Shown here piece after piece: positions 1 to 64,000 of a stretch of DNA of 64,000 nucleotides; position 1 is the first letter of the stretch, and every line of letters starts with the position of its first letter. Both the position numbers and the translations under genes were made by a program. The stretch lies in NCBI RefSeq assembly GCF_006715085.1, contig NZ_VFMM01000003.1, positions 620,001 to 684,000 on the forward strand, read 5' to 3'. Source of the stretch: Kribbella jejuensis. GTDB lineage: Bacteria; Actinomycetota; Actinomycetes; Propionibacteriales; Kribbellaceae. The notes under the pieces were generated by a model. That model did not search any database. It was not told where the DNA came from and saw only the letters and a list, made by a program, of their open reading frames with translations.

Positions 1-161
1 AGCTCGCGTTCCCGCGGTACGCCGTCACGCAGCACGTCGTCGACCGCGGCACCGACCTGATCGCGGACGAGTCGGTCGCGGCCGGCATCCGTCGATCGGT
101 GGCCGACAGTGTGGACGACGTGAAGCGTGCACTTGCGGTGCGTTCCGCCTTCGGAAGCTGA
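1..161 (+). CDS. 3' end of an unidentified gene
   Basis: An open frame enters from the left edge (first full codon at base 3) and ends at TGA 159-161. The visible 52 residues include LAFPRYAVTQHVVDRG and end in KRALAVRSAFGS. Codon third positions are almost all G or C, as expected for a real gene here. I do not recognise the family from this tail; the charged, alanine-rich end reads as a helical C-terminus. It runs in the same direction as sepH but is separated from it by 187 bases, so it need not share its promoter. Confidence 0.6.
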   Translation, partial: LAFPRYAVTQHVVDRGTDLIADESVAAGIRRSVADSVDDVKRALAVRSAFGS

Positions 162-186
162 CGAGTCGTCAGCAGTCACGCCGTGT

Positions 187-213
187 TGTGACTAGTGTGA
201 CTGGTGTGACCAG
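187..213. repeat. Three 9-bp tandem repeats upstream of sepH
   Basis: The unit TGTGACYRG occurs three times at an exact 9-base period (TGTGAC at 187, 196 and 205). It is followed at 222-234 by the palindrome CCTGGT-G-ACCAGG. The cluster lies 136 to 162 bases before the sepH start in a non-coding gap, so it could be a regulator-binding region. A -10-like TAGAAC sits at 323-328, but I see no convincing -35 at the right distance. Confidence 0.4.
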
Positions 214-348
214 GAGGACCCTGGTGACCAGGCAAGATGTGTTTTCGTGACGTAACCTCCACAATGACCGCGCGGCACGGCGCGCCGGTCTTGGTCAGGC
301 CCAGCGTCCGGGAGAGACTGTCTAGAACCGCACAGGAGAACAAGGTCA

Positions 349-1974
349 ATGCGCGAGGCGAGGCTCGTCGGTCTGAGCCAGGACGGGACACAACTCATCC
401 TGGCCGTGGCAGAGACGGGTGAGGAGTTCGCCGTTCCGGTCGACGACCGGTTGCGTGCGGCCCTCCGCGGCGACCGTGCCCGACTCGGCCAGCTGGAGAT
501 TCAAATGGAGAGCGCGCTGCGCCCACGAGACATCCAGGCTCGTATCCGCGCCGGCGAAAGTCCCGAGGCGGTCGCGGCGGTCGCCCAGATGCCGATGGAA
601 CGCGTGATGGCGTTCGCCGGCCCGGTACTGGCCGAACGGGACCATATCGCCAGCCTCGCGCAGCGGGCCTCCGTCCGCCGCCGTGGTGGTGGCGACGCTC
701 CGACACGCAACCTCGGCGCGTGGGTGACCGACCGGCTGCGGCTGCGGCAGGTCGACCCGGCCTCGGCCGACTGGGACGCGTGGCGGCGCGAGGACGGTCG
801 CTGGGCGGTTCGCGTGTCGTACTTCGTCGAGTCCGAGGACAACGACGATCCCGCGGCGGAGAAGAAGGACGAGAAGGTCGCGATGTTCGCGTACGACGCC
901 CCCGGGCGGTACGCCGTACCTGACGACGACGAAGCGCGCTGGCTGGTGGGTGAGCAGGCGCAGGTGCTGCCGACGCCGGTCCAGCCGCAGCCCGGCGAGC
1001 GGCGGCTCGCCGCGGTCGCGGACATCGATCCGCTGATCGCGCCGGATCACGGCGCCGACAGCTACGAGGCCGGCTTCGAGGACACCATCGCCCTCCGCCG
1101 CCGAAACCACCCGGTTTCCGACGCTCCCCGACGCGATGCCGAACGCGGACCCCGACGGGTCCACTCGGTTCCCAACCCCGACGAAGAACCAACCCTCATC
1201 GACGTCCCCGTCGACCAGCCCCCCGCACCCCGCCCGTCGGTCCGCGCAGTAGAACGCCCCACCTTCCCCACCGACGACTACCCGGAAGACCACACGGCCC
1301 GCACCCACCCCGCCGACCCTTACGCGGAGAACCCACAGCCCACCCGCAGCCGCCCGGAGGACCCGCACCCGGGCCGCACGCGCCCGGCCGACCGTCGCCC
1401 GGAGCACGCCCAGCCCGACCGCGCGCGTCCGGCGGACTCCCGCCCGGCCGACCCTCGACCGGAACACGCGCAGCCGACCCGGCCGGGCCCGGCCAACTCT
1501 CGCCCGGGGTATCCGCAGCCCGCCGAGGCACACCGCGCCGAACCTCCCCGCCCCGCCGACCCACGCCCGGCGCCCTCACGCTCGACCGAGCCGCTCCGGA
1601 CTGAGCCGCACCCGACCGAATCCCGTCCGGCCGCGGCCCGACCGGCGGAGCCGCGCCCGACCGAGGGCCGTCCCGCCGAGCCCCGTCCTGCGCCGGCCGC
1701 CCGCGCCGAGCAGGCTCCACGTTCGGCCGACCCACGGACCGCGGCGGCACGCTCGACCGACCCCCGCCCGGAGCCGCTGCGCGAGCAGCCGCCGACCGCT
1801 CAACCAAACCCCGAAGCCCCCGCCGCAAGCGCTCAGGCGGCCAGGCCCGACGGTGCCGAGACCGTCCCGGCGCAAGATACCGCAGCCGAGCCGAAGAAGA
1901 AGCCGGCCCGCCGCGGCAAGCGAGCAAGCGTACCGAGCTGGGACGAAATCATGTTCGGCAAGAAAGCCGACTGA
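349..1974 (+). CDS. sepH: SepH cell-division protein (DUF3071)
   Basis: SepH is an actinobacterial septation protein that binds FtsZ and promotes assembly of the division ring. The 541-residue product has the family layout. The N-terminal DUF3071 domain (about 1-170) begins MREARLVGLSQDGTQLIL and contains a helix-turn-helix-like segment around 60-85. A long disordered region (about 240-510) is built of Pro/Arg-rich repeats such as RPADPRPEHAQP. The conserved C-terminal tail is RGKRASVPSWDEIMFGKKAD. The ATG at 349 has an AGGAGA Shine-Dalgarno (SD) at 334-339. The repetitive linker is longer than I would expect and is likely the fastest-evolving part. Identification rests on both conserved ends and is firm. 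Confidence 0.93.
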   Translation: MREARLVGLSQDGTQLILAVAETGEEFAVPVDDRLRAALRGDRARLGQLEIQMESALRPRDIQARIRAGESPEAVAAVAQMPMERVMAFAGPVLAERDHIASLAQRASVRRRGGGDAPTRNLGAWVTDRLRLRQVDPASADWDAWRREDGRWAVRVSYFVESEDNDDPAAEKKDEKVAMFAYDAPGRYAVPDDDEARWLVGEQAQVLPTPVQPQPGERRLAAVADIDPLIAPDHGADSYEAGFEDTIALRRRNHPVSDAPRRDAERGPRRVHSVPNPDEEPTLIDVPVDQPPAPRPSVRAVERPTFPTDDYPEDHTARTHPADPYAENPQPTRSRPEDPHPGRTRPADRRPEHAQPDRARPADSRPADPRPEHAQPTRPGPANSRPGYPQPAEAHRAEPPRPADPRPAPSRSTEPLRTEPHPTESRPAAARPAEPRPTEGRPAEPRPAPAARAEQAPRSADPRTAAARSTDPRPEPLREQPPTAQPNPEAPAASAQAARPDGAETVPAQDTAAEPKKKPARRGKRASVPSWDEIMFGKKAD

Positions 1975-2052
1975 CCCACCGCCCACCAACTAGCTGACAC
2001 ATCACGGACAGTCGTCCCATATCGCGGACGGTGTTTGGCGGTAAGCGCGTCG

Positions 2053-2058
2053 TACTGT
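2053..2058 (+). promoter_or_regulatory. Candidate -10 of the cysteine-leader transcript
   Basis: TACTGT fits the actinobacterial TAnnnT -10 pattern and would place the transcription start near 2065. That is only about 7 bases before the leader ATG at 2072, so the leader would be nearly leaderless. No good -35 at 17 bases was found. Confidence 0.4.
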
Positions 2059-2071
2059 CATGATCGTCGGC

Positions 2072-2104
2072 ATGCAGATGCTGTGTTGTTGCTGTTGTCG
2101 CTGA
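2072..2104 (+). CDS. Poly-cysteine leader peptide MQMLCCCCCR
   Basis: This ten-codon ORF reads MQMLCCCCCR followed by TGA. Five consecutive Cys codons (TGT TGT TGC TGT TGT) are extremely unlikely by chance in a genome of about 70 percent GC. Poly-Cys leader ORFs are known in mycobacteria as cysteine-responsive attenuators: when Cys-tRNA is scarce, ribosomes stall and the downstream gene is released. An in-frame ATG at 2060 could lengthen the peptide by four residues (MIVG). The leader ends 78 bases before the unknown gene at 2183 and is followed at once by a hairpin, the expected attenuator geometry. The regulated gene and mechanism here are inferred. Confidence 0.75.
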   Translation: MQMLCCCCCR

Positions 2105-2107
2105 CGC

Positions 2108-2124
2108 GCGCCGACTCTCGGCGC
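2108..2124 (+). promoter_or_regulatory. Attenuator-like hairpin after the Cys leader
   Basis: Perfect arms GCGCCGA (2108-2114) and TCGGCGC (2118-2124) enclose a 3-base loop and begin 3 bases past the leader stop. CCTGT at 2132-2136 is complementary to ACAGG at 2170-2174, which overlaps the SD of the next gene, so a second, SD-hiding fold is possible. There is no clear T-tract, so translational rather than intrinsic transcriptional attenuation looks likelier. Confidence 0.45.
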
Positions 2125-2182
2125 ACGAGGCCCTGTCCTTTCCGTGGCCCGCCCGCCGACACAGCACTCACAGGAATACCGC

Positions 2183-2587
2183 ATGAATCTCCCGGCTCTC
2201 GCCGACCTGCTCGCATCCCGTGGTCTCCGGCTGCTTCCCGGTTCGTACGCCGTGCCGGTCGAGCTGCTCGTACAGTTGCCTGACGCAACCATCGCGCACT
2301 TCACCGCCCGCGGCACCACCCTGCGCCTGCGCACGTACTCCCCCGACGCCCTCACCTCGATCACCATCCCCGCCGAATGCGGCTGCGGCGACCACCACCC
2401 CCAAACCGGCCCCCTCCGCGTAACCCTCAGCCGCTACGCCGAACCGCTCGACGAACACCTCATCGACGGCCGCCTCGAGTATGGCTGGCAAACCCACGAG
2501 GCAGGCCTCCTCCCCCTGGCGGACGCCACGGAATACTTCTTCACCCTCCTCACCCACCTCCCCACCCGCGAACTAATCCCCGCCTAG
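2183..2587 (+). CDS. Unknown 134-residue protein behind a Cys leader
   Basis: I do not recognise this protein. The ATG at 2183 is preferred because AGGAA lies 7 bases upstream; a longer frame from GTG 2144 would run through the putative regulatory segment. The product starts MNLPALADLL, is soluble-looking with no signal peptide or membrane helix, and carries an ECGCGDHH motif at 65-72 whose two Cys and two His could bind metal or a cofactor. It has a beta-rich middle and a helical C-terminal third (LIDGRLEYGWQTHEAGL). GC3 is high, so it is genuinely coding. The five-Cys leader suggests that its expression follows cysteine supply. A truncated second copy lies just downstream, so the family has duplicated here. 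Confidence 0.75.
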   Translation: MNLPALADLLASRGLRLLPGSYAVPVELLVQLPDATIAHFTARGTTLRLRTYSPDALTSITIPAECGCGDHHPQTGPLRVTLSRYAEPLDEHLIDGRLEYGWQTHEAGLLPLADATEYFFTLLTHLPTRELIPA

Positions 2588-2601
2588 CCCAACCAGCCCC
2601 A

Positions 2602-2692
2602 CCGCCGTCACCCCGCCGCCGTCACCCCGCCGCCGTCACCCCGCCGCCGTCACCCCGCCGCCGTCACCCCCAGCCGTCACCCCCAGCCGCCA
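2602..2692. repeat. 14-bp GC-rich tandem repeat
   Basis: CCGCCGCCGTCACC is repeated four to five times, followed by two 13-bp variants beginning CCCAGCCGTCACC. The array starts 15 bases after the stop of the unknown gene and separates it from its decayed second copy. Slippage at this array is a plausible source of copy-number variation. Confidence 0.8.
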
Positions 2693-2701
2693 CGCCTACC
2701 G

Positions 2702-2842
2702 CTCGACAACAGCCGCATCGACGGCCAGCTGGACTACCGGCTGGCACACCCACAGGCCGACGCCACCGCCCACCTCGCCCTCCTCACCCAACTCCTCACC
2801 ACGCCAACGCCTCCCCGCCCGGTCCGCTGGCCCGATGTGTGA
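2702..2842 (+). pseudogene. Truncated copy of the Cys-leader gene
   Basis: Translation from 2702 reads LDNSRIDGQLDYRLAH, then ADATAHLALLTQLLT, and stops at TGA 2840-2842. This aligns with LDEHLIDGRLEYGWQTH and ADATEYFFTLLTHLPT in the C-terminal third of the intact protein encoded at 2183-2587, with a short deletion between the two blocks. Only this tail remains: no start codon, N-terminal part or ECGCGDHH motif precedes it. It is best read as the remnant of a tandem duplication, with the 14-bp repeats marking the junction. Confidence 0.65.
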
Positions 2843-2845
2843 CGA

Positions 2846-2886
2846 CTGGCGGGTTGTAACAGGCCAGCAGGCAAGCAACCCGCCAG
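2846..2886. terminator. 11-bp inverted repeat after the gene remnant
   Basis: CTGGCGGGTTG (2846-2856) and CAACCCGCCAG (2876-2886) form a perfect stem around a 19-base loop, just past the stop of the pseudogene. There is no T-run, as is common for actinobacterial terminators. Confidence 0.5.
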
Positions 2887-3539
2887 CGGCGGAGATCACC
2901 CGGACTCAGACCGGCCCAGCCGAGGGTCTCGCGAGCGAAACAGCCCACGGGTGGGCGCGGAAGTTAGCGGCGGCTGGCACATGGACGACCGCCCACTACC
3001 AACCGCCCAGACGTACGGGTCGGGACGCCGCGGCTGGTGCAGCTACAAGCGCCGGCTGGCGAGAACGTTCACGGTGTACCAGCCGCACAGGCGTGCGGCC
3101 GTCGACTAGCCGGCGGACTGGACGCAGCAACGGGCCTACGGCTGCCTGACGGACGTCGCCGGGTACCAGCGGCACCTGCGTGCGGGCCGGGACCCGCAAC
3201 TGGACGCAGTACGGGTCGCGGCGAGTACGCACGATCGCCGGTGCCGGCCGCTCCGGTATGCGGCGCCCGCCGGCCGCGACTCGGTGCAGCTGCGCCGGCG
3301 CGTACGGAACGTCGCAGGATGCCAGTGGTACGGGTCGCCCTGCGACTGGAGGCAGCTGGCGGATCGTACGGACGATGGTCGAGTGCCCAGCGGCGTCTGC
3401 TTGCGGGGCCGCGGACCAGCGAGTCGGCGCAGCTGCGCCGACTCGTACCGGACGATGGCCGGGTGCCAGCGGCTGCGGCGTGCGGGGCCGGAGGTCTGCT
3501 CGCCTGGACCTGCGATTCAGGCCCCGCGGCTGAACGCGG
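2887..3539. other. Non-coding stretch with degenerate repeats
   Basis: About 650 bases without a supportable gene. A loosely conserved block of roughly 45 bases recurs around 3061, 3147, 3300, 3367 and 3449. Its core resembles ACGATGGCCGGGTGCCAGCG followed by TGCGGGGCCG. Long open frames cross the region on the + strand, but they are low in sequence complexity and run antisense into the HxlR gene, so I treat them as by-products of GC-rich repeats. The region may be decayed repetitive coding DNA. Confidence 0.5.
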
Positions 3540-3935
3540 TTATGGGCGGCGGTTGGGGGGTTGGGTGGTGTCGAAGTGGATGCGGGCGGCTTCTACCTTG
3601 GCGAGGTTGGGGGACCACTCGGCGAGGGAGTGGAAGAGTGGGGCGAGGCTTCGGCCGAGGGGGCTGATGTCGTACTCGACGCGGGGCGGGACCTCCGCGA
3701 AATACTCGCGGGTGATCAGGCCGTCGCGTTCCAGTTGGCGTAGGCGTTGGGTGAGGACCTTCGGGGTGATGACGCCGATCCGGCGTTGGAGCTCGACGAA
3801 GCGCTGGCGGCCGTACTCGTTCAGGGTCCACAGGATCGGCGTCGTCCAGCGGGAGAAGACCAGGTCGACGACGGGCGCGATGGGGCACGCCTGGACGGGG
3901 TCGGCGTCAGTTGCGGCAGCTGTGGTCTCGATCAC
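3540..3935 (-). CDS. HxlR-family transcriptional regulator
   Basis: This 131-residue winged-helix protein has the HxlR signature. An N-terminal Cys (C17, in VQACPIAPVVDLVFSRWTTP) is followed by ILWTLNEYGRQRFVELQRRI, the recognition region ITPKVLTQRLRQLERDGLI and the wing REYFAEVPPRVEYDISPLG. Many HxlR proteins sense reactive electrophiles, quinones or oxidants through that Cys and regulate a divergently transcribed oxidoreductase. Here the divergent neighbour is an NmrA-like NAD(P)-binding protein, separated by a 56-base operator region, so it is the likely target. Confidence 0.9.
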   Translation of the reverse strand: MIETTAAATDADPVQACPIAPVVDLVFSRWTTPILWTLNEYGRQRFVELQRRIGVITPKVLTQRLRQLERDGLITREYFAEVPPRVEYDISPLGRSLAPLFHSLAEWSPNLAKVEAARIHFDTTQPPNRRP

Positions 3936-3943
3936 AAACCCGA

Positions 3944-3968
3944 TACTATCCTCTAGGTACCTACTATC
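3944..3968. promoter_or_regulatory. Probable HxlR operator
   Basis: TACTATC is repeated directly at 3944-3950 and 3962-3968 (18-base spacing) and flanks the palindrome TAGGTACCTA (3954-3963). The site sits in the AT-rich gap between the divergent hxlR-like and NmrA-like genes, the standard position for an HxlR operator controlling both. Confidence 0.6.
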
Positions 3969-3991
3969 TCCAGGCGATTAGCGTCATCCAC

Positions 3992-4789
3992 ATGATCGTA
4001 ATCACCGGAGCAACCGGCAACGTAGGCCGTCCCCTCGTCGACACCCTGACCGCCGCGGGCGAGGACGTCGTGCCCGTCTCGCGCAGCGGCGCCGGCCACC
4101 AGGCCGACCTGACCAAACCCGAGACCCTCAGGCCCGTACTCGACGGCGCGAAGGCCGTCTTCCTGCTCACCTCCCCCGACTTCCTTGCCCACGGCAACCT
4201 TCAGGGCGTCGTCGACGTACTGCGTGACGCCGCCGTCCCCCGCGTCGTACTCCTCTCATCCCAAGGCGTCACTACCAAGCGGCACCCCTCGATCCACGAG
4301 GACGCCGTCACCGGCTCCGGGCTGGAGTGGACGGTCCTGCGACCCGGCAGCTTCGCCAGCAACGCCTACGCCTGGGCCGAATCGATCCGCACCCAGCGAG
4401 CGATGGCTGCCCCGTTCGCGGACGTTGCCCTTCCGGTAGTCGACCCGCAGGACATCGCCGAGGTCGCCGCGGCCGCCCTTCGTGACGGCGCGCACGCGAG
4501 CGCCGTTTACACGCTGACCGGCCCGGCCGCGCTCTCTCCGCGCCAGCAGGCGGAGGTGATCGGGGAAGCGGTCGGTACGCCGATCAACTTCACCGAACTG
4601 ACCCGCGCCCAGGCTCGCGCCGGCATGCTCAAGTTCATGCCGGAACCAGTCGTCGAGGCCACCCTCGACGTACTCGGCGCACCACTACCCGCCGAGCAGG
4701 CCGTCTCCCCCGACGTCGAGACGGTCCTCGGCCGCCCACCACACACCTTCGCCGACTGGGTAACCCGAAACCTCCCCGCCTTCCGCTGA
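3992..4789 (+). CDS. NmrA-like NAD(P)-binding oxidoreductase
   Basis: This 265-residue Rossmann protein opens MIVITGATGNVGRPL with the GxxGxxG nucleotide loop at 6-12. It continues with the atypical SDR/NmrA pattern: AVFLLTSPDF, VVLLSSQGVT, WTVLRPGSFASN. Homologues are NAD(P)H-dependent quinone reductases or redox-sensing proteins. The ATG at 3992 is chosen over the upstream GTG at 3911 because the Rossmann strand begins there and the earlier start would lie inside the hxlR-like gene. The neighbouring HxlR regulator supports an oxidative or electrophile stress role. The substrate cannot be assigned. Confidence 0.85.
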   Translation: MIVITGATGNVGRPLVDTLTAAGEDVVPVSRSGAGHQADLTKPETLRPVLDGAKAVFLLTSPDFLAHGNLQGVVDVLRDAAVPRVVLLSSQGVTTKRHPSIHEDAVTGSGLEWTVLRPGSFASNAYAWAESIRTQRAMAAPFADVALPVVDPQDIAEVAAAALRDGAHASAVYTLTGPAALSPRQQAEVIGEAVGTPINFTELTRAQARAGMLKFMPEPVVEATLDVLGAPLPAEQAVSPDVETVLGRPPHTFADWVTRNLPAFR

Positions 4790-4797
4790 CAAGAACC

Positions 4798-4866
4798 CCT
4801 CCAGCACTCCCGGCGTGCGTGGTGATGGGCAGGACAGGTAGACGTACCGGTCCGCCGTGCTGGAGG
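4798..4866 (+). terminator. Inverted repeat after the NmrA-like gene
   Basis: CCTCCAGCAC (4798-4807) and GTGCTGGAGG (4857-4866) are perfect 10-bp arms 49 bases apart, starting 9 bases after the stop codon. The large loop makes terminator function uncertain. Confidence 0.4.
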
Positions 4867-4957
4867 TAGGTGGGCAGGTGCCGCGCGGCGGGTGCGAGGC
4901 GTGCGGCGAGTGCGAGGCGGGAGATGCCGGACCGGGATGCCGAGGATGCCGGGTCGG

Positions 4958-5150
4958 GAGGCGGCAAGGTGCCAGGGGCGAGGCGCGACGCAGCAGGGTG
5001 CCAGGCACCAGGCGCGAAGCACGAGGCGAGAGATGCGGGGCGGGCCGGGAGGTGCCGGCCGGGAGGTGCCGGGCCGAAGGTGCCGGGCCGGAGGCGGCAA
5101 GGTGCCAGGGGCGAGGCGCGACGCAGCAGGGTGCCAGGCACCAGGCGCGA
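4958..5150. repeat. Exact 60-bp direct repeat
   Basis: Bases 4958-5017 and 5091-5150 are identical over 60 bases (both begin GAGGCGGCAAGGTGCCAG). The intervening and following DNA (to about 5226) consists of shorter GGTGCCRGG/GGGAGGTG variants. No gene is supported in 4867-5226. Confidence 0.85.
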
Positions 5151-5226
5151 GGTGTCAGGCGGGAGGTGAGAGGCGGGACGCGGCAGGCGGGAGGTGTCAG
5201 GCGGGAGGCGGGACGCGGCAGGCGGA

Positions 5227-5540
5227 GGACGTTCTCGGTTCGCCTGGGGGCTCGGGCTCGGGCTTGGGGTGGGATCGCTGGCCAATGCCGCAGCCGTGTC
5301 CGAGTGGAGCCAGAAGGAGGCCGCCAGCGGATGCACGCGCCAGGTGTTCGCGTGGGCGGGTGGCGGGTCGCGAGTGGCTGGGTCAGTTGGGTAGGGGTGG
5401 GGTTTGCCGGTTTCTTGGGGTGTGGGGTGGGGGGCGGCGGTGGCCGTTTGGGGTTGGTGGCGGAGGGTTTCGGCTACTTGTTCGGCTACTTGTTCGGCTG
5501 CGTGCTGGGCGGCGGGTGTAGGCGGCGGGTGTAGGCGGGA
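5227..5540 (-). pseudogene. Duplicated tail of the coiled-coil gene
   Basis: Bases 5227-5540 repeat 5541-5815 at a 314-base offset with roughly 85 percent identity by eye. Both begin GGACGTTCTCGG and both contain GGGTTTCGGCTACTTGTTCG. The second copy includes the last codons of the coiled-coil gene at 5684-6838, so the first copy carries a detached C-terminal tail: on the - strand it reads QHAAEQVAEQVAETLRHQ, then diverges. A 12-base internal duplication (GGCTACTTGTTC twice) occurs only in this copy. It has no start codon or upstream region and is a remnant of a segmental duplication. Confidence 0.7.
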
Positions 5541-5683
5541 GGACGTTCTCGGGTCGTCTGGTGGCTCGGGCTTGGGGTGGGATCGCTGGCTAATGCCGCA
5601 GACGGGTCCGGGTGGAGCCAGAAGGAAGCCTCCAGTGGATGCGCGCGCCGGGTGTTCGTGTGGGTGGGTGGCGAGTGGCGGGG

Positions 5684-6838
5684 TCAGGTGGCGGGGGTGG
5701 GGGTCGCCGGTTCTTGGGGTTTGGGGTTGGTGGGGTGGGGGGCGGCGGTGGCCGTTTGGAGTTGGTGGCGGAGGGTTTCGGCTACTTGTTCGGCTGCGTG
5801 TTGGGCGGTGGTCAGGGCAGTGAAGCGGTCTTCGGCTGCTTTTCTGAGGTCGGCCAGTTGGGATTGGTGGTCGGCGCGGAGTTGTTCGCGGTCGGTTCGG
5901 TGTTCGGTGCGGAGGGCTTCGAGTTCGGCGCGGTGGCGGTTGCGTTCCTCGCGTAGCTCGGTGCGCAGCTGGTCGCTGGTTTGCTGGGCGGTTTGGCGCT
6001 CTGCCTCGGCGGCAGCCTGAGCGAGTCGGGCGGCCTCAGCTTCGGTGCGGGCCTGGCGGAGCTGGTCGTCGGCGACGGCCTGCACATCGCGGATTCGCTG
6101 TTCGGCTTCGGCGCGGATCCGCTCGATCTCCGTCGCCGAGGCTTCGTGGGCCGCGGCGATTTCCTGCCGGGCTTGCTCCAGCTCGTCTGCGGCGCTCTCA
6201 CGGACCGCTGCCGCCTCCCGGCGCGCCTGCTCTGCCGCCTCCTCGGCGACGGCGAGGTCAACACGAGCCGACTCGAGTGCGGCGACGGCTTCCTGCGCGG
6301 CCTCGTCGGCCTCTTCGCGCGCATCCTCGGCCTCGGCCGCCAACTGCTCAGCTTTCCGGCGGCGATGCTCCTCTTCGCCTCGCTGGCGCTCGAGGTCGGC
6401 CAGCTCCGCCCGCGACGCCGCTTGCAGCTGCTCCACCTCGGCCGCGACTGCCTCGGCATCGCCGTACGTGCGGACCGCTTCCGCGATCTGCGCGAGGTGT
6501 CCTTCCAGTTCCTCCACCAGGCGCGGCAGGCTGCCCTTCATCAACTGCTCGAGAGTCATCCGAGCTGCCGTCACCGGCCCAGGTCCCGCCGGCACGGCAG
6601 ATCCGACCGCGTCCCCATCGCGGCGCACCGGCTGCCTGGCCAGACGGTTCTTCGCGGCCCATGCGTTCGCCTTGTTGTGTACGACGGGCTTCCCGTCGAC
6701 GCCCGCACCTTCGCGCCCGCAGTACTTCGGTGGGCGGCCCGGGGCGCCGGGATCTGCCTGCTTCGGGTTCGCGCAGGTCACTCCAGGGAACTCGCACAGC
6801 CCTTGCCGGCGCGGCGCGATGGACTCCGTCTCCGTCAT
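5684..6838 (-). CDS. Coiled-coil protein with N-terminal Cys motif
   Basis: The 384-residue product has two parts. Residues 1-60 carry C15, C22 and C40 in a CEFPGVTCAN...GRPPKYCG arrangement, like small zinc-binding modules common in actinobacterial proteins near mobile DNA. Residues about 90-350 are an almost unbroken Ala/Glu/Arg coiled coil (for example ELADLERQRGEEEHRRRKAE), ending in a Pro/Thr-rich tail. The overall form recalls KfrA-like plasmid DNA-organising proteins, but I see no certain homology. It is divergent from a tyrosine recombinase, and the 126-base gap between them holds operator-like and dif-like repeats. I infer a DNA-binding partner or regulator of that recombinase. Confidence 0.7.
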   Translation of the reverse strand: MTETESIAPRRQGLCEFPGVTCANPKQADPGAPGRPPKYCGREGAGVDGKPVVHNKANAWAAKNRLARQPVRRDGDAVGSAVPAGPGPVTAARMTLEQLMKGSLPRLVEELEGHLAQIAEAVRTYGDAEAVAAEVEQLQAASRAELADLERQRGEEEHRRRKAEQLAAEAEDAREEADEAAQEAVAALESARVDLAVAEEAAEQARREAAAVRESAADELEQARQEIAAAHEASATEIERIRAEAEQRIRDVQAVADDQLRQARTEAEAARLAQAAAEAERQTAQQTSDQLRTELREERNRHRAELEALRTEHRTDREQLRADHQSQLADLRKAAEDRFTALTTAQHAAEQVAETLRHQLQTATAAPHPTNPKPQEPATPTPAT

Positions 6839-6885
6839 GACGCCACTCTACCGAATTAAGTCGATAGAGTTCCAGTTTAAGTTAG

Positions 6886-6912
6886 GTTAACGTCAAAGAC
6901 TTTGAACTTAAC
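6886..6912. promoter_or_regulatory. AT-rich operator-like dyad
   Basis: TCAAAG-A-CTTTGA (6893-6905) is a perfect dyad. It is flanked by GTTAAC (6886-6891) on the left and ACTTAAC (6906-6912) on the right, and TTAAGTT/AACTTAA arms extend it further out. The whole gap 6839-6964 is far poorer in GC than its surroundings. Its place between divergent genes suggests regulator binding or accessory sites for the recombinase. Confidence 0.5.
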
Positions 6913-6924
6913 GAAACTGAACTG

Positions 6925-6956
6925 AAGTAGCGCATAATCCCCGTTATGCGCTAGTT
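6925..6956. other. dif-like Xer recombination site
   Basis: Arms TAGCGCATAA (6928-6937) and TTATGCGCTA (6944-6953) are perfect inverted repeats around a 6-base centre, TCCCCG. Extended to 13-bp arms (6925-6937 and 6944-6956) they differ at one position. This is the geometry of Xer sites, and the inner bases GCGCATAA and TTATG match the corresponding arm parts of the E. coli dif site. The last base is 8 bases before the GTG of an intact tyrosine recombinase. The assignment as its recombination site is inferred from structure and position. Confidence 0.65.
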
Positions 6957-6964
6957 TCTCTGCT

Positions 6965-8077
6965 GTGGACAATCTCCCGGCACCGCTCGTATTCCGCCCC
7001 TCAGAAACTGTGGTCGAGCTGCCGGCGCCCGATCCGACCACCGAAGCCGCCGTACGCCGCGCTCTCGGCCGCCGACGACCGCCAGCCGATCCAGCGGCAC
7101 CCCCGGTCGACCGCCTGGAACTGCTCGCTGAGGCCCTCACTCCCGAACTGACGGCCCTGGTCGTGCTCTGGCTAGGCGGCACCCGGCGAGCGAGTCACGA
7201 CACCCGGATCGGGTACGCCGACGACCTGCTGCTGTGGGCCGACTGGGCCCGTCGGGAGCTCGGCCGTGACCGCTTCGGCCTGGACCTGCATCGCGGCGAG
7301 GTGACGATGTGGCTCACCTACCAGCAGGACGCGGGCGCGGCCGCGTCATCCATCTCGCGCCGGCTCTCGACGCTGTCCAGCCTGTACCGGTACGCCGCCG
7401 GCTGGGGCCTGCCCGTGGTGTCACCGATCTCCGACGACGATCACCGACCGAAGTTCCACCGCGGTCGGCGCGCAACCTCGGCGCGGGTACTGGACGCCGA
7501 CCAGGTCGAGGCCCTGCTCGCAGCCGCGAGCGACGTCCGCGACGCCCTGATCGTCGGCCTGCTGTACACCGGTGCGCTGCGCGTCTCCGAGCTCTGCGGG
7601 GCCGACGACGCCGATCGTCACGACGAGGGCCGGCGTACCTGGCTCGTTGTCACGCGCAAGGGTGGCAAGACCATTCGCGTCCCGCTCGAGACCACGGTGG
7701 CCGAGCTGCTCGACGCGTACCGCGCGATGCGGCCCGCCTGGACCGGCGTCGGACCGGCCCCGCTCATAGCGGATGCCAACGGCAACCGACTCGATCGCCA
7801 CGACGTCACCCGCCTGCTCCGCCGGCTCGCCAAGGCCGCCGGCATCCCCCGCCCGGAGACCGTCGGCCCGCACTCGCTACGCGCGACCGCGATCACCGAT
7901 CAGAAGCGTCGCGGCCACAGCGCCGAGGACCTCCAGGAGCTGTCCGGCCACGCGGACGTCCGCACGGTGATGATCTACATCGACGACGACGGCCGCGCCG
8001 AACGGGTCGCCGCGCTCACCGACGACCTCGGCCGCGTGATGACGGCCGTACCCCGCCACCTCAAGCCCTCGGGCTGA
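6965..8077 (+). CDS. Tyrosine recombinase, XerC/XerD-like
   Basis: This 370-residue integrase-family enzyme has a SAM-like core-binding domain (about 55-150, SHDTRIGYADDLLLWADWA) and a complete catalytic domain. I can place R206 (TGALRVSEL), K232 (RKGGK), H303 and R306 (PHSLRATA), H329 (SGHADVRTV) and nucleophile Y338 (MIYI). Residues 1-50 are a Pro-rich extension not usual in XerC/D. The GTG start has no recognisable SD and lies 8 bases after a dif-like site, so translation may be leaderless or coupled to the state of the site. It is divergent from the coiled-coil gene. No attachment-site duplication, tRNA or other integrative-element genes were seen, so a phage origin is not evident. Confidence 0.88.
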   Translation: MDNLPAPLVFRPSETVVELPAPDPTTEAAVRRALGRRRPPADPAAPPVDRLELLAEALTPELTALVVLWLGGTRRASHDTRIGYADDLLLWADWARRELGRDRFGLDLHRGEVTMWLTYQQDAGAAASSISRRLSTLSSLYRYAAGWGLPVVSPISDDDHRPKFHRGRRATSARVLDADQVEALLAAASDVRDALIVGLLYTGALRVSELCGADDADRHDEGRRTWLVVTRKGGKTIRVPLETTVAELLDAYRAMRPAWTGVGPAPLIADANGNRLDRHDVTRLLRRLAKAAGIPRPETVGPHSLRATAITDQKRRGHSAEDLQELSGHADVRTVMIYIDDDGRAERVAALTDDLGRVMTAVPRHLKPSG

Positions 8078-8549
8078 AGCCGACCAGCGGCAGGAACACG
8101 TCGTCGACCAGCGCGGTGATCGTCGACGACGGTACTGGCGAACGGCTGAAGAAGATCTCGTGCCGCATCAGGTTCGTCGGCGCGAGCAGAACCACGTCCG
8201 GAAGGTCCCCGGCCGGGATCTCGCCACGCTCCGCCGCCCGCTTGACGATCGTCGCCATCACGCCGGTCATCCGGCTGAACACCTCCGGGTCGAGGTCCGG
8301 CGCCTCGGCCAGCAGCCCGTGGATCGTGTCCGGACCGAGCTGGACGAACCGATCGGCCATCTGCCGCAGCACCCCGAGCACGTCGCCGCGCAGCGACCCG
8401 GTGTCCGGTACGTTGTCGACGATCGAGCCGGTGTGGTGCCGCATCGCCGCGATCACCAGCTCCGCCCGGTTCCGCCAGCGCCGGTACAGCACCTGCTTGC
8501 CGGTCTGGGCCCGCGCCGCGACCGACTCTATCGTCAGCTGCGCGTACCC
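8061..8549 (-). pseudogene. 5'-truncated TetR-family regulator
   Basis: Reading leftwards, the frame begins in the middle of a TetR helix-turn-helix (GYAQLTIESVAARAQTGKQV, then LYRRWRNRAEL) and continues through a normal ligand domain to SPRA. The first helix is missing. At the break (about 8549/8552) the sequence passes directly into the middle of an MFS gene on the other strand. An in-frame start at 8576 would give 171 residues, but its first residues come from the foreign sequence. The 3' end overlaps the recombinase gene by 17 bases. Likely non-functional. Confidence 0.75.
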
Positions 8550-8551
8550 CG

Positions 8552-8800
8552 AACCTGGCGGTGATGGTCGGCGCATTCCGCGAACTCGAGCCGGTGCAGA
8601 TCGCGGATGCGAGCAGCACCACCCGAATCATGCAGCAGCTAGGCGGCGCGTTCGGCGCGGCGACGCTGGCAGTCGTCCTGCAGAACCACCTGACCAGCCA
8701 CCCACCACGGATCGCCTACGCACACAGCTTCGCCTGGGCCATCGGATTCACTGTGATCGCCGCCGTCCCAGCACTGTTTCTGGGAAAGCTAGGCCTCGGG
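8552..8800 (+). pseudogene. C-terminal fragment of an MFS transporter
   Basis: Translation reads NLAVMVGAFRELEPVQIADA, then SSTTRIMQQLGGAFGAATLA and SFAWAIGFTVIAAVPALFL. This matches the last quarter of DHA2-type (14-helix) MFS exporters, including the conserved SSTTRIMQQLGGAFG segment also seen in similar form at 10680-10730. The first 75 percent of the gene is absent. It abuts the truncated tetR head to head, consistent with one deletion inside a divergent tetR-MFS pair. The intact tetR-MFS pair immediately to the right is a related but different system. Confidence 0.75.
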
Positions 8801-9373
8801 GCCAGGACGGAGCAGTCGGTCGACCAGGCCGTCGACGTACTCCGGGGTCAGGGAGCCCAAGCCGAACAGGACACGGATGTACATCGGGGCCATTACGTGG
8901 TCGAGCACGGCCAACGCGTCAGGTGCCGGCTCGCCACGGGCAACGGCACGATCGAGCATGGACTGGAGTTGCCGACCGCGCTCGGCCAGGACCTCGTCCC
9001 GCGCCTGGAGACCCTGATCACCCGTGCCGGACAAGGCGACGACCAGGTGCAACAGCGCCAGACCGTCGGGTCCGGTGATTTCGCGCGCCACCTGGGCCGC
9101 GTAGCTGCGCAGGTCGCCGGCCAGGCTGCCGGTGTCGGGCATCGGCGACTGCGCATTGAGGCGGGTGAGTGCCACGTCGGCGAGCAGGGTTTCCAGGCTG
9201 CCCCACCGGCGGTAGATGCTGCTGTCAGCCACGCCCGCGCGAGCGGCGATGTCGCCGACCGTGAAGTTCCCGTAGCCGCGCTCACTGATCAGGCTCGTGA
9301 CGGCCTGGTGTACGTCGGCGGCGACGCGCGCGCTACGTCCGCCGGGCCGACGGGTGCGCGGCTGCTCGGTCAT
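8789..9373 (-). CDS. TetR-family repressor of the adjacent exporter
   Basis: This 194-residue TetR protein begins MTEQPRTRRPGGRSARV. Its helix-turn-helix, about 30-75, reads FTVGDIAARAGVADSSIYRR. The C-terminal part matches the TetR_C_11-like ligand domain (LLHLVVALSGTGDQGLQAR). It is divergent from a complete MFS exporter, and the 100-base gap contains a perfect 10-bp inverted repeat plus a further half-site. Local repression of itself and the exporter, relieved by a transported compound, is the expected role. Confidence 0.9.
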   Translation of the reverse strand: MTEQPRTRRPGGRSARVAADVHQAVTSLISERGYGNFTVGDIAARAGVADSSIYRRWGSLETLLADVALTRLNAQSPMPDTGSLAGDLRSYAAQVAREITGPDGLALLHLVVALSGTGDQGLQARDEVLAERGRQLQSMLDRAVARGEPAPDALAVLDHVMAPMYIRVLFGLGSLTPEYVDGLVDRLLRPGPEA

Positions 9374-9382
9374 GTCCTCACC

Positions 9383-9453
9383 TTAACGCAGCTGCGACTT
9401 GCATTTGCGCCAGCCACTCCTTACAGTCGCTAACGCAGTCAACGACTGCGTTA
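9383..9453. promoter_or_regulatory. TetR operators between tetR and MFS genes
   Basis: The strongest site is TAACGCAGTC (9431-9440) and GACTGCGTTA (9444-9453) with a 3-base centre, a perfect palindrome ending 20 bases before the MFS start. A second site next to the tetR start contains TTAACGCAG (9383-9391) in CGCAGCTGCG (9387-9396). The shared TTAACGCAG core supports binding of one repressor at both. Confidence 0.8.
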
Positions 9454-9473
9454 AGTGAACGAGGGGAATCTCG

Positions 9474-10871
9474 ATGGTTGTATCGCCCGCAGCTCTGAGC
9501 ACTCGACAGAACCGGGGCGTCCTGCTCGCAGTGACCTGCCTGGGCCAGTTCATGGTCCTGCTCGACAACACGATCGTCGGAGCGGCGCTGCCTGACATGC
9601 AGCACCGACTGCACACCGAGCTGACAGGGCTGCAATGGATCGTCGACGCCTACGTATTGCTGGTCGCCATGTTGCTGCTGTCCGGCGGTGTCTTCGCCGA
9701 CCGGTTCGGCCGCAAGCGGGTCTATCTGACGGGCGTTGCGCTGTTCACCGCCGCGTCGCTGGTCTGCAGCCTCGCATCATCAGTCGGTTGGCTGATCGCC
9801 GGCCGGACGCTGCAAGGCATCGGGGCCGCGGCGCTGAGCCCCGCCTCACTGGCTCTGCTCGCCGCTGCCTATCCGGCCCCGCACGAACGAATGAAGGCGA
9901 TCGGACTGTGGGCCGGATTCAGCGGAATCGGTCTGGCCGCGGGCCCGGTGGCAGGTGGCGTACTCGCGGAAGCGTTCGGCTGGCCCGCCATCTTCCTGGT
10001 GAATCTGCCCATTGGCGTGGTCCTGCTGCTGGCCGGCCTGCGCAGCCTTGACGAGACACGCAATCCGAACGCGCCGGCGATCGACGTTCCGGGGACGCTG
10101 CTGTCCGTTCTCGGGGTCGGCGCGTTGACCTACGGACTGATCGAGGGTGGTGCCCGCGGGTGGACGTCGCCGCTGATCCTGGGCAGCTTCGCGGCGGCCG
10201 TCATCCTCCTCGCAGCCTTCGTCGCCGTCGAAGCGCGTCGTTCCGCTCCGGTGCTACCGCTGCGGCTGTTCCGGCAGCGACTGTTCAATGTGTCCAACGC
10301 GGCCATGGTCGTGGTCGGGTTCGCCCTGATGGGCTCGTCGTTCTTCTTCTCCCAGTTCTTCGTCTATGTCCAGGGCAGTTCGATCCTGCACGCCGGTCTC
10401 GAGACGTTGCCGACATCGCTCGCGATGGTGATGGTCAGCCCGTACGCGGGCAGGCTCGCTGCCCGGTACGGCTTCCGCATCGTGGTCACGGTCGGCCTGG
10501 CGCTGGCCGGTCCGGGTCTCCTGGCGCTCGGTACGGTCCACGCCGGCACCGGGTACTGGAACGTCTGGTGGCGGCTAGCACTCGTCGGTATCGGCTTCGC
10601 GCTGACGATGTCCCCTTTGACGGGAGCTGCCATCCAAGCCGTCAGCCCGCAAGAAGGTGGCCTTGCGTCAGGCATCAGCAGCACCACCCGGCAGATCGGC
10701 GCGGTGCTCGGCGTGGCGCTCCTCGGAGCCATCGTGCGGACTCGTCAGTCCGGCGGCGCGACGTTCGAGGCCGGGCTCAACACCGCCTTCCTCGCTGCCG
10801 GCGCGGTGACCTTGGCCACCGCCGTCTGCACCGGCCTCTGGTTGACCAGCCGGGGTCGAGCAGACTCTTGA
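9474..10871 (+). CDS. DHA2-family MFS drug exporter
   Basis: This 465-residue membrane protein of the drug:H+ antiporter-2 family is predicted to have 14 helices. It starts with LLAVTCLGQFMVLLDNTIVG, where the embedded Asp of motif D1 is visible, then GGVFADRFGRKRVYLTG (motif A) and the TM5 motif C region GLWAGFSGIGLAAGPVAGG. It is intact, unlike the MFS fragment to its left. It is regulated by the divergent TetR through operators at 9383-9453. Its stop codon overlaps the -35 of the next transcription unit. Substrate unknown; antibiotics or self-made metabolites are typical. Confidence 0.9.
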   Translation: MVVSPAALSTRQNRGVLLAVTCLGQFMVLLDNTIVGAALPDMQHRLHTELTGLQWIVDAYVLLVAMLLLSGGVFADRFGRKRVYLTGVALFTAASLVCSLASSVGWLIAGRTLQGIGAAALSPASLALLAAAYPAPHERMKAIGLWAGFSGIGLAAGPVAGGVLAEAFGWPAIFLVNLPIGVVLLLAGLRSLDETRNPNAPAIDVPGTLLSVLGVGALTYGLIEGGARGWTSPLILGSFAAAVILLAAFVAVEARRSAPVLPLRLFRQRLFNVSNAAMVVVGFALMGSSFFFSQFFVYVQGSSILHAGLETLPTSLAMVMVSPYAGRLAARYGFRIVVTVGLALAGPGLLALGTVHAGTGYWNVWWRLALVGIGFALTMSPLTGAAIQAVSPQEGGLASGISSTTRQIGAVLGVALLGAIVRTRQSGGATFEAGLNTAFLAAGAVTLATAVCTGLWLTSRGRADS

Positions 10872-10896
10872 ATTAGTAACACGCTTGGTTTAACTT
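10868..10896 (+). promoter_or_regulatory. Promoter/operator of the lyase operon
   Basis: TTGAAT (10868-10873), a 17-base spacer and TAACTT (10891-10896) form a good sigma-70-type promoter. The spacer and -10 contain an imperfect dyad, AGTAACAC-GCTTG-GTTTAACT. The same element, one base different (TTGAGT), drives the opposite-strand operon at 23203-23175. It therefore looks like a shared operator, most simply for the ROK protein encoded in the locus. Transcription would start near 10903, 48 bases before the lyase ATG. Confidence 0.8.
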
Positions 10897-10950
10897 ATCC
10901 GCGCAGCTGCTCTCGCCTGTCCTTCCAGTCCGCCACCTGGGGGTTCCAGC

Positions 10951-13900
10951 ATGTTTAGATGCTTGCTCGCGCGGGTCCTGCCCGCCGTTCTTCTGACCGC
11001 ACTGCTCGCCGTGCCGACGGCGCAGGCAGCAACGATGTATCCCAGTGGGGTCGGTGCCGATCTCGGGCCGACTCCGACCACGCTCGGAGTGAAACCCGCT
11101 GCCGGGGACGACCCGGCCGGGCTGCGGACCGGTACCGAACAAGGCCGCAGCTACTGGCAGACGAACCAGGCGGCCGGTACTGGCTACCTGGAGTTCGACG
11201 TGGATCACGACTACGTCGACGACATCGGCACCGACGACGTCCTGGTGACGGTCACCTATCTCGACACCGGCACCGGCACGCTCGACCTGCAGTACGACGC
11301 AAAGACCAACCCGCAGCAGGACGCGACCGACGTACAGCTCACGAACACCGGCCAGTGGAAGACCGGTGTCTTCGCACTCACCGACATCGCGTTCACCAAC
11401 CGGCTCGGCGACGCCGACGTACGCGTCTTCGGGAGCGCCGACGTCACGATCGCCGGCCTCCGGATCAGTACGGCGGGCGCGTCCGTGCAGCTCGGCGCGA
11501 CGCCCGTACAGAACGGGATCAGCCCGCGCGCCGGTGACGACGCGGCGCACCTGATCACCGGCGTCCAGGACGGCCGCCCGTACTGGCAGACCGACCGCAC
11601 CGCTCCGTCGCCCGGCACGAACTTCTTCTACATGAACGTCGCTGACACCTACCTTTACGACAACCGCAGCCTGGTTCTCGTCAGCATCGACTACTTCGAC
11701 GAGGGCAACGGCCAGTTCGGGCTGCACTACGACTCCCCCGGCGACACGATCCCGGAGAAGTTCAAGAACTCCGAGGTCGTCCGGTACGGCGATTCGAAGA
11801 CGTGGAAGACGTACACGTTCGCGCTCCCCGACGCGGTGATGACGAACCGTTCGAACGGGAGCGACTTCCGGATCCACAACGGCGACGGCTCGGTCGATCT
11901 CAAGGTCGCCGCGGTCCGGGTCGCCAAGGTGGCGTCCACCCTCGACGTCACCGAAGGCCTCGTCGACCTCATCGCGCAGGCCACCCGGGTCGAGAAGGCA
12001 GCGCGGGAAGGGACCCGGGACGGGCAGTACCCGGTCGGCAGCCGCGCGACCTTGCAGGAAGCGATCGACAACGCTCAGGCGGTCGCGTCCACGCCGGGCG
12101 TCACCGACGTACAGGTCAAGGAAGCGCTGACGGCCCTGCAGGCGAAGCTGGACGCGTTCAACGCCTCGGTCGTCGACACGAACTTCGCCGGCGAGGGTAC
12201 GGCGTCGGCCAGCGGCGGGACCGGAGCGGCGAACATCAACGACGGGGACGACACCACGGCCTGGACCGGTGGCCCGAACAGCTGGCTGCAGCTCGATCTC
12301 GGCAAGCCGCGGCCGGTGAACGACGTGCGAGTGGAATGGGGCGCGGACTACTCCCCCGACTACACCGTGCAGGTGTCGAACGACGGGAAGAAGTTCACCG
12401 AGGCCGGCCGGATCGGCTCGCCCGGTGGTGACCAGGTCAGCCGTACCCGGTTCGCCACCGTCAGCGCGCGCTACGTCAGGGTCGCGATGACCGGCGCCGA
12501 CTCGTTCACCGTCAGGGAACTCCAGCTCAGAGCCGCACCGGTCGTCGCGCCGCAGCCGAAGCTCGTGCAGATCAGCAATCCGACCGAGGACGGCGTGGTC
12601 GCCGACTTCGACGCCACTGCGTACGGCGCGGATCCGACCGGCAAACGCGATTCGACGAAGGCGATCCAGCAGGCGATCTACGCCTGTCAGGACGCGGGCG
12701 GCGGAACCGTCTGGCTGCCGGCCGGGCGGTACAAGGTGACCGACACGATCGAGGTGCACGGGTTCTGCACGCTGCGCGGCGACCACGGGCCGAAGCTCGG
12801 CAGCGGCACGGTCGTGATCGCGGACTTGGCGTCAGGCGACGACGGGCCGAGCCTGTTCCGGATCGGCGGCAGCGCCGGCGTCCTCGGCGTCACGACGTAC
12901 TACCCGAACCAGAACGCGGCGGACCCGGTGCCGTACAACTACACGTTCGAGATCCCCGGCGGCGCCTGGATCGGGAACGAGAACTACATGATGTCGACGG
13001 TCGCCGACGTCACGATGCTGAACTCGTACCGCGGGATCGGCGTCAGCACGATGCCCAACGACCACGGCAACGCACCGAGTTCGGGGCAGGTGCACGAGTC
13101 GACGACGATCCGCAACGTGACCGGTACGGCGCTGTTCGAGGGCGCCCGTGCCTACAACGGCGCCGACGTCGGCACCTGGGAGAACGTTGCCTTCAGCAAC
13201 TCGTACTGGTCGTCGGCGCCTGCCGCCTTCCACCCGCCGGCCCGGACCACGCTCGATACCTGGACCCGCGCACACGGCACCGGTCTCGTGCTCGGTGACC
13301 TCGAGTGGGACCAGTTCTACCGGGTCGCCGTGTCCGACTACGCGGTCGGCATCCATGTCGTCGCCGGTCAGCGCGCACAATTCACGGGCAGCTTCCTGCA
13401 GCCGGACATCCGCCGGACCGGGACCGGTATCAAGGTCGACGTGATGGACGACCGCTGGGGTATGACACTGGCGGGCGGACATGTGGACGGCGGGATCACG
13501 AACAACTCGCGCGGCTACGTGAAGATCACCGGCACCGAGGTCGTCGGCGCGCAGACCGGGATCATCCACCACATGTCCGGTACCGCACCGACGTACACGC
13601 AGAAGCCGTTGCCCAAGCCGGTCCAGAAGCTGTACGTCGTGAACGCGCCGCACGGAGTCGGTTACCTGCCCGCCGCGGATGCGACGCGCGACGTGCAGAA
13701 GGTGCTCGACCGGGCCGGGCGCGACGGCGGCGGGATCGTGTACCTGCCCGCCGGCTGGTACCGGATCATTACGCATCTGAACGTGCCGGCGAGGGTCGAG
13801 CTGCGTGGCGCGTCCGCCGTACCGAACCGGGACGAGGGCGGTTTGAGCGGCGGGACGGTGCTGCAGGCGCTCGAGAAGAACACCGGCACGGCGCTGGTCA

Positions 13901-14751
13901 CGTTGCAGAACCGGGCCGGAGTGCGCGGGCTGCGGGTGTTCTATCCGGAGAACAATCCGGCGGACGGTGTGGTGCCGTATCCGTACGCCATCCGCGGGCA
14001 CGCCGGCGGGAACTACGTCATCAACGCCGGGTTCCCGAACGCGTGGAACGGGATCGACCTGAGCGGCGACGACGTCGTTGTACGGAAGATCGCCGGCGCG
14101 TTCTTCGACCACGCGATCTCGATCGGGGCCGGACGCAACGGCCGGATCGAGGGCGTGCTGTCGAACGGCAACGCGGTGACGCGGGTCGGGTACCAGCAGC
14201 CGTACTGGATGAACGAGGGCAACATCTTCGAGCTCGTCATCGACAAGTACATGCGCAAGACCGCGAAGATCGTCACCGTCGACGGCGCACGTGGGTTGAC
14301 CTTACTGAACGTGTTCGCGTACGGCTTCCACGACGGGCTGGTGGTCAACGACGGGCAGGTCTCCGCGTTCAACCTGGGGACCGACAACCTCGGGAGCGAC
14401 GGTCACACCGTGCAGGTCGTGAAGGGTGAGGTCGAGGCGACCAACCTGGCCCGGTACAACGGCGCCACGCTGAGCGGTACGGCGACGTTGCACAACGTGA
14501 TGGTGATCAACGTGGTGCAGCGCAGTGTCAAGGTGCAGCCGAACGGGAACGGTACTGTCGCGATTGCCGGCAACGAGTCCGAGCCCGGAACGTACGAGGT
14601 CGGCGCGCAGGTCACCGTGACGGCGACGCCCGGATCGGATAGCGTTTTCCGGGACTGGACCGTGAACGGGACCGTGGTGGCGACAACGCCGTCGTACACC
14701 TTCACCGTGGCAACGGACCAGATACTGACCGCCAACTTCACCCTGAAGTAA
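10951..14751 (+). CDS. Secreted multidomain pectate-lyase-3/GH55-like protein
   Basis: This 1266-residue protein has a signal peptide (cleavage after about residue 26, PTAQA-A). Two homologous modules of about 150 residues follow (27-175 and 176-325), each opening with GxxPxxxGxxPxAGDDxAxL and a YWQT motif. Next come a helical linker of FIVAR type (about 330-410) and a discoidin/CBM32-like domain (about 410-530, WLQLDLGKPRPVNDVRVEWG). Two consecutive right-handed beta-helix halves follow (about 545-870, DFDATAYGADPTGKRDSTKA; and about 893-1190, DATRDVQKVLDRAGRDGGG). The C-terminal beta-repeat (1194-1266) ends FTLK. Paired beta-helices starting with FGA-like motifs are typical of pectate_lyase_3 and GH55 proteins. 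A GGGGG stretch 7 bases before ATG serves as SD. The locus context suggests an acidic polysaccharide; lyase versus hydrolase activity is not decided. Confidence 0.85.
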   Translation: MFRCLLARVLPAVLLTALLAVPTAQAATMYPSGVGADLGPTPTTLGVKPAAGDDPAGLRTGTEQGRSYWQTNQAAGTGYLEFDVDHDYVDDIGTDDVLVTVTYLDTGTGTLDLQYDAKTNPQQDATDVQLTNTGQWKTGVFALTDIAFTNRLGDADVRVFGSADVTIAGLRISTAGASVQLGATPVQNGISPRAGDDAAHLITGVQDGRPYWQTDRTAPSPGTNFFYMNVADTYLYDNRSLVLVSIDYFDEGNGQFGLHYDSPGDTIPEKFKNSEVVRYGDSKTWKTYTFALPDAVMTNRSNGSDFRIHNGDGSVDLKVAAVRVAKVASTLDVTEGLVDLIAQATRVEKAAREGTRDGQYPVGSRATLQEAIDNAQAVASTPGVTDVQVKEALTALQAKLDAFNASVVDTNFAGEGTASASGGTGAANINDGDDTTAWTGGPNSWLQLDLGKPRPVNDVRVEWGADYSPDYTVQVSNDGKKFTEAGRIGSPGGDQVSRTRFATVSARYVRVAMTGADSFTVRELQLRAAPVVAPQPKLVQISNPTEDGVVADFDATAYGADPTGKRDSTKAIQQAIYACQDAGGGTVWLPAGRYKVTDTIEVHGFCTLRGDHGPKLGSGTVVIADLASGDDGPSLFRIGGSAGVLGVTTYYPNQNAADPVPYNYTFEIPGGAWIGNENYMMSTVADVTMLNSYRGIGVSTMPNDHGNAPSSGQVHESTTIRNVTGTALFEGARAYNGADVGTWENVAFSNSYWSSAPAAFHPPARTTLDTWTRAHGTGLVLGDLEWDQFYRVAVSDYAVGIHVVAGQRAQFTGSFLQPDIRRTGTGIKVDVMDDRWGMTLAGGHVDGGITNNSRGYVKITGTEVVGAQTGIIHHMSGTAPTYTQKPLPKPVQKLYVVNAPHGVGYLPAADATRDVQKVLDRAGRDGGGIVYLPAGWYRIITHLNVPARVELRGASAVPNRDEGGLSGGTVLQALEKNTGTALVTLQNRAGVRGLRVFYPENNPADGVVPYPYAIRGHAGGNYVINAGFPNAWNGIDLSGDDVVVRKIAGAFFDHAISIGAGRNGRIEGVLSNGNAVTRVGYQQPYWMNEGNIFELVIDKYMRKTAKIVTVDGARGLTLLNVFAYGFHDGLVVNDGQVSAFNLGTDNLGSDGHTVQVVKGEVEATNLARYNGATLSGTATLHNVMVINVVQRSVKVQPNGNGTVAIAGNESEPGTYEVGAQVTVTATPGSDSVFRDWTVNGTVVATTPSYTFTVATDQILTANFTLK

Positions 14752-14767
14752 CCGAAGTAGGAGCGAG

Positions 14768-15856
14768 ATGGCTGACACACAACAGCAGGTCGCGATCGTC
14801 GGGTGCGGGATCATCGGGCGTACCCACGCCAAGACCGTCGCGGAACGCCCGGACGCGGTCGTCACCGCCCTGGTGGACGGTGACGTCACGGCCCGGGAGG
14901 CGCTCCGGGACCAGTTGGTCGAGCTCGGCCGGCCGGAACCGAAGCTGTTCGAGGACCTGACCGCGGCGCTGAGCGGGTCGGACGTCACGCTGGTCGCGAT
15001 CTGCACCCCGAGCGGTACGCACGCGGCGCTGGCCGAGCAGGCGCTGGACGCGAAGGTGCACGTGGTGATCGAGAAGCCGCTCGACGTCGACCTGATCCGG
15101 GCTCGGCGGCTCGGCGCGGCGGCCGCTCGGGCCGCGAACCACGGCGTCGTCGCGTCGGTGATCAGCCAGCACCGGTTCGACGCCGGCAGCGCGGTGGTGA
15201 AGCAGGCGATCGACGCCGGCAGGTTCGGGCAGCTGACGTCGGCGGTCGCTTCGGTGGCCTGGTGGCGCAGCGACGAGTACTACGCGTCCGCCGGCTGGCG
15301 CGGTACGTGGGCGCAGGACGGTGGCGGCGCGCTGATGAACCAAGGCGTGCACACGGTCGACCTGATGTTGTGGTTCATGGGCCGCCCGGTGACGATCCAG
15401 GCGCAAGCGCTGCGGGCCGCGCATCACGCGATCGAGGTCGAGGACACGGTCGTCGCGACCCTCACGTTCGAGAACGGCGCCGTCGGTACGCTGCACGCGA
15501 CGACGGCGGCGTTCCCGGGCGGCCGCACACGCGTCTCGGTCCACGGCACCCAGGGTGGCGCCGAGGTCGAGGACGACCTGCTCGCCCGCCTGAACCTGGA
15601 CGGTAAGCAGGAGGACCAGCCGATCGACGTGGGCGATCCCGGCGGTCACACAGCGCAGTACGCCGACATCCTCAAGGCCATCGCCGACGGCACGCCGCCT
15701 GCCATCACGGTCCAGGACGCCATCGACGCCCTGGCCACAGTCCGGGCCGTCTACATCGCGTCCACCTTGCAGCGCCCGGTGAAGTTCATCGACGTACTGG
15801 AAGGCCGCTACGACGACGTCGATGTCTCCCGAGGCATCGGGCTCCCGCCCAACTGA
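14768..15856 (+). CDS. Gfo/Idh/MocA-family oxidoreductase
   Basis: This 362-residue NAD(P)-dependent sugar or sugar-acid oxidoreductase begins with a Rossmann fold (VAIVGCGIIGRTHAKTVAE, residues 9-27). It has the signature E102-K103-P in HVVIEKPLDVDL and a mixed alpha/beta C-terminal substrate domain (WAQDGGGALMNQGVHTVDL, with the catalytic-type His of GVHTVDL). The ATG has AGGAG 4 bases upstream and follows the lyase stop by 16 bases, so the two are co-transcribed. It probably oxidises a sugar released by the lyase or imported by the ABC transporter of the same regulon. Exact substrate unknown. Confidence 0.88.
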   Translation: MADTQQQVAIVGCGIIGRTHAKTVAERPDAVVTALVDGDVTAREALRDQLVELGRPEPKLFEDLTAALSGSDVTLVAICTPSGTHAALAEQALDAKVHVVIEKPLDVDLIRARRLGAAAARAANHGVVASVISQHRFDAGSAVVKQAIDAGRFGQLTSAVASVAWWRSDEYYASAGWRGTWAQDGGGALMNQGVHTVDLMLWFMGRPVTIQAQALRAAHHAIEVEDTVVATLTFENGAVGTLHATTAAFPGGRTRVSVHGTQGGAEVEDDLLARLNLDGKQEDQPIDVGDPGGHTAQYADILKAIADGTPPAITVQDAIDALATVRAVYIASTLQRPVKFIDVLEGRYDDVDVSRGIGLPPN

Positions 15857-15900
15857 CGGACCGCCAGTCGAAGGACAAGGCCGCAGCTGGCCTCCTCTTT

Positions 15901-15936
15901 CCGCGAGCTCGGCGCCGCTAGGCGCCGGGCTCGCGG
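15901..15936. terminator. Bidirectional hairpin terminator
   Basis: CCGCGAGCTCGGCGCC (15901-15916) and GGCGCCGGGCTCGCGG (15921-15936) pair with a single mismatch around a 4-base loop. The hairpin lies between the convergent lyase and transporter operons and overlaps the last codons of the GNAT gene. It follows a CT-rich run on the + strand. Confidence 0.75.
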
Positions 15937-16475
15937 TCGTTCAGGATGCGCTGGTAGAGATTGCAGTCCTGCCACTGGCCGTCGATGTGCAGGTACGTCG
16001 GCGCCATGCCGATCTGCTGGAAGCCTGTGCGCTCCAGCACCCGCTGCGACGCGACATTGGCGGTGAGAGTGCTGGCTTCGATGCGGTGGAGTTTCAGCTG
16101 CGTGTCGGCGATCTCGGCGACTGCCTCGACGGCGCGGGTCGCCAGGCCGCGGCCGACCGAGTCGACCGAGATCCAGTAGCCGAGGCTCGCACTGCGGAAC
16201 GGACCGGGGACCAGGTCGCTCAACGTGATCGCACCGACGATCCGGGAACCGGATGCCAGCACCCACGGCACCACCTGGCCGTTCTTGTAGCGCTCGAGCT
16301 GGTAGTTCATCCGTTCGACCTGACCGGCCGTCGTGAACCATTTCTCGGTGCGCACCGGCTCCCACGGACGGAGATGCTCGCGGCTCAGAACCTGTTCGTC
16401 GGCCAAAGCGGGAGCGTCATCGAGGGTAGCGATCCGGAGTTCGACATCGGGCGTCAGAGGGCGGGGACCAATCAC
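15918..16475 (-). CDS. RimJ/RimL-type GNAT acetyltransferase
   Basis: This 185-residue acetyltransferase has VELRIATLDDAPALADEQ at the start, a WVLASGSRIVGAITL core, the acetyl-CoA loop region GYWISVDSVGRGLATRAVEA and NVASQRVLERTGFQQIG near the end, as in RimJ/RimL N-terminal acetyltransferases. Its GTG start overlaps the TGA of the ROK gene (GTGA, 16472-16475), so it is translationally coupled as the last gene of the sugar-uptake operon. Its role there is unclear; it could modify a small molecule or simply have been captured by the operon. Confidence 0.85.
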   Translation of the reverse strand: MIGPRPLTPDVELRIATLDDAPALADEQVLSREHLRPWEPVRTEKWFTTAGQVERMNYQLERYKNGQVVPWVLASGSRIVGAITLSDLVPGPFRSASLGYWISVDSVGRGLATRAVEAVAEIADTQLKLHRIEASTLTANVASQRVLERTGFQQIGMAPTYLHIDGQWQDCNLYQRILNDREPGA

Positions 16476-17731
16476 TTGGGCAGCCTACGTGCCTGACTCG
16501 ACCCCGACACCCGAGGGGTGAACGCGTCGTGGAAGATCGTCGACGCCGCCCCGACCGCGGCCGCGTCGGTCTTCAGCATCGACTCCTCGACCACGACCGG
16601 CCGGGTCTCGCGGGCGACCGGATGCGCGTTCACCGCGCGCCCGATCTCGTGCAGGAAGATCTCCGAGATGTCCTTCCCGAACGCCGGCCCACCGAGGACC
16701 AGCAGATCGATGTCGAGCAGATCGACGAGCCCGACCGCGCCCTGCCCGATCACTCGAGCCACCTGCCGCACCGCCTGCACGGCGGCCTCGTTGCCAGCGG
16801 CCGCCGCGTGACAGACCGCCTTGTACCGCGAGGCTTCGTCGGTCGCGCCCGGATCGGTCTCGACGTACCCGAACTCGGCTGCGATGACGGGCAGCGACGC
16901 GGTCGGGTTGCACTCGGGCAGCATCCGCGGCCCGTTCTCCACGTCCCACTCCCCCACGCGCAACGCCGCGACCTGCCCGAACTCACCGGCGTTCGACGTA
17001 CCGCCGCGGTAGATCGACCCGTTCAGGAACAGCCCGCTCCCCACGCCCGTACCGAGGTACAGGTACGCGAAGTCCCGCGCCCGCGCCGAACGCCCGATCC
17101 AGCGTTCGCCGATCGCGGCCGCCGTACCGTCCTTCTCCACGAGCACCGGGTGGTTGAGCCGCTCCTGCAGCAGCTGCCGGATCTTGAGCCCGCGCCAGGC
17201 CGGCTGCAACGGCAACGCGAGCAGCGACCCGTCGGCATCGATCGGCCCCGGTACGGCAACGCCGACGCCGAGCATCGACTCCAGGTCCACCTGGCTGATG
17301 CTGAGCGCCGCGGTCACAGTCGCCGCGGTCAGATCCACGAGCTTCCCCGCCTCGAGATCCTCCGCCAGGTCGACGGTCTCGCGGCGGACGATCTGACCGT
17401 CCAGGTCGACGACCGCGACGGTCAACAGCTCCGGGTCGACGTGGATCCCGACCGCGTGCGCCGCGTTCGAGCGCAGCCGCACCGGCGTCCGCGGTTTGCC
17501 GAGCCGCTCGGCCCGCTCCTGCGCCTCCTCCACCAGCAGGCCCTGCTGCAGCAGGATGCGCAGGATCCGGGAGACCGACTGCTGGGTGAGACCGGTACGG
17601 CGGGAGATCTCGGTCCGGCTGATGATGCCGGCCAGCCGGATCGTCTCGATGATCACGGCCTCGTTGAACGAGCCCAGGTCGTACTGGTTCGCGCCGGCGC
17701 GCCGCACCAGCCCTTCGACCGAATCGCTCAT
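16472..17731 (-). CDS. ROK-family transcriptional repressor
   Basis: This 419-residue regulator begins MSDSVEGLVRRAGANQYDLG. Its winged helix-turn-helix (about 22-75) includes ISRTEISRRTGLTQQSVSRI, and a sugar-kinase-like ROK domain follows (VEKDGTAAAIGERW; LYLGTGVGSGLFLNGSIYRG). The zinc motif normally found in ROK proteins (His, then CxCGxxGCxE) is not there: the region reads GEFGQVAALRVGEWDVENGP then RMLPECNP. ATG at 17731 is chosen for its GGGAGGTGGAG SD; longer frames run into the dehydratase gene. It is the only DNA-binding protein in the locus and so the best candidate for the shared operators at 10868-10896 and 23175-23203. Confidence 0.9.
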   Translation of the reverse strand: MSDSVEGLVRRAGANQYDLGSFNEAVIIETIRLAGIISRTEISRRTGLTQQSVSRILRILLQQGLLVEEAQERAERLGKPRTPVRLRSNAAHAVGIHVDPELLTVAVVDLDGQIVRRETVDLAEDLEAGKLVDLTAATVTAALSISQVDLESMLGVGVAVPGPIDADGSLLALPLQPAWRGLKIRQLLQERLNHPVLVEKDGTAAAIGERWIGRSARARDFAYLYLGTGVGSGLFLNGSIYRGGTSNAGEFGQVAALRVGEWDVENGPRMLPECNPTASLPVIAAEFGYVETDPGATDEASRYKAVCHAAAAGNEAAVQAVRQVARVIGQGAVGLVDLLDIDLLVLGGPAFGKDISEIFLHEIGRAVNAHPVARETRPVVVEESMLKTDAAAVGAASTIFHDAFTPRVSGSSQARRLPK

Positions 17732-17780
17732 CTCCACCTCCCCATCGTCGTCCCGTACTGGCCGTGATCGTACTGCCGAT

Positions 17781-19034
17781 CTACGGTGCTTCCAGGGCTC
17801 CGTCGATCCGCCGTACGCCGGCCGCCCACTCGTCGTGGCCGGACAGCGCCGCCGGATAGCGCGCCGCCGCCTCCTCGTCGAGGTCGATCCCCCAGCCCGG
17901 GGCCTCGTTCGGGCGCAGCCAGCCGTCCTCGATCCGCAGCGTGCCGGGGAACACCTCGTGCACGGCGTCGTCGTAGATGTGGCCCTCCTGGATGCCGAAG
18001 GCAACGGACGTGACGTCGAGCGCGACGTTCGCCGCGGCACCGATCGGCGACGTGTCGCCAGGACCGTGCCACGCGGTCCGGACACCGCACAGCTCGGCCA
18101 GGTCGGCGAGCTTGCGGGCCGGCGTCAGACCGCCGATGTCCGAGACGTGCGACCGGATGAAGTCCACGCCGTGGTCGCGGATCAGCCGGATCGCGTCGTT
18201 CATCGACGTGGTCAGCTCGCCGACCGCGAGCGGTACCGGCGACGCGGCCCGGACCTCGGGCAGCCGGTCCCAGTGCTCCGGTGCGAGCACGTCCTCGAGG
18301 AAGAACAGGCCGTACGGCTCGAGCGATCGGGCGAGGATGATCGCCTCCTTCGGCGTCAACCGCGAGTGCACGTCGTGCAGCAGTTCGATGTTGTCCGGCA
18401 GCGCCTGCCGCGCCTCGGCGAACAACTCCGGCGTCGTGCGCAGGTAGTCGCGTGCGGACCAGCCGTTGTGGTACGGCGCGTTCGGGTAGAGCGTCGCGAG
18501 CCGCGGAGCGCCGTACCCACCGCCGCCCGGTGTCGAGACCTGCAGCCGGATGTGCCGCCAGCCCTGCCCGATCAGCTTCTGCGCATGCGTGATCGTGTCC
18601 TCGATCGTCGCCCCGCTGGCGTGGATGTACGTGTCCGCGGCGGCGCGGACCTTGCCGCCGAGCAGTTCGTACACCGGCATCCCCGCGCGCTTGCCGGCGA
18701 TGTCCCACAGCGCCTGGTCGATCCCCGAGATCGCGTTGTTGGTGACCGGGCCGCCGCGCCAGTACCCGGAGTACGACGCGAGTCGCGTCAGGTCACCGAT
18801 GTCGCCCGGGTAGCGGCCGACGAGCAGCCGGGCAAGGTGCTCGTCGACGAACGTCTGTACCGCCTTCCAGCGCTGCGTGAACGTGGCGCAGCCGAGCCCG
18901 TACAGGCCCGGTTCGGTGGTTTCGATCTTCACGACCACCAGTGGGATGCCTTGCGGCGCGGTGACGATCGCCTTGACCGAACGGATCCGGAGGTCGTCAC
19001 GGACCGGCCACGGCTGGTCGAAGTTCGAGGGCAT
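17781..19034 (-). CDS. ManD-type sugar-acid dehydratase (enolase superfamily)
   Basis: This 417-residue mandelate-racemase/enolase-superfamily protein has the mannonate/gluconate dehydratase (ManD/RspA) signatures: YWRGGPVTNNAISGIDQALW, DIAGKRAGMPVYELLGGKVR, metal-ligand regions LLHDVHSRL, FLEDVLAPEHW and VGELTTS, and AWHGPGDTSPIGAAANVALD. Such enzymes dehydrate D-mannonate or D-gluconate to 2-keto-3-deoxygluconate. It begins 1 base after the SDR stop, so it belongs to the same operon and would follow oxidation of an imported uronate or aldose. Many ManD homologues have low activity, so the substrate is open. Confidence 0.88.
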   Translation of the reverse strand: MPSNFDQPWPVRDDLRIRSVKAIVTAPQGIPLVVVKIETTEPGLYGLGCATFTQRWKAVQTFVDEHLARLLVGRYPGDIGDLTRLASYSGYWRGGPVTNNAISGIDQALWDIAGKRAGMPVYELLGGKVRAAADTYIHASGATIEDTITHAQKLIGQGWRHIRLQVSTPGGGGYGAPRLATLYPNAPYHNGWSARDYLRTTPELFAEARQALPDNIELLHDVHSRLTPKEAIILARSLEPYGLFFLEDVLAPEHWDRLPEVRAASPVPLAVGELTTSMNDAIRLIRDHGVDFIRSHVSDIGGLTPARKLADLAELCGVRTAWHGPGDTSPIGAAANVALDVTSVAFGIQEGHIYDDAVHEVFPGTLRIEDGWLRPNEAPGWGIDLDEEAAARYPAALSGHDEWAAGVRRIDGALEAP

Positions 19035-19035
19035 G

Positions 19036-19911
19036 TCAGGGCTCCAGGGGAAGGGTCGGAAGGTCGAGTTCGTGCCGGGCCTGGAAGCCCAGCACGGTAC
19101 GGATGGCGGTCAGGTCGATCGGTACCTCACGGTCCACGAACCGGCGCGCACGCGGCACGTCCGGCGCGAACCGGTCCAGCAGGTCCTCGGTCGCGTACGG
19201 CGCGTTGGTGGTGCCGGCCGCGACGAAGAACGTGTGCGCACCGGACAGCGGCGCGGTCAGCGCGAGTTCCACGGCGTACGCCGCGTCCCGGGTGTCGAGG
19301 TACGTCCACGCCTCGCGCAGCCCGATGCCCGGGTTCTCCCGCATGTGGTCCGACATCCGCTGCAGGGCCTCGGCCGAGTTCACGTGCGGGAACCGGAACG
19401 AGACCACGTCGATCCCCCACCGGCGCCACGCCATCCGTGCGGTGTTCTCGTCGTTCTGCTTGGACAGCGAGTACCAGTCGGCGACGTCGCTCGGCGCCTT
19501 CTCGTCCCAGGGGAAGTACGCCGGGCGGATCTCGTGCGGGTTGAACGGGACGCCGGTGGCGTTGATGCTGCTCGCGATCACCGCCCGGTCGATGCCCAGG
19601 GCACCGGCCTGCGCGAGCACGTTGAACGTCGACACCACATTGGTTGTGTACACGTCGTACGGCGAACCGGCCGATGGGTGCGGCAGCGCCGCCAGGTGTA
19701 CGACGTACTCGACACCCTGCAGCGCTCGCGCGACGTCGGTCTCGGACCGGGTGTCGCCGATCAGCACCCGGTCCGCCTTCAGATCGGGGTGTTCGACGTT
19801 CGACAACGCGGTCACCTTCGCGCCGAGCTCGTTCAGGTGCTCGACCGTGACCAGCCCGATCCGGCCGGCGGCCCCCGTGACCAGCACCCGCCGGCCGTTC
19901 AGTTCACTCAC
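19036..19911 (-). CDS. Extended SDR, possible uronate dehydrogenase
   Basis: This 291-residue NAD-dependent epimerase/dehydratase-type SDR has the Rossmann loop VTGAAGRIG (about 10-18), VVHLAALPHPS, the Ser in IASSINATG and the catalytic pair YSLSK. The gene order (uptake, SDR, sugar-acid dehydratase) is what uronate dehydrogenase would need, and the N-terminal half resembles that family, but nucleotide-sugar epimerases look similar. The GTG start at 19911 overlaps the upstream permease stop (GTGA), indicating translational coupling. A longer frame running antisense or upstream is ignored. Confidence 0.82.
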   Translation of the reverse strand: MSELNGRRVLVTGAAGRIGLVTVEHLNELGAKVTALSNVEHPDLKADRVLIGDTRSETDVARALQGVEYVVHLAALPHPSAGSPYDVYTTNVVSTFNVLAQAGALGIDRAVIASSINATGVPFNPHEIRPAYFPWDEKAPSDVADWYSLSKQNDENTARMAWRRWGIDVVSFRFPHVNSAEALQRMSDHMRENPGIGLREAWTYLDTRDAAYAVELALTAPLSGAHTFFVAAGTTNAPYATEDLLDRFAPDVPRARRFVDREVPIDLTAIRTVLGFQARHELDLPTLPLEP

Positions 19912-20789
19912 TCTTTGATGCCTCCGGACATTCCTACTCCGCGCAGGAACTGCTTCTGGAACAACAAGAACAGGACCACCGGGATCAGTACCGCCAGGAA
20001 CAACGCGCTCATCTGCAGTGAGATCTCCGTGGTCTTCTGTACCCTCGGAAGGGCGACCGAGATCGGCTGCAGGCGCGGGTCCGGCAGTACCAGCAACGGC
20101 CAGAGGTAATCCTTCCACGAACCGATCACGGTCAGCAGCGCGACGACGCCCACGATCGGCTTCGACAGCGGCAGGATCAGCGCGGTGAACAGCCGCAGGT
20201 TGCTCGCCCCGTCGATCCGGGCCGCCTCGATCAGCTCGCGCGGGATTGCGTCGAAGTACCGCTTCATCACCAGCACGTTGAACGCGCCGGCCGCCGACGG
20301 CAGCCAGACTGCCCAGAACGTGTTCTGCAGGCTGATCCCGAGCAGCGGCATCTTCAGCACCGTCATGTAGAGCGGTACCAGCGAGATGACCCCGGGCAGG
20401 AACAGCGTCGCGAGCACGGCGCCGGTGACGACCGGACCCCACTTCGGGCGCAGGATGCTCAGCACGAAGGCACCCGTCGTACACACGAACAGCGTCGAGA
20501 GCATCGACCCGATCGCGATGAACGCGGTGTTGCCGAGGTACGCGCCGATCTGCACGCGGTTCCAGGCGTCCGGGATGTTCTTCAACTGGATCCCCGACGG
20601 CCACAGCTGCATCGGCCCGCTGAGGATGTCCTGACTGGTCGAGACGCCGGACTTGAGCAGCCACAGCAGCGGCCCCACACCGGCGATCACGACAGCGACG
20701 AAGATCAGCACCTGGATGGCCGGCAGGCCGAAGCGGACCACGCCGCGCTGCCGGTCGGCGGTCGAGATGATTCCGCGTTCATAACTCAT
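19908..20789 (-). CDS. Sugar ABC transporter permease, MalG type
   Basis: This 293-residue inner-membrane permease has six predicted helices and the EAA loop (ELIEAARIDGASNLRLFTAL, where the cytoplasmic ATPase docks). MalG-type features include the large N-terminal hydrophobic segment and the C-terminal FLRGVGMSGGIKE, close to the usual GLTAGAVKG ending. The ATG at 20789 has GGAG upstream and overlaps the previous permease stop (ATGA). No ATPase gene is present in the locus, so a shared MsiK-type ATPase encoded elsewhere is likely, as is usual in actinomycetes. Confidence 0.92.
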   Translation of the reverse strand: MSYERGIISTADRQRGVVRFGLPAIQVLIFVAVVIAGVGPLLWLLKSGVSTSQDILSGPMQLWPSGIQLKNIPDAWNRVQIGAYLGNTAFIAIGSMLSTLFVCTTGAFVLSILRPKWGPVVTGAVLATLFLPGVISLVPLYMTVLKMPLLGISLQNTFWAVWLPSAAGAFNVLVMKRYFDAIPRELIEAARIDGASNLRLFTALILPLSKPIVGVVALLTVIGSWKDYLWPLLVLPDPRLQPISVALPRVQKTTEISLQMSALFLAVLIPVVLFLLFQKQFLRGVGMSGGIKE

Positions 20790-21712
20790 GTCGTACTCCA
20801 GCGGCGGGTGACGAAGTGGTAGACGGCCGACAGCACGCACAGCACGAGCGCGAGCAGCACGCTGAGCGCGGTGGCGGCGCCGAAGTCACCGTTGATGAAC
20901 GCGTACCGGTAGATCAGCAGCAGGACGGTCGTGGTCGCGTTGTTCGGACCGCCGCCGGTGAATAGGAACGGTTCGGTGAACACCTGGAACGTCCCGATGA
21001 GCTGCAGCAGCATCATGATCAGGATGATTCCGCGGATCTGCGGCAGCGTGACGTGCCAGACCCGGCGCCAGATCCCAGCTCCGTCCAGCTCGGCAGCCTC
21101 GTACAACTCCGTGCGTACGCCGGTCAGCGCGGCCAGGTAGATGATCGAGGTCGCGCCGGCGCCGGCCCAGGTGGCCTCCAGAACGATCGCGGGCATCGCC
21201 AGCGTCGGCGAGTTCAGCCACGCGAACGGGCCGAGGCCGAACCAGCCGAGGATCGAGTTGAACACGCCCGCGCCGCTCGGGTCGTAGAAGAACGTCCAGA
21301 GCAGGATCGCGGCGACCGGCGGTACGACGGCCGGCAGGTACGAGAGCACGTTGTACAGCCACCCGGCCTTGCGCAGTTCGCTGACGAACACGGCCAGGAA
21401 CAACGGCACCGGGAAACCGAAGACCAGTGCCAGCGCGGCGAAGTACAACGTGTTGAGAGCGGCCTGCGGGAGCTGCGGGTCGGTCAGCACGTAGCTGAAG
21501 TTCGACCAGCCGACCCATTCCGGCGCCTGGACCAGGTTGTTCTTCTGGAAGCTCAGGACCAGGCCGCGGACGATCGGGCCCCAGGAGAAGTACAGGAAGA
21601 TCAGCACCAGCGGCAGGCCGAAGGCGATGCTGCTGAGCCCGCCGGAGCGGTACCAGGTCATGATCGACCTGGCACTGCTCCGGCTCTGCTTGGGCGAGCG
21701 TGGCTGGAACAT
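20786..21712 (-). CDS. Sugar ABC transporter permease, MalF type
   Basis: This 308-residue membrane protein has six predicted helices. It starts MFQPRSPKQSRSSARSI and contains FGLPLVLIFLYFSWGPIVRG as first helix and an EAA loop (ELYEAAELDGAGIWRRVWHV). The start at 21712 leaves a 4-base gap to the binding-protein stop, so the two are co-transcribed. With the MalG-type permease it forms the membrane channel of a CUT1 importer for oligosaccharides. Confidence 0.92.
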   Translation of the reverse strand: MFQPRSPKQSRSSARSIMTWYRSGGLSSIAFGLPLVLIFLYFSWGPIVRGLVLSFQKNNLVQAPEWVGWSNFSYVLTDPQLPQAALNTLYFAALALVFGFPVPLFLAVFVSELRKAGWLYNVLSYLPAVVPPVAAILLWTFFYDPSGAGVFNSILGWFGLGPFAWLNSPTLAMPAIVLEATWAGAGATSIIYLAALTGVRTELYEAAELDGAGIWRRVWHVTLPQIRGIILIMMLLQLIGTFQVFTEPFLFTGGGPNNATTTVLLLIYRYAFINGDFGAATALSVLLALVLCVLSAVYHFVTRRWSTT

Positions 21713-21716
21713 CGGG

Positions 21717-23108
21717 TTACCGGGCCAGACGCGCGTCGATCTTCGAAGCGGCATCGCTGACCAGCTTGTCGATGTCCACATCCTTCTTCGTCAACACCTG
21801 CTGGACCACCGGGTCGAGCAGCGAGTAGACCTCCTGGCCCTTGTTCGGCGGCTCCGGCAGCAGCTTCAGCGACGTGGTCGAGTCGATGTAGCCCTGGAAC
21901 TGCTTCACCGGGACATTCACGTACGGCTCACGCCACTTGTTGTACTGGTCGTACGTCGCCTGGCTCAGCGGCGAGATGCCGGGACGGCCGACGAAGCCCT
22001 TGTCGGCGATCGCGTTCTTCGCGTCCGCCACCGCCGCGGCCTCGTTGGTGTACTTGTCGAACTGGTCGAACTTGATCCACTTCAGCGCCGCGACGATCTC
22101 GTTCTTCGTCGCCTTCGGGCTGATCATCTTCAGCGAACCACCGGTCAGCGTGCCGTGCGGCCCGCCGTCCTGCGGCAGCGCGCCCTCACCGAAGTCGGCC
22201 GGCTTCATCCCGAACTGCTTGACGCTCATGTCGTACGCGTCCGGCGCTTGCAGCACCATGCCGATCTTGCCGGCCGCGAAGTCCTGGCGGACCTCCTCCT
22301 GGTTGTAGAGGAAGCGGCTGCCCATCGAGTTGTCGGTCCAGCGCATGTCCTTCAGCAGCTGCAGCGCCTTCTTGGTCGGCGCGTCGTTGAACGTGGACTT
22401 CTTGCCGTCCGGGCTCTCGACCGTGCCGCCCATGCTGTACGTCATCGTGGTCAGCATCCAGCCACCCGTGTTGTTCGTGGTGAGCTGCGCGTACCCGGCC
22501 TTGCCGGTCTTCTCCGAGATCTGCTTGGCGTACTGCCGGACCTCGTCCCAGGTCGTCGGCGGCTTGTCCGGGTCCAGGCCGGCCTGCTTGAACAGGTTCC
22601 GGTTGTAGGCGAGTCCGACCGAGAACACGTCGGTCGGTACGCCGTAGATCCGGCCGTTGGCGTCCTCGACGATCTTCAGGACGTTCGGGTTCAGGTCCTT
22701 GGTCAGGTCGACCAGCTTCAGCTCGTCGGTGATGTCCGGCAGCTGCTTGTTCGGGATCATGTTGGCCGGCTCGGTGAAGCTGATGCTCATCACCGTCGGC
22801 AGCGTCCCGCCCGCGACCTGCGCCTGGAAGGTCTGCGCCTGCCAGCTGGTCTCGGTCGACTTCACCGTGATGTTCGGGTACTTCGCCATGAAGTCGCTGA
22901 CCTTCTGGTTGAAGGCCTTCAGGTCGTTCGGCTTGTCCGGGGTGGGCCGGTCGCCGATCGTGATCGTGACCGGCGCCTTCTCGTCCACGGCCGCGGCACC
23001 GCCGCCGGACGACGCCGGGTCCGTCCCCTTCGCACAGCCGGCCGCGAGCATCAGCCCGGCAACCCCCAGGGCGGTTCCGTACCGGCCCCACCTGCGCACT
23101 CTGATCAT
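21717..23108 (-). CDS. Sugar-binding lipoprotein of the ABC importer
   Basis: This 463-residue family-1 extracellular solute-binding protein has a lipoprotein signal (basic MIRVRRWGRYG, hydrophobic stretch, lipobox LAAGC with Cys25). The SBP_bac fold follows, including a trailing aromatic-rich sugar-binding segment. It is the first gene of the - strand operon, 60 bases downstream of the predicted transcription start at about 23168. It delivers sugar to the two permeases. Acidic oligosaccharides are inferred from the linked lyase and dehydratase. Confidence 0.93.
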   Translation of the reverse strand: MIRVRRWGRYGTALGVAGLMLAAGCAKGTDPASSGGGAAAVDEKAPVTITIGDRPTPDKPNDLKAFNQKVSDFMAKYPNITVKSTETSWQAQTFQAQVAGGTLPTVMSISFTEPANMIPNKQLPDITDELKLVDLTKDLNPNVLKIVEDANGRIYGVPTDVFSVGLAYNRNLFKQAGLDPDKPPTTWDEVRQYAKQISEKTGKAGYAQLTTNNTGGWMLTTMTYSMGGTVESPDGKKSTFNDAPTKKALQLLKDMRWTDNSMGSRFLYNQEEVRQDFAAGKIGMVLQAPDAYDMSVKQFGMKPADFGEGALPQDGGPHGTLTGGSLKMISPKATKNEIVAALKWIKFDQFDKYTNEAAAVADAKNAIADKGFVGRPGISPLSQATYDQYNKWREPYVNVPVKQFQGYIDSTTSLKLLPEPPNKGQEVYSLLDPVVQQVLTKKDVDIDKLVSDAASKIDARLAR

Positions 23109-23174
23109 CGGAACTCCTCAGGTTTCCGGATACCGCCGATGTGCTCTGAGCCACACACCGGCCAGGTCCCGAGT

Positions 23175-23203
23175 AAGTTAAACCAAGCGTGTTACTAACT
23201 CAA
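23175..23203 (-). promoter_or_regulatory. Promoter/operator of the uptake operon
   Basis: On the - strand, TTGAGT (23203-23198), a 17-base spacer and TAACTT (23180-23175) repeat the promoter at 10868-10896 with one difference. Spacer and -10 are identical, and the match extends a few bases upstream (TCTTGA). The conservation of the spacer, which a promoter alone does not require, marks a regulator-binding site. Confidence 0.8.
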
Positions 23204-23293
23204 GACCTTGATCCACCGATCTGCGGTAACGCTTTCGCAACGTCGAACCGGTCGCTCACGCTCCGACGTACCGGACGACGAGAGGAGATCGAC

Positions 23294-23659
23294 ATGACCA
23301 ACCAGGTCGTGCACTTCGAGATCATCGGAACCGATCCGGCCCGGCTGCAGGACTACTACCGCGACCTCTTCGGGTGGAGCTATGACCTCGGCGACACCGT
23401 GTCCGAACAGGTGTCCGAGCCGGGGCAGTACGGGTTCGTCGGCGACGCCGGGCTCAACGGCGGCGTCGGTGGCGGTACGTCGCTGCAGCCGAAGGTGCTG
23501 TTCTACGTCGGGGTCGACGACGTCGGCACCGCGCTCGCCCGCGCCGACGAACTGGGCGGGACGCGGGTCTTCGGACCGGACGGGGTGCCGGGGAAGCTGG
23601 TGGTAGGGCAGTTAACCGACCCCGAGGGGAACCTGGTCGGGCTCGCCGGGCCGCGGTAA
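23294..23659 (+). CDS. VOC-superfamily (glyoxalase-like) protein
   Basis: This 121-residue single-domain vicinal-oxygen-chelate protein contains VVHFEIIGTDPARLQDYYRD at the start, FGWSYDLG, VLFYVGVDDVGTALARADEL and a C-terminal TDPEGNLVGLAG. Metal-ligand positions H7 and the Glu of PEGN are present. The strong SD AGAGGAG precedes the ATG by 6 bases. Such proteins range from antibiotic-resistance binders to dioxygenases, and no substrate can be named. It diverges from the sugar-uptake operon with 185 bases between. Confidence 0.88.
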   Translation: MTNQVVHFEIIGTDPARLQDYYRDLFGWSYDLGDTVSEQVSEPGQYGFVGDAGLNGGVGGGTSLQPKVLFYVGVDDVGTALARADELGGTRVFGPDGVPGKLVVGQLTDPEGNLVGLAGPR

Positions 23660-23699
23660 ACGGGTGGAGGTTGCGGCGGCCGGACGTGAGGATGGGCCC

Positions 23700-24191
23700 A
23701 TGGAGCTCCGACCGGCGACCGCGGCCGACTTCCCGTTCCTGATGGAGATGTTGCTCGAGGCGTGCAACTGGGACGGGACGCCTTGGTACGACGAGGCGAA
23801 GGTACGGCGGGACGATCACGCCTGGCGGTATCTGGACGGGTGGCCGGCGGCGACGGACTTCGGGGTGGTCGCGGAGGTTGACGGCTCCCCCGCCGGCGCC
23901 ACCTGGGCGCGGTTGCTGATGTCGGAGCGGCGCGGATACGGGTACGTCGCGGACGACGTACCCGAGTTGACCCTGGGCGTGGCGGCCGGGTTCCGGCGGC
24001 GTGGGGTGGGGCGCGGGTTGTTGACGGAGGTGATCGCGCAGGCGCGCGCAGCGTCGTACAGGCGACTGTCGCTCAGCGTGGATCCGGACAACCCGGCGCG
24101 GAAGTTGTACGAATCGCTCGGCTTCCGGAAGGTGGGTGTCGTCGGTACGTCGGACACGATGGTGCTGGAGCTCCAGCCGCCGGCGGTTTAG
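23700..24191 (+). CDS. GNAT-family acetyltransferase
   Basis: This 163-residue protein starts MELRPATAADFPFLMEMLLE. It has the acetyl-CoA-binding motif GVAAGFRRRGVGRGLLTEVI (about 99-118) and the family end NPARKLYESLGFRKVGVVG. The ATG at 23700 with GAGG upstream is preferred to a GTG 36 bases earlier because homology to GNAT begins at MELRPAT. It follows the VOC gene by 40 bases, suggesting one transcript. The substrate is unknown. Its 3' end overlaps the convergent DUF4185 gene by 4 bases. Confidence 0.88.
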   Translation: MELRPATAADFPFLMEMLLEACNWDGTPWYDEAKVRRDDHAWRYLDGWPAATDFGVVAEVDGSPAGATWARLLMSERRGYGYVADDVPELTLGVAAGFRRRGVGRGLLTEVIAQARAASYRRLSLSVDPDNPARKLYESLGFRKVGVVGTSDTMVLELQPPAV

Positions 24192-25243
24192 CCGAAGCCG
24201 CGGACGCGGAACTGCATCACGCGGTACGGCCAGCCGTCGTTCGTGTTCCACTGGCTGACCGACAGGTGCAGATCCGACAGCGTCGACCCGGGGATGACGT
24301 AACCGCCGTACAGCTGAGCCACGTGGTTGTCGTCCTCGGAGCCCCACGCGCCGCCGTAGATGAGGGTCTGCCGGTACGCCGTGTAGAGGTTCGACGTCGG
24401 CGTGTCCATGATCATGCCGTCTATCCGGTAGTCGCCGGCGTCGAACCAGGTGAGTACCCATTTGCCGCCGAGCGGCCGGAGGCTCATCTCGCCGAAGCTG
24501 CCGTTGAGGATCGGCGTCGCCGGATTGCCCCAGGCCCAGACGCCGTCGCGGTAGCCCCACGGCTCGTAGGCGCCCGGATTCGCGATCTGCTCCTGGCGGA
24601 CGCGCTTCAGGATGATCGGCTTGTCCCGCTGGAAGCCGGTCGAGTAGACGTACACGTACCCGTCGTTCGCGAGACCCCAGGTGAGCAGCTGGAACATCCC
24701 GCCGTCGATGTTCGGGTCGAACTTCGCGCCGGTGTGGTACCAGCTCGCACCGGAGTCGTCGGAACGCCAGATCTCTGTCCAGACAACGTTTCCGAGGCCC
24801 TTGTTGACCATCGCGTGCAGGTACATCGAGCCGCCGATCGTGATCACGTCGGACGGCAGCACGGTCGAGAACGTCGGGTTGTCGTGCGGGTAGTCCCAGA
24901 GCTGCTGCGCCGCGGCGCCCCCGACGGCACCGGACCACTTCACGCCGGTGCTCAGGTCGGAGGTGGTGGACCACAACGCCACCGGCGAACGCCACCAGCC
25001 ACCGCCGACCCGCGCGTCCTCGAACGTGTCACCGAACATGAACAACAACCGCCCGTCCGGCGTACGCGCCGGTATCCCAAGATCGGTCGCCGCCATCCGA
25101 AACCGGTCGGTCAGTCCTGGCCCGGTCAGGTCGGCGACCTTGTTGGTCAGCACGGCCTGTGTGCTGCCAAATGCCCGGCCCGGTAGAGCCGGCAGCACAC
25201 CGGCACCGACCGCGGCCTTCAGGAACGTGGATCGCTTCATCAT
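24188..25243 (-). CDS. Secreted DUF4185-like beta-propeller protein
   Basis: This protein of 351 residues (starting MKRSTFLKAAVGAGVLP or one Met earlier) has a signal peptide whose KR...FLK pattern resembles a twin-arginine signal with Lys for the first Arg. The mature part shows repeated blades with FMFGDTFEDARVGGG, SDVITIGGSMYLHAM, TEIWRSDDSGASWYHTG and WVLTWFDAGDYRIDG, typical of DUF4185/glycosidase-like five-bladed propellers. It is probably an extracellular carbohydrate-active protein, possibly linked functionally to the polysaccharide locus. Catalytic residues cannot be assigned. Confidence 0.75.
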   Translation of the reverse strand: MMKRSTFLKAAVGAGVLPALPGRAFGSTQAVLTNKVADLTGPGLTDRFRMAATDLGIPARTPDGRLLFMFGDTFEDARVGGGWWRSPVALWSTTSDLSTGVKWSGAVGGAAAQQLWDYPHDNPTFSTVLPSDVITIGGSMYLHAMVNKGLGNVVWTEIWRSDDSGASWYHTGAKFDPNIDGGMFQLLTWGLANDGYVYVYSTGFQRDKPIILKRVRQEQIANPGAYEPWGYRDGVWAWGNPATPILNGSFGEMSLRPLGGKWVLTWFDAGDYRIDGMIMDTPTSNLYTAYRQTLIYGGAWGSEDDNHVAQLYGGYVIPGSTLSDLHLSVSQWNTNDGWPYRVMQFRVRGFG

Positions 25244-25380
25244 CGCGTGCTGACTCCCAACATCAACGGGGCGGACATGATGGGAAATCGATTTCTCCCT
25301 CACCATCCCCCACCACCACGCCGAAAGTCAACCCTCACCCCTCGCCCCTCGCCGCTCCGGGCGGGGTGCCCCGCGTTCGC

Positions 25381-25438
25381 CGAGTCGTGGAATTCGGTGG
25401 GCGACACGCCGCATCCGGCTACCGCGATCCACGACTCG
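25381..25438. repeat. 11-bp inverted repeat in a promoter-side gap
   Basis: CGAGTCGTGGA (25381-25391) and TCCACGACTCG (25428-25438) are perfect arms 36 bases apart. They lie between the sulfurtransferase stop (25450) and the DUF4185 start. This could be a terminator for the sulfurtransferase operon, whose end is 12 bases away. Confidence 0.5.
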
Positions 25439-25449
25439 CGGTTACGGGT

Positions 25450-26268
25450 CTACGTTCCGGTGGCGACCGGGCGGGTCGGGTCGGTCACCCATTCGGACCA
25501 GCTGCCGACGTACACCGCCGACCGGATCCCCGCCGACTCCAGCGCCAGCGCCTCGTGCGCAGCAGTCACGCCGGAGCCGCAGTACACGGCAACCTCGGTG
25601 TCGTCGGTGACGCCTAGCGCGGTGAATCGCTCGCGGAGCTCGGCGGGGGTGCGGAAGTGCCCGCTCTCGGTGACGTTCGCGCCGGTGGGCGCGTTCACAG
25701 CACCCGGGATGTGGCCGGCCACCGGATCCATCGGCTCCACCTCCCCCGCAAACCGCTCCGGAGCCCGCGCATCCAACAAAATCCCCTTGGCAGCCACCGC
25801 AGCAGCCCCATCCGCATCCAACACCGGAATATGCCCAGGCGTCGCGGTGACGGTCCCAGAACCATCCGCCGGTACATCGGTTGTCAGTTTTTCGCCGGCG
25901 GACTGCCAGGCGGCTAGGCCGCCGTCTAGGACTCGGACGTTGGTGAGGCCGAAGTAGCGGAAGGTCCACCAGGCTCGGGCGGCGGACATGGAGTTGTTGG
26001 CGTCGTAGACGACGACCGGGGTGTCGGGCGACGTGATGCCGAGGCGGTGGAAGGTCGCGGTGACGGTGGTTGCGTCGGGCAACGGGTGGCGACCCGGGCC
26101 GGGTGGGCCGGCGAGCTCGGTGTCGAGGTCGACGAAGTACGCGCCGGGGATGTGACCGGCGTCGTACGCCGCCTTGCCGGGTGGGCCCGCCAGGTTCCAC
26201 GTGACGTCGGCGAGTACCACACCGGTACCCAGCGCACGCAGTTCATCGACGGTGATCAACGGGCTCAT
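25450..26268 (-). CDS. Thiosulfate/3-mercaptopyruvate sulfurtransferase
   Basis: This 272-residue protein has tandem rhodanese domains. The inactive N-terminal domain (about 1-130) contains DAGHIPGAYFVDLDTELAGP and VVVYDANNSMSAARAWWTFR. The C-terminal domain has the active loop C230-GSGVTA. Such enzymes move sulfane sulfur from thiosulfate or 3-mercaptopyruvate to cyanide or thiol acceptors. Its ATG overlaps the stop of a 27-codon ORF (ATGA), which in turn overlaps the thymidine kinase stop, so three coupled frames form the operon. Confidence 0.92.
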   Translation of the reverse strand: MSPLITVDELRALGTGVVLADVTWNLAGPPGKAAYDAGHIPGAYFVDLDTELAGPPGPGRHPLPDATTVTATFHRLGITSPDTPVVVYDANNSMSAARAWWTFRYFGLTNVRVLDGGLAAWQSAGEKLTTDVPADGSGTVTATPGHIPVLDADGAAAVAAKGILLDARAPERFAGEVEPMDPVAGHIPGAVNAPTGANVTESGHFRTPAELRERFTALGVTDDTEVAVYCGSGVTAAHEALALESAGIRSAVYVGSWSEWVTDPTRPVATGT

Positions 26269-26348
26269 CCACGTCCTCGCTTCGCTCCGGGCGCGGATGA
26301 GACACGGTCCGCGCTGTGTTGTTCGATGAACTCGCTGCGCTCGTTCAT
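26265..26348 (-). CDS. 27-codon ORF coupling tdk to the sulfurtransferase
   Basis: The frame starts MNERSEFIEQHSADRV and ends GAKRGRG. Its ATG (26348) overlaps the tdk stop as ATGA, and its TGA (26265) overlaps the sulfurtransferase ATG as ATGA. GGAGGAG lies 7 bases before its start, inside the tdk end. It fills the intergenic gap exactly, so it either encodes a small protein or serves to carry ribosomes across to the sulfurtransferase. N-termini and short ORFs rich in the ERSE pattern, generated by GAGCGCAGCGAG-like DNA, are widespread in actinobacteria. A mobile repeat origin is therefore possible. Confidence 0.5.
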   Translation of the reverse strand: MNERSEFIEQHSADRVSSAPGAKRGRG

Positions 26349-26998
26349 GAAGCGGCTCCTCCGAACGGCAGGACCTCGGGTGACAGGGTGGCGCGGGCGC
26401 GGGCCTGGGTGAGGCGGCGACGATGGTGCCGGCGGCAGAGGACCTCGTACGCCGGCTCGTGGTCGCGCGTCTCCATGTCGCCCACCACCAGCTGCTCGCC
26501 CTCGGTCACCATCTCCCCGCCGATCGTACGGGCGTTGTGGGTCGCACGTTCACCGCACCAGCACAACGCCTCGACCTGCAGCAGTTCCATCCGGTCGGCG
26601 AGCTCCACCAACCGCGCCGAACCCGGGAACAACGTGGCCCGGAAGTCCGTCAGGATCCCGAAGCAGAACACGTCGATCTGCAACTCGTCGACCAGCCTCG
26701 CGAGCTGCTCGATCTGCAGCGGGCTGTAGAACTGCGCCTCGTCGCAGACCACGTAGTCGACCCGCCCGCCGTGCGTGAGCTCGCCGACCACGTAGTCCCA
26801 GAAGTCGAACTCCTCACGCACCTCGACCGCTTCCGCGGACAGCCCGAGCCGGGACGACAGCACGGAGTCGCCGGCCCGGTCGCGGCTGGTGAAGATCCGC
26901 CCCACCCGGCCGCGGGCCCTGTGGTTGTGATCCATCTGCAGCGCGAGGGTCGACTTGCCGCAGTCCATCGTGCCGGTGAAGTACAGGAGCTCAGCCAC
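26345..26998 (-). CDS. tdk: Thymidine kinase
   Basis: This 217-residue type II thymidine kinase has the P-loop GTMDCGKST (9-17), the Walker-B/base region VVCDEAQFYSP (catalytic Glu around 84) and the lasso with zinc ligands (CWCGERATHNARTIGGE and a late CRRHHRRR). It phosphorylates thymidine for salvage. It heads an operon with the 27-codon ORF and the sulfurtransferase and diverges from the secreted protease gene. Confidence 0.95.
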   Translation of the reverse strand: MAELLYFTGTMDCGKSTLALQMDHNHRARGRVGRIFTSRDRAGDSVLSSRLGLSAEAVEVREEFDFWDYVVGELTHGGRVDYVVCDEAQFYSPLQIEQLARLVDELQIDVFCFGILTDFRATLFPGSARLVELADRMELLQVEALCWCGERATHNARTIGGEMVTEGEQLVVGDMETRDHEPAYEVLCRRHHRRRLTQARARATLSPEVLPFGGAAS

Positions 26999-27095
26999 GG
27001 GCGATCATCCTGCCAAGTCAACGGCTCGTCGCGCACTCCGGGGTGTGTCGGAGGGGTGGGTTGGTTCCGGAGGCCCGATTCAGTTTGAATGGATC

Positions 27096-28739
27096 GTGCG
27101 CAAACCCCTGCTCCTCGCCCTCGCGGTCTGCCTGCTGGCCGTCTCCGCCACCCTTCCCGTGGCGGCCGTGCCGGAGCGGATCGAGGCCGGGTTGCGGGCG
27201 TACTTCGTGATCACCGATCCGGGCCAGACCGGCAAGGTCACCGGTGCCGTCACGCAGAACGGCGGCACGGTGTACGCGACGTACGACGCGATCGGGGTGA
27301 TCGTCGCGCACTCGACGGCGACCGACTTCGCGGACAAGATGCGCGGCGTCGACGGCGTACGGAAAGCGGGAGCGACGCGGACGTCGGACCTCCCGGCGGA
27401 CGCGGCCAACCCGGGCATCCCGGCCGCCGTACCGGAGGTGGCGACCGCCCAGCCCGAGGGTGATCGCCCGGACATGACGCAGATCGGGGCCGACCGCGCC
27501 TGGGTGAAGAACGTGGGCTCGAAGAACATCACCGTCGGCGTCCTCGACACCGGCGTCGACGACCAGCACCCGGATCTGAAGGCGAACTTCGACGCGACCA
27601 GGTCGACGTCCTGCGCGTACGGCAAGGTCGACCCGCGCCCCGGTGCGTGGCGGCCGGTCGGCGAACACGGTACACACGTCGCCGGCACCATCGCCGCCGC
27701 GAAGAACGGCGTCGGCATGATCGGCGTCGCGCCCGGCGTAAAGGTCGCCTCGATCCGGATCGCGGAGCCGGGCAGCCAGCTGTTCTTTCCGGAGAACACG
27801 GTCTGCGCGTTCATGTACGCCGCCGACAAGGGTGTCTCGGTGACCAACAACAGCTACTACGTCGATCCGTGGCTGTTCAACTGCCCGAGCGACAAGGACC
27901 AGGACGCGATCGCGGAGGCGGTACGGCGTGCCGTCGCGTACTCGGACTCCAAGGGCGTCGTGAACGTGGCCGCCGCCGGCAACGAGGACTACGACCTCGC
28001 GAACAAGACCGACGACAACACCAGCCCCGACGACTCGACCGTGGCCGACCGTCCAATCACCAACGACTGCATCAGCCTGCCGACCGAGCTGCCGAACGTG
28101 GTCGTCGTGGGCTCGGTCGACCCGACCAGCCTGAAGTCCCCGTTCTCCAACTACGGCGAGAACAAGATCAACCTTGCCGCGCCCGGCCAGGCCGTCTATT
28201 CGACGGTCCCGGGCGGTGGCTACAAGCTGCTCGACGGTACGTCGATGGCGTCGCCGCACGTCGCCGGTGTCGCCGCGCTGATCCGAAGCGTCGACCCGAA
28301 GCTGACGCCGGCCCAGGTCCGCGCCAAGCTCGCGCAGCAGGCCAACGACCTGGCCTGCCCGGCGTCCGGCGCGGGTGAGTGCACCGGGTCCGCCGGCAAC
28401 AACTCGTTCTACGGCGAAGGTCTGGTGGACGCGGCCGAGGCTGTCGGTGCCGCGGCCGCTCAACCGCAGGGCGCGATCTCGGTCACCCAGCCGTCCGACC
28501 AGATCGGTGTCGGCGGTATCCCGGCGATCCCGCTGCTGATGAAAGGTACGGGCGGCACCGGCGACATCAGCTATACCGCGGTCGGCCTGCCGCCGGGGCT
28601 GTCGATCGAGAAGACCCGCGGCTGGATCACCGGCGTACTGACACCCGGCGCCGGCCGCTACAAGGTGACCGTCACCGCCCGCGACGGCGAGGCGAAGACT
28701 GCGACCACCACGTTCTGGTGGAACGTCTGGAGCTTCTAG
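27096..28739 (+). CDS. Secreted subtilisin-like (S8) serine protease
   Basis: This 547-residue protein has a signal peptide (RKPLLLALAVCLLAVSATLP) and an inhibitor-like propeptide (about 28-125). The S8 catalytic domain has Asp in VGVLDTGVDDQHPDL, His in GEHGTHVAGTIAA, the oxyanion Asn in AAAGNED and Ser in DGTSMASPHVAGVAALI. After about residue 465 comes a putative Ig-like domain (PPGLSIEKTRGWITGVLTPG). The GTG at 27096 is the only start that keeps the signal peptide intact. No SD is near it, and TTGAAT 11 bases upstream could be a -10, so the mRNA may be leaderless. The 3' end overlaps the convergent phosphodiesterase gene by 4 bases. Confidence 0.92.
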   Translation: MRKPLLLALAVCLLAVSATLPVAAVPERIEAGLRAYFVITDPGQTGKVTGAVTQNGGTVYATYDAIGVIVAHSTATDFADKMRGVDGVRKAGATRTSDLPADAANPGIPAAVPEVATAQPEGDRPDMTQIGADRAWVKNVGSKNITVGVLDTGVDDQHPDLKANFDATRSTSCAYGKVDPRPGAWRPVGEHGTHVAGTIAAAKNGVGMIGVAPGVKVASIRIAEPGSQLFFPENTVCAFMYAADKGVSVTNNSYYVDPWLFNCPSDKDQDAIAEAVRRAVAYSDSKGVVNVAAAGNEDYDLANKTDDNTSPDDSTVADRPITNDCISLPTELPNVVVVGSVDPTSLKSPFSNYGENKINLAAPGQAVYSTVPGGGYKLLDGTSMASPHVAGVAALIRSVDPKLTPAQVRAKLAQQANDLACPASGAGECTGSAGNNSFYGEGLVDAAEAVGAAAAQPQGAISVTQPSDQIGVGGIPAIPLLMKGTGGTGDISYTAVGLPPGLSIEKTRGWITGVLTPGAGRYKVTVTARDGEAKTATTTFWWNVWSF

Positions 28740-29857
28740 TAGCCGGCGTCGACGAGCAGCGGGATCTCCATCTCGTCGGCGGTCAGCGAGCCGTGCAGGC
28801 CGATGAGCCCGGCTTCTTGCGGATGCCGACGGCTTGCCACCAACGCGATCGGGCCGAGCGCCGCGACGATGACGTCACCGAGCCGAGGCGAGACCCGGTC
28901 CTCGACGGTGGCGCCGAACCACCCGCGGTCGATCGCCTCGGCGCGTGACAAAACCAGCGCCTTGTCGCCCACGCGATGCCGGTACGCAGCCAGTACGTCG
29001 GCCTCCGCGCCGGGCACGCAGTACAGATGACGGAACCGGGACTCGCCGCCGATCAGGCTGACGCCGTCGGTCAGCGCCGGCTCGGCGTCGATGTCGACGC
29101 GGTGTTCGGGTGCGACGTCGATCATGCCGTGGTCGGCGACGACGAGCAGTACGGCGTCGCGCGGCAGCGCTGATCGCACCTGCTGGGCGAAGGTGTCGGC
29201 CGCGGTGAGTTCCTTCTGCCACTGCCACGAGTCGCAGCCCTGCTGGTGGCCGATGTAGTCGAGCTGCGAGTCGTACACGTACACCAGCGACGACCGACCT
29301 TCACGGCTCGCGAACCGCGTCGCGTCCAGCCGATCCTCAACGGTATCGGCGCCTCGGTGTGCGGTCCCCCGGAACGCGGCAGCGGTCAATCCAGATTTCT
29401 CGAAGCGCCCCTTGCTCACATTGCGGGTCGCGACGCCGGCGGCCGCGATCCGGTCGAACACTGTCCCGTGCGGCTGCCAGCGCCGCGGATCGACCGGCGC
29501 ATCCCACTGCAGCGCGTTCAGCAATGCGCCGCTCTCCGGGACGATCGACGTGTACCCGACGATCCCGTGCGCGCCGGGCGGGAGGCCGGTCCCGAGGCTG
29601 GTCAAACTGACCGCGGTCGTGGAGGGCACGCCCGCGGTCAACGACCGTCCGGCCAACGACGACAGGTACGGCGCGGCGTCGGCGTACCGCTGGAGGAGGT
29701 TCCAGCCGAGGCCGTCGAAGAGCAGCACCGCGTACCGCGAGGCGGCGGGCAGGCCGAGGACGTTGGACTCCCCCGGCACCGCCAGCGCACCGGCAACCGA
29801 GGGCAGTACGTCGGCGAGTGCGCCACCGCCGTACTGCGGGGCAACCGGCTCGATCAC
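28736..29857 (-). CDS. Alkaline-phosphatase-superfamily phosphodiesterase
   Basis: This 373-residue protein of the type I phosphodiesterase/nucleotide pyrophosphatase family has VLLFDGLGWNLLQRY with the first metal Asp, nucleophile Thr in GVPSTTAVSLTSLGTG, YDSQLDYIGHQQG and VVADHGMIDVAPEH with the paired Asp-His ligands. It is predicted cytoplasmic because no signal peptide is present. It starts 4 bases after the DUF5998 stop, so the two form a conserved-looking actinobacterial operon. Substrate unknown. Confidence 0.9.
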   Translation of the reverse strand: MIEPVAPQYGGGALADVLPSVAGALAVPGESNVLGLPAASRYAVLLFDGLGWNLLQRYADAAPYLSSLAGRSLTAGVPSTTAVSLTSLGTGLPPGAHGIVGYTSIVPESGALLNALQWDAPVDPRRWQPHGTVFDRIAAAGVATRNVSKGRFEKSGLTAAAFRGTAHRGADTVEDRLDATRFASREGRSSLVYVYDSQLDYIGHQQGCDSWQWQKELTAADTFAQQVRSALPRDAVLLVVADHGMIDVAPEHRVDIDAEPALTDGVSLIGGESRFRHLYCVPGAEADVLAAYRHRVGDKALVLSRAEAIDRGWFGATVEDRVSPRLGDVIVAALGPIALVASRRHPQEAGLIGLHGSLTADEMEIPLLVDAGY

Positions 29858-29861
29858 GGCG

Positions 29862-30473
29862 CTACCGAGTGGTCGCGAACGACAGGGCCTTGGCGAACTC
29901 GAGCACCTGCTGGATCCCGGCCGGTCCGTCCGCCGCGGCGCTGATCCGCAGCGAGATGTCGTCGGCGGCGACCGAACCGGTGTAGCCGTGGTCGGCCTCG
30001 CAGTTCGGGTCGGCGCAGACGGCCGGCTCCAGGTCGATCCGGTTCACCATCCCCCAGCCGATCGTCAGCACCACCTCACCGCTGCCGGCCACCGCCGGGT
30101 CGGCTTTGCCCGAGGCATAGCCGGCCGGATTCGGCACGACCCGGTTGACCACGACCGCGTTCACCCGGTGCAGCGGGATCGCCTCGGTCGAGGTGGACGC
30201 GTAGGGCGCGCGGATCAGCTCGTCGGCGGCGTGTTCGTCGGTGTGACCGACGATCAGCCGGGTCGGGGTGAGCGCCAGGATCGTGATGTGCCGCCGGACC
30301 TCGTCCCGGTCGAACGTCGGCTCGTGCTGCAGCATGTAGGCCCGGATCGGCTCGCCGGCGATCGCCACCTCGAGCGAATCGGTCACCACGTCGGGGTAGT
30401 AGCCGCACCGATCGATCGCGGCGCGCAGGTCCGCCGACGCGTCCGCGAGCTCCGGTGTATTCAGGTCACGCAT
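29862..30473 (-). CDS. DUF5998 family protein
   Basis: This 203-residue actinobacterial protein starts MRDLNTPELADASADLRAAI, contains LALTPTRLIVGHTDEH and IGWGMVNRIDLEPAVCADPN, then CEADHGYTG with two cysteines. It ends with an amphipathic helix. The family has no established function but habitually sits beside the phosphodiesterase that follows here. The ATG at 30473 is preferred to an upstream start at 30524 because AAGGATGTGGG lies just before it and the upstream extension looks non-conserved. Confidence 0.82.
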   Translation of the reverse strand: MRDLNTPELADASADLRAAIDRCGYYPDVVTDSLEVAIAGEPIRAYMLQHEPTFDRDEVRRHITILALTPTRLIVGHTDEHAADELIRAPYASTSTEAIPLHRVNAVVVNRVVPNPAGYASGKADPAVAGSGEVVLTIGWGMVNRIDLEPAVCADPNCEADHGYTGSVAADDISLRISAAADGPAGIQQVLEFAKALSFATTR

Positions 30474-30530
30474 GCCCACATCCTTGCACGATCGGCGCCC
30501 CGAGCGTTCCACCCTTGTGGACAACCCTGA

Positions 30531-32177
30531 TCAGTTGGCACTTGCCTTCCGTAACACCGGCGCGCCCGCGGCGCCCGCCACCGCGACCAGCACCAGTCCC
30601 ACGATCACCTGCCCGAGCAGCAGAATCAGCCCGGAACTGCCCTGCGTGATCACCTTCCCGCCGCTCAACGCCAGCCCGCACAGGGCACCGAACCCGACCA
30701 CCGGCAGCCCCACACCGAGGACCGGTACGACGGCAGCGAGCCGAGCGGCGCGCTCGATCACCTGCAGCGGTACGCCGGAACGCCGCAGCGCGCGAGCAGG
30801 AGCCGCCTGGTCGAGCGCCGTACCGACCGCACCGGCGGCTGTCGACGCAGCGACGGTCAGGAACACCAGGGAAAGCAGCAGTGCGACGCCGATGCGCATG
30901 TCCTGGAAGCTGGAGTTCGCGTCATCGGACGGCATGAACACCGAGATGAACCCGGTGACGAACCCGGACAACACCAGCGCGGCGACCGGTCGGAAGGCTC
31001 CCTTCGGGTCGTCCACGAGCCGTCGCCCGGCGAGCAACGTCACGGCACGGTTCGCGTTGCCGGCCATGATCTTGCCGATCACCTGCACGGCGAACGGCCC
31101 GATGACCCGGACGGCCAGGGCCGCGAAGCCGACCCCGATCAGCACCGGTACGAATGCTCCGCGCAGACCGTAGTACCCCAGAATCGCCGGACCGATGACC
31201 AGAAGTCCCAGCCGGACCGCGTTCACGCCCTTGCGGGTCTGACCGCGTACGACACCCAGCGGGGTGATGCTGACGCGTCCGAGGCCGATGAGCGCGCTGA
31301 TCACGGACAGGATCGGTACGGCGACCAGTACGACGAGGACTGTCCACCACTGGACGGTGATGTCGCTGATGTACCAACGGCCACCACCCAGCGGGATCTG
31401 TGCGATCAGTGGGCTCAGAACGGTGTAGCCGACCAATCCGGCGACTGCACCGGCCAAACCGAGCACGGCCTGTTCCACAGCGCTCAGCCAAAGGACCTGG
31501 GTACGTGTGGCACCTGCCAGGCGCAGTGCGGCCAACCTGTGCTCACGGCGCTTGGCTGCGACGCCGGCTGCCTGCCCGACCAGGCTGAGGATCGGGAACA
31601 ACACCAGCGTGATGCCAAAGGCCACAGCGATCAGCAGGCCGAGCATGCGGCTGTCCCACACCTTGTCGTGCCAGCTGCTCACGTACTGCGGGTGCTGGTC
31701 GGCAGAGATCGTCTGGACACCACGAATGACGATGTACTCCTCCGGCGACGACAGGCCCTTGCGGCTGATCAGCCCGGTCGGCTTGTCCGTACCGAACTGC
31801 TTGCCGAGGCTGGACCAGTGCTTCGCGACCTCAGGTGAGACAAACACTTCACCCGGCTTCGGGGCATGATCGAGACCAGGCGGGGCCGGCTCACTCGGCT
31901 TCAGGACTGCCAGGTCGAGAACGCTCAGGCGGTGACCGTCGACGCTCTGGTCGTCGTTCAGGCTCAGCATGCCGACCGCGGTCGCCGGGCCGGCCTTGTC
32001 CGCGCTCCGCCAGCCGATCCGGTCGGACCGGTGGGTCAAGCCGAGCGACCCCGCGATCAAGAACGTCACCAGTAACGCCACGACCGCTGTCGCGCCGAAC
32101 GCGGCCAGGTTCGCGGGCCGTCCGCCCGGCCCGGGCCGCCGGACGAACCGCAGACCGAGCTCGGTCATCGGGCTCAT
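30531..32177 (-). CDS. FtsX-like ABC transporter permease
   Basis: This 548-residue membrane protein has two FtsX-type units. A first helix (ATAVVALLVTFLIAGSLGL) is followed by an extracytoplasmic segment, then three helices with the coupling region AAKRREHRLAALRLAGATRTQ (about 205-225), a middle domain and a second set ending LVLVAVAGAAGAPVLRKASA. It overlaps the ATPase gene by ATGA, so both are made together as a MacB/LolCDE-like exporter or mechanotransmission complex. No regulator adjoins it. Confidence 0.88.
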   Translation of the reverse strand: MSPMTELGLRFVRRPGPGGRPANLAAFGATAVVALLVTFLIAGSLGLTHRSDRIGWRSADKAGPATAVGMLSLNDDQSVDGHRLSVLDLAVLKPSEPAPPGLDHAPKPGEVFVSPEVAKHWSSLGKQFGTDKPTGLISRKGLSSPEEYIVIRGVQTISADQHPQYVSSWHDKVWDSRMLGLLIAVAFGITLVLFPILSLVGQAAGVAAKRREHRLAALRLAGATRTQVLWLSAVEQAVLGLAGAVAGLVGYTVLSPLIAQIPLGGGRWYISDITVQWWTVLVVLVAVPILSVISALIGLGRVSITPLGVVRGQTRKGVNAVRLGLLVIGPAILGYYGLRGAFVPVLIGVGFAALAVRVIGPFAVQVIGKIMAGNANRAVTLLAGRRLVDDPKGAFRPVAALVLSGFVTGFISVFMPSDDANSSFQDMRIGVALLLSLVFLTVAASTAAGAVGTALDQAAPARALRRSGVPLQVIERAARLAAVVPVLGVGLPVVGFGALCGLALSGGKVITQGSSGLILLLGQVIVGLVLVAVAGAAGAPVLRKASAN

Positions 32178-32881
32178 CGCACGACTCCAACGGACTCACT
32201 CACGCGGCCGTCGACGATGTTCAGCGTCCGGTGGCAGCGGGCCGCCACTGCGTTGTCGTGGGTGACCACTACTACTGCGGCGCCGCGGTAGGTGGCGGCG
32301 CCGACCAGCAGGTCAATGACCTGTGAGCCCGTGGCAGCATCCAGGGCTCCGGTTGGCTCGTCTGCGAACACCACCTGCGGTTCGCCGACCAGTGCGCGAG
32401 CAATGGCGACCCGCTGGGCCTGACCACCCGAGAGCTCACCGGGGCGGCGGCCTACCTCAGCAGCAAGCCCTACCTGCGCCAGCATGTGCCGGGCGCGTCC
32501 GATGGCCTCGCGACGGCTGAGGCCGTCGACCATCAGCGGGAGCGCCACGTTCTCGTCCGCGGGCAGCTCTGCGAGCAACTGGTTGTCCTGGAACACGAAG
32601 CCGAGCCGGCGGCGACGGAGTACTGTCCGGGCCGCGTCGTTGAGTTGGTCCACGCGTTCACCGCCGAGCCAGACCTCTCCCTGGTCCGGGGTGAGGATGC
32701 CTGCGAGGACGTGCAGCAGGGTGGTCTTGCCGTTGCCGCTGGGACCCATGACGGCGAGGGCTTCGCCGGAGCGGACGGCAACGTCGACGCCGGCGAGGCC
32801 CACCACGCTGCCGTAGTACTTGACCAACCCGAGACCGCTCAGCACGACCTGGGGCACAACTTGGGGACTCTGGAGGTTCAT
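32174..32881 (-). CDS. ABC transporter ATP-binding protein
   Basis: This 235-residue ATPase of the LolD/MacB group has Walker A GPSGNGKTT, Q-loop FVFQDNQLLAELPADENVAL, signature LSGGQAQRVAIARAL, Walker B VVFADEPTGALD and the H-loop VVVTHD. The usual Ser in Walker A (GPSGSGKS) is Asn-Gly-Lys-Thr here, still a valid P-loop. It partners the FtsX-like permease that overlaps its 3' end. Confidence 0.93.
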   Translation of the reverse strand: MNLQSPQVVPQVVLSGLGLVKYYGSVVGLAGVDVAVRSGEALAVMGPSGNGKTTLLHVLAGILTPDQGEVWLGGERVDQLNDAARTVLRRRRLGFVFQDNQLLAELPADENVALPLMVDGLSRREAIGRARHMLAQVGLAAEVGRRPGELSGGQAQRVAIARALVGEPQVVFADEPTGALDAATGSQVIDLLVGAATYRGAAVVVVTHDNAVAARCHRTLNIVDGRVSESVGVVR

Positions 32882-32977
32882 ACCGCAGAGCCTTCCGCGA
32901 ACCCGTCCCGCGATCGTCGGACCACGGGCCGGTCTTGGCGTCGCCTTCGGCTGCCTTTCGGCGTACCGGCGTACGAC

Positions 32978-34027
32978 TCAGGTCGTAGTCCGGAACGCCG
33001 ACGGGTACGCGTCGCGGTAGCTCGGGATCGTGCCGGCCGGGGTCTCGACCGACTCGGCGTTGAGCATCGCGTGCACGACGGCGCGGGACAGCGTGCGGGC
33101 GCCCGCGGCGTACACGGTCTCCAGTTGGCCGAGCGCTGTCGGGTCGGTGACGCTCAGGCGGGGCTGGTCGGTCGTGGTGGACAGCGCGAAGATGCTGTCG
33201 CCGTCGACCAGGGTGTGGATCGGGTCGATCGCCCGCGCGAGCCCGTCGTGGGCGATCATCGCCATCCGCTTGGTCGCGGCCTTGTCCAGCGGTACGTCGG
33301 TGGCGACGACCGCGATCACGGTGTTCATCGACGGGCCGGGGATCAGGTTGCGGCCCGGCTCGACCAGCGGCGGCGCATCGGTCGGCGTCCGCAGGTGGGC
33401 GAACTCGTCGCCGAGGCCGAGCCGGGCGCCGTACAGGTTGCCGTCGGCGTCGATCGCGGAGCCGGCCGCGTTCACGATCACCAGCGCGCCGACCGTCGTA
33501 CCGTCGTCCAGCCGGACGCTCGCCGAGCCGACACCGCCCTTCAGCGACCGGGCCCGGGCGCCGGCGCCGGCCCCGTGGTTGCCCAGGGCAACCGGTCCGG
33601 CGGAGGCGGCCGCGATCGCGTCGGCGCCCCAGGACGGTTCCGGCCGAGCCTTGAAGTCACCGCCACGGGCCAGGTCGAAGATCACGGCGGTGGGCACGAT
33701 CGGTACGACGTCGTGGTCCCCCTGGCCGACGCGGACACCCTCGCCACGCTCCTCCAGCCAGCGCATCACGGTGCCTGCGGTGTCGAGGCCGAACGCGCTG
33801 CCGCCGGTGAGGACGATCGCGTTCACGCCACCGTTCGAGTTCACCGGCGAGAGCAGATCGGTCTCGCGCGTGCCGGGGGCACCGCCGCGGACGTCGACCG
33901 CCGCGACGGCGGTGCCAGGGACGTGGACGACGGTCGTGCCGGTCAGGTACGGCGGGTCAAGCCGCTCGACCTGGCCTACCAGGATTCCGGGGACGTCGGT
34001 GATCGCGTTCTGCGGGCCGGGCTGCAT
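32978..34027 (-). CDS. P1-family (DmpA-like) peptidase
   Basis: This 349-residue member of the self-processing P1/S58 aminopeptidase family contains the early ITDVPGILVGQVE, RGGAPGTRETDLL, VLTGGSAFGLDTAGTVMRWL, GNHGAGAGARARSLKGGVGS and GALVIVNAAGSAID. These enzymes cleave their own precursor into two chains and then hydrolyse N-terminal residues or beta-peptides. I did not place the exact cleavage residue. No signal peptide is present. It is divergent from the DUF2087 gene, with 45 bases between. Confidence 0.88.
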   Translation of the reverse strand: MQPGPQNAITDVPGILVGQVERLDPPYLTGTTVVHVPGTAVAAVDVRGGAPGTRETDLLSPVNSNGGVNAIVLTGGSAFGLDTAGTVMRWLEERGEGVRVGQGDHDVVPIVPTAVIFDLARGGDFKARPEPSWGADAIAAASAGPVALGNHGAGAGARARSLKGGVGSASVRLDDGTTVGALVIVNAAGSAIDADGNLYGARLGLGDEFAHLRTPTDAPPLVEPGRNLIPGPSMNTVIAVVATDVPLDKAATKRMAMIAHDGLARAIDPIHTLVDGDSIFALSTTTDQPRLSVTDPTALGQLETVYAAGARTLSRAVVHAMLNAESVETPAGTIPSYRDAYPSAFRTTT

Positions 34028-34072
34028 TGGATGATCCTAAATCGAGTTGCGGCCGTGTTTAGCGTGAAAGGT

Positions 34073-34585
34073 ATGAACGCCGATCAACTGTGTGGTCTGC
34101 TGGCCGAACCGTCGAGGTTGCGGACGTACTCCGCGATCGTCCTCGGCGCCTCCACCCCCGACCAGGTCGCCGGAAGCACCGGGCTGGCGGCACCGGTGGT
34201 GGTGAAGGCGCTGCAACGGCTGACCAAGGGCGGGCTGATCGAGGCGAGCCGGGACGGGTTCACGGCGGACGCCGACGTGTTCAAGGAGGCCGTCCGGGCG
34301 AGCCGGCCGGAGCGGGTGCCGCTGGATCCGGACCCGGCGCGGGACGGCGTACTGCAGTCGTTCATCCGGGACGGCCGGTTGACGCACTTCCCGACGTACC
34401 CGGACAAGTATCGGGTCGTGCTCGAGTACCTGGTCCAGTCGTTCGAGGTCGGCCGCGAGTACCCGGAGTCCGAGGTGAACGAGTTGCTGAACCGCTGGCA
34501 TCCGGACCACGCGGCACTGCGCCGCGGACTGGTCGACGCACGCCTGCTGCACCGGGAGAACGGTATCTACACGCGGACTAAGTGA
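34073..34585 (+). CDS. DUF2087 winged-helix regulator-like protein
   Basis: This 170-residue protein has an N-terminal ArsR-like helix-turn-helix (about 5-65, LCGLLAEPSRLRTYSAIVLG, VVKALQRLTKGGLIEASRDG) and a C-terminal DUF2087 domain (about 95-165, FPTYPDKYRVVLEYLVQSFE, YPESEVNELLNRWHPDHAAL, RRGLVDARLLHRENGIYTR). TAGCGT ends 7 bases before the ATG, so the transcript may be leaderless. The first part is probably a DNA-binding sensor domain; no ligand is evident. The 3' end overlaps the convergent Pat-like gene by 8 bases. Confidence 0.85.
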   Translation: MNADQLCGLLAEPSRLRTYSAIVLGASTPDQVAGSTGLAAPVVVKALQRLTKGGLIEASRDGFTADADVFKEAVRASRPERVPLDPDPARDGVLQSFIRDGRLTHFPTYPDKYRVVLEYLVQSFEVGREYPESEVNELLNRWHPDHAALRRGLVDARLLHRENGIYTRTK

Positions 34586-37274
34586 GCCGGCGGGCGGGCA
34601 TGTCCTGACGGGGCTTCTCGTTCGGGGCGATGCGGATCCGGGTGTCCAGTACGGTCGCGCCCTGGGCCGAGACCAGCACCGAGCGGAGGTCGAGGCGGAC
34701 CACTTCCTCAAGGTCCAGCGTCAGACGCGAGACCCGGTGCAGCAGATCCTCGATCGCGGAGATGTCCACCGGGTCCGACCCGCGGTACCCGTACAGCAGC
34801 GGCGCCGCCTTCACCTCGCGCACCATCTCCGCCGCGTCCCGGGTCGTCAACGGCGGCATCCGGTACGAGCGGTCGCCGAGCAGATCCGTCGCCACCCCGG
34901 ACAGCCCGAACGTCACCACCGGCCCGAACGACACGTCCTCAATCGTCGAGATCACCACCGGTACGCCGGGCGGCGCCATCTTCTGGACGACGAACTGCGC
35001 CCGGCCGGGGTCCGACGCCACCCCGAAGGTGCGCGTCATCTCCGCCCAGGCCGCCCGCATGTCGTCCTCGTCGTGGATGTGCCGCCAGATGTCCGCGAGG
35101 TCCGGCCGCATCCGCCACTGTTCCGCGGTCGCCTTCAGGATCACCTCGAACCCGAGGTCCGCTGCCCGGGCGACCGCCTCCTCGGCGCTCAGCACCGGGA
35201 ACGCCGGCAGCACCGAGATCCCGTAGAAGCTCAGCAACCGCTGCCGGTCTGCCTCGTCCAGGTCCGCTCCGGACGGGTGCCGCTGCAGGAACTCGGTGAC
35301 GTAGTCCTCGGCCCCGGCGGTGTCGATGTCCGGTAGGTCGGGGATCCGGCTGTCCGACCGGCGCCGCCATTCGCCGTACTGGGTGGCCTTCGCGAGCGCG
35401 CCGACGGCGTACTGCGGGTTCAGGAACGACGGGATCGAACCGCGCGCGGCTCCCCCGTCCTCGTCCGGGACCCGCAACTCCTCGGGCACACTCCGGGAGG
35501 CGAGGAACGTCGACACGACCGGCTTGTCCGAATCGGCGGCGGCCGCGGCGAGTACCTGCGCGATCTCGCCACCGTTCGACTGCACCGGTGGTGTGTAGAT
35601 CACCACGACCGAGTGCACCTTCTCGTCGGAGAACACCTCGGACAGCGCGAGCCCGAAATCCGACGCGGTCGCGTCCGGGCTCAGATTGCGCGGCTCCCCC
35701 GCGACCTCCAGGCCGCAACCGGCCATCGTGTCCAGTGCGAGCAGCGTCAGGGCGTCCGAGTTCGACACGATCGCGACCCGGCGCCCCTTCGGCAGCGGCT
35801 GGTGCGCGAGCAGCTGTGCGACGTCGAACAACTCACCGGTGGTGTCCACGCCGATCAGGCCGCTCTGCCGGAACAGCGCATCGATGGTTGCCGGCGGCAA
35901 CTGACTGCGCCGGATCATCTGCCCGACCGGGACGCCCTGGGTGGCGCGGCCGGACTTCAGCGCGACCACCGGCTTGCGGCCGGCCAGCCGGCGGGCGACC
36001 CGGCTGAACTTGCGCGGGTTGCCGAGCGACTCCAGGTACAGCAGCACGACCTCGGTGGCCTCGTCGGAGTACCAGTACTGCATCAGGTCGTTGCCCGAGA
36101 CATCGGCCCGGTTACCGGCCGAGACGAAACTCGACAGGCCGAGACCACGCCCGACCATGTCGGCCAGGATCGGTACGCCGAGCGCGCCGGACTGGCAGAA
36201 GAACGCGACCCGCCCCTTGCTCGGCATCAGCGGCGACAGCGTAGCGTTCAGGGACACACCGGTCGCGGTATTGATCACGCCGAGCGCGTTCGGCCCGATC
36301 ACGCGCATCCCGTACGAGCGGGCCAGGCCGACCAGATACCGCTGCCGCTTCCGCCCCTCGTCGCCGATCTCCGCGAACCCGCTCGACACCACGACCAGCC
36401 CGCGGACACCCTTCGCCGCGCAGTCCAGTACGACGTCCGCGACCATCTCGGCTTTCACCGCGACCACCGCGAGATCGACCGTGCCCTCGACCTCCCGGAT
36501 CGTCGGGTACGCCGGTACGCCCTCGATCTCGTCGGAGTTCGTGTCGGTGTTGACGGCGTACAACCGGCCCGGGAAGCCGCCGTCGCGCAGGTTCCGGAGC
36601 AGGGCGTTGCCGATCGTCCCCTCGCGTCGGCTCGCGCCGATCACCGCCACACTTCCGGGTGTCAGCAGCCGCGCGATCGACAGCGCTTCGGAGCGCTGCT
36701 CACGCGCCTGCATCACCCCGAACGACGTGTCGGTCGGCGCGATGTCGAACTCGACCATGATCACGCCGTCCTCGAACTCCCGGGCGACCTTGTAGCCGGC
36801 CTCGGTGAAGACCGTGATCATCTTCCGGTTGTCCGGCAGCACCTCGGCGACGAACCGGTGGATGCCGTTCTCCCGTGCGGCCTGCGCCAGGTGCTCGAGC
36901 AGCAACTGCCCGAGCCCGCGGCCCTGGTGCGCGTCCTCGATCAGGAACGCCACCTCCGCCGTACTGCGGCCGGTGCCCTCGTAGCGCCCGACGCCGATCA
37001 TCTCGTCACCGACCGTGACGATCAGCGCGAGCCGCTGGTGGTAGTCGACCTGGGTGAAACGCGCCACGTCCCGGTCGGACAATTCGGGGTACGGGGCGAA
37101 GAAGCGGTAGTACTTGGATTGTTCGGACACGCGGGCGTAGAACGCCACCAGCAGGTGGTCGTCGGCCGGGGTGATCGGCCGCAGGTGCGCGGTCGCACCG
37201 TCCCGCAGGACGACATCGGCCTCGTACTCCGCCGGATAGCCGTCCGGGAGCTCGTGGTCATACTGGTCCGGCAC
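34578..37274 (-). CDS. Pat-like protein acetyltransferase (GNAT plus inactive CoA ligase)
   Basis: The 898-residue product joins an N-terminal GNAT domain (about 25-180, FLIEDAHQGRGLGQLLLEHL) to an ADP-forming acyl-CoA-synthetase-like region: CoA-binding (about 205-330, VAVIGASRREGTIGNALLRN), succinyl-CoA-ligase-like (about 340-490) and ATP-grasp (about 670-890). In active ligases the segment after KPVVALKSGR contains ASHTGxLAG with the phospho-His; here it reads ATQGVPVGQMIRRSQLPPAT, so that His is absent. Catalytically dead ligase plus GNAT is the composition of Pat-type protein lysine acetyltransferases, which silence acyl-CoA synthetases. The acyl-CoA ligase at 38355 is a possible substrate by proximity. 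Confidence 0.9.
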   Translation of the reverse strand: MPDQYDHELPDGYPAEYEADVVLRDGATAHLRPITPADDHLLVAFYARVSEQSKYYRFFAPYPELSDRDVARFTQVDYHQRLALIVTVGDEMIGVGRYEGTGRSTAEVAFLIEDAHQGRGLGQLLLEHLAQAARENGIHRFVAEVLPDNRKMITVFTEAGYKVAREFEDGVIMVEFDIAPTDTSFGVMQAREQRSEALSIARLLTPGSVAVIGASRREGTIGNALLRNLRDGGFPGRLYAVNTDTNSDEIEGVPAYPTIREVEGTVDLAVVAVKAEMVADVVLDCAAKGVRGLVVVSSGFAEIGDEGRKRQRYLVGLARSYGMRVIGPNALGVINTATGVSLNATLSPLMPSKGRVAFFCQSGALGVPILADMVGRGLGLSSFVSAGNRADVSGNDLMQYWYSDEATEVVLLYLESLGNPRKFSRVARRLAGRKPVVALKSGRATQGVPVGQMIRRSQLPPATIDALFRQSGLIGVDTTGELFDVAQLLAHQPLPKGRRVAIVSNSDALTLLALDTMAGCGLEVAGEPRNLSPDATASDFGLALSEVFSDEKVHSVVVIYTPPVQSNGGEIAQVLAAAAADSDKPVVSTFLASRSVPEELRVPDEDGGAARGSIPSFLNPQYAVGALAKATQYGEWRRRSDSRIPDLPDIDTAGAEDYVTEFLQRHPSGADLDEADRQRLLSFYGISVLPAFPVLSAEEAVARAADLGFEVILKATAEQWRMRPDLADIWRHIHDEDDMRAAWAEMTRTFGVASDPGRAQFVVQKMAPPGVPVVISTIEDVSFGPVVTFGLSGVATDLLGDRSYRMPPLTTRDAAEMVREVKAAPLLYGYRGSDPVDISAIEDLLHRVSRLTLDLEEVVRLDLRSVLVSAQGATVLDTRIRIAPNEKPRQDMPARRLT

Positions 37275-37315
37275 CTAGACAGCGTACTCAACCAGCCACT
37301 GCGGAGGACGGGAAT

Positions 37316-38362
37316 TTGGTCGAGCGGATCGCGCCGGTCCTGGTGTTCCTGATCGCAGTGACCGTGATCGCGGAGCTGGCCGATCAGGCCAAGGTGTTCG
37401 ACGTCGCAGCCCGGGAGGCGGCGCACCTGGCCCGCGGCCGGGTCTGGCGGCTGTGGCTGCTCGTCGTCGCGCTCGCCACCGGTCTCACGATCGTCCTGTC
37501 CCTGGACACGTGTGCCGTGCTGTTGACGCCTGTGGTCCTGTCGATGGCACGTCAGCTGGAGATCCCGCCGAAGCTCTTCGCGTTCACCACGGTCTGGCTG
37601 GCCGGCACGGCGTCCCTCCTGCTCCCCGTGTCCAACCTCACGAACCTGCTCGCGCTGCATCCGTTCCGTGAACTCGGTGTGAGCTACCTGTCCGTCAGCT
37701 GGCGCCCTGCGATCGCTGCAATCGTCATCACGGTGGCCGTGCTCGCCCTGCTGTTCCACCGTGACCTGCCACGGCGGTACGTCGTACCGCCGACGCCCGG
37801 TGTCGACGACAAGGTCCTGTTCTGGGGCGCGACCGCGGTGTGCCTGCTGCTGGGTCCGGCGTTCGTCTCCGGCGTACAGGTGGCGTGGCCGGCGAGCATC
37901 GGTGCGCTCGTGCTCGTCGTGTTGTTCGCCGTACGGCGTCGCAGCGCGCTGCGTTGGTCGCTGATTCCGCTGAAGCTCGTCGTGACGGTGGTTGTGCTGT
38001 TCACCGTCGTGGGCTTCCTGAGCTCGCACGGGCTCGAGGACATCCTCCGACGCGTCGCGGGGACCACGTCTGAGTTGCGGCTGAGTGCGACCGCCGCGGT
38101 CGGCGCGAACCTCTTCGACAACCTCCCGGCGTACCTGGCGATGGAGCCGGTCGCCTCCAACAGCCCGCACCGCATGCTCGCGCTGCTGATCGGCGTGAAC
38201 TGCGGCTGCCTGCTGACGCTGTGGGGCTCGCTCGCCACCCTGCTCTGGCGGGCCAGGTGCGACGCCGCCCGAGTGGACATCTCCTGGTGGTCGTTCCTGT
38301 GGCGCGGACTGATCCTCACGCCACTCGTGGTGACCGGAGCCGTTCTCGCCCTGAATGGGTAA
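37316..38362 (+). CDS. ArsB/citrate-transporter-like permease
   Basis: This 348-residue membrane protein with about ten helices belongs to the ion-transporter superfamily containing ArsB and SLC13-like carriers. The diagnostic hairpin segments are SLDTCAVLLTPVVLSMARQL, SLLLPVSNLTNLLALHPF and, in the second half, VGANLFDNLPAYLAMEP. It is short for ArsB (about 430 residues). The TTG start is supported by GGAGG 8 bases upstream. It overlaps the acyl-CoA ligase gene by 8 bases, so the two are one operon. No arsenic genes adjoin, so an organic-anion or metalloid substrate is undecided. Confidence 0.8.
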   Translation: MVERIAPVLVFLIAVTVIAELADQAKVFDVAAREAAHLARGRVWRLWLLVVALATGLTIVLSLDTCAVLLTPVVLSMARQLEIPPKLFAFTTVWLAGTASLLLPVSNLTNLLALHPFRELGVSYLSVSWRPAIAAIVITVAVLALLFHRDLPRRYVVPPTPGVDDKVLFWGATAVCLLLGPAFVSGVQVAWPASIGALVLVVLFAVRRRSALRWSLIPLKLVVTVVVLFTVVGFLSSHGLEDILRRVAGTTSELRLSATAAVGANLFDNLPAYLAMEPVASNSPHRMLALLIGVNCGCLLTLWGSLATLLWRARCDAARVDISWWSFLWRGLILTPLVVTGAVLALNG

Positions 38363-40067
38363 TGTGCGCTGCATGGAGCAGAGCACCTCGGAGGTCACCC
38401 GGCAGTTTCGGGCGGCGCGGGACTTTCTCGTGGCGCACCGGGACGACTACGAGACGGCGTACCGGGACTTCAGTTGGCCGCGGTTCGAGCGGTTCAACTG
38501 GGCGCGGGACTGGTTCGACGCGCTCGCGGTGGAGCAGCCCGAGGTGCCCGCGCTGACCATCGTCGAGGAGGACGGCGAGGTCACCACGCGGACGTACGCC
38601 GAGATGGCCGAGCGCTCCCGTCAGGTCGCGGGCTGGCTGACCGCCGCGGGCCTGAAGCCGGGCGACCGCGTGCTGATCGTCCTCGGCAACCAGGTCGAGC
38701 TGTGGGAGACCATGCTCGGCTGCATCCGCGCCGGCGCGGTGATGATCCCCGCGACCACCCTGCTCACCGAAGCCGACCTAGCCGACCGGATCTCGCGCGG
38801 CCACGTGCGCGCCGTCGTCACCAGCGGCGCCGACGCCGGCAGGTACGCCGGCATCGCGGACCACTGCATCCGCGTCGCGGTCGGCGAACCCGCCGAGGGC
38901 TGGCTGGCCTACGCCGACTCGCACATCTACGAGGGCCCGGTCCCTGAGGTCGACACCGCGGCCGACGACTCGCTGCTGCTCTATTTCACCTCCGGGACGA
39001 CGAGCCAGCCGAAGCTGGTCGAGCACACGCACGTCAGCTACCCGGTCGGGCACCTCTCGACGATGTACTGGATCGGTCTGCAGCCCGGTGACGTACACCT
39101 CAACGTCTCCTCCCCCGGCTGGGCCAAGCACTCGTGGAGCAACGTGTTCGCCCCGTGGAACGCCGGCGCGACCGTGTTCCTCTACAACTACACGCGCTTC
39201 GACGCCGCGAAGATGCTCGACGTACTGGCGACGTACGGCGTGACCACGTTCTGCGCACCGCCGACGGTCTGGCGGATGCTGATCCAGGCCGACCTGTCCG
39301 CGGTCCAAGTGCGGATCCGCGAGTGCATCTCGGCCGGCGAACCGCTCAACCCTGAGGTCATCGACCAGGTCCGGCACGCGTGGGACATCACGATCCGCGA
39401 CGGCTACGGGCAGACCGAGACCACCGCGCAGATCGGGAACCCGCCCGGTCAGCCGGTCAAGCTCGGCTCGATGGGCCGGCCGCTGCCGGGGTACAGCATC
39501 GCGCTGATCGACCCGGCCACCGACGAGATCGGTGACGACGGCGAAATCTGCATCGAGCTCGCGCCGGCGCCGGTCCCGCTGATGCGCGGGTACCGCGACG
39601 CCGACGAGCTGACCGCCGAGGTGATGCGGAAGGGGTACTACCACACCGGCGACGTGGCCAGCCGCGACGAGGACGGCTACATCACGTACGTCGGGCGCTC
39701 GGACGACGTGTTCAAGGCCAGCGACTACCGGATCTCGCCGTTCGAGCTGGAGTCCGTGCTGATCGAACACCCGGCCGTGGCGGAAGCGGCGGTCGTACCG
39801 TCGCCCGATCCGGTGCGGCTCGCCGTACCGAAGGCGTACGTCGTACTGGCCGCCGGGCACGAGCCGTCGCGGGAGCTCGCCGGCGAGATCCTGGCGTTCT
39901 GCCGCGAGCACCTGGCGCCGTACAAACGGATCCGGCGGCTCGAGTTCGCCGAGCTGCCGAAGACGATCTCGGGGAAGATCCGCCGCGTCGAGCTGCGCGC
40001 CGACGAGGCGGCCAAGGTCGAGAGCGGGAATGCCGGGCAGACCTACGACGAAGCCGATTTCAAGTAG
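38355..40067 (+). CDS. AMP-forming acyl-CoA synthetase (MACS-like)
   Basis: This 570-residue ANL-superfamily ligase has P-loop LLLYFTSGTTSQPKLVEHTH, the MACS-type segment SSPGWAKHSWSNVFAPWNAG, IRDGYGQTETT, GYYHTGDVASRDEDGYITYV, the hinge GRSDDVFKASDYRISPFELE and the catalytic Lys near the end in LPKTISGKIRRVELR. That Lys is the usual site of Pat-mediated acetylation, and a Pat-like gene lies next to it. It activates a medium-chain or aromatic acid. The start may be ATG 38355 or ATG 38373. It is followed with no gap by a FetB-like permease gene. Confidence 0.92.
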   Translation: MGNVRCMEQSTSEVTRQFRAARDFLVAHRDDYETAYRDFSWPRFERFNWARDWFDALAVEQPEVPALTIVEEDGEVTTRTYAEMAERSRQVAGWLTAAGLKPGDRVLIVLGNQVELWETMLGCIRAGAVMIPATTLLTEADLADRISRGHVRAVVTSGADAGRYAGIADHCIRVAVGEPAEGWLAYADSHIYEGPVPEVDTAADDSLLLYFTSGTTSQPKLVEHTHVSYPVGHLSTMYWIGLQPGDVHLNVSSPGWAKHSWSNVFAPWNAGATVFLYNYTRFDAAKMLDVLATYGVTTFCAPPTVWRMLIQADLSAVQVRIRECISAGEPLNPEVIDQVRHAWDITIRDGYGQTETTAQIGNPPGQPVKLGSMGRPLPGYSIALIDPATDEIGDDGEICIELAPAPVPLMRGYRDADELTAEVMRKGYYHTGDVASRDEDGYITYVGRSDDVFKASDYRISPFELESVLIEHPAVAEAAVVPSPDPVRLAVPKAYVVLAAGHEPSRELAGEILAFCREHLAPYKRIRRLEFAELPKTISGKIRRVELRADEAAKVESGNAGQTYDEADFK

Positions 40068-40835
40068 GTGTCGTTCCACACCGGACTGGGCTGGGCCGCG
40101 CTCGTCGTCCTGCCCTTACTGATCGCGATCGCCGTCAGCGCGTCCCGGTACGCCGGCCTCCGTCATGACAAGGGCATCGTCACGGCCGCGCTGCGGGCCG
40201 TCGTCCAGCTGGCTGTGGTCGGCGCCGTGGTCGGCGTCGCCCTGCAGCACACGATCGGCGCGCTGGCGTTCGTGCTGCTGATGTTCGTGGTCGCGACCGT
40301 GACGAGTACGCGGCGGCTCGGGCAGACGGCGATGATCCCGGGGCAGTGGATGTACTGCGCGGCGGCGATCGGCTCGGGCGCGTTCGCCGTACTGCTGCTG
40401 CTGATCGTGCCGGGTGTGGTGCCGCGCAACCCGGCGAGCATCCTGCCGATGGGCGGGATCATCGTCGGCGGTGCGATGACCGCGACCACGCTCGCCGGGC
40501 GGCGGGTTCTCAGCGAGTACCGGAACCGGTACGGCGAGTTCGAGGCCGGGCTGTCGATCGGGCTGATGCAGCCGGACGCTTTCAAGCTCGTCGTCGGACC
40601 GGTCGCCGGTGACGCGCTGTTGCCGGCCCTCGACCAGACCCGGACGGTCGGCCTCGTCACACTGCCCGGAGCCTTCGTCGGTATGGTCCTCGGCGGCGCC
40701 TCACCGGTCCAGGCCGCCGCGCTGCAACTCGTCGTACTGATCGGCCTGGTCGCGGCCGAGGCGATCGCGATCCTGGTCGTCACGGAGTTGCTGTCCCGCG
40801 CTCCACTTCCGGACGGGCGTACGGTGTCTCCATGA
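40068..40835 (+). CDS. FetB-like (UPF0014) ABC permease
   Basis: This 255-residue membrane protein with about seven helices matches the YbbM/FetB family, which in E. coli exports iron with the ATPase FetA: LRHDKGIVTAALRAVVQLAV, FVVATVTSTRRLGQTA, ILPMGGIIVGGAMTATTLAG, LSIGLMQPDAFKLVVGPVAG and VTLPGAFVGMVLGGASPVQA. Its GTG follows the ligase stop directly. No FetA-type ATPase is adjacent, so a partner would be encoded elsewhere. Its 3' end overlaps the DUF2630 gene (ATGA). Confidence 0.85.
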   Translation: MSFHTGLGWAALVVLPLLIAIAVSASRYAGLRHDKGIVTAALRAVVQLAVVGAVVGVALQHTIGALAFVLLMFVVATVTSTRRLGQTAMIPGQWMYCAAAIGSGAFAVLLLLIVPGVVPRNPASILPMGGIIVGGAMTATTLAGRRVLSEYRNRYGEFEAGLSIGLMQPDAFKLVVGPVAGDALLPALDQTRTVGLVTLPGAFVGMVLGGASPVQAAALQLVVLIGLVAAEAIAILVVTELLSRAPLPDGRTVSP

Positions 40836-41080
40836 GTGACGACAAGGGCATCTTCAGCCGCATTGACGAACTGGTGGCCGAGGAGCACGAGCTGCGGACC
40901 AAGCACGCGGCCGGGCAGATCGCTGACGCCGACGAGCACACCCGCCTCCGGGCTCTCGAGGTCGAGTTGGACCAGTGCTGGGACCTGCTGCGGCAGCGCC
41001 GCGCCAAGCGGGAGTTCGGCGAGAACCCGGACGACGCGCAGGCGCGCTCCTCCGACACCGTCGAGGGCTACCTCAACTGA
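40832..41080 (+). CDS. DUF2630 family protein
   Basis: This 82-residue acidic helical protein contains IFSRIDELVAEEHELRTKHA, DEHTRLRALEVELDQCWDLL and RQRRAKREFGENPDDAQARS, the standard DUF2630 pattern of two helices forming a hairpin. It is translationally coupled to the FetB-like gene by an ATGA overlap. The function is unknown; a small actinobacterial coiled-coil protein. Confidence 0.88.
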   Translation: MSDDKGIFSRIDELVAEEHELRTKHAAGQIADADEHTRLRALEVELDQCWDLLRQRRAKREFGENPDDAQARSSDTVEGYLN

Positions 41081-41103
41081 AACCGCGTAGTTTCGGCAGG
41101 GTG

Positions 41104-41132
41104 CTCCGGACCAGGACCGAACTGGTCCGGAG
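41104..41132. terminator. Bidirectional hairpin terminator
   Basis: CTCCGGACCAG (41104-41114) and CTGGTCCGGAG (41122-41132) are perfect 11-bp arms with a 7-base loop. They lie between the convergent DUF2630 and CoA-binding-protein genes. Confidence 0.8.
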
Positions 41133-41158
41133 TCATCCTGTTGTCGGTCGGGTGCCCT

Positions 41159-41563
41159 TCAGGAGGCCGGGCCGAGACGGCCCCACTCGATCGCCGGGCA
41201 CCGGTCCATCACCATCGTGAGTCCCGCCGCCGTCGTCCGCGCGTAGGCGTCCTGATCGACGACGTCGAGCTGGAACCACACCGCCTTCGCGTTGATCCCG
41301 ACCGCCTGGTCCGCGATGTCGCCGGCCAGCTCGGACCGTACGAACACGTCGACGCAGTCCACCGGGAACGGGATGTCCGCGAGCGTCGCGTACCCCTGCT
41401 CGCCGTGCACGGTCTCCGCTGACGGGTGCACGGGCACGATCCGCTTCCCGTGCCCCTGCAGGAACCGTGCAACGCCGTACGCCGCCCGGCTCGTGTCGTT
41501 CGACAGGCCGACCACGGCCCAGGTCTCGCACTCGGCCAGGATCTTCCGGATCGCCTCGTCCAT
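41159..41563 (-). CDS. CoA-binding domain protein (YccU-like)
   Basis: This 134-residue single Rossmann domain reads MDEAIRKILAECETWAVVGL then SNDTSRAAYGVARFLQGHGK, IVPVHPSAETVHGEQGYATL and AGDIADQAVGINAKAVWFQL, as in the YccU group of stand-alone CoA-binding proteins. It starts 4 bases after the response-regulator stop and would be expressed with the two-component system, although a functional link is not obvious. Confidence 0.88.
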   Translation of the reverse strand: MDEAIRKILAECETWAVVGLSNDTSRAAYGVARFLQGHGKRIVPVHPSAETVHGEQGYATLADIPFPVDCVDVFVRSELAGDIADQAVGINAKAVWFQLDVVDQDAYARTTAAGLTMVMDRCPAIEWGRLGPAS

Positions 41564-41567
41564 TTTC

Positions 41568-42227
41568 CTAACCTCTCAGGTATGTCAGTACGGCGGACAC
41601 GCGCCGGTCGAGCCCGTCGTCCAGTTGCAGCTTCGCGAAGATGTTGCCGACGTGTTTGCGGACGGCGGCCTCGCTGACCACGAGCTGCTCCGCGATCGCG
41701 CCGTTCACCCGGCCCTCCGCCATCAGCGCGAGGACCTCGAGCTCGCGCGGGGTCAGCGCCGACAACGGGCCGTCGTTGCGCCGCCGGGCCAAGAGTTGCC
41801 GGACCACCTCGGGGTCGACGACAGTACCGCCGCCGGCGACCCGGTCGAGCGACTCGAGGAACTCGGCGACGTGGCCGACCCGGTCCTTCAGCAGGTACCC
41901 GATTCCGCCGGTCGTTGTCTCGAGCAACGTCGACAGGTACGCGTCGGCGACGTACTGCGACAGCACCAGGATCCCCATCGTCGGCCGCTCGGCCCGGATC
42001 GCGGCCGCCGCGCGCAGTCCCTCGTCGCTGTGCCCGGGTGGCATCCGTACGTCGGTGATCACCACGTCCGGCGGATCCTTGCGGACGACCGCGAGCAGCG
42101 TGTCCGCGTCGCCGACCTGGTCGCGGACCTCGTGCCCGGCGCGATCGAGAATGCTGGCCAGGCCTTCTCGCAACAGCAACGAATCTTCGGCCAGCACGAT
42201 GCTCAGTCGCCGAGTCGGCACGGGCAC
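41568..42227 (-). CDS. NarL/LuxR-type response regulator
   Basis: This 219-residue regulator has a receiver domain (about 6-125: LSIVLAEDSLLLREGLASIL, phospho-acceptor Asp in VVITDVRMPPG, TTTGGIGYLLKDRVGHV with the conserved Lys) and a LuxR C-terminal helix-turn-helix (LTPRELEVLALMAEGRVNGA, VSEAAVRKHVGNIFAKLQLD). A GTG at 42227 (or 42221) lies within the kinase gene, overlapping by about 25 bases. The exact palindrome GTAGCGC-NN-GCGCTAC upstream of its own operon and of the divergent ABC operon is the likely binding site. Confidence 0.92.
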   Translation of the reverse strand: MPVPTRRLSIVLAEDSLLLREGLASILDRAGHEVRDQVGDADTLLAVVRKDPPDVVITDVRMPPGHSDEGLRAAAAIRAERPTMGILVLSQYVADAYLSTLLETTTGGIGYLLKDRVGHVAEFLESLDRVAGGGTVVDPEVVRQLLARRRNDGPLSALTPRELEVLALMAEGRVNGAIAEQLVVSEAAVRKHVGNIFAKLQLDDGLDRRVSAVLTYLRG

Positions 42228-43486
42228 TCCATCCTCAATCGCGTCGGTCCACCGGGTGGGCTGTCGACGTCGAGTGTGCCGCCCAACGCGTCCAGCCTGG
42301 TCACCAGGCCGGTCAGCCCGGTCCCCGCACCGAGTCTCGCACCGCCGCCGCCGTCGTCCTGCACCGTGACCACGAGCCGATCCCGGTCTACCCAGCCCGA
42401 GACCTCGCACTTGGACGCCCGCGCGTGCTTGGCGACGTTCGCGAGCGCCTCGCTGACCACGAAGTACGCCGCCGCCTCGATCGGTCCTGGCAAGCGGTAC
42501 GGAATGGTGATGTTGAGCGTCACCGGGAGCGGCATCCGGTCCGCCACCTCGCGGATCGCGGCCTCGAGTCCGTGGTCGACCAGTACACGCGGGTGGATTC
42601 CGCGTACGGCAGCCCGCAGATCGGCCAACGCCGCCTCCGCCTCGGTATGCGCCTTCACGACCAGCCGGCGGCCCTCCCCCTCGGGCAGATCCAGCTCGGC
42701 CAGCCCGAGCGTCATCGTCAACCCGACCAACCGCTGCTGTACGCCGTCGTGCAGGTGCCGCTCGATCCGCGCCCGCTCCGTCTCGAACGCATCGACCAGA
42801 TCGAGCCGCGAACGTCGTAGCTCGGCCAGGTTGCGCTGCAATTCCTCCTGCCGCGGACCGAGCATCGCCTTCGCCAGCGACGCCTCGGCACCGGCGATCA
42901 CGCCGAGCAGGTACGAGCTGACCGCGTAGAACGGCGGCCCGAACGCGACGAGGAACAACAGCCCTTCACCGAACGAGTCCAGCTTCCAGTTCCACATCAT
43001 CACCGTGTCGTCGCCCGCGATGAACGGCGTCGCGAGCGTGATCCCGAGGACCATCGCGCTGATACCGCCGAACAACGCGCTCAACGGCCAGATGAAGGTC
43101 CCGAGCACGAAGCTGTACCCCAGCGCCCGCATCGACGCCTGCTCCCGCCGCCGGAACGCCAACCTCTGTCTGACCGGAAGCCCGATCGGCAAGGCGGCGT
43201 GCGGACTCGGGATCCCGTCGACGAGCATCAGCCCCGCCCGGCGGCGTTCGACGTACCCGATCGCGGCACCGAGGAGCGGAAACGCGGTGAGCAGCAGAAT
43301 CCCGATCAGAATCGGACTGAGCAACGCACTGACCCCGGCAAGCCCCACCAGCACACCGATCGCCAGCACCCCCATGGGCACCGACGACAACAAATACGCA
43401 TAAACCCGCCACGGCCACGACGAAACCAGGTACCGCGGCGAAGCCAGCGCTCCCCAAACCGTCGTGACTCCCTCCACCATCCCCAC
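42203..43486 (-). CDS. HisKA_3-type sensor histidine kinase
   Basis: This 427-residue membrane kinase (GTG 43486 or ATG 43480) has N-terminal hydrophobic helices (YLLSSVPMGVLAIGVLVGLA, LLSPILIGILLLTAFPLLGA, a third pair at about 115-200) with almost no extracellular loop, an intramembrane-sensing arrangement. Next come the H-box ERARIERHLHDGVQQRLVGL with phospho-His about H246 and the ATPase lid DDGGGGARLGAGTGLTGL. Kinases of this build beside FtsX-type ABC exporters often respond to cell-envelope stress or antimicrobial peptides; that is inference here. Confidence 0.9.
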   Translation of the reverse strand: MGMVEGVTTVWGALASPRYLVSSWPWRVYAYLLSSVPMGVLAIGVLVGLAGVSALLSPILIGILLLTAFPLLGAAIGYVERRRAGLMLVDGIPSPHAALPIGLPVRQRLAFRRREQASMRALGYSFVLGTFIWPLSALFGGISAMVLGITLATPFIAGDDTVMMWNWKLDSFGEGLLFLVAFGPPFYAVSSYLLGVIAGAEASLAKAMLGPRQEELQRNLAELRRSRLDLVDAFETERARIERHLHDGVQQRLVGLTMTLGLAELDLPEGEGRRLVVKAHTEAEAALADLRAAVRGIHPRVLVDHGLEAAIREVADRMPLPVTLNITIPYRLPGPIEAAAYFVVSEALANVAKHARASKCEVSGWVDRDRLVVTVQDDGGGGARLGAGTGLTGLVTRLDALGGTLDVDSPPGGPTRLRMECPCRLGD

Positions 43487-43513
43487 CCTAAGCGCCCATC
43501 CGACCCTCCCGCG

Positions 43514-43529
43514 GTAGCGCCCGCGCTAC
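43514..43529. promoter_or_regulatory. Palindromic operator of the kinase operon
   Basis: GTAGCGC-CC-GCGCTAC is a perfect 16-bp palindrome 28 bases upstream of the kinase start. The identical sequence in opposite reading occurs at 44450-44465 before the ABC exporter genes. Confidence 0.7.
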
Positions 43530-43570
43530 TCCATACGACGCCGCTCCGCCCCCTCAACAGCTCCGACCCC

Positions 43571-43985
43571 AAAGGACACCGCTTCGCGGCGGCAGTCTTC
43601 CGGCCGCCTTCGGCGGCGCGCGAACCGCTCCATCGTGAACCGTTCCGGCGAAGCCCAATCCCACGCCAGCCCAGGCACAAAGGACACCGCTTCGCGGCGG
43701 CAGCCTTCTGGCCGCCTTCGGCGGCGCGCGAACCGCTCCATCGTGGACCGTTCCGGCGAAGCCAAACCCCCCGCGCCAGCTCAGGCACAAAGGACACCGC
43801 TTCGCGGTGACAGTCTTGTGGCCACCTGCGGCGGCGCGCGATCCGTTCTACGGGAACCGCTCCGGCGAAGCCCCACGCCTCGCCAGCTCAGGCACAAAGG
43901 ACACCGCTTCGCGGCGACCGTTCTTCCGGCGCCTTCCGCGCGCCGCAAACCGCTCCCCCTTGCACCGCTCCGGCGATGTCGCCCA
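43571..43985 (+). repeat. Four ~108-bp palindromic repeats
   Basis: Units beginning AAAGGACACCGCTTCGCGG start at 43571, 43679, 43789 and 43896 (periods 108, 110 and 107). Each has a hairpin GCCGCC-TTC-GGCGGC or a variant, the phrase GGCGCGCGAACCGCTCC and an end CCGGCGAAGCC, whose GGCGAAGC mirrors the GCTTCGC near the start. Copies 1 and 2 are close to identical; 3 and 4 have drifted. No ORF is conserved across units, so the array is structural rather than coding. Confidence 0.85.
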
Positions 43986-43992
43986 TGGCGAA

Positions 43993-44079
43993 CTACTTGA
44001 TGTTCGACGAGGTCCGCTCGCCGGTGAGCTGGGCCGCGGCGTCGACCTTGGCGACAGCCGGATTCCTGACAGCGACCAC
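43993..44079 (-). CDS. 28-codon ORF between the repeat arrays
   Basis: On the - strand, GGAGGAGG is followed 3 bases later by GTG at 44079 and an ORF that reads MVAVRNPAVAKVDAAAQL and ends TGERTSSNIK. GC3 is about 89 percent, and the SD is among the best in the window. Its initiation region overlaps a hairpin CATCGG-CGCACA-CCGATG (44090-44107). It is unlike anything I recognise; it has no Cys. A peptide signal or modified-peptide precursor is conceivable given the neighbouring kinase and exporter, but nothing in the sequence proves it. Confidence 0.4.
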   Translation of the reverse strand: MVAVRNPAVAKVDAAAQLTGERTSSNIK

Positions 44080-44204
44080 TTGCCTCCTCCATCGGCGCAC
44101 ACCGATGTACCGCCTCCGGTGGCGCGGACCATCAGCACCCACGGCTGACCCGCCGTGACCATCGCTACGCCTGCACTCGCAGCAACACGCAGCAGTAGCC
44201 CCCG

Positions 44205-44415
44205 CCGCGGGGTCGGTTCCCTTCGCCGGAGCACGTTTGCGGTAGAGGGTTTACCCGCCGCTGGAGGCGGCCAGAAGACAGCCCGCGGCGAAGCGGCGTC
44301 CCTTGCGACATCGGCCGGTCAGCACAGGTGCTTCGCCGGAGGCAGTCCCCGATGGGTCGTTTCGCGCGCCGCCGGAGGCGGCCAGAAAGACAGCCGCCGC
44401 GAAGCGGTGTCCTTT
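44205..44415 (-). repeat. Two inverted copies of the palindromic repeat
   Basis: On the - strand, units start at 44415 (AAAGGACACCGCTTCGCGGC) and about 44305 (AAGGGACGCCGCTTCGCC). They carry the same GGCCGCC...GGCGGC hairpin and CTCCGGCGAAG end as the four + strand units at 43571-43985. The two arrays thus face each other across about 220 bases. Confidence 0.8.
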
Positions 44416-44449
44416 CGGCGAAGCTGCCAGGACCGGCACCAGTTCGTTG

Positions 44450-44465
44450 GTAGCGCGGGCGCTAC
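44450..44465. promoter_or_regulatory. Palindromic operator of the ABC operon
   Basis: GTAGCGC-GG-GCGCTAC is 58 bases before the ATPase start and is the reverse complement of the site at 43514-43529, hence the same binding sequence. It links the ABC operon to the two-component system. Confidence 0.7.
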
Positions 44466-44523
44466 TGACGGTTTCGCTTGGGGGCCAGGGTTTGGGGCCG
44501 GGTTTGGCGGTTGGGTTGGGAGT

Positions 44524-45291
44524 ATGACCGCTACTGCGCCGATGTACTCCTCCGTCGTACCTGTTGAACCGCCGGCTCTGGTGTTGGACGGGATCACCAA
44601 GACCTATCGCTCCAAGGCTGGGGCGGTTGATGCGTTGCGTGGGGTTACGTACCACTTCGCGCGCGGGTCCTTCACCGCGGTGATGGGGCCGTCCGGGTCT
44701 GGCAAGTCGACGTTGCTGCAGTGTGCGGCGGGGCTTGATCAGCCGACGGCCGGAAGCGTCGTGCTCAATGGGGTCACGTTGGGGACGTTGAACGAGGTTG
44801 AGCTCACGAAGCTCCGGCGGGGCGAGATGGGATTTGTGTTCCAGGCGTACAACTTGCTGCCGTCGTTGACCGTGTACGACAACGTCGCGCTCCCCCTGCG
44901 CCTGACGGGACGGCGGCCGGGGCGCGGCGACGTACTGCGGGTGCTGGAGCAGGTCGGGCTGGACGGGAAGGCGAAGCGACGGCCGGCGGAGTTGTCGGGT
45001 GGGCAGCAGCAGCGGGTTGCCATCGCGCGGGCGTTGATCACCCGGCCGTCGGTGTTCTTCGCGGACGAGCCGACCGGGGCGCTGGACAGCGGTACCAGTC
45101 GGCAGATCCTCGGGCTGTTGCGCGAGGCAACCGATCGCGCCAGGCAGACCGTGGTGATGGTCACCCACGACCCGGTCGCGGCGGCGTATGCCGAGCGCGT
45201 CTTGTTCCTCTCCGACGGTCTACTCGCCGGCCACCTCGACCGCGCCACCCCAGCCCAGATCGCCGCAGCGATGAGCGAGTTGGAACGCTGA
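44524..45291 (+). CDS. ABC exporter ATP-binding protein
   Basis: This 255-residue ATPase of the MacB/LolD group has Walker A GPSGSGKST, Q-loop FVFQAYNLLPSLTVYDNVAL, signature LSGGQQQRVAIARAL, Walker B VFFADEPTGALD and H-loop VMVTHD. It lacks a clear SD (a GGGAG is 2 bases upstream of ATG). It is paired with the FtsX-type permease 76 bases downstream and probably controlled by the NarL-type regulator through the palindrome at 44450. Confidence 0.93.
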   Translation: MTATAPMYSSVVPVEPPALVLDGITKTYRSKAGAVDALRGVTYHFARGSFTAVMGPSGSGKSTLLQCAAGLDQPTAGSVVLNGVTLGTLNEVELTKLRRGEMGFVFQAYNLLPSLTVYDNVALPLRLTGRRPGRGDVLRVLEQVGLDGKAKRRPAELSGGQQQRVAIARALITRPSVFFADEPTGALDSGTSRQILGLLREATDRARQTVVMVTHDPVAAAYAERVLFLSDGLLAGHLDRATPAQIAAAMSELER

Positions 45292-45367
45292 TGTCTCGCC
45301 ACAGAAGGCAGATCGTCCCGCCACACGGGTCCTTGTACCTTGCCCCAGTGAGTGGGGGTGGGCGGTG

Positions 45368-47311
45368 ATGTTTTATCTGAGTCGGCAGACGGTTGGGCGG
45401 CATCGGGCGTTGTATGCGGGGGCCTTTGTTGCGTTGGCGGTCGGGGTGTTCATGTTGGGGTTGGCGGCGACCGCGACGGCGGCGACGATCGCGTACCACC
45501 TGCCGGCGTCGGCGACGATCGCGGTGACCACGCTCGGGGGCGCGGACACCTCGGCGCAGCACGTACGGGTTGCGTTGGCCGGTGCGGATGTCTCCGGGTT
45601 GCAGACCGTGTTGAGCATGGTTGGGGTGATCTGTGGGTTCATCACGATCTTTGTGATCGCCAGTACGTTCGCCTTCGCGGTTGCGTCGCGGCGGCGGGAA
45701 CTCGGGTTGTTGCGGCTGATCGGGGCGACGCCGCGGCAGGTTCGGCGGATGATTCTCGGTGAGGCTTTGGTCGTGGCGTTGGCTGCGTCGATCACCGGAG
45801 CGGTTGCTGCGCAGCTCGCTACTCCGCTGTTGCTGCGTAAGGCGTCGTACACGGACCTTGCGCCGGTGAAGCTCGAGCCGGCGTCGCCGTGGGTACCGCT
45901 GGCGATCGCGGTTGGCGCGGGGATGCTGGTCGCGATGCTCGGTGCTCGGTCGGCGGCTCGGCGGGCGGGGAAGGTCGCGCCGGTCGACGCGCTGCGGGAG
46001 GCCGAGCTGGAGCCGCCGCGGATCGGGGCGGTACGGATCGTGTTCGGGCTGCTGTTCCTGGGTGGGGCGTTGACGATGCTGGCGCTGATCCGTCCCTCGT
46101 CGGGTGACGGCGCGGTACCGCTCGCGATGTTCACGCCGATGGTGATTGTGATCGCGCTGACGTTGCTGGCGCCTCTCGTCGTACCGGTGATCACCAGGCT
46201 GTGGGCGGCGCCGGTGGTCGCGTGGACGCACATCTCGGGGCGGTTGGCTCGGAGCAATGTGGTCGCATCCCCGCGTCGTAGTGCGTCCCTCGCGGCGCCG
46301 ATTCTGGCGATCTCGGCAATTGCCGGGTCGATGGTGCTGAGCCTGAGCTTTGCGGCGGACAGTTCGGCGGCCGCGATCCGGGATGCCGTACGTGCGCCGA
46401 TTGTCGTCACCGGACCGGTACCCGCTGAGAGCCCAGGACTGAAGGCGGTAGACGCAGGATTACCTACCCAGCTGGTGCGGGTGGCGGAGGATTACGCGGA
46501 GCTGGAGGATGCCGAGGGGATCGATCCAAAGGTCGCCGTCGAGACGCGGGATCTCAGCACGATCGCCGGAGACCTCAGCAACCTCAACGGAAACACTGTT
46601 GCTATCAGCAAGGAAATGGCCGGGATGGAGCACTACCGGGTGGGTGACGAGATTCCGGTGGTGTTCGTGGACCGCGTACCGGCCAAGTTGCGGGTGGTGG
46701 CGATTCTGAAGGACGCGTTCGGGGTCAACCCGTCGTTCCTGATCCCGCTCGACGTCGCCCGCCGGCACGCGCCGGATGCCAAGGTCGAGCGCAGTTTCGT
46801 TCTCCCGGCGGACGGCGTCAGCCCGGAGGACCTCGTGAAGCGCTTGCCGAACGCCCAGCTTGCCACAGACTGGGAAGCCGACCAGGCCAAGGGTCTCCGC
46901 AAGGGCAACCAGCTCGGGCTGGTGATGCTGCTCGGTCCGGCCGCGCTCTACAGTGCGATCGCGATCGTGAACACTCTGCTGATGAGCAGCCTGCAGCGCC
47001 GCCACGAGTTCGTCACCTCGCGGCTACTCGGCGCGACCGGCGCACAGCTGAGCCGGATGGTGTTGTGGGAGTCTTCCCTGGTCGGCGCAGTAGCTCTCAG
47101 TCTCGGTACGGCGACCACGATCACCGTCGGTGTCCTCCTCAGGCACGCGATGACGTCCGGGCTGACCGACGTACCGATGACGGTCCCGTGGGGCATCCTG
47201 CTGGGTATCGGCGGAATCTGTCTGACGCTGGCGGTAGGGTCCGCTCTGGCCCCGACTGCGTACCTTCTGCGGGTCGCGGGCCGGGAAATCGCGGGTCACC
47301 AGGGAGAATAG
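45368..47311 (+). CDS. FtsX-type ABC exporter permease
   Basis: This 647-residue membrane protein starts at ATG 45368 (or GTG 45365). The first helix is AGAFVALAVGVFMLGLAATA, followed by FtsX domain 1 (ASRRRELGLLRLIGATPRQV), an extracytoplasmic region of about 200 residues (375-545), and FtsX domain 2 (LQRRHEFVTSRLLGATGAQL) ending in a last helix. Four plus four helices is the BceB/MacB-like exporter form used against antimicrobial peptides or for secretion of lipids and peptides. The NarL-type two-component system next to it is the likely regulator. Confidence 0.9.
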   Translation: MFYLSRQTVGRHRALYAGAFVALAVGVFMLGLAATATAATIAYHLPASATIAVTTLGGADTSAQHVRVALAGADVSGLQTVLSMVGVICGFITIFVIASTFAFAVASRRRELGLLRLIGATPRQVRRMILGEALVVALAASITGAVAAQLATPLLLRKASYTDLAPVKLEPASPWVPLAIAVGAGMLVAMLGARSAARRAGKVAPVDALREAELEPPRIGAVRIVFGLLFLGGALTMLALIRPSSGDGAVPLAMFTPMVIVIALTLLAPLVVPVITRLWAAPVVAWTHISGRLARSNVVASPRRSASLAAPILAISAIAGSMVLSLSFAADSSAAAIRDAVRAPIVVTGPVPAESPGLKAVDAGLPTQLVRVAEDYAELEDAEGIDPKVAVETRDLSTIAGDLSNLNGNTVAISKEMAGMEHYRVGDEIPVVFVDRVPAKLRVVAILKDAFGVNPSFLIPLDVARRHAPDAKVERSFVLPADGVSPEDLVKRLPNAQLATDWEADQAKGLRKGNQLGLVMLLGPAALYSAIAIVNTLLMSSLQRRHEFVTSRLLGATGAQLSRMVLWESSLVGAVALSLGTATTITVGVLLRHAMTSGLTDVPMTVPWGILLGIGGICLTLAVGSALAPTAYLLRVAGREIAGHQGE

Positions 47312-47369
47312 GTACGGCGCCAACCGTCGCGGCGCCGGTACCACTTGATCGAGGAGTTCGTAGAACCGT

Positions 47370-49817
47370 ATGGCACGCCGTAGCAGCACCGCCGAACCCG
47401 AGGACTTCGAGGAGCACATCCTCGACGTCGACGTCTCCGACGAGATGCGCACCAGCTACCTGGAGTACGCCTACTCGGTGATCTACTCCCGGGCACTGCC
47501 GGACGCCCGGGACGGGCTGAAACCGGTCCAGCGGCGGATCCTGTTCTCAATGGCGGAGAACAACATCCGCCCCGACCGCGGCCACGTGAAGTCTGCCCGC
47601 GTCGTCGGTGAAGTCATGGGTAAGTACCACCCCCACGGCGACGGGGCGATCTACGACGCCCTGGTCCGCACCGCCCAACCCTGGTCAATGCGCGTCCCCC
47701 TCATCGACGGCCACGGTAATTTTGGAAGTCTGGACGATGGTCCGGCGGCGATGCGCTACACGGAATGCCGGATGGCGCCGTCGGCTGTGGCTATGACGAG
47801 CGGGCTGGACGAGGACGTTGTTGATTTTCGGCCTAACTACGACGGGCAGGAGGAAGAGCCGTCGGTGTTGCCGGCTGCGTTTCCGAATCTGCTGGTCAAC
47901 GGGGCTGCCGGGATCGCGGTCGGGATGGCGACCAACATGGCTCCGCACAACCTGGTCGAGGTGATCCAGGCGCTGCGGCACCTGATCAAGACGCCGGGTG
48001 CCGACCTGGACGACCTGATGCGGTTCGTGCCCGGACCGGACCTGCCGACCGGCGGCAAGATCGTCGGGCTGGAAGGCATCAAGGACGCGTATGCGACCGG
48101 CCGCGGCAGCTTCAAGATGCGGGCCACGGCCCGGATCGAGAACGTCACGCCGCGCCGCAAGGGCATCGTGGTCACCGAGCTGCCGTACTCGGTCGGCCCG
48201 GAGAAGGTGATCGAGAAGATCAAGACCCTGGTGCAGAGCAAGAAGCTCCAGGGCATCGCCGACGTCAAGGACCTGACCGACCGCACGCACGGCACCCAGC
48301 TCGTCATCGAGGTCAAGAACGGCTTCGTCCCCGAGGCCCTCCTGGAGCAGCTGTACAAGCTCACCCCGCTCGAGGACGCCTTCCACGTCAACAACGTCTG
48401 CCTCGTCGAGGGCCAGCCGCGCACGCTCGGCCTGAAGGAACTCCTCGAGGTCTACCTCGACCACCGGTACGACGTCACTCGCCGGCGCAGCGAGTTCCGC
48501 CGGAAGAAGGCGCAGGACCGGCTGCACATCGTCGACGGCCTGCTGATCGCGATCCTGGACATCGACGAGGTCATCCAGGTGATCCGCAGCAGCGACGACT
48601 CGGCTGCGGCCCGGTCCCGGCTGATCGAGATCTACGAGCTGTCCGAGATCCAGGCGAACTACATCCTCGACATGCCGCTGCGCCGGCTGACCAAGTTCTC
48701 CAAGCTCGAACTGGAGACCGAGAAGGGCGAGCTCGAGCGTGACATCGAGGCGCTGACCGCGATCATCGAGGACCCGAAGCTGCTCCGCAAGATGGTCTCC
48801 GACGAGCTCGCCGAGGTCGCCAAGACGTACGGGACGCCGCGCCGGACCGTGCTGCTGGAGTCGTCCGGCGCGACCAAGACGGCCGCCGTACCGCTCGAGG
48901 TCAGCGACGACCCGTGCTGGATCCTGATGAGCTCCACCGGGCTGCTCGCCCGGACCAACGGCGTCGAGCCGTTCGGTCCGACCGAGTCGCGGGCCAAGCA
49001 CGACGCGATCGTGTCCGCGATCAAGAGCACCGCCCGCGGGCAGTACGGCCTGATCACGAGCGCGGGACGGCTGATCCGGCTCGAGTCGCTCGACCTGCCC
49101 GCCGTACCGACCACCGCGAACGCGCCGAACCTGCAGGGTGGCGCGCCGATCGCCGAGTTCGTGTCGCTGGAGCCGGGCGAGAAGGCACTCGCGCTGACCA
49201 CGATGGACCCGGAGTCGGTCGGCGTCGCGTTGGGTACGGCGGGTGGCGTGGTGAAGCGCGTCGTACCTGACCACCTGAGCAACCGCGACTCGTGGGAGAT
49301 CATCGCGCTGAAGGACGGCGACGAGGTGATCGGCGCGATCGAGCTGACCACGGGCGACGAGGAGCTCTGCTTCATCACGTCCGACGCGCAGCTCCTGCAC
49401 TTCCCCGCGTCCGCCGTCCGGCCGCAGGGACGCACCGCGGGCGGCATGGCCGGCGTACGGCTGGCCGCCAAGGCGAAGGTCGTGTTCTTCGGGGCCGTGG
49501 ACACCAACCGCGAGGCGCAGGTCGTCACGATCGCCGGCTCCTCGTCGGCACTGCCCGGGACCGAGGTCGGCGCCGTGAAGGTCACGCCGTTCAGCGAGTA
49601 CCCGGGCAAGGGCCGCGGGACCGGTGGCGTGCGGTGTCAGCGACTGCTCAAGGGCGAGGACGGCCTGCTCCTCGGGTACGTCGGAGCCGCGCCGGTGAAG
49701 GCCAGCGCGAGCAGCGGCGCGCCGGTCGAGCTGCCGCCCGTCGACCCGCGGCGCGACGGTTCCGGCGTACCGGTGGCGCAGCCGATCGCTGCGTGCGCTT
49801 CCGATCTGGCAGGCTGA
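47370..49817 (+). CDS. parC: DNA topoisomerase IV subunit A
   Basis: This 815-residue type IIA topoisomerase subunit has the GyrA/ParC N-terminus (YSRALPDARDGLKPVQRRIL), GHVKSARVVGEVMGKYHPHG (the quinolone-resistance region), the breakage Tyr at about Y130 in AAMRYTECRM and IAVGMATNMAPHNLVEV. The coiled-coil tower and a beta-pinwheel follow (about 510-800). The C-terminal domain lacks an obvious GyrA box (QRRGGKG), which fits ParC rather than GyrA. parE lies about 6 kb away on the opposite strand, a known actinomycete arrangement. The lprG gene starts 4 bases after its stop. Confidence 0.93.
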   Translation: MARRSSTAEPEDFEEHILDVDVSDEMRTSYLEYAYSVIYSRALPDARDGLKPVQRRILFSMAENNIRPDRGHVKSARVVGEVMGKYHPHGDGAIYDALVRTAQPWSMRVPLIDGHGNFGSLDDGPAAMRYTECRMAPSAVAMTSGLDEDVVDFRPNYDGQEEEPSVLPAAFPNLLVNGAAGIAVGMATNMAPHNLVEVIQALRHLIKTPGADLDDLMRFVPGPDLPTGGKIVGLEGIKDAYATGRGSFKMRATARIENVTPRRKGIVVTELPYSVGPEKVIEKIKTLVQSKKLQGIADVKDLTDRTHGTQLVIEVKNGFVPEALLEQLYKLTPLEDAFHVNNVCLVEGQPRTLGLKELLEVYLDHRYDVTRRRSEFRRKKAQDRLHIVDGLLIAILDIDEVIQVIRSSDDSAAARSRLIEIYELSEIQANYILDMPLRRLTKFSKLELETEKGELERDIEALTAIIEDPKLLRKMVSDELAEVAKTYGTPRRTVLLESSGATKTAAVPLEVSDDPCWILMSSTGLLARTNGVEPFGPTESRAKHDAIVSAIKSTARGQYGLITSAGRLIRLESLDLPAVPTTANAPNLQGGAPIAEFVSLEPGEKALALTTMDPESVGVALGTAGGVVKRVVPDHLSNRDSWEIIALKDGDEVIGAIELTTGDEELCFITSDAQLLHFPASAVRPQGRTAGGMAGVRLAAKAKVVFFGAVDTNREAQVVTIAGSSSALPGTEVGAVKVTPFSEYPGKGRGTGGVRCQRLLKGEDGLLLGYVGAAPVKASASSGAPVELPPVDPRRDGSGVPVAQPIAACASDLAG

Positions 49818-49821
49818 ACCT

Positions 49822-50523
49822 GTGAAGAGAGTGCTCGCGCTCTGCGCGGTCGTGGCCCTTGCGCTCACGGGCTGCAACAGCAAGAAGGACACCGGCGGCA
49901 ACCAGCCGAACGGTGACGCCGTCGCGTTGCTGACCGGCGCCAAGAAGGCGATCGACGAGGCGGCCAGCGTGCACATCGTGCTCACCGGCCGCGATCTGCC
50001 GGACAACGGGCAGACGCTGGTCAGCGGTGACGGTGTCGCGACGCACGCACCCGCCTTCAAGGGCAAGCTGACCGTGCGTTCGGCCGGGGCGCCGATCGAC
50101 GCGCAGGTCGTGTCGGTCGGCAGCAAGGTGTACGCGAAGCTCTCGTTCTCACCCGCCTACATCGAGCTGCCGCCGTCGCAGCTCGCCGGGCTGGGCGCGC
50201 CCGACCCGGCCGTCCTGCTCGACCCGGCGAAGGGCCTGAGCTCGGTACTGCCGACGCTGAAGGACCCCAAGGTGAAGGGCGACACCCGCGAAGGCGCCAA
50301 GGTGCTGACCGAGGTCACCGGTTCGGTCCAGGGCAAGAGCCTGCAAGGCATCTTCCCGAAGGCGTCCGCCGATCAGGACTTCCCGAGCACGTTCAAGATC
50401 GACAAGTCCACCAAGCAACTGGTGGCGGCCACCATCACCGGGCCGTTCTACTCCGGCGCCACCAGCAGCTACGACGTCACCCTCGACAAGTACGGCGAGA
50501 AGGTCGAGATCACCGCGCCGTGA
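49822..50523 (+). CDS. lprG: LprG-like lipoprotein
   Basis: This 233-residue lipoprotein has MKRVLALCAVVALALTGC, lipid-modified at Cys18. Its body matches the LppX/LprAFG fold (VHIVLTGRDLPDNGQTLVSG; VVSVGSKVYAKLSFS). In mycobacteria LprG binds triacylated lipids and works with the MFS transporter P55 encoded in the same operon; the next gene here is such a transporter, overlapping by GTGA. The GTG start lies 4 bases after the parC stop, so it is probably coupled to parC translation. The homology and gene order together support the name. Confidence 0.85.
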   Translation: MKRVLALCAVVALALTGCNSKKDTGGNQPNGDAVALLTGAKKAIDEAASVHIVLTGRDLPDNGQTLVSGDGVATHAPAFKGKLTVRSAGAPIDAQVVSVGSKVYAKLSFSPAYIELPPSQLAGLGAPDPAVLLDPAKGLSSVLPTLKDPKVKGDTREGAKVLTEVTGSVQGKSLQGIFPKASADQDFPSTFKIDKSTKQLVAATITGPFYSGATSSYDVTLDKYGEKVEITAP

Positions 50524-52181
50524 GCTCGGCGCGGACCCGCCTGACGCTCGCGTCGATCGCGGTCGCCTTCGCGGCGGCGGACACCTATGTCGTCGTGCTG
50601 GCGTTGCCGGACATGATGTCCGGGGTCGGGCTGTCCGCGGACCAGTTGCAGCGGGCGGCCCCGATCATCTCCGGCTTCCTGCTCGGCTACATCGCCGTGC
50701 TGCCGTTGATCGGGCGGATCGCGGACGTCGTCGGGCGTACGCCTGTCCTCGTCGGGGCGTTGCTGCTGTTCGCGGTCGGGTCGTTGGTGACAGCCGGCGC
50801 CTATGACCTGCCGCTGGTGGTAACCGGTCGGTTTCTTCAGGGCGTCGGGGGTGGTGGGCTGGTGCCCGCGACGCTTGCGTTGGTCGCGGACCTGTGGCCG
50901 GCTGAGCGGCGTGGGTTGCCGTTGGGGGTCGTCGGTGCGGTGCAGGAGCTCGGGTCGGTCCTCGGCCCGTTGCTGGGCGCTGTGGTGCTGTCGGTGGCCG
51001 ACTGGCGCTACATCTTCTGGCTCAACCTGGTGGTCGCTGTCGTTCTCGCGTTGATGCTGCGCGGTTGGCGATGGCCTCCCCCGTCTGCTGTCGTCGGGGT
51101 GCTCGCCTGCGTTGCCCTTGGACTCACGCTGACCGCTCCCGAGCGCCTCGCGTCCGGTGTGACGCTCGGACTGCCTTTCGTGCCGTTCACAGGTACGTCG
51201 CGGCTGCTGACGCCGATCGGTGTCGTCACGCTGGCGCTGGCGTTGGTGTGGTTCGCATTGGTGCTCTGGCGGACGCGAAGTCAGCTACACGGCCTCCTGT
51301 CGCAGGTGGACCTCGTGGGCGCACTCATGCTTGCTCTCGCGCTGGCAGGCGTCGTACTGGCGTTCGCGACCGCGGATCCCGAGAAGCAGCTGATGTCGCC
51401 GGCCGGGCCGTGGCTGCTCGTCGCTGCCGCTGTTTTCGCGATCGGATTCGTGGTGTGGCAGCGGCGTACACCGGCCGCGATCGTGCCGCGTGGCCTGCTC
51501 GGTGCGCGGCCGGCGTGGGGGTCGTTGGTGGTCAGTTTTCTGATCGGTTGTGCGCTGATCGCGGCCCTGGTCGACGTACCGGTCTTCGCACGGACGACGC
51601 AGGGCGGCGGACAGCTCGCGGCCGCGCTGGTGTTGCTGCGGTTCCTGATCGCACTGCCGGTCGGTGCGGTCGTCGGCGGATGGCTGACGCGACGGTACGG
51701 GCTCGGGCTCATCACCGGCGTCGGGCTCGGGCTGTCCGGTGCGATGTTCGTCGTGATGGCGTTCTGGAGCCGTACGGCGCTGGACCACTGGCCCGCGACC
51801 GTCGTACTGCTCGTGTGCGGTTTCGGGTTCGGGCTCGCACTGTCGCCGCTGAACACCGCGATGCTCGGCGCGACGCCGTCCGGCAGCCACGGACTGGTGA
51901 GCGCTCTCGTGGTCGTCGCGCGGATGGTCGGGATGCTGGTCGGCGTCTCCGCGCTGACCGCGATCGGCCTCCGCCGGTACTACTCGATTGCCGACGGCAT
52001 CAAATCACCCAACGAACTCTGCCCGTCGACCCCCGCGCACTGCCGTCCGTACGTCGACGCGCTGCTCGACGCGGCCGTATCACAAGTTCACGCGATCTTC
52101 GCCGGGGCGGCTGTCTGCGCCGTCCTGGCCGCGGTCCTCGGGCTGTACCTGCTCGGCCGGAGTGGTACAGCGCACACCTGA
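50520..52181 (+). CDS. P55-like MFS transporter
   Basis: This 553-residue protein with 14 predicted helices has VAFAAADTYVVVLALPDMMS as helix 1, GRIADVVGRTPVLVG (motif A), FLQGVGGGGLVPATLALVAD and GAVQELGSVLGPLLGAVVLS (motif C), and a periplasmic loop near the end with two Cys (NELCPSTPAHCRPYV). Overlap with the lprG gene mirrors the mycobacterial lprG-P55 operon, where the pair moves lipids across the envelope and influences drug tolerance. The same job is inferred here. Confidence 0.88.
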   Translation: MSSARTRLTLASIAVAFAAADTYVVVLALPDMMSGVGLSADQLQRAAPIISGFLLGYIAVLPLIGRIADVVGRTPVLVGALLLFAVGSLVTAGAYDLPLVVTGRFLQGVGGGGLVPATLALVADLWPAERRGLPLGVVGAVQELGSVLGPLLGAVVLSVADWRYIFWLNLVVAVVLALMLRGWRWPPPSAVVGVLACVALGLTLTAPERLASGVTLGLPFVPFTGTSRLLTPIGVVTLALALVWFALVLWRTRSQLHGLLSQVDLVGALMLALALAGVVLAFATADPEKQLMSPAGPWLLVAAAVFAIGFVVWQRRTPAAIVPRGLLGARPAWGSLVVSFLIGCALIAALVDVPVFARTTQGGGQLAAALVLLRFLIALPVGAVVGGWLTRRYGLGLITGVGLGLSGAMFVVMAFWSRTALDHWPATVVLLVCGFGFGLALSPLNTAMLGATPSGSHGLVSALVVVARMVGMLVGVSALTAIGLRRYYSIADGIKSPNELCPSTPAHCRPYVDALLDAAVSQVHAIFAGAAVCAVLAAVLGLYLLGRSGTAHT

Positions 52182-52226
52182 CGATCACATGAGGGTCCAC
52201 CTTTCCACGTCCGTTACCGTGATGGT

Positions 52227-53156
52227 GTGACCCCCGCACCTGCAGCCGGCCTGTGCTCGACGTTCTGTCGGGTGCTGCAGGAGCCGTTGCCGGGTACGGC
52301 AGTGGTCGCGACCGGCTGGGTCGTCGTGGAGCAGCCCGGCCCGTGGGGCGCGAAGGCGCCGACCCAGAGTCACCTCGACCCGGTCTTCGGCGGAAAGTTC
52401 GACGACGACTGCAAGAAGGCCGACGTACGGTTCGGGCTGATCCGCTCCCCCGGGCGCCATGCCGACGCGGTCAGGCGTTCGCACCAGGTGTTCGTCGCCT
52501 CGACCACACCTGGCCGCAGCTGGCTGCTCGGCGGCTGCGTCGCCGATCCGTCCGAGCTGACTGCCCTGGACCTCGGCGCGGTGGCCCGCGGCGACCGGAC
52601 CGCGGTCCTCCCCTCGCTGCCCGGCCTGAAGACTGTTGACGATCCGATTGTTCTGGTCTGTACGAACGGCAAGCGCGACGAGTGCTGCGCGATCCTCGGC
52701 CGGCCGCTCGTGGCCGGCCTCGCCGAGCGGGTGCCGGGACGGGTGTGGGAGGCCAACCACCTCGGCGGGCACCGGTTCGCTCCGACCGCGACGTATCTGC
52801 CGGCCGGCACCATGCACGGCCACCTCACAGTCGACACCGCGGTCGAGATACTGGCCGCTGCGGACCGTGGGGAGACAGTTCTGACCGGGTTGCGTGGACG
52901 GTCCACCTGGACCAAGCGCGGTCAGGCGGCCGAGGTCGCCGTCCGCGAACTCATCGGGGAGCTCGACCTGGACGCGTTGGAGGTGGTCGGCGAAGCTGCC
53001 GACACCGTGACCGTCCAGCACGCCGACGGCCGATCCTGGACCGTGCCGGTGACCAGTGCGCCGGCCGATCCACCTCGTCCGGACTCCTGCGGAAAGGAAC
53101 CGTTCGCCATGCCCATCCTGCATACCGGTACCCCTGTACCAGGCCGCGCGCGATGA
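52227..53156 (+). CDS. Sucrase/ferredoxin-like (thioredoxin-like Fe-S) protein
   Basis: This 309-residue Suc_Fer-like family protein has an N-terminal LCSTFCRVLQEPLPGTA, a thioredoxin-fold ferredoxin-like core with CTNGKRDECCAILGRPL and NHLGGHRFAPTATYLPAG, and a C-terminal SCGKEP. The Cys pairs and HxGGHRF motif are those of [2Fe-2S] thioredoxin-like ferredoxins. The enzyme function is not established. Its stop overlaps the carbonic-anhydrase ATG (ATGA), so the two are made in a fixed ratio. Confidence 0.85.
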   Translation: MTPAPAAGLCSTFCRVLQEPLPGTAVVATGWVVVEQPGPWGAKAPTQSHLDPVFGGKFDDDCKKADVRFGLIRSPGRHADAVRRSHQVFVASTTPGRSWLLGGCVADPSELTALDLGAVARGDRTAVLPSLPGLKTVDDPIVLVCTNGKRDECCAILGRPLVAGLAERVPGRVWEANHLGGHRFAPTATYLPAGTMHGHLTVDTAVEILAAADRGETVLTGLRGRSTWTKRGQAAEVAVRELIGELDLDALEVVGEAADTVTVQHADGRSWTVPVTSAPADPPRPDSCGKEPFAMPILHTGTPVPGRAR

Positions 53157-53650
53157 GCGGCGGCTTCGACGATCTGCTCGCGGCCAACGCCGAGTACGCC
53201 GCCGACTTCCACTACGGCGGTTTCGACGGGATCGCGCACGCCGGCATCGGCCTGGTCACCTGTATGGACTCCCGGATCCCGCCGCTGGAGATGCTCGGGC
53301 TGAAGCCCGGCGACGCGAAGGTGCTGCGCTCCGCCGGCGGCCGGGTCACCGAGATCACGATGACCGGGCTGGTGCTCGGCGTACAACTGCTCGGTGTCCG
53401 CCGGATCATGATCATCCCGCACACCCGCTGCGCGATGGCCGCGATGTCCGAGGACGAACTCCGCGCCAAGGTCGAGGCTGCCGCCGGCAAACCGGCCGGC
53501 TACCTGCCGATCCCGGTGATTCCCGACCAGCACGAGGCGCTCCGCCGCGACGTCGCCGCGGTCCGCGAACACCCGCTGATCGGCGACGACATCCTCGTCG
53601 GCGGCTTCCTGTACGACGTCGACACCGGCCGCCTCACCCAGCTCGACTGA
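53153..53650 (+). CDS. Beta-carbonic anhydrase
   Basis: This 165-residue beta-class enzyme interconverts CO2 and bicarbonate. Zinc ligands and active-site dyad are visible: C37, D39 and R41 (VTCMDSR), H90 and C93 (IPHTRCAM). The N-terminal half matches mycobacterial Rv1284-like enzymes, which are similarly short. It is translationally coupled to the ferredoxin-like gene, an unusual partner worth noting. Cytoplasmic; no signal peptide. Confidence 0.93.
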   Translation: MSGGFDDLLAANAEYAADFHYGGFDGIAHAGIGLVTCMDSRIPPLEMLGLKPGDAKVLRSAGGRVTEITMTGLVLGVQLLGVRRIMIIPHTRCAMAAMSEDELRAKVEAAAGKPAGYLPIPVIPDQHEALRRDVAAVREHPLIGDDILVGGFLYDVDTGRLTQLD

Positions 53651-53692
53651 TCGTTCCTCGGGTCTCGGCAGGAAATCTGGTAGACACCAGGT

Positions 53693-55015
53693 ATGAGACT
53701 CCGCCCCAGCTCATTCCATCGTTCGCTCGTTGCCGGCGCGCTGGCGTTGACCGCCGTGTTGTCCGGCGCTCCGGTTACACACGCTCTTCCTGACAGCGCG
53801 TCCGTCCTGCGCGGCGGACGTGTCACCGGGTGTCTGGATCATTCGATTGCCGGCACCGTCGAGGAACAGCGGCTGAGTCGAGGGGTCAATGGTGGGCCGT
53901 CGGTGCCGGCCGAGATCCTGCGGCGGTCGGGGTTCGATCGGCAGGTGCTGCTGTTCGGGCAGTTGCTGTGCCGGGTGCCGAATCGGCAGGCGGCCGGCGC
54001 ACTTGTCCGCGCGCAGGGCGAGGCGCTGTGGCGGGCGGCGACGTACCGGGCGCAACACGCGCCGAAAGGCGCCGACGCGCTTCCCTCGACCGACGACCGC
54101 GGCCTGTACTGGGCTCGCATCTCGATGGCGCTGACCCTTCGCCAATGGCAGCCCGAGTTCAGCCTCGGTACGGCGGAACGCGCCGAGCTTATGCGCTCCT
54201 TCGAATACGCATCCCGCGGCATCACCAGCACCCGCTTCTCCGCTGGTGTGCGGAAGATCCTCGTCACCGGGTTCGACCCGTTCACGCTCGACGCGGACAT
54301 CCGGATCGGCAATCCGTCCGGCGCGAACGCCCTGACGCTCGACGGACAACGCTGGACGGTGAACGGGACGACGTACGAGATCCAGACCGTCGTCTTCCCG
54401 GTGCGTTACACGGACTTCGATCAGAGCATGGTCGAGAACGCGCTCGCGCCGCACTACCACCCTGGTCCACAGCGCGCCGACCTGGTGATGACCGCGAGTC
54501 AGGGCCGGGTCGGCATCTTCGATCTCGAAGTCTTCAACGGCCGCCGTCGCTCCGTCAGCTCGATCGGTGACAACAACAACCTCTGGGGCGGTGGCACGAT
54601 CAGCGCCCCGGTCGTCTCGCCGAGCATGCCGGCGGGCCCGGAGTGGATCACCTCGAGCCTCCCGCTGGCCCGGATGGCACAGGCCGACGTCGCACCGTTC
54701 CGTACCCGGGTCAACACGTCCGTCCTCGAGATCCCGGCCGGCGAAACCACGCCGGTACGGCGCCCCGACGGTCCGACGGCGGGATCGATCGCGTCCGAGG
54801 GCACCGGCGGCGGGTACCTGTCCAATGAAGTTGCCTACCGCAACACTCTGCAGCGCGACCTGCTCGACCCGTCGATGCCGGCCGGCCACCTGCACGTCCC
54901 AGTACTGTCCTTCGACCTCACCAACAAGACCGCCATCACGGACCCGACCTACGAGGCGAACCGGAACGCGATCGTCACCGGTGCGCACGCGGTCCTGAGG
55001 GCCGCACTCTCGTGA
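53693..55015 (+). CDS. Secreted peptidase-C15 homologue with Cys-to-Ser change
   Basis: The 440-residue product has a signal peptide (LVAGALALTAVLSGAPVTHA) and an N-terminal extension of about 160 residues. A pyroglutamyl-peptidase-like domain starts ILVTGFDPFTLDADIRIGNP (about 190-210). The Glu region is SQGRVGIFDLEVFNG (about 268-282) and the His region GHLHVPVLSFD has H401. In pyroglutamyl peptidases the nucleophile lies in YLCN; here the aligned segment is YLSNEVAYR with Ser377. The enzyme is thus either a serine variant or a non-catalytic binding protein. Its 3' end runs into TGATCA repeats. Confidence 0.8.
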   Translation: MRLRPSSFHRSLVAGALALTAVLSGAPVTHALPDSASVLRGGRVTGCLDHSIAGTVEEQRLSRGVNGGPSVPAEILRRSGFDRQVLLFGQLLCRVPNRQAAGALVRAQGEALWRAATYRAQHAPKGADALPSTDDRGLYWARISMALTLRQWQPEFSLGTAERAELMRSFEYASRGITSTRFSAGVRKILVTGFDPFTLDADIRIGNPSGANALTLDGQRWTVNGTTYEIQTVVFPVRYTDFDQSMVENALAPHYHPGPQRADLVMTASQGRVGIFDLEVFNGRRRSVSSIGDNNNLWGGGTISAPVVSPSMPAGPEWITSSLPLARMAQADVAPFRTRVNTSVLEIPAGETTPVRRPDGPTAGSIASEGTGGGYLSNEVAYRNTLQRDLLDPSMPAGHLHVPVLSFDLTNKTAITDPTYEANRNAIVTGAHAVLRAALS

Positions 55016-55050
55016 TCACTATTCTGATCATGTGATCACTATCCTGATCA
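55012..55050. repeat. 19-bp direct repeat of TGATCA-rich sequence
   Basis: GTGATCACTATTCTGATCA (55012-55030) and GTGATCACTATCCTGATCA (55032-55050) differ by one base. A degenerate inverted copy, TGATCAGTATTGTG, lies at 55115-55128. The repeats flank the hairpin at 55061-55086, and the first overlaps the stop of the C15 homologue. Confidence 0.75.
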
Positions 55051-55060
55051 CGCGAGCCTG

Positions 55061-55086
55061 CGGAATGTCGACTCTTCGACATTCCG
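55061..55086. terminator. Strong hairpin between convergent genes
   Basis: CGGAATGTCGA (55061-55071) and TCGACATTCCG (55076-55086) are perfect 11-bp arms with a 4-base loop, placed between the ends of the C15 homologue and the HAD gene. A bidirectional terminator is likely. Confidence 0.8.
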
Positions 55087-55132
55087 GGTGACCACTAAAG
55101 TGCTCACCGTCAGCTGATCAGTATTGTGTCCA

Positions 55133-55765
55133 TCAGCACCCGAGGATCAGCTTGAAAGCCTCGGTGACTGTGGTGACGTGGTGGTCCGGGCGTGGGCCGT
55201 CGACCGCGTGGTGGTGACCGACGAGGATGGTCCGTAGACCGGCCGCGATGCCGCCGGTGATGTCATACGCGGGGTGGTCGCCGACCATCCAGCCGTCGTC
55301 CAGGGACGTCCCCGTGCGTTCCGCGGCGAGCTCGAAGATGCGTCGATCGGGTTTCCGTACGCCGACCGTCCCGGACACGCAGGCGTAGTCCACGGCCGCA
55401 CCGATCCGCGTGTGCTCGAGCTTCAGATCCTGTTGCACGGTGTCGCCGTTCGTCACCACCGCGACCCGCCAACCAGCCGCACGCAGCGCAGCTATCCCGT
55501 CCAGCACCTCCGGCTCGACCCAGGTGAACAGCGGATGCTCCCGGTTGTACGCCGCCACCAGCTCATCGACCGAGGCCGCAATCCCGAACCGTTCCCGTGC
55601 CAGCCCGAACAGCTCCGCCCGCTCACGGAAACCACCGTTGTCATGAGCAACCAACCAGTCAACGGCAGCATCCGGCAGCCGCTGCTCCGGCACCCACCAC
55701 CGGGCCCATTGCAGAAACGCCCCGTTCCGATCGATCAAGGTGTTGTCCAGATCGAAACAAGCCAA
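55133..55765 (-). CDS. HAD-superfamily hydrolase
   Basis: This 210-residue HAD phosphatase has motif I CFDLDNTLIDR (nucleophile and acid Asp), motif II VVTNG, the motif III Lys in VRKPDRRIFELA and motif IV GDHPAYDITGG. A helical cap inserts between motifs I and II (subclass I). Motif I begins at residue 3, so the start must be close. TTG at 55765 is the only usual start after an in-frame TAG. Phosphate-ester substrate unknown. It lies downstream of, and on the same strand as, parE. Confidence 0.88.
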   Translation of the reverse strand: MACFDLDNTLIDRNGAFLQWARWWVPEQRLPDAAVDWLVAHDNGGFRERAELFGLARERFGIAASVDELVAAYNREHPLFTWVEPEVLDGIAALRAAGWRVAVVTNGDTVQQDLKLEHTRIGAAVDYACVSGTVGVRKPDRRIFELAAERTGTSLDDGWMVGDHPAYDITGGIAAGLRTILVGHHHAVDGPRPDHHVTTVTEAFKLILGC

Positions 55766-55807
55766 CCGGAAGCCCAGTCCCTACCCTGACAGCTAGGCAG
55801 GCGTTTG

Positions 55808-57892
55808 TCAGACGTCGATGCGGTTCTCATCGAGCTCGTATGCGCCCTGGACCAGGAACTCCTTGCGCGGGGCGACGTCGTTGCCCATCAGCAGGTCGAA
55901 GACGTGCGAGGCGGCTTCGACATCGTCGACGGTGATCCGGCGCAGGGTGCGGTGCCGCGGGTCCATGGTGGTTTCGGCCAGCTGGTCGGCGTCCATCTCA
56001 CCGAGACCCTTGTAGCGCTGCGGTGGCTCTTTCCAGCGGACGCCCTTCTTCATCAGCTCGGCCGTCTTCCGCTGGTACTCCGCGTCGCTGTAGGTGTACA
56101 GGTACTTGTCCTGGCCCTTCTTCGGGTTCGTCAGCTCGAAGCGGTGCAGTGGCGGTACTGCGGTGTAGACGCGACCGGCCTCGACCAGCGGCCGCATGTA
56201 CCGGAAGAACAGCGTGGCGAGCAGCGTGCGGATATGGGCGCCGTCGGAGTCGGCGTCGGCCATGAAGATGATCTTCCCGTACCGCGCCTGCTCCAGATCG
56301 AAGGTCCGACCGGAACCCGCGCCGACCACCTGGATGATCGACGCACACTCGACGTTCTTCAGCATGTCGCCGACGGACGCCTTCTGGACGTTCAGGATCT
56401 TGCCGCGGATCGGCAGCAGCGCCTGGAACTCGGAACTCCGCGCCAGCTTGGCCGTGCCGAGCGCCGAATCACCCTCGACGATGAACAGTTCGGACCGGTC
56501 GACGTCGTTGCTGCGGCAGTCCGCGAGCTTGGCCGGCAGCGCCGACGACTCCAGCGCGGTCTTGCGGCGCTGCAGTTCGCGGTGCTGGCGCGCGGCGACC
56601 CGCGTCCGCGAGGCGGCGACGATCTTCTCCAGCACGGCCCGTGCCTGCGCCTTGAACTCGCGCTTCGTCGAGGTCAGGAACGCCTCGAGCTCGGTCTGCA
56701 CGACCTTCGCCACGATCCGCGACGCGGCCGGCGTACCGAGAACTTCCTTGGTCTGGCCGTCGAACTGCGGCTCGGCGAGCCGCACGGTGACAACCGCGGT
56801 CAGTCCCTCGAGGACGTCGTCCTTGATGATCTCCTCGCCGCTCTTCAGCAGCCGCGTGCCGTCCAGTGCGTTCGTGAAACTCTTCGACAGCGCGCGCTCG
56901 AACCCGGCGACGTGCGTACCGCCCTTGGGGGTCGCGACGATGTTCACGAACGACCGCAGCTCGGTCTCGTACCCGTCGCCCCAGCGGACCGCGATGTCGA
57001 CGTCCAGGTCGCGCTCGACGTCGGTCGGGGTCATGTGGCCGGCATCGTCGAGCATCGGCACGGTCTCGGTGAAATGGCCGGTTCCGGTCAGCCGGATCAC
57101 GTCGGTGACCTTCTGGTCGGTGGCGAGGAACTCGCAGAACTCGCTGATCCCACCGTCGTGCTTGAAGTGCTCCTCGGTCACCTCCTCGCCGCGCTCGTCG
57201 CGGATCACCAGCTCGAGCCCCGGCACCAGGAACGACGTCTGCCGCGCCCGGGTGACCAGCTCGTCGTAGTTGAAGGTGGCGTCCTTGGTGAAGATCTGGC
57301 GATCCGCCCAGTACCGGATGCGGGTGCCGGTGACGCCGCGCTTGGCCCGGCCGGCCTTGCGCAACCCCTTCGACGGGGTGAACGGCGCGTCCGCACCCGC
57401 ACCGTCGAACTCGCCGGACACACCCCGCCGGAACGACGTCGTCCAGATCGTGCCGCCACGGTCGACCTCGACGTCCAGCCGCGCGGAGAGCGCGTTCACC
57501 ACCGAGGCGCCGACGCCGTGCAGACCACCGGAGGCGTTGTACGACCCGCCGCCGAACTTGCCGCCGGCGTGCAGCTTGGTGAAGACCACCTCGACACCGC
57601 TGAGCTTGGTCTTCGGCTCGATGTCGACCGGGATGCCACGGGCCCGGTCGATCACCTCGACCGACCCGTCCTTGTGCAGCACGACGTCGATCCGCTCGCC
57701 GTGGCCGGCCAGGGCCTCGTCGACGGCGTTGTCGATGATCTCCCACAGGCAGTGCATCAGGCCGCGGCTGTCGGTGGACCCGATGTACATGCCCGGGCGC
57801 TTCCGGACGGCCTCGAGACCCTCGAGGACGAGCAGATGGCGGGCGTTGTACGCCGGGTCGATCTCGGTACTGCGAGGCGTCGGGGCGGCCAC
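55808..57892 (-). CDS. parE: DNA topoisomerase IV subunit B
   Basis: This 694-residue GyrB/ParE subunit has the GHKL ATPase domain (KRPGMYIGSTDSRGLMH, IDNAVDEALAGHGERID, GGLHGVGASVVNALS), the transducer domain, the TOPRIM motif FIVEGDSALGTAKLARSSEF and MADADSDGAHIRTLLATLFF with the metal-binding DxD, and the C-terminal KGLGEMDADQLAETTMDP. With ParC (47370-49817) it forms topoisomerase IV, which decatenates daughter chromosomes. The GTG start has AAGGAG 5 bases upstream. The position on the strand opposite parC is usual for actinomycetes. Confidence 0.95.
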   Translation of the reverse strand: MAAPTPRSTEIDPAYNARHLLVLEGLEAVRKRPGMYIGSTDSRGLMHCLWEIIDNAVDEALAGHGERIDVVLHKDGSVEVIDRARGIPVDIEPKTKLSGVEVVFTKLHAGGKFGGGSYNASGGLHGVGASVVNALSARLDVEVDRGGTIWTTSFRRGVSGEFDGAGADAPFTPSKGLRKAGRAKRGVTGTRIRYWADRQIFTKDATFNYDELVTRARQTSFLVPGLELVIRDERGEEVTEEHFKHDGGISEFCEFLATDQKVTDVIRLTGTGHFTETVPMLDDAGHMTPTDVERDLDVDIAVRWGDGYETELRSFVNIVATPKGGTHVAGFERALSKSFTNALDGTRLLKSGEEIIKDDVLEGLTAVVTVRLAEPQFDGQTKEVLGTPAASRIVAKVVQTELEAFLTSTKREFKAQARAVLEKIVAASRTRVAARQHRELQRRKTALESSALPAKLADCRSNDVDRSELFIVEGDSALGTAKLARSSEFQALLPIRGKILNVQKASVGDMLKNVECASIIQVVGAGSGRTFDLEQARYGKIIFMADADSDGAHIRTLLATLFFRYMRPLVEAGRVYTAVPPLHRFELTNPKKGQDKYLYTYSDAEYQRKTAELMKKGVRWKEPPQRYKGLGEMDADQLAETTMDPRHRTLRRITVDDVEAASHVFDLLMGNDVAPRKEFLVQGAYELDENRIDV

Positions 57893-58284
57893 AGGGCTCC
57901 TTCACTGGTTCATGCACTTACCCGGACAGCTTAAGTGGCCGCACCCCCAAAAACCGCGCAGGCACGGGCACGCCGGGACATGCCGTCGGGTACCGGAGAT
58001 ACATGTCGCGGCAGGTATCGATCCGGACTCGATTCGAAGTGGTGTACGACACTCCGAATCCGAGCAGACGGTGACGGCATCATGGCGCACAGTGAAAGAA
58101 GAAGTACCCGCCTCCGTGGCGCACCAGAATTCCGCCGTACCACGAAACGATTCCGGGTCAGCAAACGTCATAGCGGAACAGGTGGTTCGTCTCACATACG
58201 GACACGTTGTCCCCACCGGGAAGCGATCCGCATGTCAGGATGTTGCTATCTGGTGAGTACGGAACTAGATGAGATGAGGCCTCA
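57893..58284. other. Regulatory gap between parE and DUF7455-like gene
   Basis: This 392-base divergent intergenic region is poorer in GC than the genes around it. It holds an imperfect hairpin (58031-58041 GATTCGAAGTG with 58050-58060 CACTCCGAATC) and the promoter at 58243-58271. Short frames exist on both strands, but their third-position GC is near 50 percent, so I do not call genes. Confidence 0.5.
58243..58271 (+). promoter_or_regulatory. Sigma-70-type promoter of the zinc-ribbon gene
   Basis: TTGCTA (58243-58248), a 17-base spacer and TAGATG (58266-58271) match the actinobacterial vegetative promoter pattern. Transcription would begin near 58278, about 7 bases before ATG, so the mRNA is nearly leaderless. 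Confidence 0.65.
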
Positions 58285-58515
58285 ATGACTACAGCACTCG
58301 CCCCGAGTTCGGCCCTGTCGGCCGCGGATCGTTGTGACCGCTGCGGTGCGCAGGCCTACGTCCGGGTCACCCTGACCAGCGGTGGGGAGCTGCTCTTCTG
58401 CGCCCACCACGGCCGGGAGCACTCGGAGAAACTGCGCGACATCGCGATCACCATCCACGACGAGACCGGTCGGCTCGAAGCCACCCCGACGATCACGGTG
58501 GACGACGAGCGGTAA
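58285..58515 (+). CDS. DUF7455-like small zinc-ribbon protein
   Basis: This 76-residue protein starts MTTALAPSSALSAADRCDRC. The arrangement CDRCGAQAYVRVTL followed by LLFCAHHGREH gives a Cys-x2-Cys and Cys-x2-His pair, a likely single zinc ribbon. Such proteins are conserved in actinobacteria, often next to the topoisomerase/gyrB-like gene, with no assigned function. It is followed by a strong intrinsic terminator. Confidence 0.85.
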   Translation: MTTALAPSSALSAADRCDRCGAQAYVRVTLTSGGELLFCAHHGREHSEKLRDIAITIHDETGRLEATPTITVDDER

Positions 58516-58568
58516 CCACCTGCAGTTTCCAAACGCGCCAACGACGGCGCCAAAGTCATGAAGGCTTC

Positions 58569-58609
58569 GATGGCGGACACCTGTGAGGGTGGCCGCCATC
58601 CTTTCCTTT
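58569..58609. terminator. Intrinsic terminator with T-rich tail
   Basis: GATGGCGG (58569-58576) and CCGCCATC (58593-58600) form the stem, with an inner CACC/GGTG pairing. CTTTCCTTT follows. It serves the zinc-ribbon gene and, in reverse, the convergent MocR gene that ends at 58608. Confidence 0.8.
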
Positions 58610-60113
58610 ACACAACAGGTAGTTCGGGGCCGGGACCGTGCCGGCGCAACTCATGCCAGGCCCGCGCCAACCGCGCGACGGCATCGTCGAGCACTTGCTC
58701 TGTGTAGGCGAACGGCACCCGTAAGTAGTCATCGTGCTCGCCGGTCGGATCCATCGCGTGCCCGGCCACCACCTCGACCCCGTGCCGCAACGCCACCTGG
58801 GCGAATACCCGGGCATCGGTCCGCGGCAGCCGGATCCACAGCGCCGACCCGCCGACCGGTGCAGACCACTCCCACTCCGGTAGTCGCTCGGTCAGCAACT
58901 CCCCCATCAACTTCTTCCGGACGGTCGCGACCCGCGCCCGGGCCGCCGTCAGGTCGGCGAGCCGCGGCAACAACCGCGCGGTCAACGCCTGATCGATCAC
59001 CGGACTGCCGAGGTCGGCGAGCGCCTTGTGCCGCGCCAGTCGCTCCGCCACCGGCCGCGACGCCCGGATCCAGCCGATCCGCAACCCGCCCCACACGGCC
59101 TTCGAGACCGACCCGATCGTCAGCACCTCCGCGTCGTCCGGCGCGTAGGCCGCCAGCGGCGGGGGGATCTCAGGACCTGACGGGTCCCACGCCGAGTACG
59201 CGTTGTCCTCGACGACCACAACTCCGTGGCGCGCGGCGAGCTCCGCGACCTGCCGGCGACGCGCGGCCGACATCAGCCGCCCGGTCGGGTTGTGGAACGT
59301 CGGCATCACGAACAACATCGCCGGCTGATGCTCCGCGAACGCAGCGCCCAGGAGGTCCGGCCGGATCCCCGCGTCGTCGAGCGGTACGCCGACCACGCGC
59401 CCGCCGGCTGCTCCGAACAGGTCGAAGCACCCCGGCCAACTCGGCTGTTCGATCGCGACCGCGGCACCGCTGCGCAGGTACATCTGCGTGACCAGCGCGA
59501 TCGCCTGATGGGCGCCGGTCGTCACCACGATCTCGTCCGCCGACGTCGGCAGCCCGGATCCGGTGAAGTGCTCCGCGATCCGTTCCCGCAGTACCGGCAG
59601 ACCCCGCGGGTGGTACCCGACGTCGCCGAGCAGCGCCGGCAGGTCGGTCGACGCGAGGTCGATCAGCTCCGAGGACAGCTCGGGCAGCCCGGGATCCACG
59701 GCGTACGTCAGCGAGATCACCTCGTCGCGGCCGACGGTGATGCGATGGAAGAGCGACTCGCCGTACCCGGCAGACATCCGCTTGTCCGCTCGTGAACGGC
59801 CTCGTCCGGCGGCCCGCGCGACCGTGGTACCGCTGCCGCGCCGGCTCTCGACCAGGCCGCGGGCGCGGAGTTCGTCGTACGCCGCGACGACCGTCGAGCG
59901 GCTGATCGCGAGCGACACAGCCAGCCGGCGTTCGGCGGGCAGCCGGGCGCCGACCGGGAGTTCCGCGGAGCCGATCAGCGTGGCGATCTCGTCGGCCAAC
60001 CGCCGGTACAGGCCCTGCTGCGGGCCCTGATGTGAGCTGCCGCGGACGCTCAGCCGGTGCCCGATCAGGTCTGCCAGGGCGGCCATGGCGGCACGGTGTC
60101 CAGAACGGTCCAC
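58608..60113 (-). CDS. MocR/PdxR-type GntR-aminotransferase regulator
   Basis: This 501-residue fusion has a GntR winged helix (about 33-105, LYRRLADEIATLIGSAELPV, GARLPAERRLAVSLAISRST) and a fold-type-I aminotransferase domain (about 125-495), with the PLP Lys at about K338 in IGSVSKAVWGGLRIGWIRA. MocR proteins use PLP or a PLP adduct to control vitamin B6, GABA, taurine or amino-acid export genes. The divergent neighbour is a LysE-family exporter, so regulation of amino-acid efflux is the simplest model, through the inverted repeat at 60135-60179. Confidence 0.93.
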   Translation of the reverse strand: MDRSGHRAAMAALADLIGHRLSVRGSSHQGPQQGLYRRLADEIATLIGSAELPVGARLPAERRLAVSLAISRSTVVAAYDELRARGLVESRRGSGTTVARAAGRGRSRADKRMSAGYGESLFHRITVGRDEVISLTYAVDPGLPELSSELIDLASTDLPALLGDVGYHPRGLPVLRERIAEHFTGSGLPTSADEIVVTTGAHQAIALVTQMYLRSGAAVAIEQPSWPGCFDLFGAAGGRVVGVPLDDAGIRPDLLGAAFAEHQPAMLFVMPTFHNPTGRLMSAARRRQVAELAARHGVVVVEDNAYSAWDPSGPEIPPPLAAYAPDDAEVLTIGSVSKAVWGGLRIGWIRASRPVAERLARHKALADLGSPVIDQALTARLLPRLADLTAARARVATVRKKLMGELLTERLPEWEWSAPVGGSALWIRLPRTDARVFAQVALRHGVEVVAGHAMDPTGEHDDYLRVPFAYTEQVLDDAVARLARAWHELRRHGPGPELPVV

Positions 60114-60134
60114 TTCTCCTCTTATTGGCTCGGG

Positions 60135-60179
60135 TGGACTGCTTCTCGCACGGCCAGGCTAGTACGCGCAAGCAGTCCA
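60135..60179. promoter_or_regulatory. Inverted repeat between mocR-like and lysE-like genes
   Basis: TGGACTGCTT (60135-60144) and AAGCAGTCCA (60170-60179) are perfect 10-bp arms with a 25-base spacer. Wide spacing suits MocR regulators, whose dimers bind separated sites. The right arm ends just before the lysE SD. Confidence 0.65.
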
Positions 60180-60191
60180 ACAGGAGGTCGA

Positions 60192-60818
60192 GTGGGGATC
60201 GGACAGGTCGCCGGGTTCGCCGGCGCGACAGTGGTCCTGGTCGGAATGCCAGGACCGAACAACATGTACATCTCGCTGCGCAGCCTCACGCAGGGCCGGC
60301 GTGCGGGCGTGGTGTCCGCCCTGGCCGTCGAGACCGGGACGCTCGTCTACATCGTCGTCACGGCGCTCGGTCTCGCGACCCTCGTCCAGACCTCGCCGAA
60401 GTTGTTCACCGCGATCACGTTCGCCGGCGCGCTGTACCTGGCGTACCTCGGCATCAAACTGCTGCTGGCCCCGGTCGTGGACCATTCCGCCGGCGTTCAG
60501 GCCGCGCCACTCGGCCGGGTCTTCCGCGACGGCGTCATCGTGAACCTGCTGAACCCGAAGGCCGCATTGTTCTTTCTGGCGTTCCTGCCTCAATTCACCA
60601 CCCGCGGCGCCGGACCGACCCAGCTCCGCACCGAGATGCTGCTCCTCGGCGTCGGCACCCTCCTGATCGGCCTCGCCCTCGACCTCTCCTACGCGCTCAC
60701 CGCCGCCGCCGTCGGGCGCCGCTTCCGATCTGTTCGTACAACGACCCGAGGACGCAACGTAGTGGTCGCGACGATCTACCTCGGGCTGTCCGCGTTTGCG
60801 CTCGTCAGTGCGCTCTGA
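60192..60818 (+). CDS. LysE/RhtB-family exporter
   Basis: This 208-residue membrane protein with six helices starts VGIGQVAGFAGATVVLVGMP and has the family motif GMPGPNNMYISLRSLTQGRR, AGVVSALAVETGTLVYIVVT, ALYLAYLGIKLLLAP and DGVIVNLLNPKAALFFLAFL. The GTG at 60192 is fixed by AGGAGG 4 bases upstream. It exports amino acids or related compounds and is probably controlled by the divergent MocR protein. It overlaps the convergent debranching-enzyme gene by 14 bases. Confidence 0.92.
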   Translation: MGIGQVAGFAGATVVLVGMPGPNNMYISLRSLTQGRRAGVVSALAVETGTLVYIVVTALGLATLVQTSPKLFTAITFAGALYLAYLGIKLLLAPVVDHSAGVQAAPLGRVFRDGVIVNLLNPKAALFFLAFLPQFTTRGAGPTQLRTEMLLLGVGTLLIGLALDLSYALTAAAVGRRFRSVRTTTRGRNVVVATIYLGLSAFALVSAL

Positions 60819-62772
60819 CGACGGTCGCCTCGCCGTCGACAACCCGCACCGACACGAGGTCCGGCCCGACCCGCAGTCGCTCCAGTTCGATCCGTTGCCA
60901 CGGCAGCGCGGGCTCCACAACGAGAGCTCCACCCGGTACGTCGGGTTCGAGGCCGAGGGCTGCGACGAGTACGGCGACGGCGGACGCAGCGGCCCAGGCC
61001 TGCGGGCGGCACGACAGCGGGTACGGCGTCGGCGTACTCTCCTCTGCTGTCCCGCGGCCGCCGTACAGCTCGGGCAGGCGGTAGTCGAAGGCTTCCGCGG
61101 CGCGGACCAGTCCGTCGACGTACGACGCGGCGACGTCGGCGTGGCCGGCGGCGTACAGGCCCTGGATCGTCATCGCGGTGTCGTGCGGCCAGACGCTGCC
61201 GGTGTGGTAGCCGAGCGGGTTGAAGCGGGTCATTGCCGTCGACAACGTTCGCAGACCGAAGCCGCTGTTCAGGTCGGCACCGGCGAGGACGTCGGCGACG
61301 GTTGCCTCCTCGTCGGCGTCGAGCAGGCCGGTACCGAGCAGATGGCCCATGTTCGAGGCGCGACCGGCGACCGGGTTCTTCGCGCCGTCGAGCGCGATCG
61401 CCGGGTGGCCGTCCACCCAGAACGCGGCCCGGAACCGCTCCTGCAGTGCGGCCGCCCAGGTGCGCCACTCGTCGCCGGATTCGCCGTACGCCTCGAGCAG
61501 CTCGGCGCCCCGCACCGCGGCGGCGTACGCGTAGCCCTGGACCTCGCAGAGCGCGATCGGTGCTGTCGCGAGCGTGCCGTCCGGCCACTGCACTGCGTCG
61601 GCGGAGTCCTTCCAGCCCTGGTTCGCGAGGCCGTGGCCCGACTCGTCGATGTACTCGAGGAAGCCGTCGCCGTCCGGGTCGGCGTACTCCTTCATCCAGG
61701 TGAGCGCGCTGCGAAGGTTCGGCAGCAGCTCGCGGACCTCGTCGGCGGGCATGCCCCAGCGCCAGGCCTTGTGCAGCGTCATGATCCACAGCTGGGTCGC
61801 GTCGTGCGTGCCGTAGTACACCGGCGGCAGGACCAGGCCGGCGCCGTGGTCGGCGACCTCGGCGCGGAGTTCGTGGGGGATCTTGCCGGGTTGTTCGGCC
61901 GAGTCGGCGTCGACCCTCGTCCCTTGGTGGGCCGCGAGCGCGCGCAGGGTGCCGGCGGCAAGCGCCGGGTCGACCGGGATCAGCATGCCGGACGAGATCA
62001 GCGAGTCGCGGCCGAACAGCGTGAGGTACCAGGGCGGGCCGGCGCCGAGGTAGCGGTCGTTGCCCGAGGCAAGCTGCAGCGCGCTGACGTCCTGCAGGGA
62101 GCGCTCCAGCCAGCGTTCGACCCGCTTGTCGTCGCAGGTCAGCGTCACGTCGTATGGCGTCCGCTCGGCGGGCGGCTCGATCGAGAAGTCCGTGGTGGAC
62201 TTCGGGAACTCCGCGGTGACGTGCAGGGTCAGCGTGAACTCCTCCCCCGGTTCAACCCGCGGGGTGGCCGAGATCGAGGGGTCGGCGGTGACCACGACGC
62301 GGGTGTCGTTGCTCTCCCACCGGATCCGGCCGGGACCGTCCGGGAGTGGCGCGAGCTCGGGAAGGGCTGCGGCGGCGCCGCTGCGGACCGCCGCGGTGCC
62401 TGCGAGATCGGTGCCTAGGGCAACATCCAGCCGGCACTCGATCGCTGCCCTGGAGCGGTTCACCAGCGTGATCCGCTCGGTCAGTCCGTCGGACTCGACA
62501 GTGCGAGTCCGGTACAGCATCACGGTCGCATCGTGACCGGCGTCCCCGAGGCCCTCGAGCATCGCGACGTACTGGTGCGTCGCGGCGTCCTGCTCGTCGA
62601 CGTGCACCGGGACCGGTTCGCGGCCGTCGACCGTGACGCTCAACCGGGACAGGATCCGCCGGTCCCGCGCGTACACGCCCGCCGCTCCGGAGCCGGTGAG
62701 CTGACCGGATCGCGGCGACAGCACCACCCACGGAGCGGCCAGAGCGGTGACGAGTTCGTGGAGGTAGACCAT
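60805..62772 (-). CDS. Glycogen-debranching-type (GDE) six-hairpin glycosidase
   Basis: This 655-residue protein has an N-terminal GDE_N_bis-like beta domain (about 5-200: WVVLSPRSGQLTGSGAAGVY, ARDRRILSRLSVTVDG) and an (alpha/alpha)6 barrel (about 230-640) containing PPWYLTLFGRDSLISSGMLI, YADPDGDGFLEYIDESGHGL, NQGWKDSADAVQWPDG and HTGSVWPHDTAMTIQGLYAA. This is the actinobacterial amylo-alpha-1,6-glucosidase-like family, thought to act on glycogen or trehalose-related glucans. No signal peptide. No glycogen genes adjoin, so the substrate is inferred only from family. Confidence 0.87.
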   Translation of the reverse strand: MVYLHELVTALAAPWVVLSPRSGQLTGSGAAGVYARDRRILSRLSVTVDGREPVPVHVDEQDAATHQYVAMLEGLGDAGHDATVMLYRTRTVESDGLTERITLVNRSRAAIECRLDVALGTDLAGTAAVRSGAAAALPELAPLPDGPGRIRWESNDTRVVVTADPSISATPRVEPGEEFTLTLHVTAEFPKSTTDFSIEPPAERTPYDVTLTCDDKRVERWLERSLQDVSALQLASGNDRYLGAGPPWYLTLFGRDSLISSGMLIPVDPALAAGTLRALAAHQGTRVDADSAEQPGKIPHELRAEVADHGAGLVLPPVYYGTHDATQLWIMTLHKAWRWGMPADEVRELLPNLRSALTWMKEYADPDGDGFLEYIDESGHGLANQGWKDSADAVQWPDGTLATAPIALCEVQGYAYAAAVRGAELLEAYGESGDEWRTWAAALQERFRAAFWVDGHPAIALDGAKNPVAGRASNMGHLLGTGLLDADEEATVADVLAGADLNSGFGLRTLSTAMTRFNPLGYHTGSVWPHDTAMTIQGLYAAGHADVAASYVDGLVRAAEAFDYRLPELYGGRGTAEESTPTPYPLSCRPQAWAAASAVAVLVAALGLEPDVPGGALVVEPALPWQRIELERLRVGPDLVSVRVVDGEATVVRAH

Positions 62773-62794
62773 CTGTCCACCTTAGGGTGTGCAC

Positions 62795-63280
62795 ATGGAC
62801 ACAGGTGTCACGGTGCTTGCCGGGATCGCGATCTTCGTCGGGATCGTGGGTATCGTGCTGCCGATCCTGCCCGGCGCCATCCTCAGCCTGGCGGCGATCC
62901 TGGTCTGGGCGATCGTCGCGAAGAGCGCGACCGGGTGGGTGGTGTTCGGGATCGCCGCGGTGCTGATCGGTACCAGTCAGGTGGTGAAGTACGTCGTACC
63001 GGAGCGCCGGCTCCGGGAGGCCGGCGTACCGCGGCGATCGATGATCGTCGGCGTGCTGCTCGGCATCGTCGGGTTCTTCGTGATCCCGGTGGTCGGGATG
63101 TTCGTCGGCTTCCCGATCGGGGTGTACCTGTCCGAGCTGCAACGTCAGCGCACGCACAGGGCGGCGTGGACCTCCACCAAGCACGCCCTGCGCGAGACGG
63201 GCGTGTCGATGCTGATCGAGCTCGCCGGTACGTCGCTCGCCGCTGCCGTCTGGCTGATCGCCGTCCTCTTCCTGGTTTGA
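62795..63280 (+). CDS. DUF456 membrane protein
   Basis: This 161-residue protein with about four helices is typical of DUF456: FVGIVGIVLPILPGAILSLA, VGVLLGIVGFFVIPVVGMFV and GFPIGVYLSELQRQRTHRAA. TAGGGT (62783-62788) ends 6 bases before ATG 62795, so the mRNA is probably leaderless; a GTG two codons earlier is the alternative. Function unknown. Confidence 0.85.
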   Translation: MDTGVTVLAGIAIFVGIVGIVLPILPGAILSLAAILVWAIVAKSATGWVVFGIAAVLIGTSQVVKYVVPERRLREAGVPRRSMIVGVLLGIVGFFVIPVVGMFVGFPIGVYLSELQRQRTHRAAWTSTKHALRETGVSMLIELAGTSLAAAVWLIAVLFLV

Positions 63281-63287
63281 CGCGACT

Positions 63288-63338
63288 TTCTTAGCTGATT
63301 GCCAGCTTGTTCTTAGTCGTACCGAAGGTTGGTCTCAG
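63288..63338 (+). promoter_or_regulatory. OmpR-type 11-bp direct repeats
   Basis: Heptamers recur every 11 bases: TTCTTAG (63288), TTGCCAG (63299), TTCTTAG (63310), ACCGAAG (63321) and GTCTCAG (63332). Helical-turn-spaced heptamers are the mark of OmpR/PhoB-family regulators. They precede the secreted-protein gene, and a response regulator gene starts at 63972. Confidence 0.65.
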
Positions 63339-63360
63339 TCGGCCGGGTCATCCTGGGAAG

Positions 63361-63894
63361 ATGAAGCTCTCAGAGAAGCGTTGGCGCCTGTTCGGCACAG
63401 TTGCCGCGGTTGCCGTGACCACTGCCGCCGGCGGGGTCGCGTGGGCGGCGAGCAACGCGGACCCGACACCCTCGGCCTCCCCGTCGGCGTCCACTCCCTC
63501 GCAGCCCAACCAGAACCAGAAGCCCGGCGGTGGGCCGGGACGCGGTGGATTCAAGGGCGAGTTCGGCCTCGGCGGGGCGCTGCACGGCGAGTTCGTCGTA
63601 CAGAAGGCCGGCGGTGGCTACCAGACCATTGCTGTTCAGCGCGGTCAGGTAACGACGGTCAGCACGGATTCGCTGACCGTGAAGAGCGCCGACGGCTACA
63701 GCCGGACGTACACGCTCACGTCCGACACGATGGTGAACGCGGCGCGGGACGGCATCGGCGACGTCAAGACCGGGAACAAGGTCAACGTGTCGGCGATCGT
63801 GACCGACGGCAAGGCGACCGCGACCAGGGTCAACGACGGTACGGTCCGCGACGCGGCCGGCCAGAAGTGGGGATTCAAGCACGGTCCTCGCTGA
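63361..63894 (+). CDS. Secreted DUF5666-like protein
   Basis: This 177-residue protein has a signal peptide or anchor (MKLSEKRWRLFGTVAAVAVT to AWA), a Ser/Pro/Gln-rich linker, a Gly-rich KPGGGPGRGGFKGEFGLGG segment and a C-terminal beta domain. That domain has repeated VQRGQVTTVSTDSLTVKSAD, GDVKTGNKVNVSAIVTDGKA and TRVNDGT, resembling DUF5666-type OB-like domains. GGGAAG precedes the ATG. It sits between OmpR-type sites and the start of a response-regulator gene, so it probably belongs to that signalling unit, as seen for similar actinobacterial loci. Confidence 0.75.
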   Translation: MKLSEKRWRLFGTVAAVAVTTAAGGVAWAASNADPTPSASPSASTPSQPNQNQKPGGGPGRGGFKGEFGLGGALHGEFVVQKAGGGYQTIAVQRGQVTTVSTDSLTVKSADGYSRTYTLTSDTMVNAARDGIGDVKTGNKVNVSAIVTDGKATATRVNDGTVRDAAGQKWGFKHGPR

Positions 63895-63909
63895 TTCGGG
63901 CCGTGGCGG

Positions 63910-63949
63910 CTCACAGCTGATTGCCAGGAAGCTTCCAGGGTTCACATGG
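63910..63949 (+). promoter_or_regulatory. OmpR-type repeats before the response regulator
   Basis: CTCACAG (63910), TTGCCAG (63921), CTTCCAG (63932) and the weaker CACATGG (63943) follow the same 11-base period. The stretch AGCTGATTGCCAG is identical to that at 63293-63305, so one regulator probably binds both promoters. Confidence 0.6.
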
Positions 63950-63971
63950 GTGGCGGCGGCACACTGTCACC

Positions 63972-64000
63972 ATGAGTCCGCATCTGTTGGTCGTCGACGA
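63972..64000 (+). CDS. Response regulator, 5' end only
   Basis: The last 29 bases read ATG and then SPHLLVVDD, the hydrophobic strand and acidic pair that open a receiver domain. The OmpR-type repeats upstream suggest an OmpR-family regulator. The rest lies beyond the window. Confidence 0.7.

Follow-up and report, generated by a model that had tools for sequence, protein, structure and literature searches.

In the window analysed here, a stretch of 64,000 nucleotides from Kribbella jejuensis, a very short ORF ending in consecutive Cys codons stands in front of a gene without recognised family (hereafter gene X), which raises the question whether the short ORF is a cysteine-sensing leader of X and, if so, how it could act on the expression of this gene. 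The two elements, together with the gene upstream of them, are as follows.

349-1974: SepH-type gene with a DUF3071 domain, upstream of the leader.
2072-2104, forward strand: leader ORF MQMLCCCCCR with its stop codon (sequence; leader in 50/50 orthologues; frame-preserving length changes).
2084-2098, forward strand: five Cys codons, TGT TGT TGC TGT TGT, the proposed sensor and at the same time the partner strand of the RBS region (orthologue, codon, duplex and fold analyses).
2183-2587, forward strand: target gene X, encoding 134 aa with a CxC(x2)HH motif (ORF conserved in 50 genomes; no Pfam or NCBIfam family; AlphaFold2 model).

The earlier note on this DNA had read MQMLCCCCCR at 2072-2104, and the sequence bears out both the peptide and its coordinates: the codons are ATG CAG ATG CTG TGT TGT TGC TGT TGT CGC TGA, and the distance from the end of the leader to the start of X is 78 nt. 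As a test of conservation, orthologues of X were collected from a total of 50 genomes (38 of Kribbella, 8 of 8 Actinopolymorphaceae and 4 from a third family of the order); the first search gave X in 37 of 37 genomes of the genus and in all 8 Actinopolymorphaceae (family f4), and a wider search, covering 392 genomes of the order, added one Kribbella and the four genomes of the third family (f3). Inspection of the upstream regions for Cys-run ORFs, as the earlier note had proposed, gave a Cys-rich leader for every one of these close orthologues in all three families, with 3-7 Cys codons near the stop codon and with the stop 58-100 nt before the start of X; homologous loci devoid of the Cys codons, which the note had named as evidence against its proposal, were not encountered among the 50. 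The leader peptides themselves vary, as in MQMLCCCCCR, MQMLCCCCCQCCH, MRISLCCRCCCR, MRITLCCCCCCCR, MRITCCLCCCR, MSFRVLCRCCCC, MRSGVLHRCCCCC, MHSRMSCCCCR and MHHLCCRCR.

Comparison of sequences also indicates the linkage between leader and gene. In six genomes of the order lacking X, the SepH-adjacent stretch where X would sit contains neither X nor a Cys leader. When 395 genomes of the class were searched, remote homologues of X turned up in one additional family (33 genomes); in the 32 examined, all outside the order, the position of the ECGCGDHH loop of X is occupied by other residues (e.g. WCPEEALQLW), no CxC motif and no poly-Cys leader of such kind were found, and SepH and the sulfurtransferase-like gene described below are both absent from the surrounding stretch. 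Since the remote homologues carry neither the loop nor the leader, the CxC loop and the leader appear to travel together, and their linkage may go back to a single evolutionary event.

The region in front of the leader carries the following conserved elements.

2006-2017, forward strand: GGACAGTCGTCC palindrome with its centre about 60 bp 5' of the leader ATG, a possible activator site (Kribbella alignment block).
2035-2040, forward strand: -35-like TTGGCG, 18 bp upstream of the -10 (the aligned sequences share a TTTGG block).
2059-2064, forward strand: -10-like CATGAT, 7 nt 5' of the leader ATG, a leaderless spacing (CAT[G/C]AT followed by 7 nt and ATG in nearly all Kribbella).

The alignment gives NANNNT, followed by 6-7 nt and RTG, as the counterpart of the -10-like element in Actinopolymorphaceae. 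A scan for the sigma-70 consensus returned no promoter and missed the -35-like element, the -35 and -10 sequences both being weak matches. From the conserved spacing, transcription most likely starts at or beside the leader ATG (2072), so that the leader would be leaderless. Further upstream, positions 2006-2040 of the window form a conserved block containing a GGAC-N4-GTCC palindrome (centre at about -60) and one more GGAC, and GGAC/GTCC half-sites occur at similar positions in Actinopolymorphaceae; this block looks like a candidate activator site, and a second copy of the extended palindrome element that could name the regulator was not found in the genome.

The -10-like element provides a fixed point for measuring the leader. 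Its distance to the leader stop is 42, 45, 48 or 51 nt in the 37 Kribbella genomes, and the spacer behind the stop varies freely over many lengths in the same genomes. Because the -10-to-stop distances are always multiples of 3 while the spacer is free, the leader reads as a translated frame, and on this sequence evidence it looks like a translated ORF. Among its Cys codons in the 50 orthologues 82% are TGT (211/258; 211 TGT and 47 TGC), and the corresponding value for the 23 gene-like ORFs of the window is 10% (6/60; 6 TGT and 54 TGC). No other short ORF ending in at least 4 Cys codons was detected in this genome after checking all 97 matches to the string TGYx4; with zero further poly-Cys leaders, the idea of a poly-Cys regulon in this genome was discarded. 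Comparison of the region 1900-2700 with Rfam gave no match above the curated threshold and nothing relevant.

The RNA between the leader and X was then described by four elements, all on the strand of X.

2105-2127, forward strand: hairpin just 3' of the leader stop, 7 bp (2108-2114 with 2118-2124; per-sequence folds and Kribbella consensus fold).
2129-2149, forward strand: minor hairpin GGCC...GGCC within the long stem (per-sequence and consensus folds).
2151-2176, forward strand: RBS-side strand GCCCGCCGACACAGCACTCACAGGAA, partner of the leader codons (duplex, cognate-versus-swapped and MFE analyses).
2172-2175, forward strand: Shine-Dalgarno (SD) sequence AGGA of X (sequence; an SD nucleotide paired in 47/50 folds).

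The hairpin 3 bases past the leader stop, pointed out in the earlier note, is present, and is nested within a long stem between the leader and the RBS. The SD-hiding pairing, which the note had raised as a possibility, gained comparative support from duplex swaps, MFE folds, opening cost and RNAalifold, the masking strand being mainly the tract of Cys codons. In the MFE folds of the RNA from the leader to the ATG of X, 16-27 leader:RBS pairs were formed in all 50 sequences, and at least one SD nucleotide was paired with the leader in 47 of them. In Kribbella, CUGUG (the Leu codon and the first Cys codon) lies opposite CACAG of the SD region, and the last Cys codons with the Arg codon, GCUGUUGUCGC, lie opposite GCCGACA(C)CAGC; in Actinopolymorphaceae, GUCCU lies opposite AGGAC, and the Cys tract opposite GCAUCAACCAGC or GCGACAACCAGC. 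The partners change in a matched manner, UGC/GCA versus CGC/GCG and GCUG/CAGC versus, in the most divergent Kribbella, UCUG/CAGA. RNAalifold recovered the helix for Actinopolymorphaceae, with compensation at pairs such as columns 34/80, where U-A is replaced by C-G.

As the MAFFT alignment of the three families was too poor for counting pairs, we instead compared cognate duplexes with duplexes swapped between loci. For 15 diverse loci, the mean energy was -29.3 kcal/mol for cognate and -24.2 kcal/mol for swapped duplexes, and none of 10,000 permutations was as good (p < 1e-4, not corrected for phylogeny). The complementarity was also partner-specific within Kribbella (p = 0.011) and within Actinopolymorphaceae (p = 0.008), again without phylogenetic correction; for the four third-family loci the test was not significant (p = 0.5), and a good leader:RBS pairing was not found for one member of this family (L248). 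Real leaders masked the RBS more than shuffled leaders, with a mean z of 2.7 for 20 sequences. The window sequence by itself does not reach significance, either for the duplex (z -0.7, p 0.19) or for the opening cost (z 0.84), and it is therefore the comparison that supports masking.

The cost of opening the RBS was calculated for the free RNA and for the RNA with a ribosome modelled on the first Cys codon. The cost decreased from 14.3 to 7.1 kcal/mol in Kribbella, from 22.1 to 10.9 kcal/mol in Actinopolymorphaceae and from 16.3 to 8.3 kcal/mol in the third family; a ribosome on the Cys codons reduced it in all 50 sequences, to about half, as a result of a kind that is weak by itself because blocking any 5' segment tends to cut the opening cost. 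The per-nucleotide accessibility of the SD in Kribbella showed little change and was uninformative. With the ribosome modelled at the leader stop codon the cost was also low, so that the attenuation model needs fast release at this position. No intrinsic terminator was found between the leader and X, the single terminator-like match (2068-2083) overlapping the start of the leader.

Taken together, these comparisons make cysteine-responsive translational attenuation of X, of the kind described for mycobacteria, the probable function of the locus. Transcription would start at or near 2072, and ribosomes would begin MQMLCCCCCR in the leaderless mode. With ample Cys-tRNA, the ribosome would cross the Cys codons and depart at the UGA, and the freed leader RNA would then pair with the SD-bearing segment (about 2151-2176), closing the ribosome-binding site of X. 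When Cys-tRNA is scarce, the ribosome would stall at these Cys codons, most of which are the rare UGU, and would hold the pairing strand; the stalled ribosome would thereby block the stem and allow translation of X. On this sequence-based model X is probably switched on under cysteine shortage, and membership of X in the cysteine regulon is plausible.

The main rival to translational attenuation is Rho-dependent transcription attenuation, in which Rho would load on the C-rich spacer once the leader has been finished and end transcription short of X; stalling of a ribosome at the Cys codons would alter the access of Rho. Such a role of Rho was proposed for the mycobacterial cys leaders by Seliverstov et al. 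2005 (PMC1262725), and the spacer of this locus is indeed C-rich (35 C and 21 G of 78 nt) and without intrinsic terminator. C-richness is, however, common in such genomes, and the extended spacer of locus L250 is barely C-biased (32 C and 28 G); moreover, Rho does not require the partner-specific complementarity between the leader and the SD region. We thus regard this explanation as unlikely, even though the two modes of attenuation can coexist. Somewhat less likely still, the leader would act as an arrest peptide or uORF sensing redox state, zinc or ribosome-targeting drugs instead of the charging of Cys-tRNA, with the nascent Cys-rich chain as the sensor. Cys-rich peptides can bind metals or become oxidised, and in the third family a run of no more than three Cys codons, broken by Arg (LCCRCR), is conserved, but the residues around the Cys run are loose (MQML, MRISL, MSFRV, MHSRM, MLL and others) and the number of Cys residues ranges from 3 to 7, for which a codon sensor is better suited than a sequence-specific arrest peptide.

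The conserved frame and Cys content would equally be expected of a functional Cys-rich micropeptide, for instance a metal-binding one, that is carried by the X transcript by coincidence; a product of just 9-13 residues with poorly conserved non-Cys positions makes this highly improbable, and it leaves both the SD complementarity and the switch to the rare UGU codon unexplained. The weakest of the four is a chance ORF, in which the TGY repeats would belong to a conserved promoter region and would not be coding. Short TGYx4 strings are numerous in this genome, as given above, but apart from the leader none of them makes up a short ORF with a Cys end, and this explanation was refuted by the conservation in 50 of 50 loci together with the three-base periodicity of the length change.

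What cysteine-responsive attenuation would control can be described in part from X itself. The earlier note had called the 134-residue product, which contains ECGCGDHH, unrecognised, and it holds up as such: no family was found for X in Pfam or NCBIfam, and comparison with PDB by sequence gave nothing below E 0.3. Weak matches of two members to SufA-like NCBIfam models (E 0.02) were disregarded. The AlphaFold2 model of X is of good overall quality (pLDDT 86, pTM 0.78) but weak over the CxC loop, and a Foldseek comparison with PDB yielded nothing below E 0.5. With VIA-align, an actin-capping protein (Z up to 5.5) and rows of secretion-chaperone and YbjN proteins (Z 2.8 to 4.1) were obtained, both at levels that may mean merely a common arrangement, and neither was adopted. 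The putative regulation by cysteine and the CxC(x2)HH loop suggest that X may serve the homeostasis of cysteine, thiols or metals. Whether X is a new family of Propionibacteriales that carries out such homeostasis with its CxC(x2)HH loop, and whose dedicated poly-Cys attenuator arose with the loop, we put at slightly less than an even chance from the sequence comparison.

Several features of X and its surroundings were observed in addition. Most Kribbella copies (e.g. L002-L019) end in LVGVA or close variants (LVSVA, LAVVA), and the copy in the window ends in LIPA; the conserved hydrophobic tail may serve as a signal for degradation or interaction. Positions 2599-2670 of the window, directly behind the X stop codon, hold short tandem repeats of CCGCCGTCACCCCG, and a frame at about 2698-2805 (LDNSRIDGQLDYRLAHPQADATAHLALLTQLLTT) is similar to the C-terminal part of X (LDEHLIDGRLEYGWQTHEAGLLPLADATEYFFTLLTHLPT), likely a decayed partial duplicate just downstream of the gene. 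At L038 (G019:C1:4109385-4109673), a second X copy, broken in two pieces and without Cys leader, lies about 9 kb from the intact X.

Farther downstream of X are genes for an HxlR-type regulator and an NAD(P)H-binding protein, and one more gene of the window is of interest with respect to sulfur.

25453-26268, reverse strand: 3-mercaptopyruvate-sulfurtransferase-like gene, about 23 kb from X and on the opposite strand.

Its product is 52-55% identical to a protein of Actinopolymorpha, and in Actinopolymorphaceae and part of the third family the sulfurtransferase-like gene is the convergent neighbour of X, directly abutting it in Actinopolymorphaceae. In some X-less genomes, SepH and the sulfurtransferase-like gene are also close and convergent; since this synteny occurs without X, the adjacency was kept as a hint, and its use as proof of a sulfur role of X was dropped. 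Separately, the DUF4395-cysA2-sseC operon is preceded by a different, longer conserved short ORF (G000:C2:37553-37581; L208, L133) that ends in RAVDNCR(M/V)RSSLCRRR, and related short ORFs (DHCRTRSSLCR...) stand before this operon in other families of the order. This ORF is possibly another Cys-sensing leader, and a search with the LCR-type leader pattern gave the cysA2-sseC operon as the sole match.

Poly-Cys leaders have been predicted in front of cys operons and cbs in Mycobacterium, Propionibacterium acnes and Bifidobacterium (Seliverstov 2005, PMC1262725), the poly-Cys leader of cysA2 is translated in mycobacteria, and Cys-rich uORFs before hypothetical genes have already been noted (Shell 2015, PMC4633059). 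Poly-Cys leaderless ORFs of M. smegmatis are cysteine-responsive translation attenuators according to Canestrari 2020 (Mol Microbiol 114:93), as cited in PMC13236596 and PMC9031893; in translation attenuation as outlined in PMC13236596, the uORF pairs with downstream sequence and occludes the SD, and stalling frees the SD. As far as the citing papers describe the Mycobacterium attenuators, the Kribbella leader agrees with them in being a short, apparently leaderless ORF with a Cys-run end directly upstream of its target, and in having a leader RNA able to mask the downstream RBS without an intrinsic terminator. On the same accounts, it differs in that its target is a single unrecognised gene and no recognised sulfur operon, in another order, and in that a single such leader, with a predicted response to cysteine, was found in the Kribbella genome instead of a set. 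The Cys leaders of PMC1262725 likewise have the Cys run near the stop codon and no terminator, but a conserved alternative structure was not found for them, whereas the Cys tract here pairs with the SD region. As in the trp and ilvB attenuators of Actinobacteria (PMC1262725, PMC13236596), regulatory codons in the leader would couple stalling to an RNA switch; those attenuators employ an intrinsic terminator, in contrast to the locus of X.

The mechanism thus belongs to a known kind; the additions are a new target family, further lineages, and 50 variants in which the Cys tract itself would directly mask the SD region. The range of poly-Cys attenuation would thereby grow to include Kribbella, Actinopolymorphaceae and a third family. 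If X is indeed under the control of a cysteine sensor, this gives a functional clue for a family left unassigned by sequence comparison. The 50 loci offer natural variants of a switch in which the same nucleotides would act as sensor codons and as RBS-masking strand; this makes the mechanism directly testable by compensatory mutations, and Cys codons complementary to a downstream SD region provide a search rule for further members.
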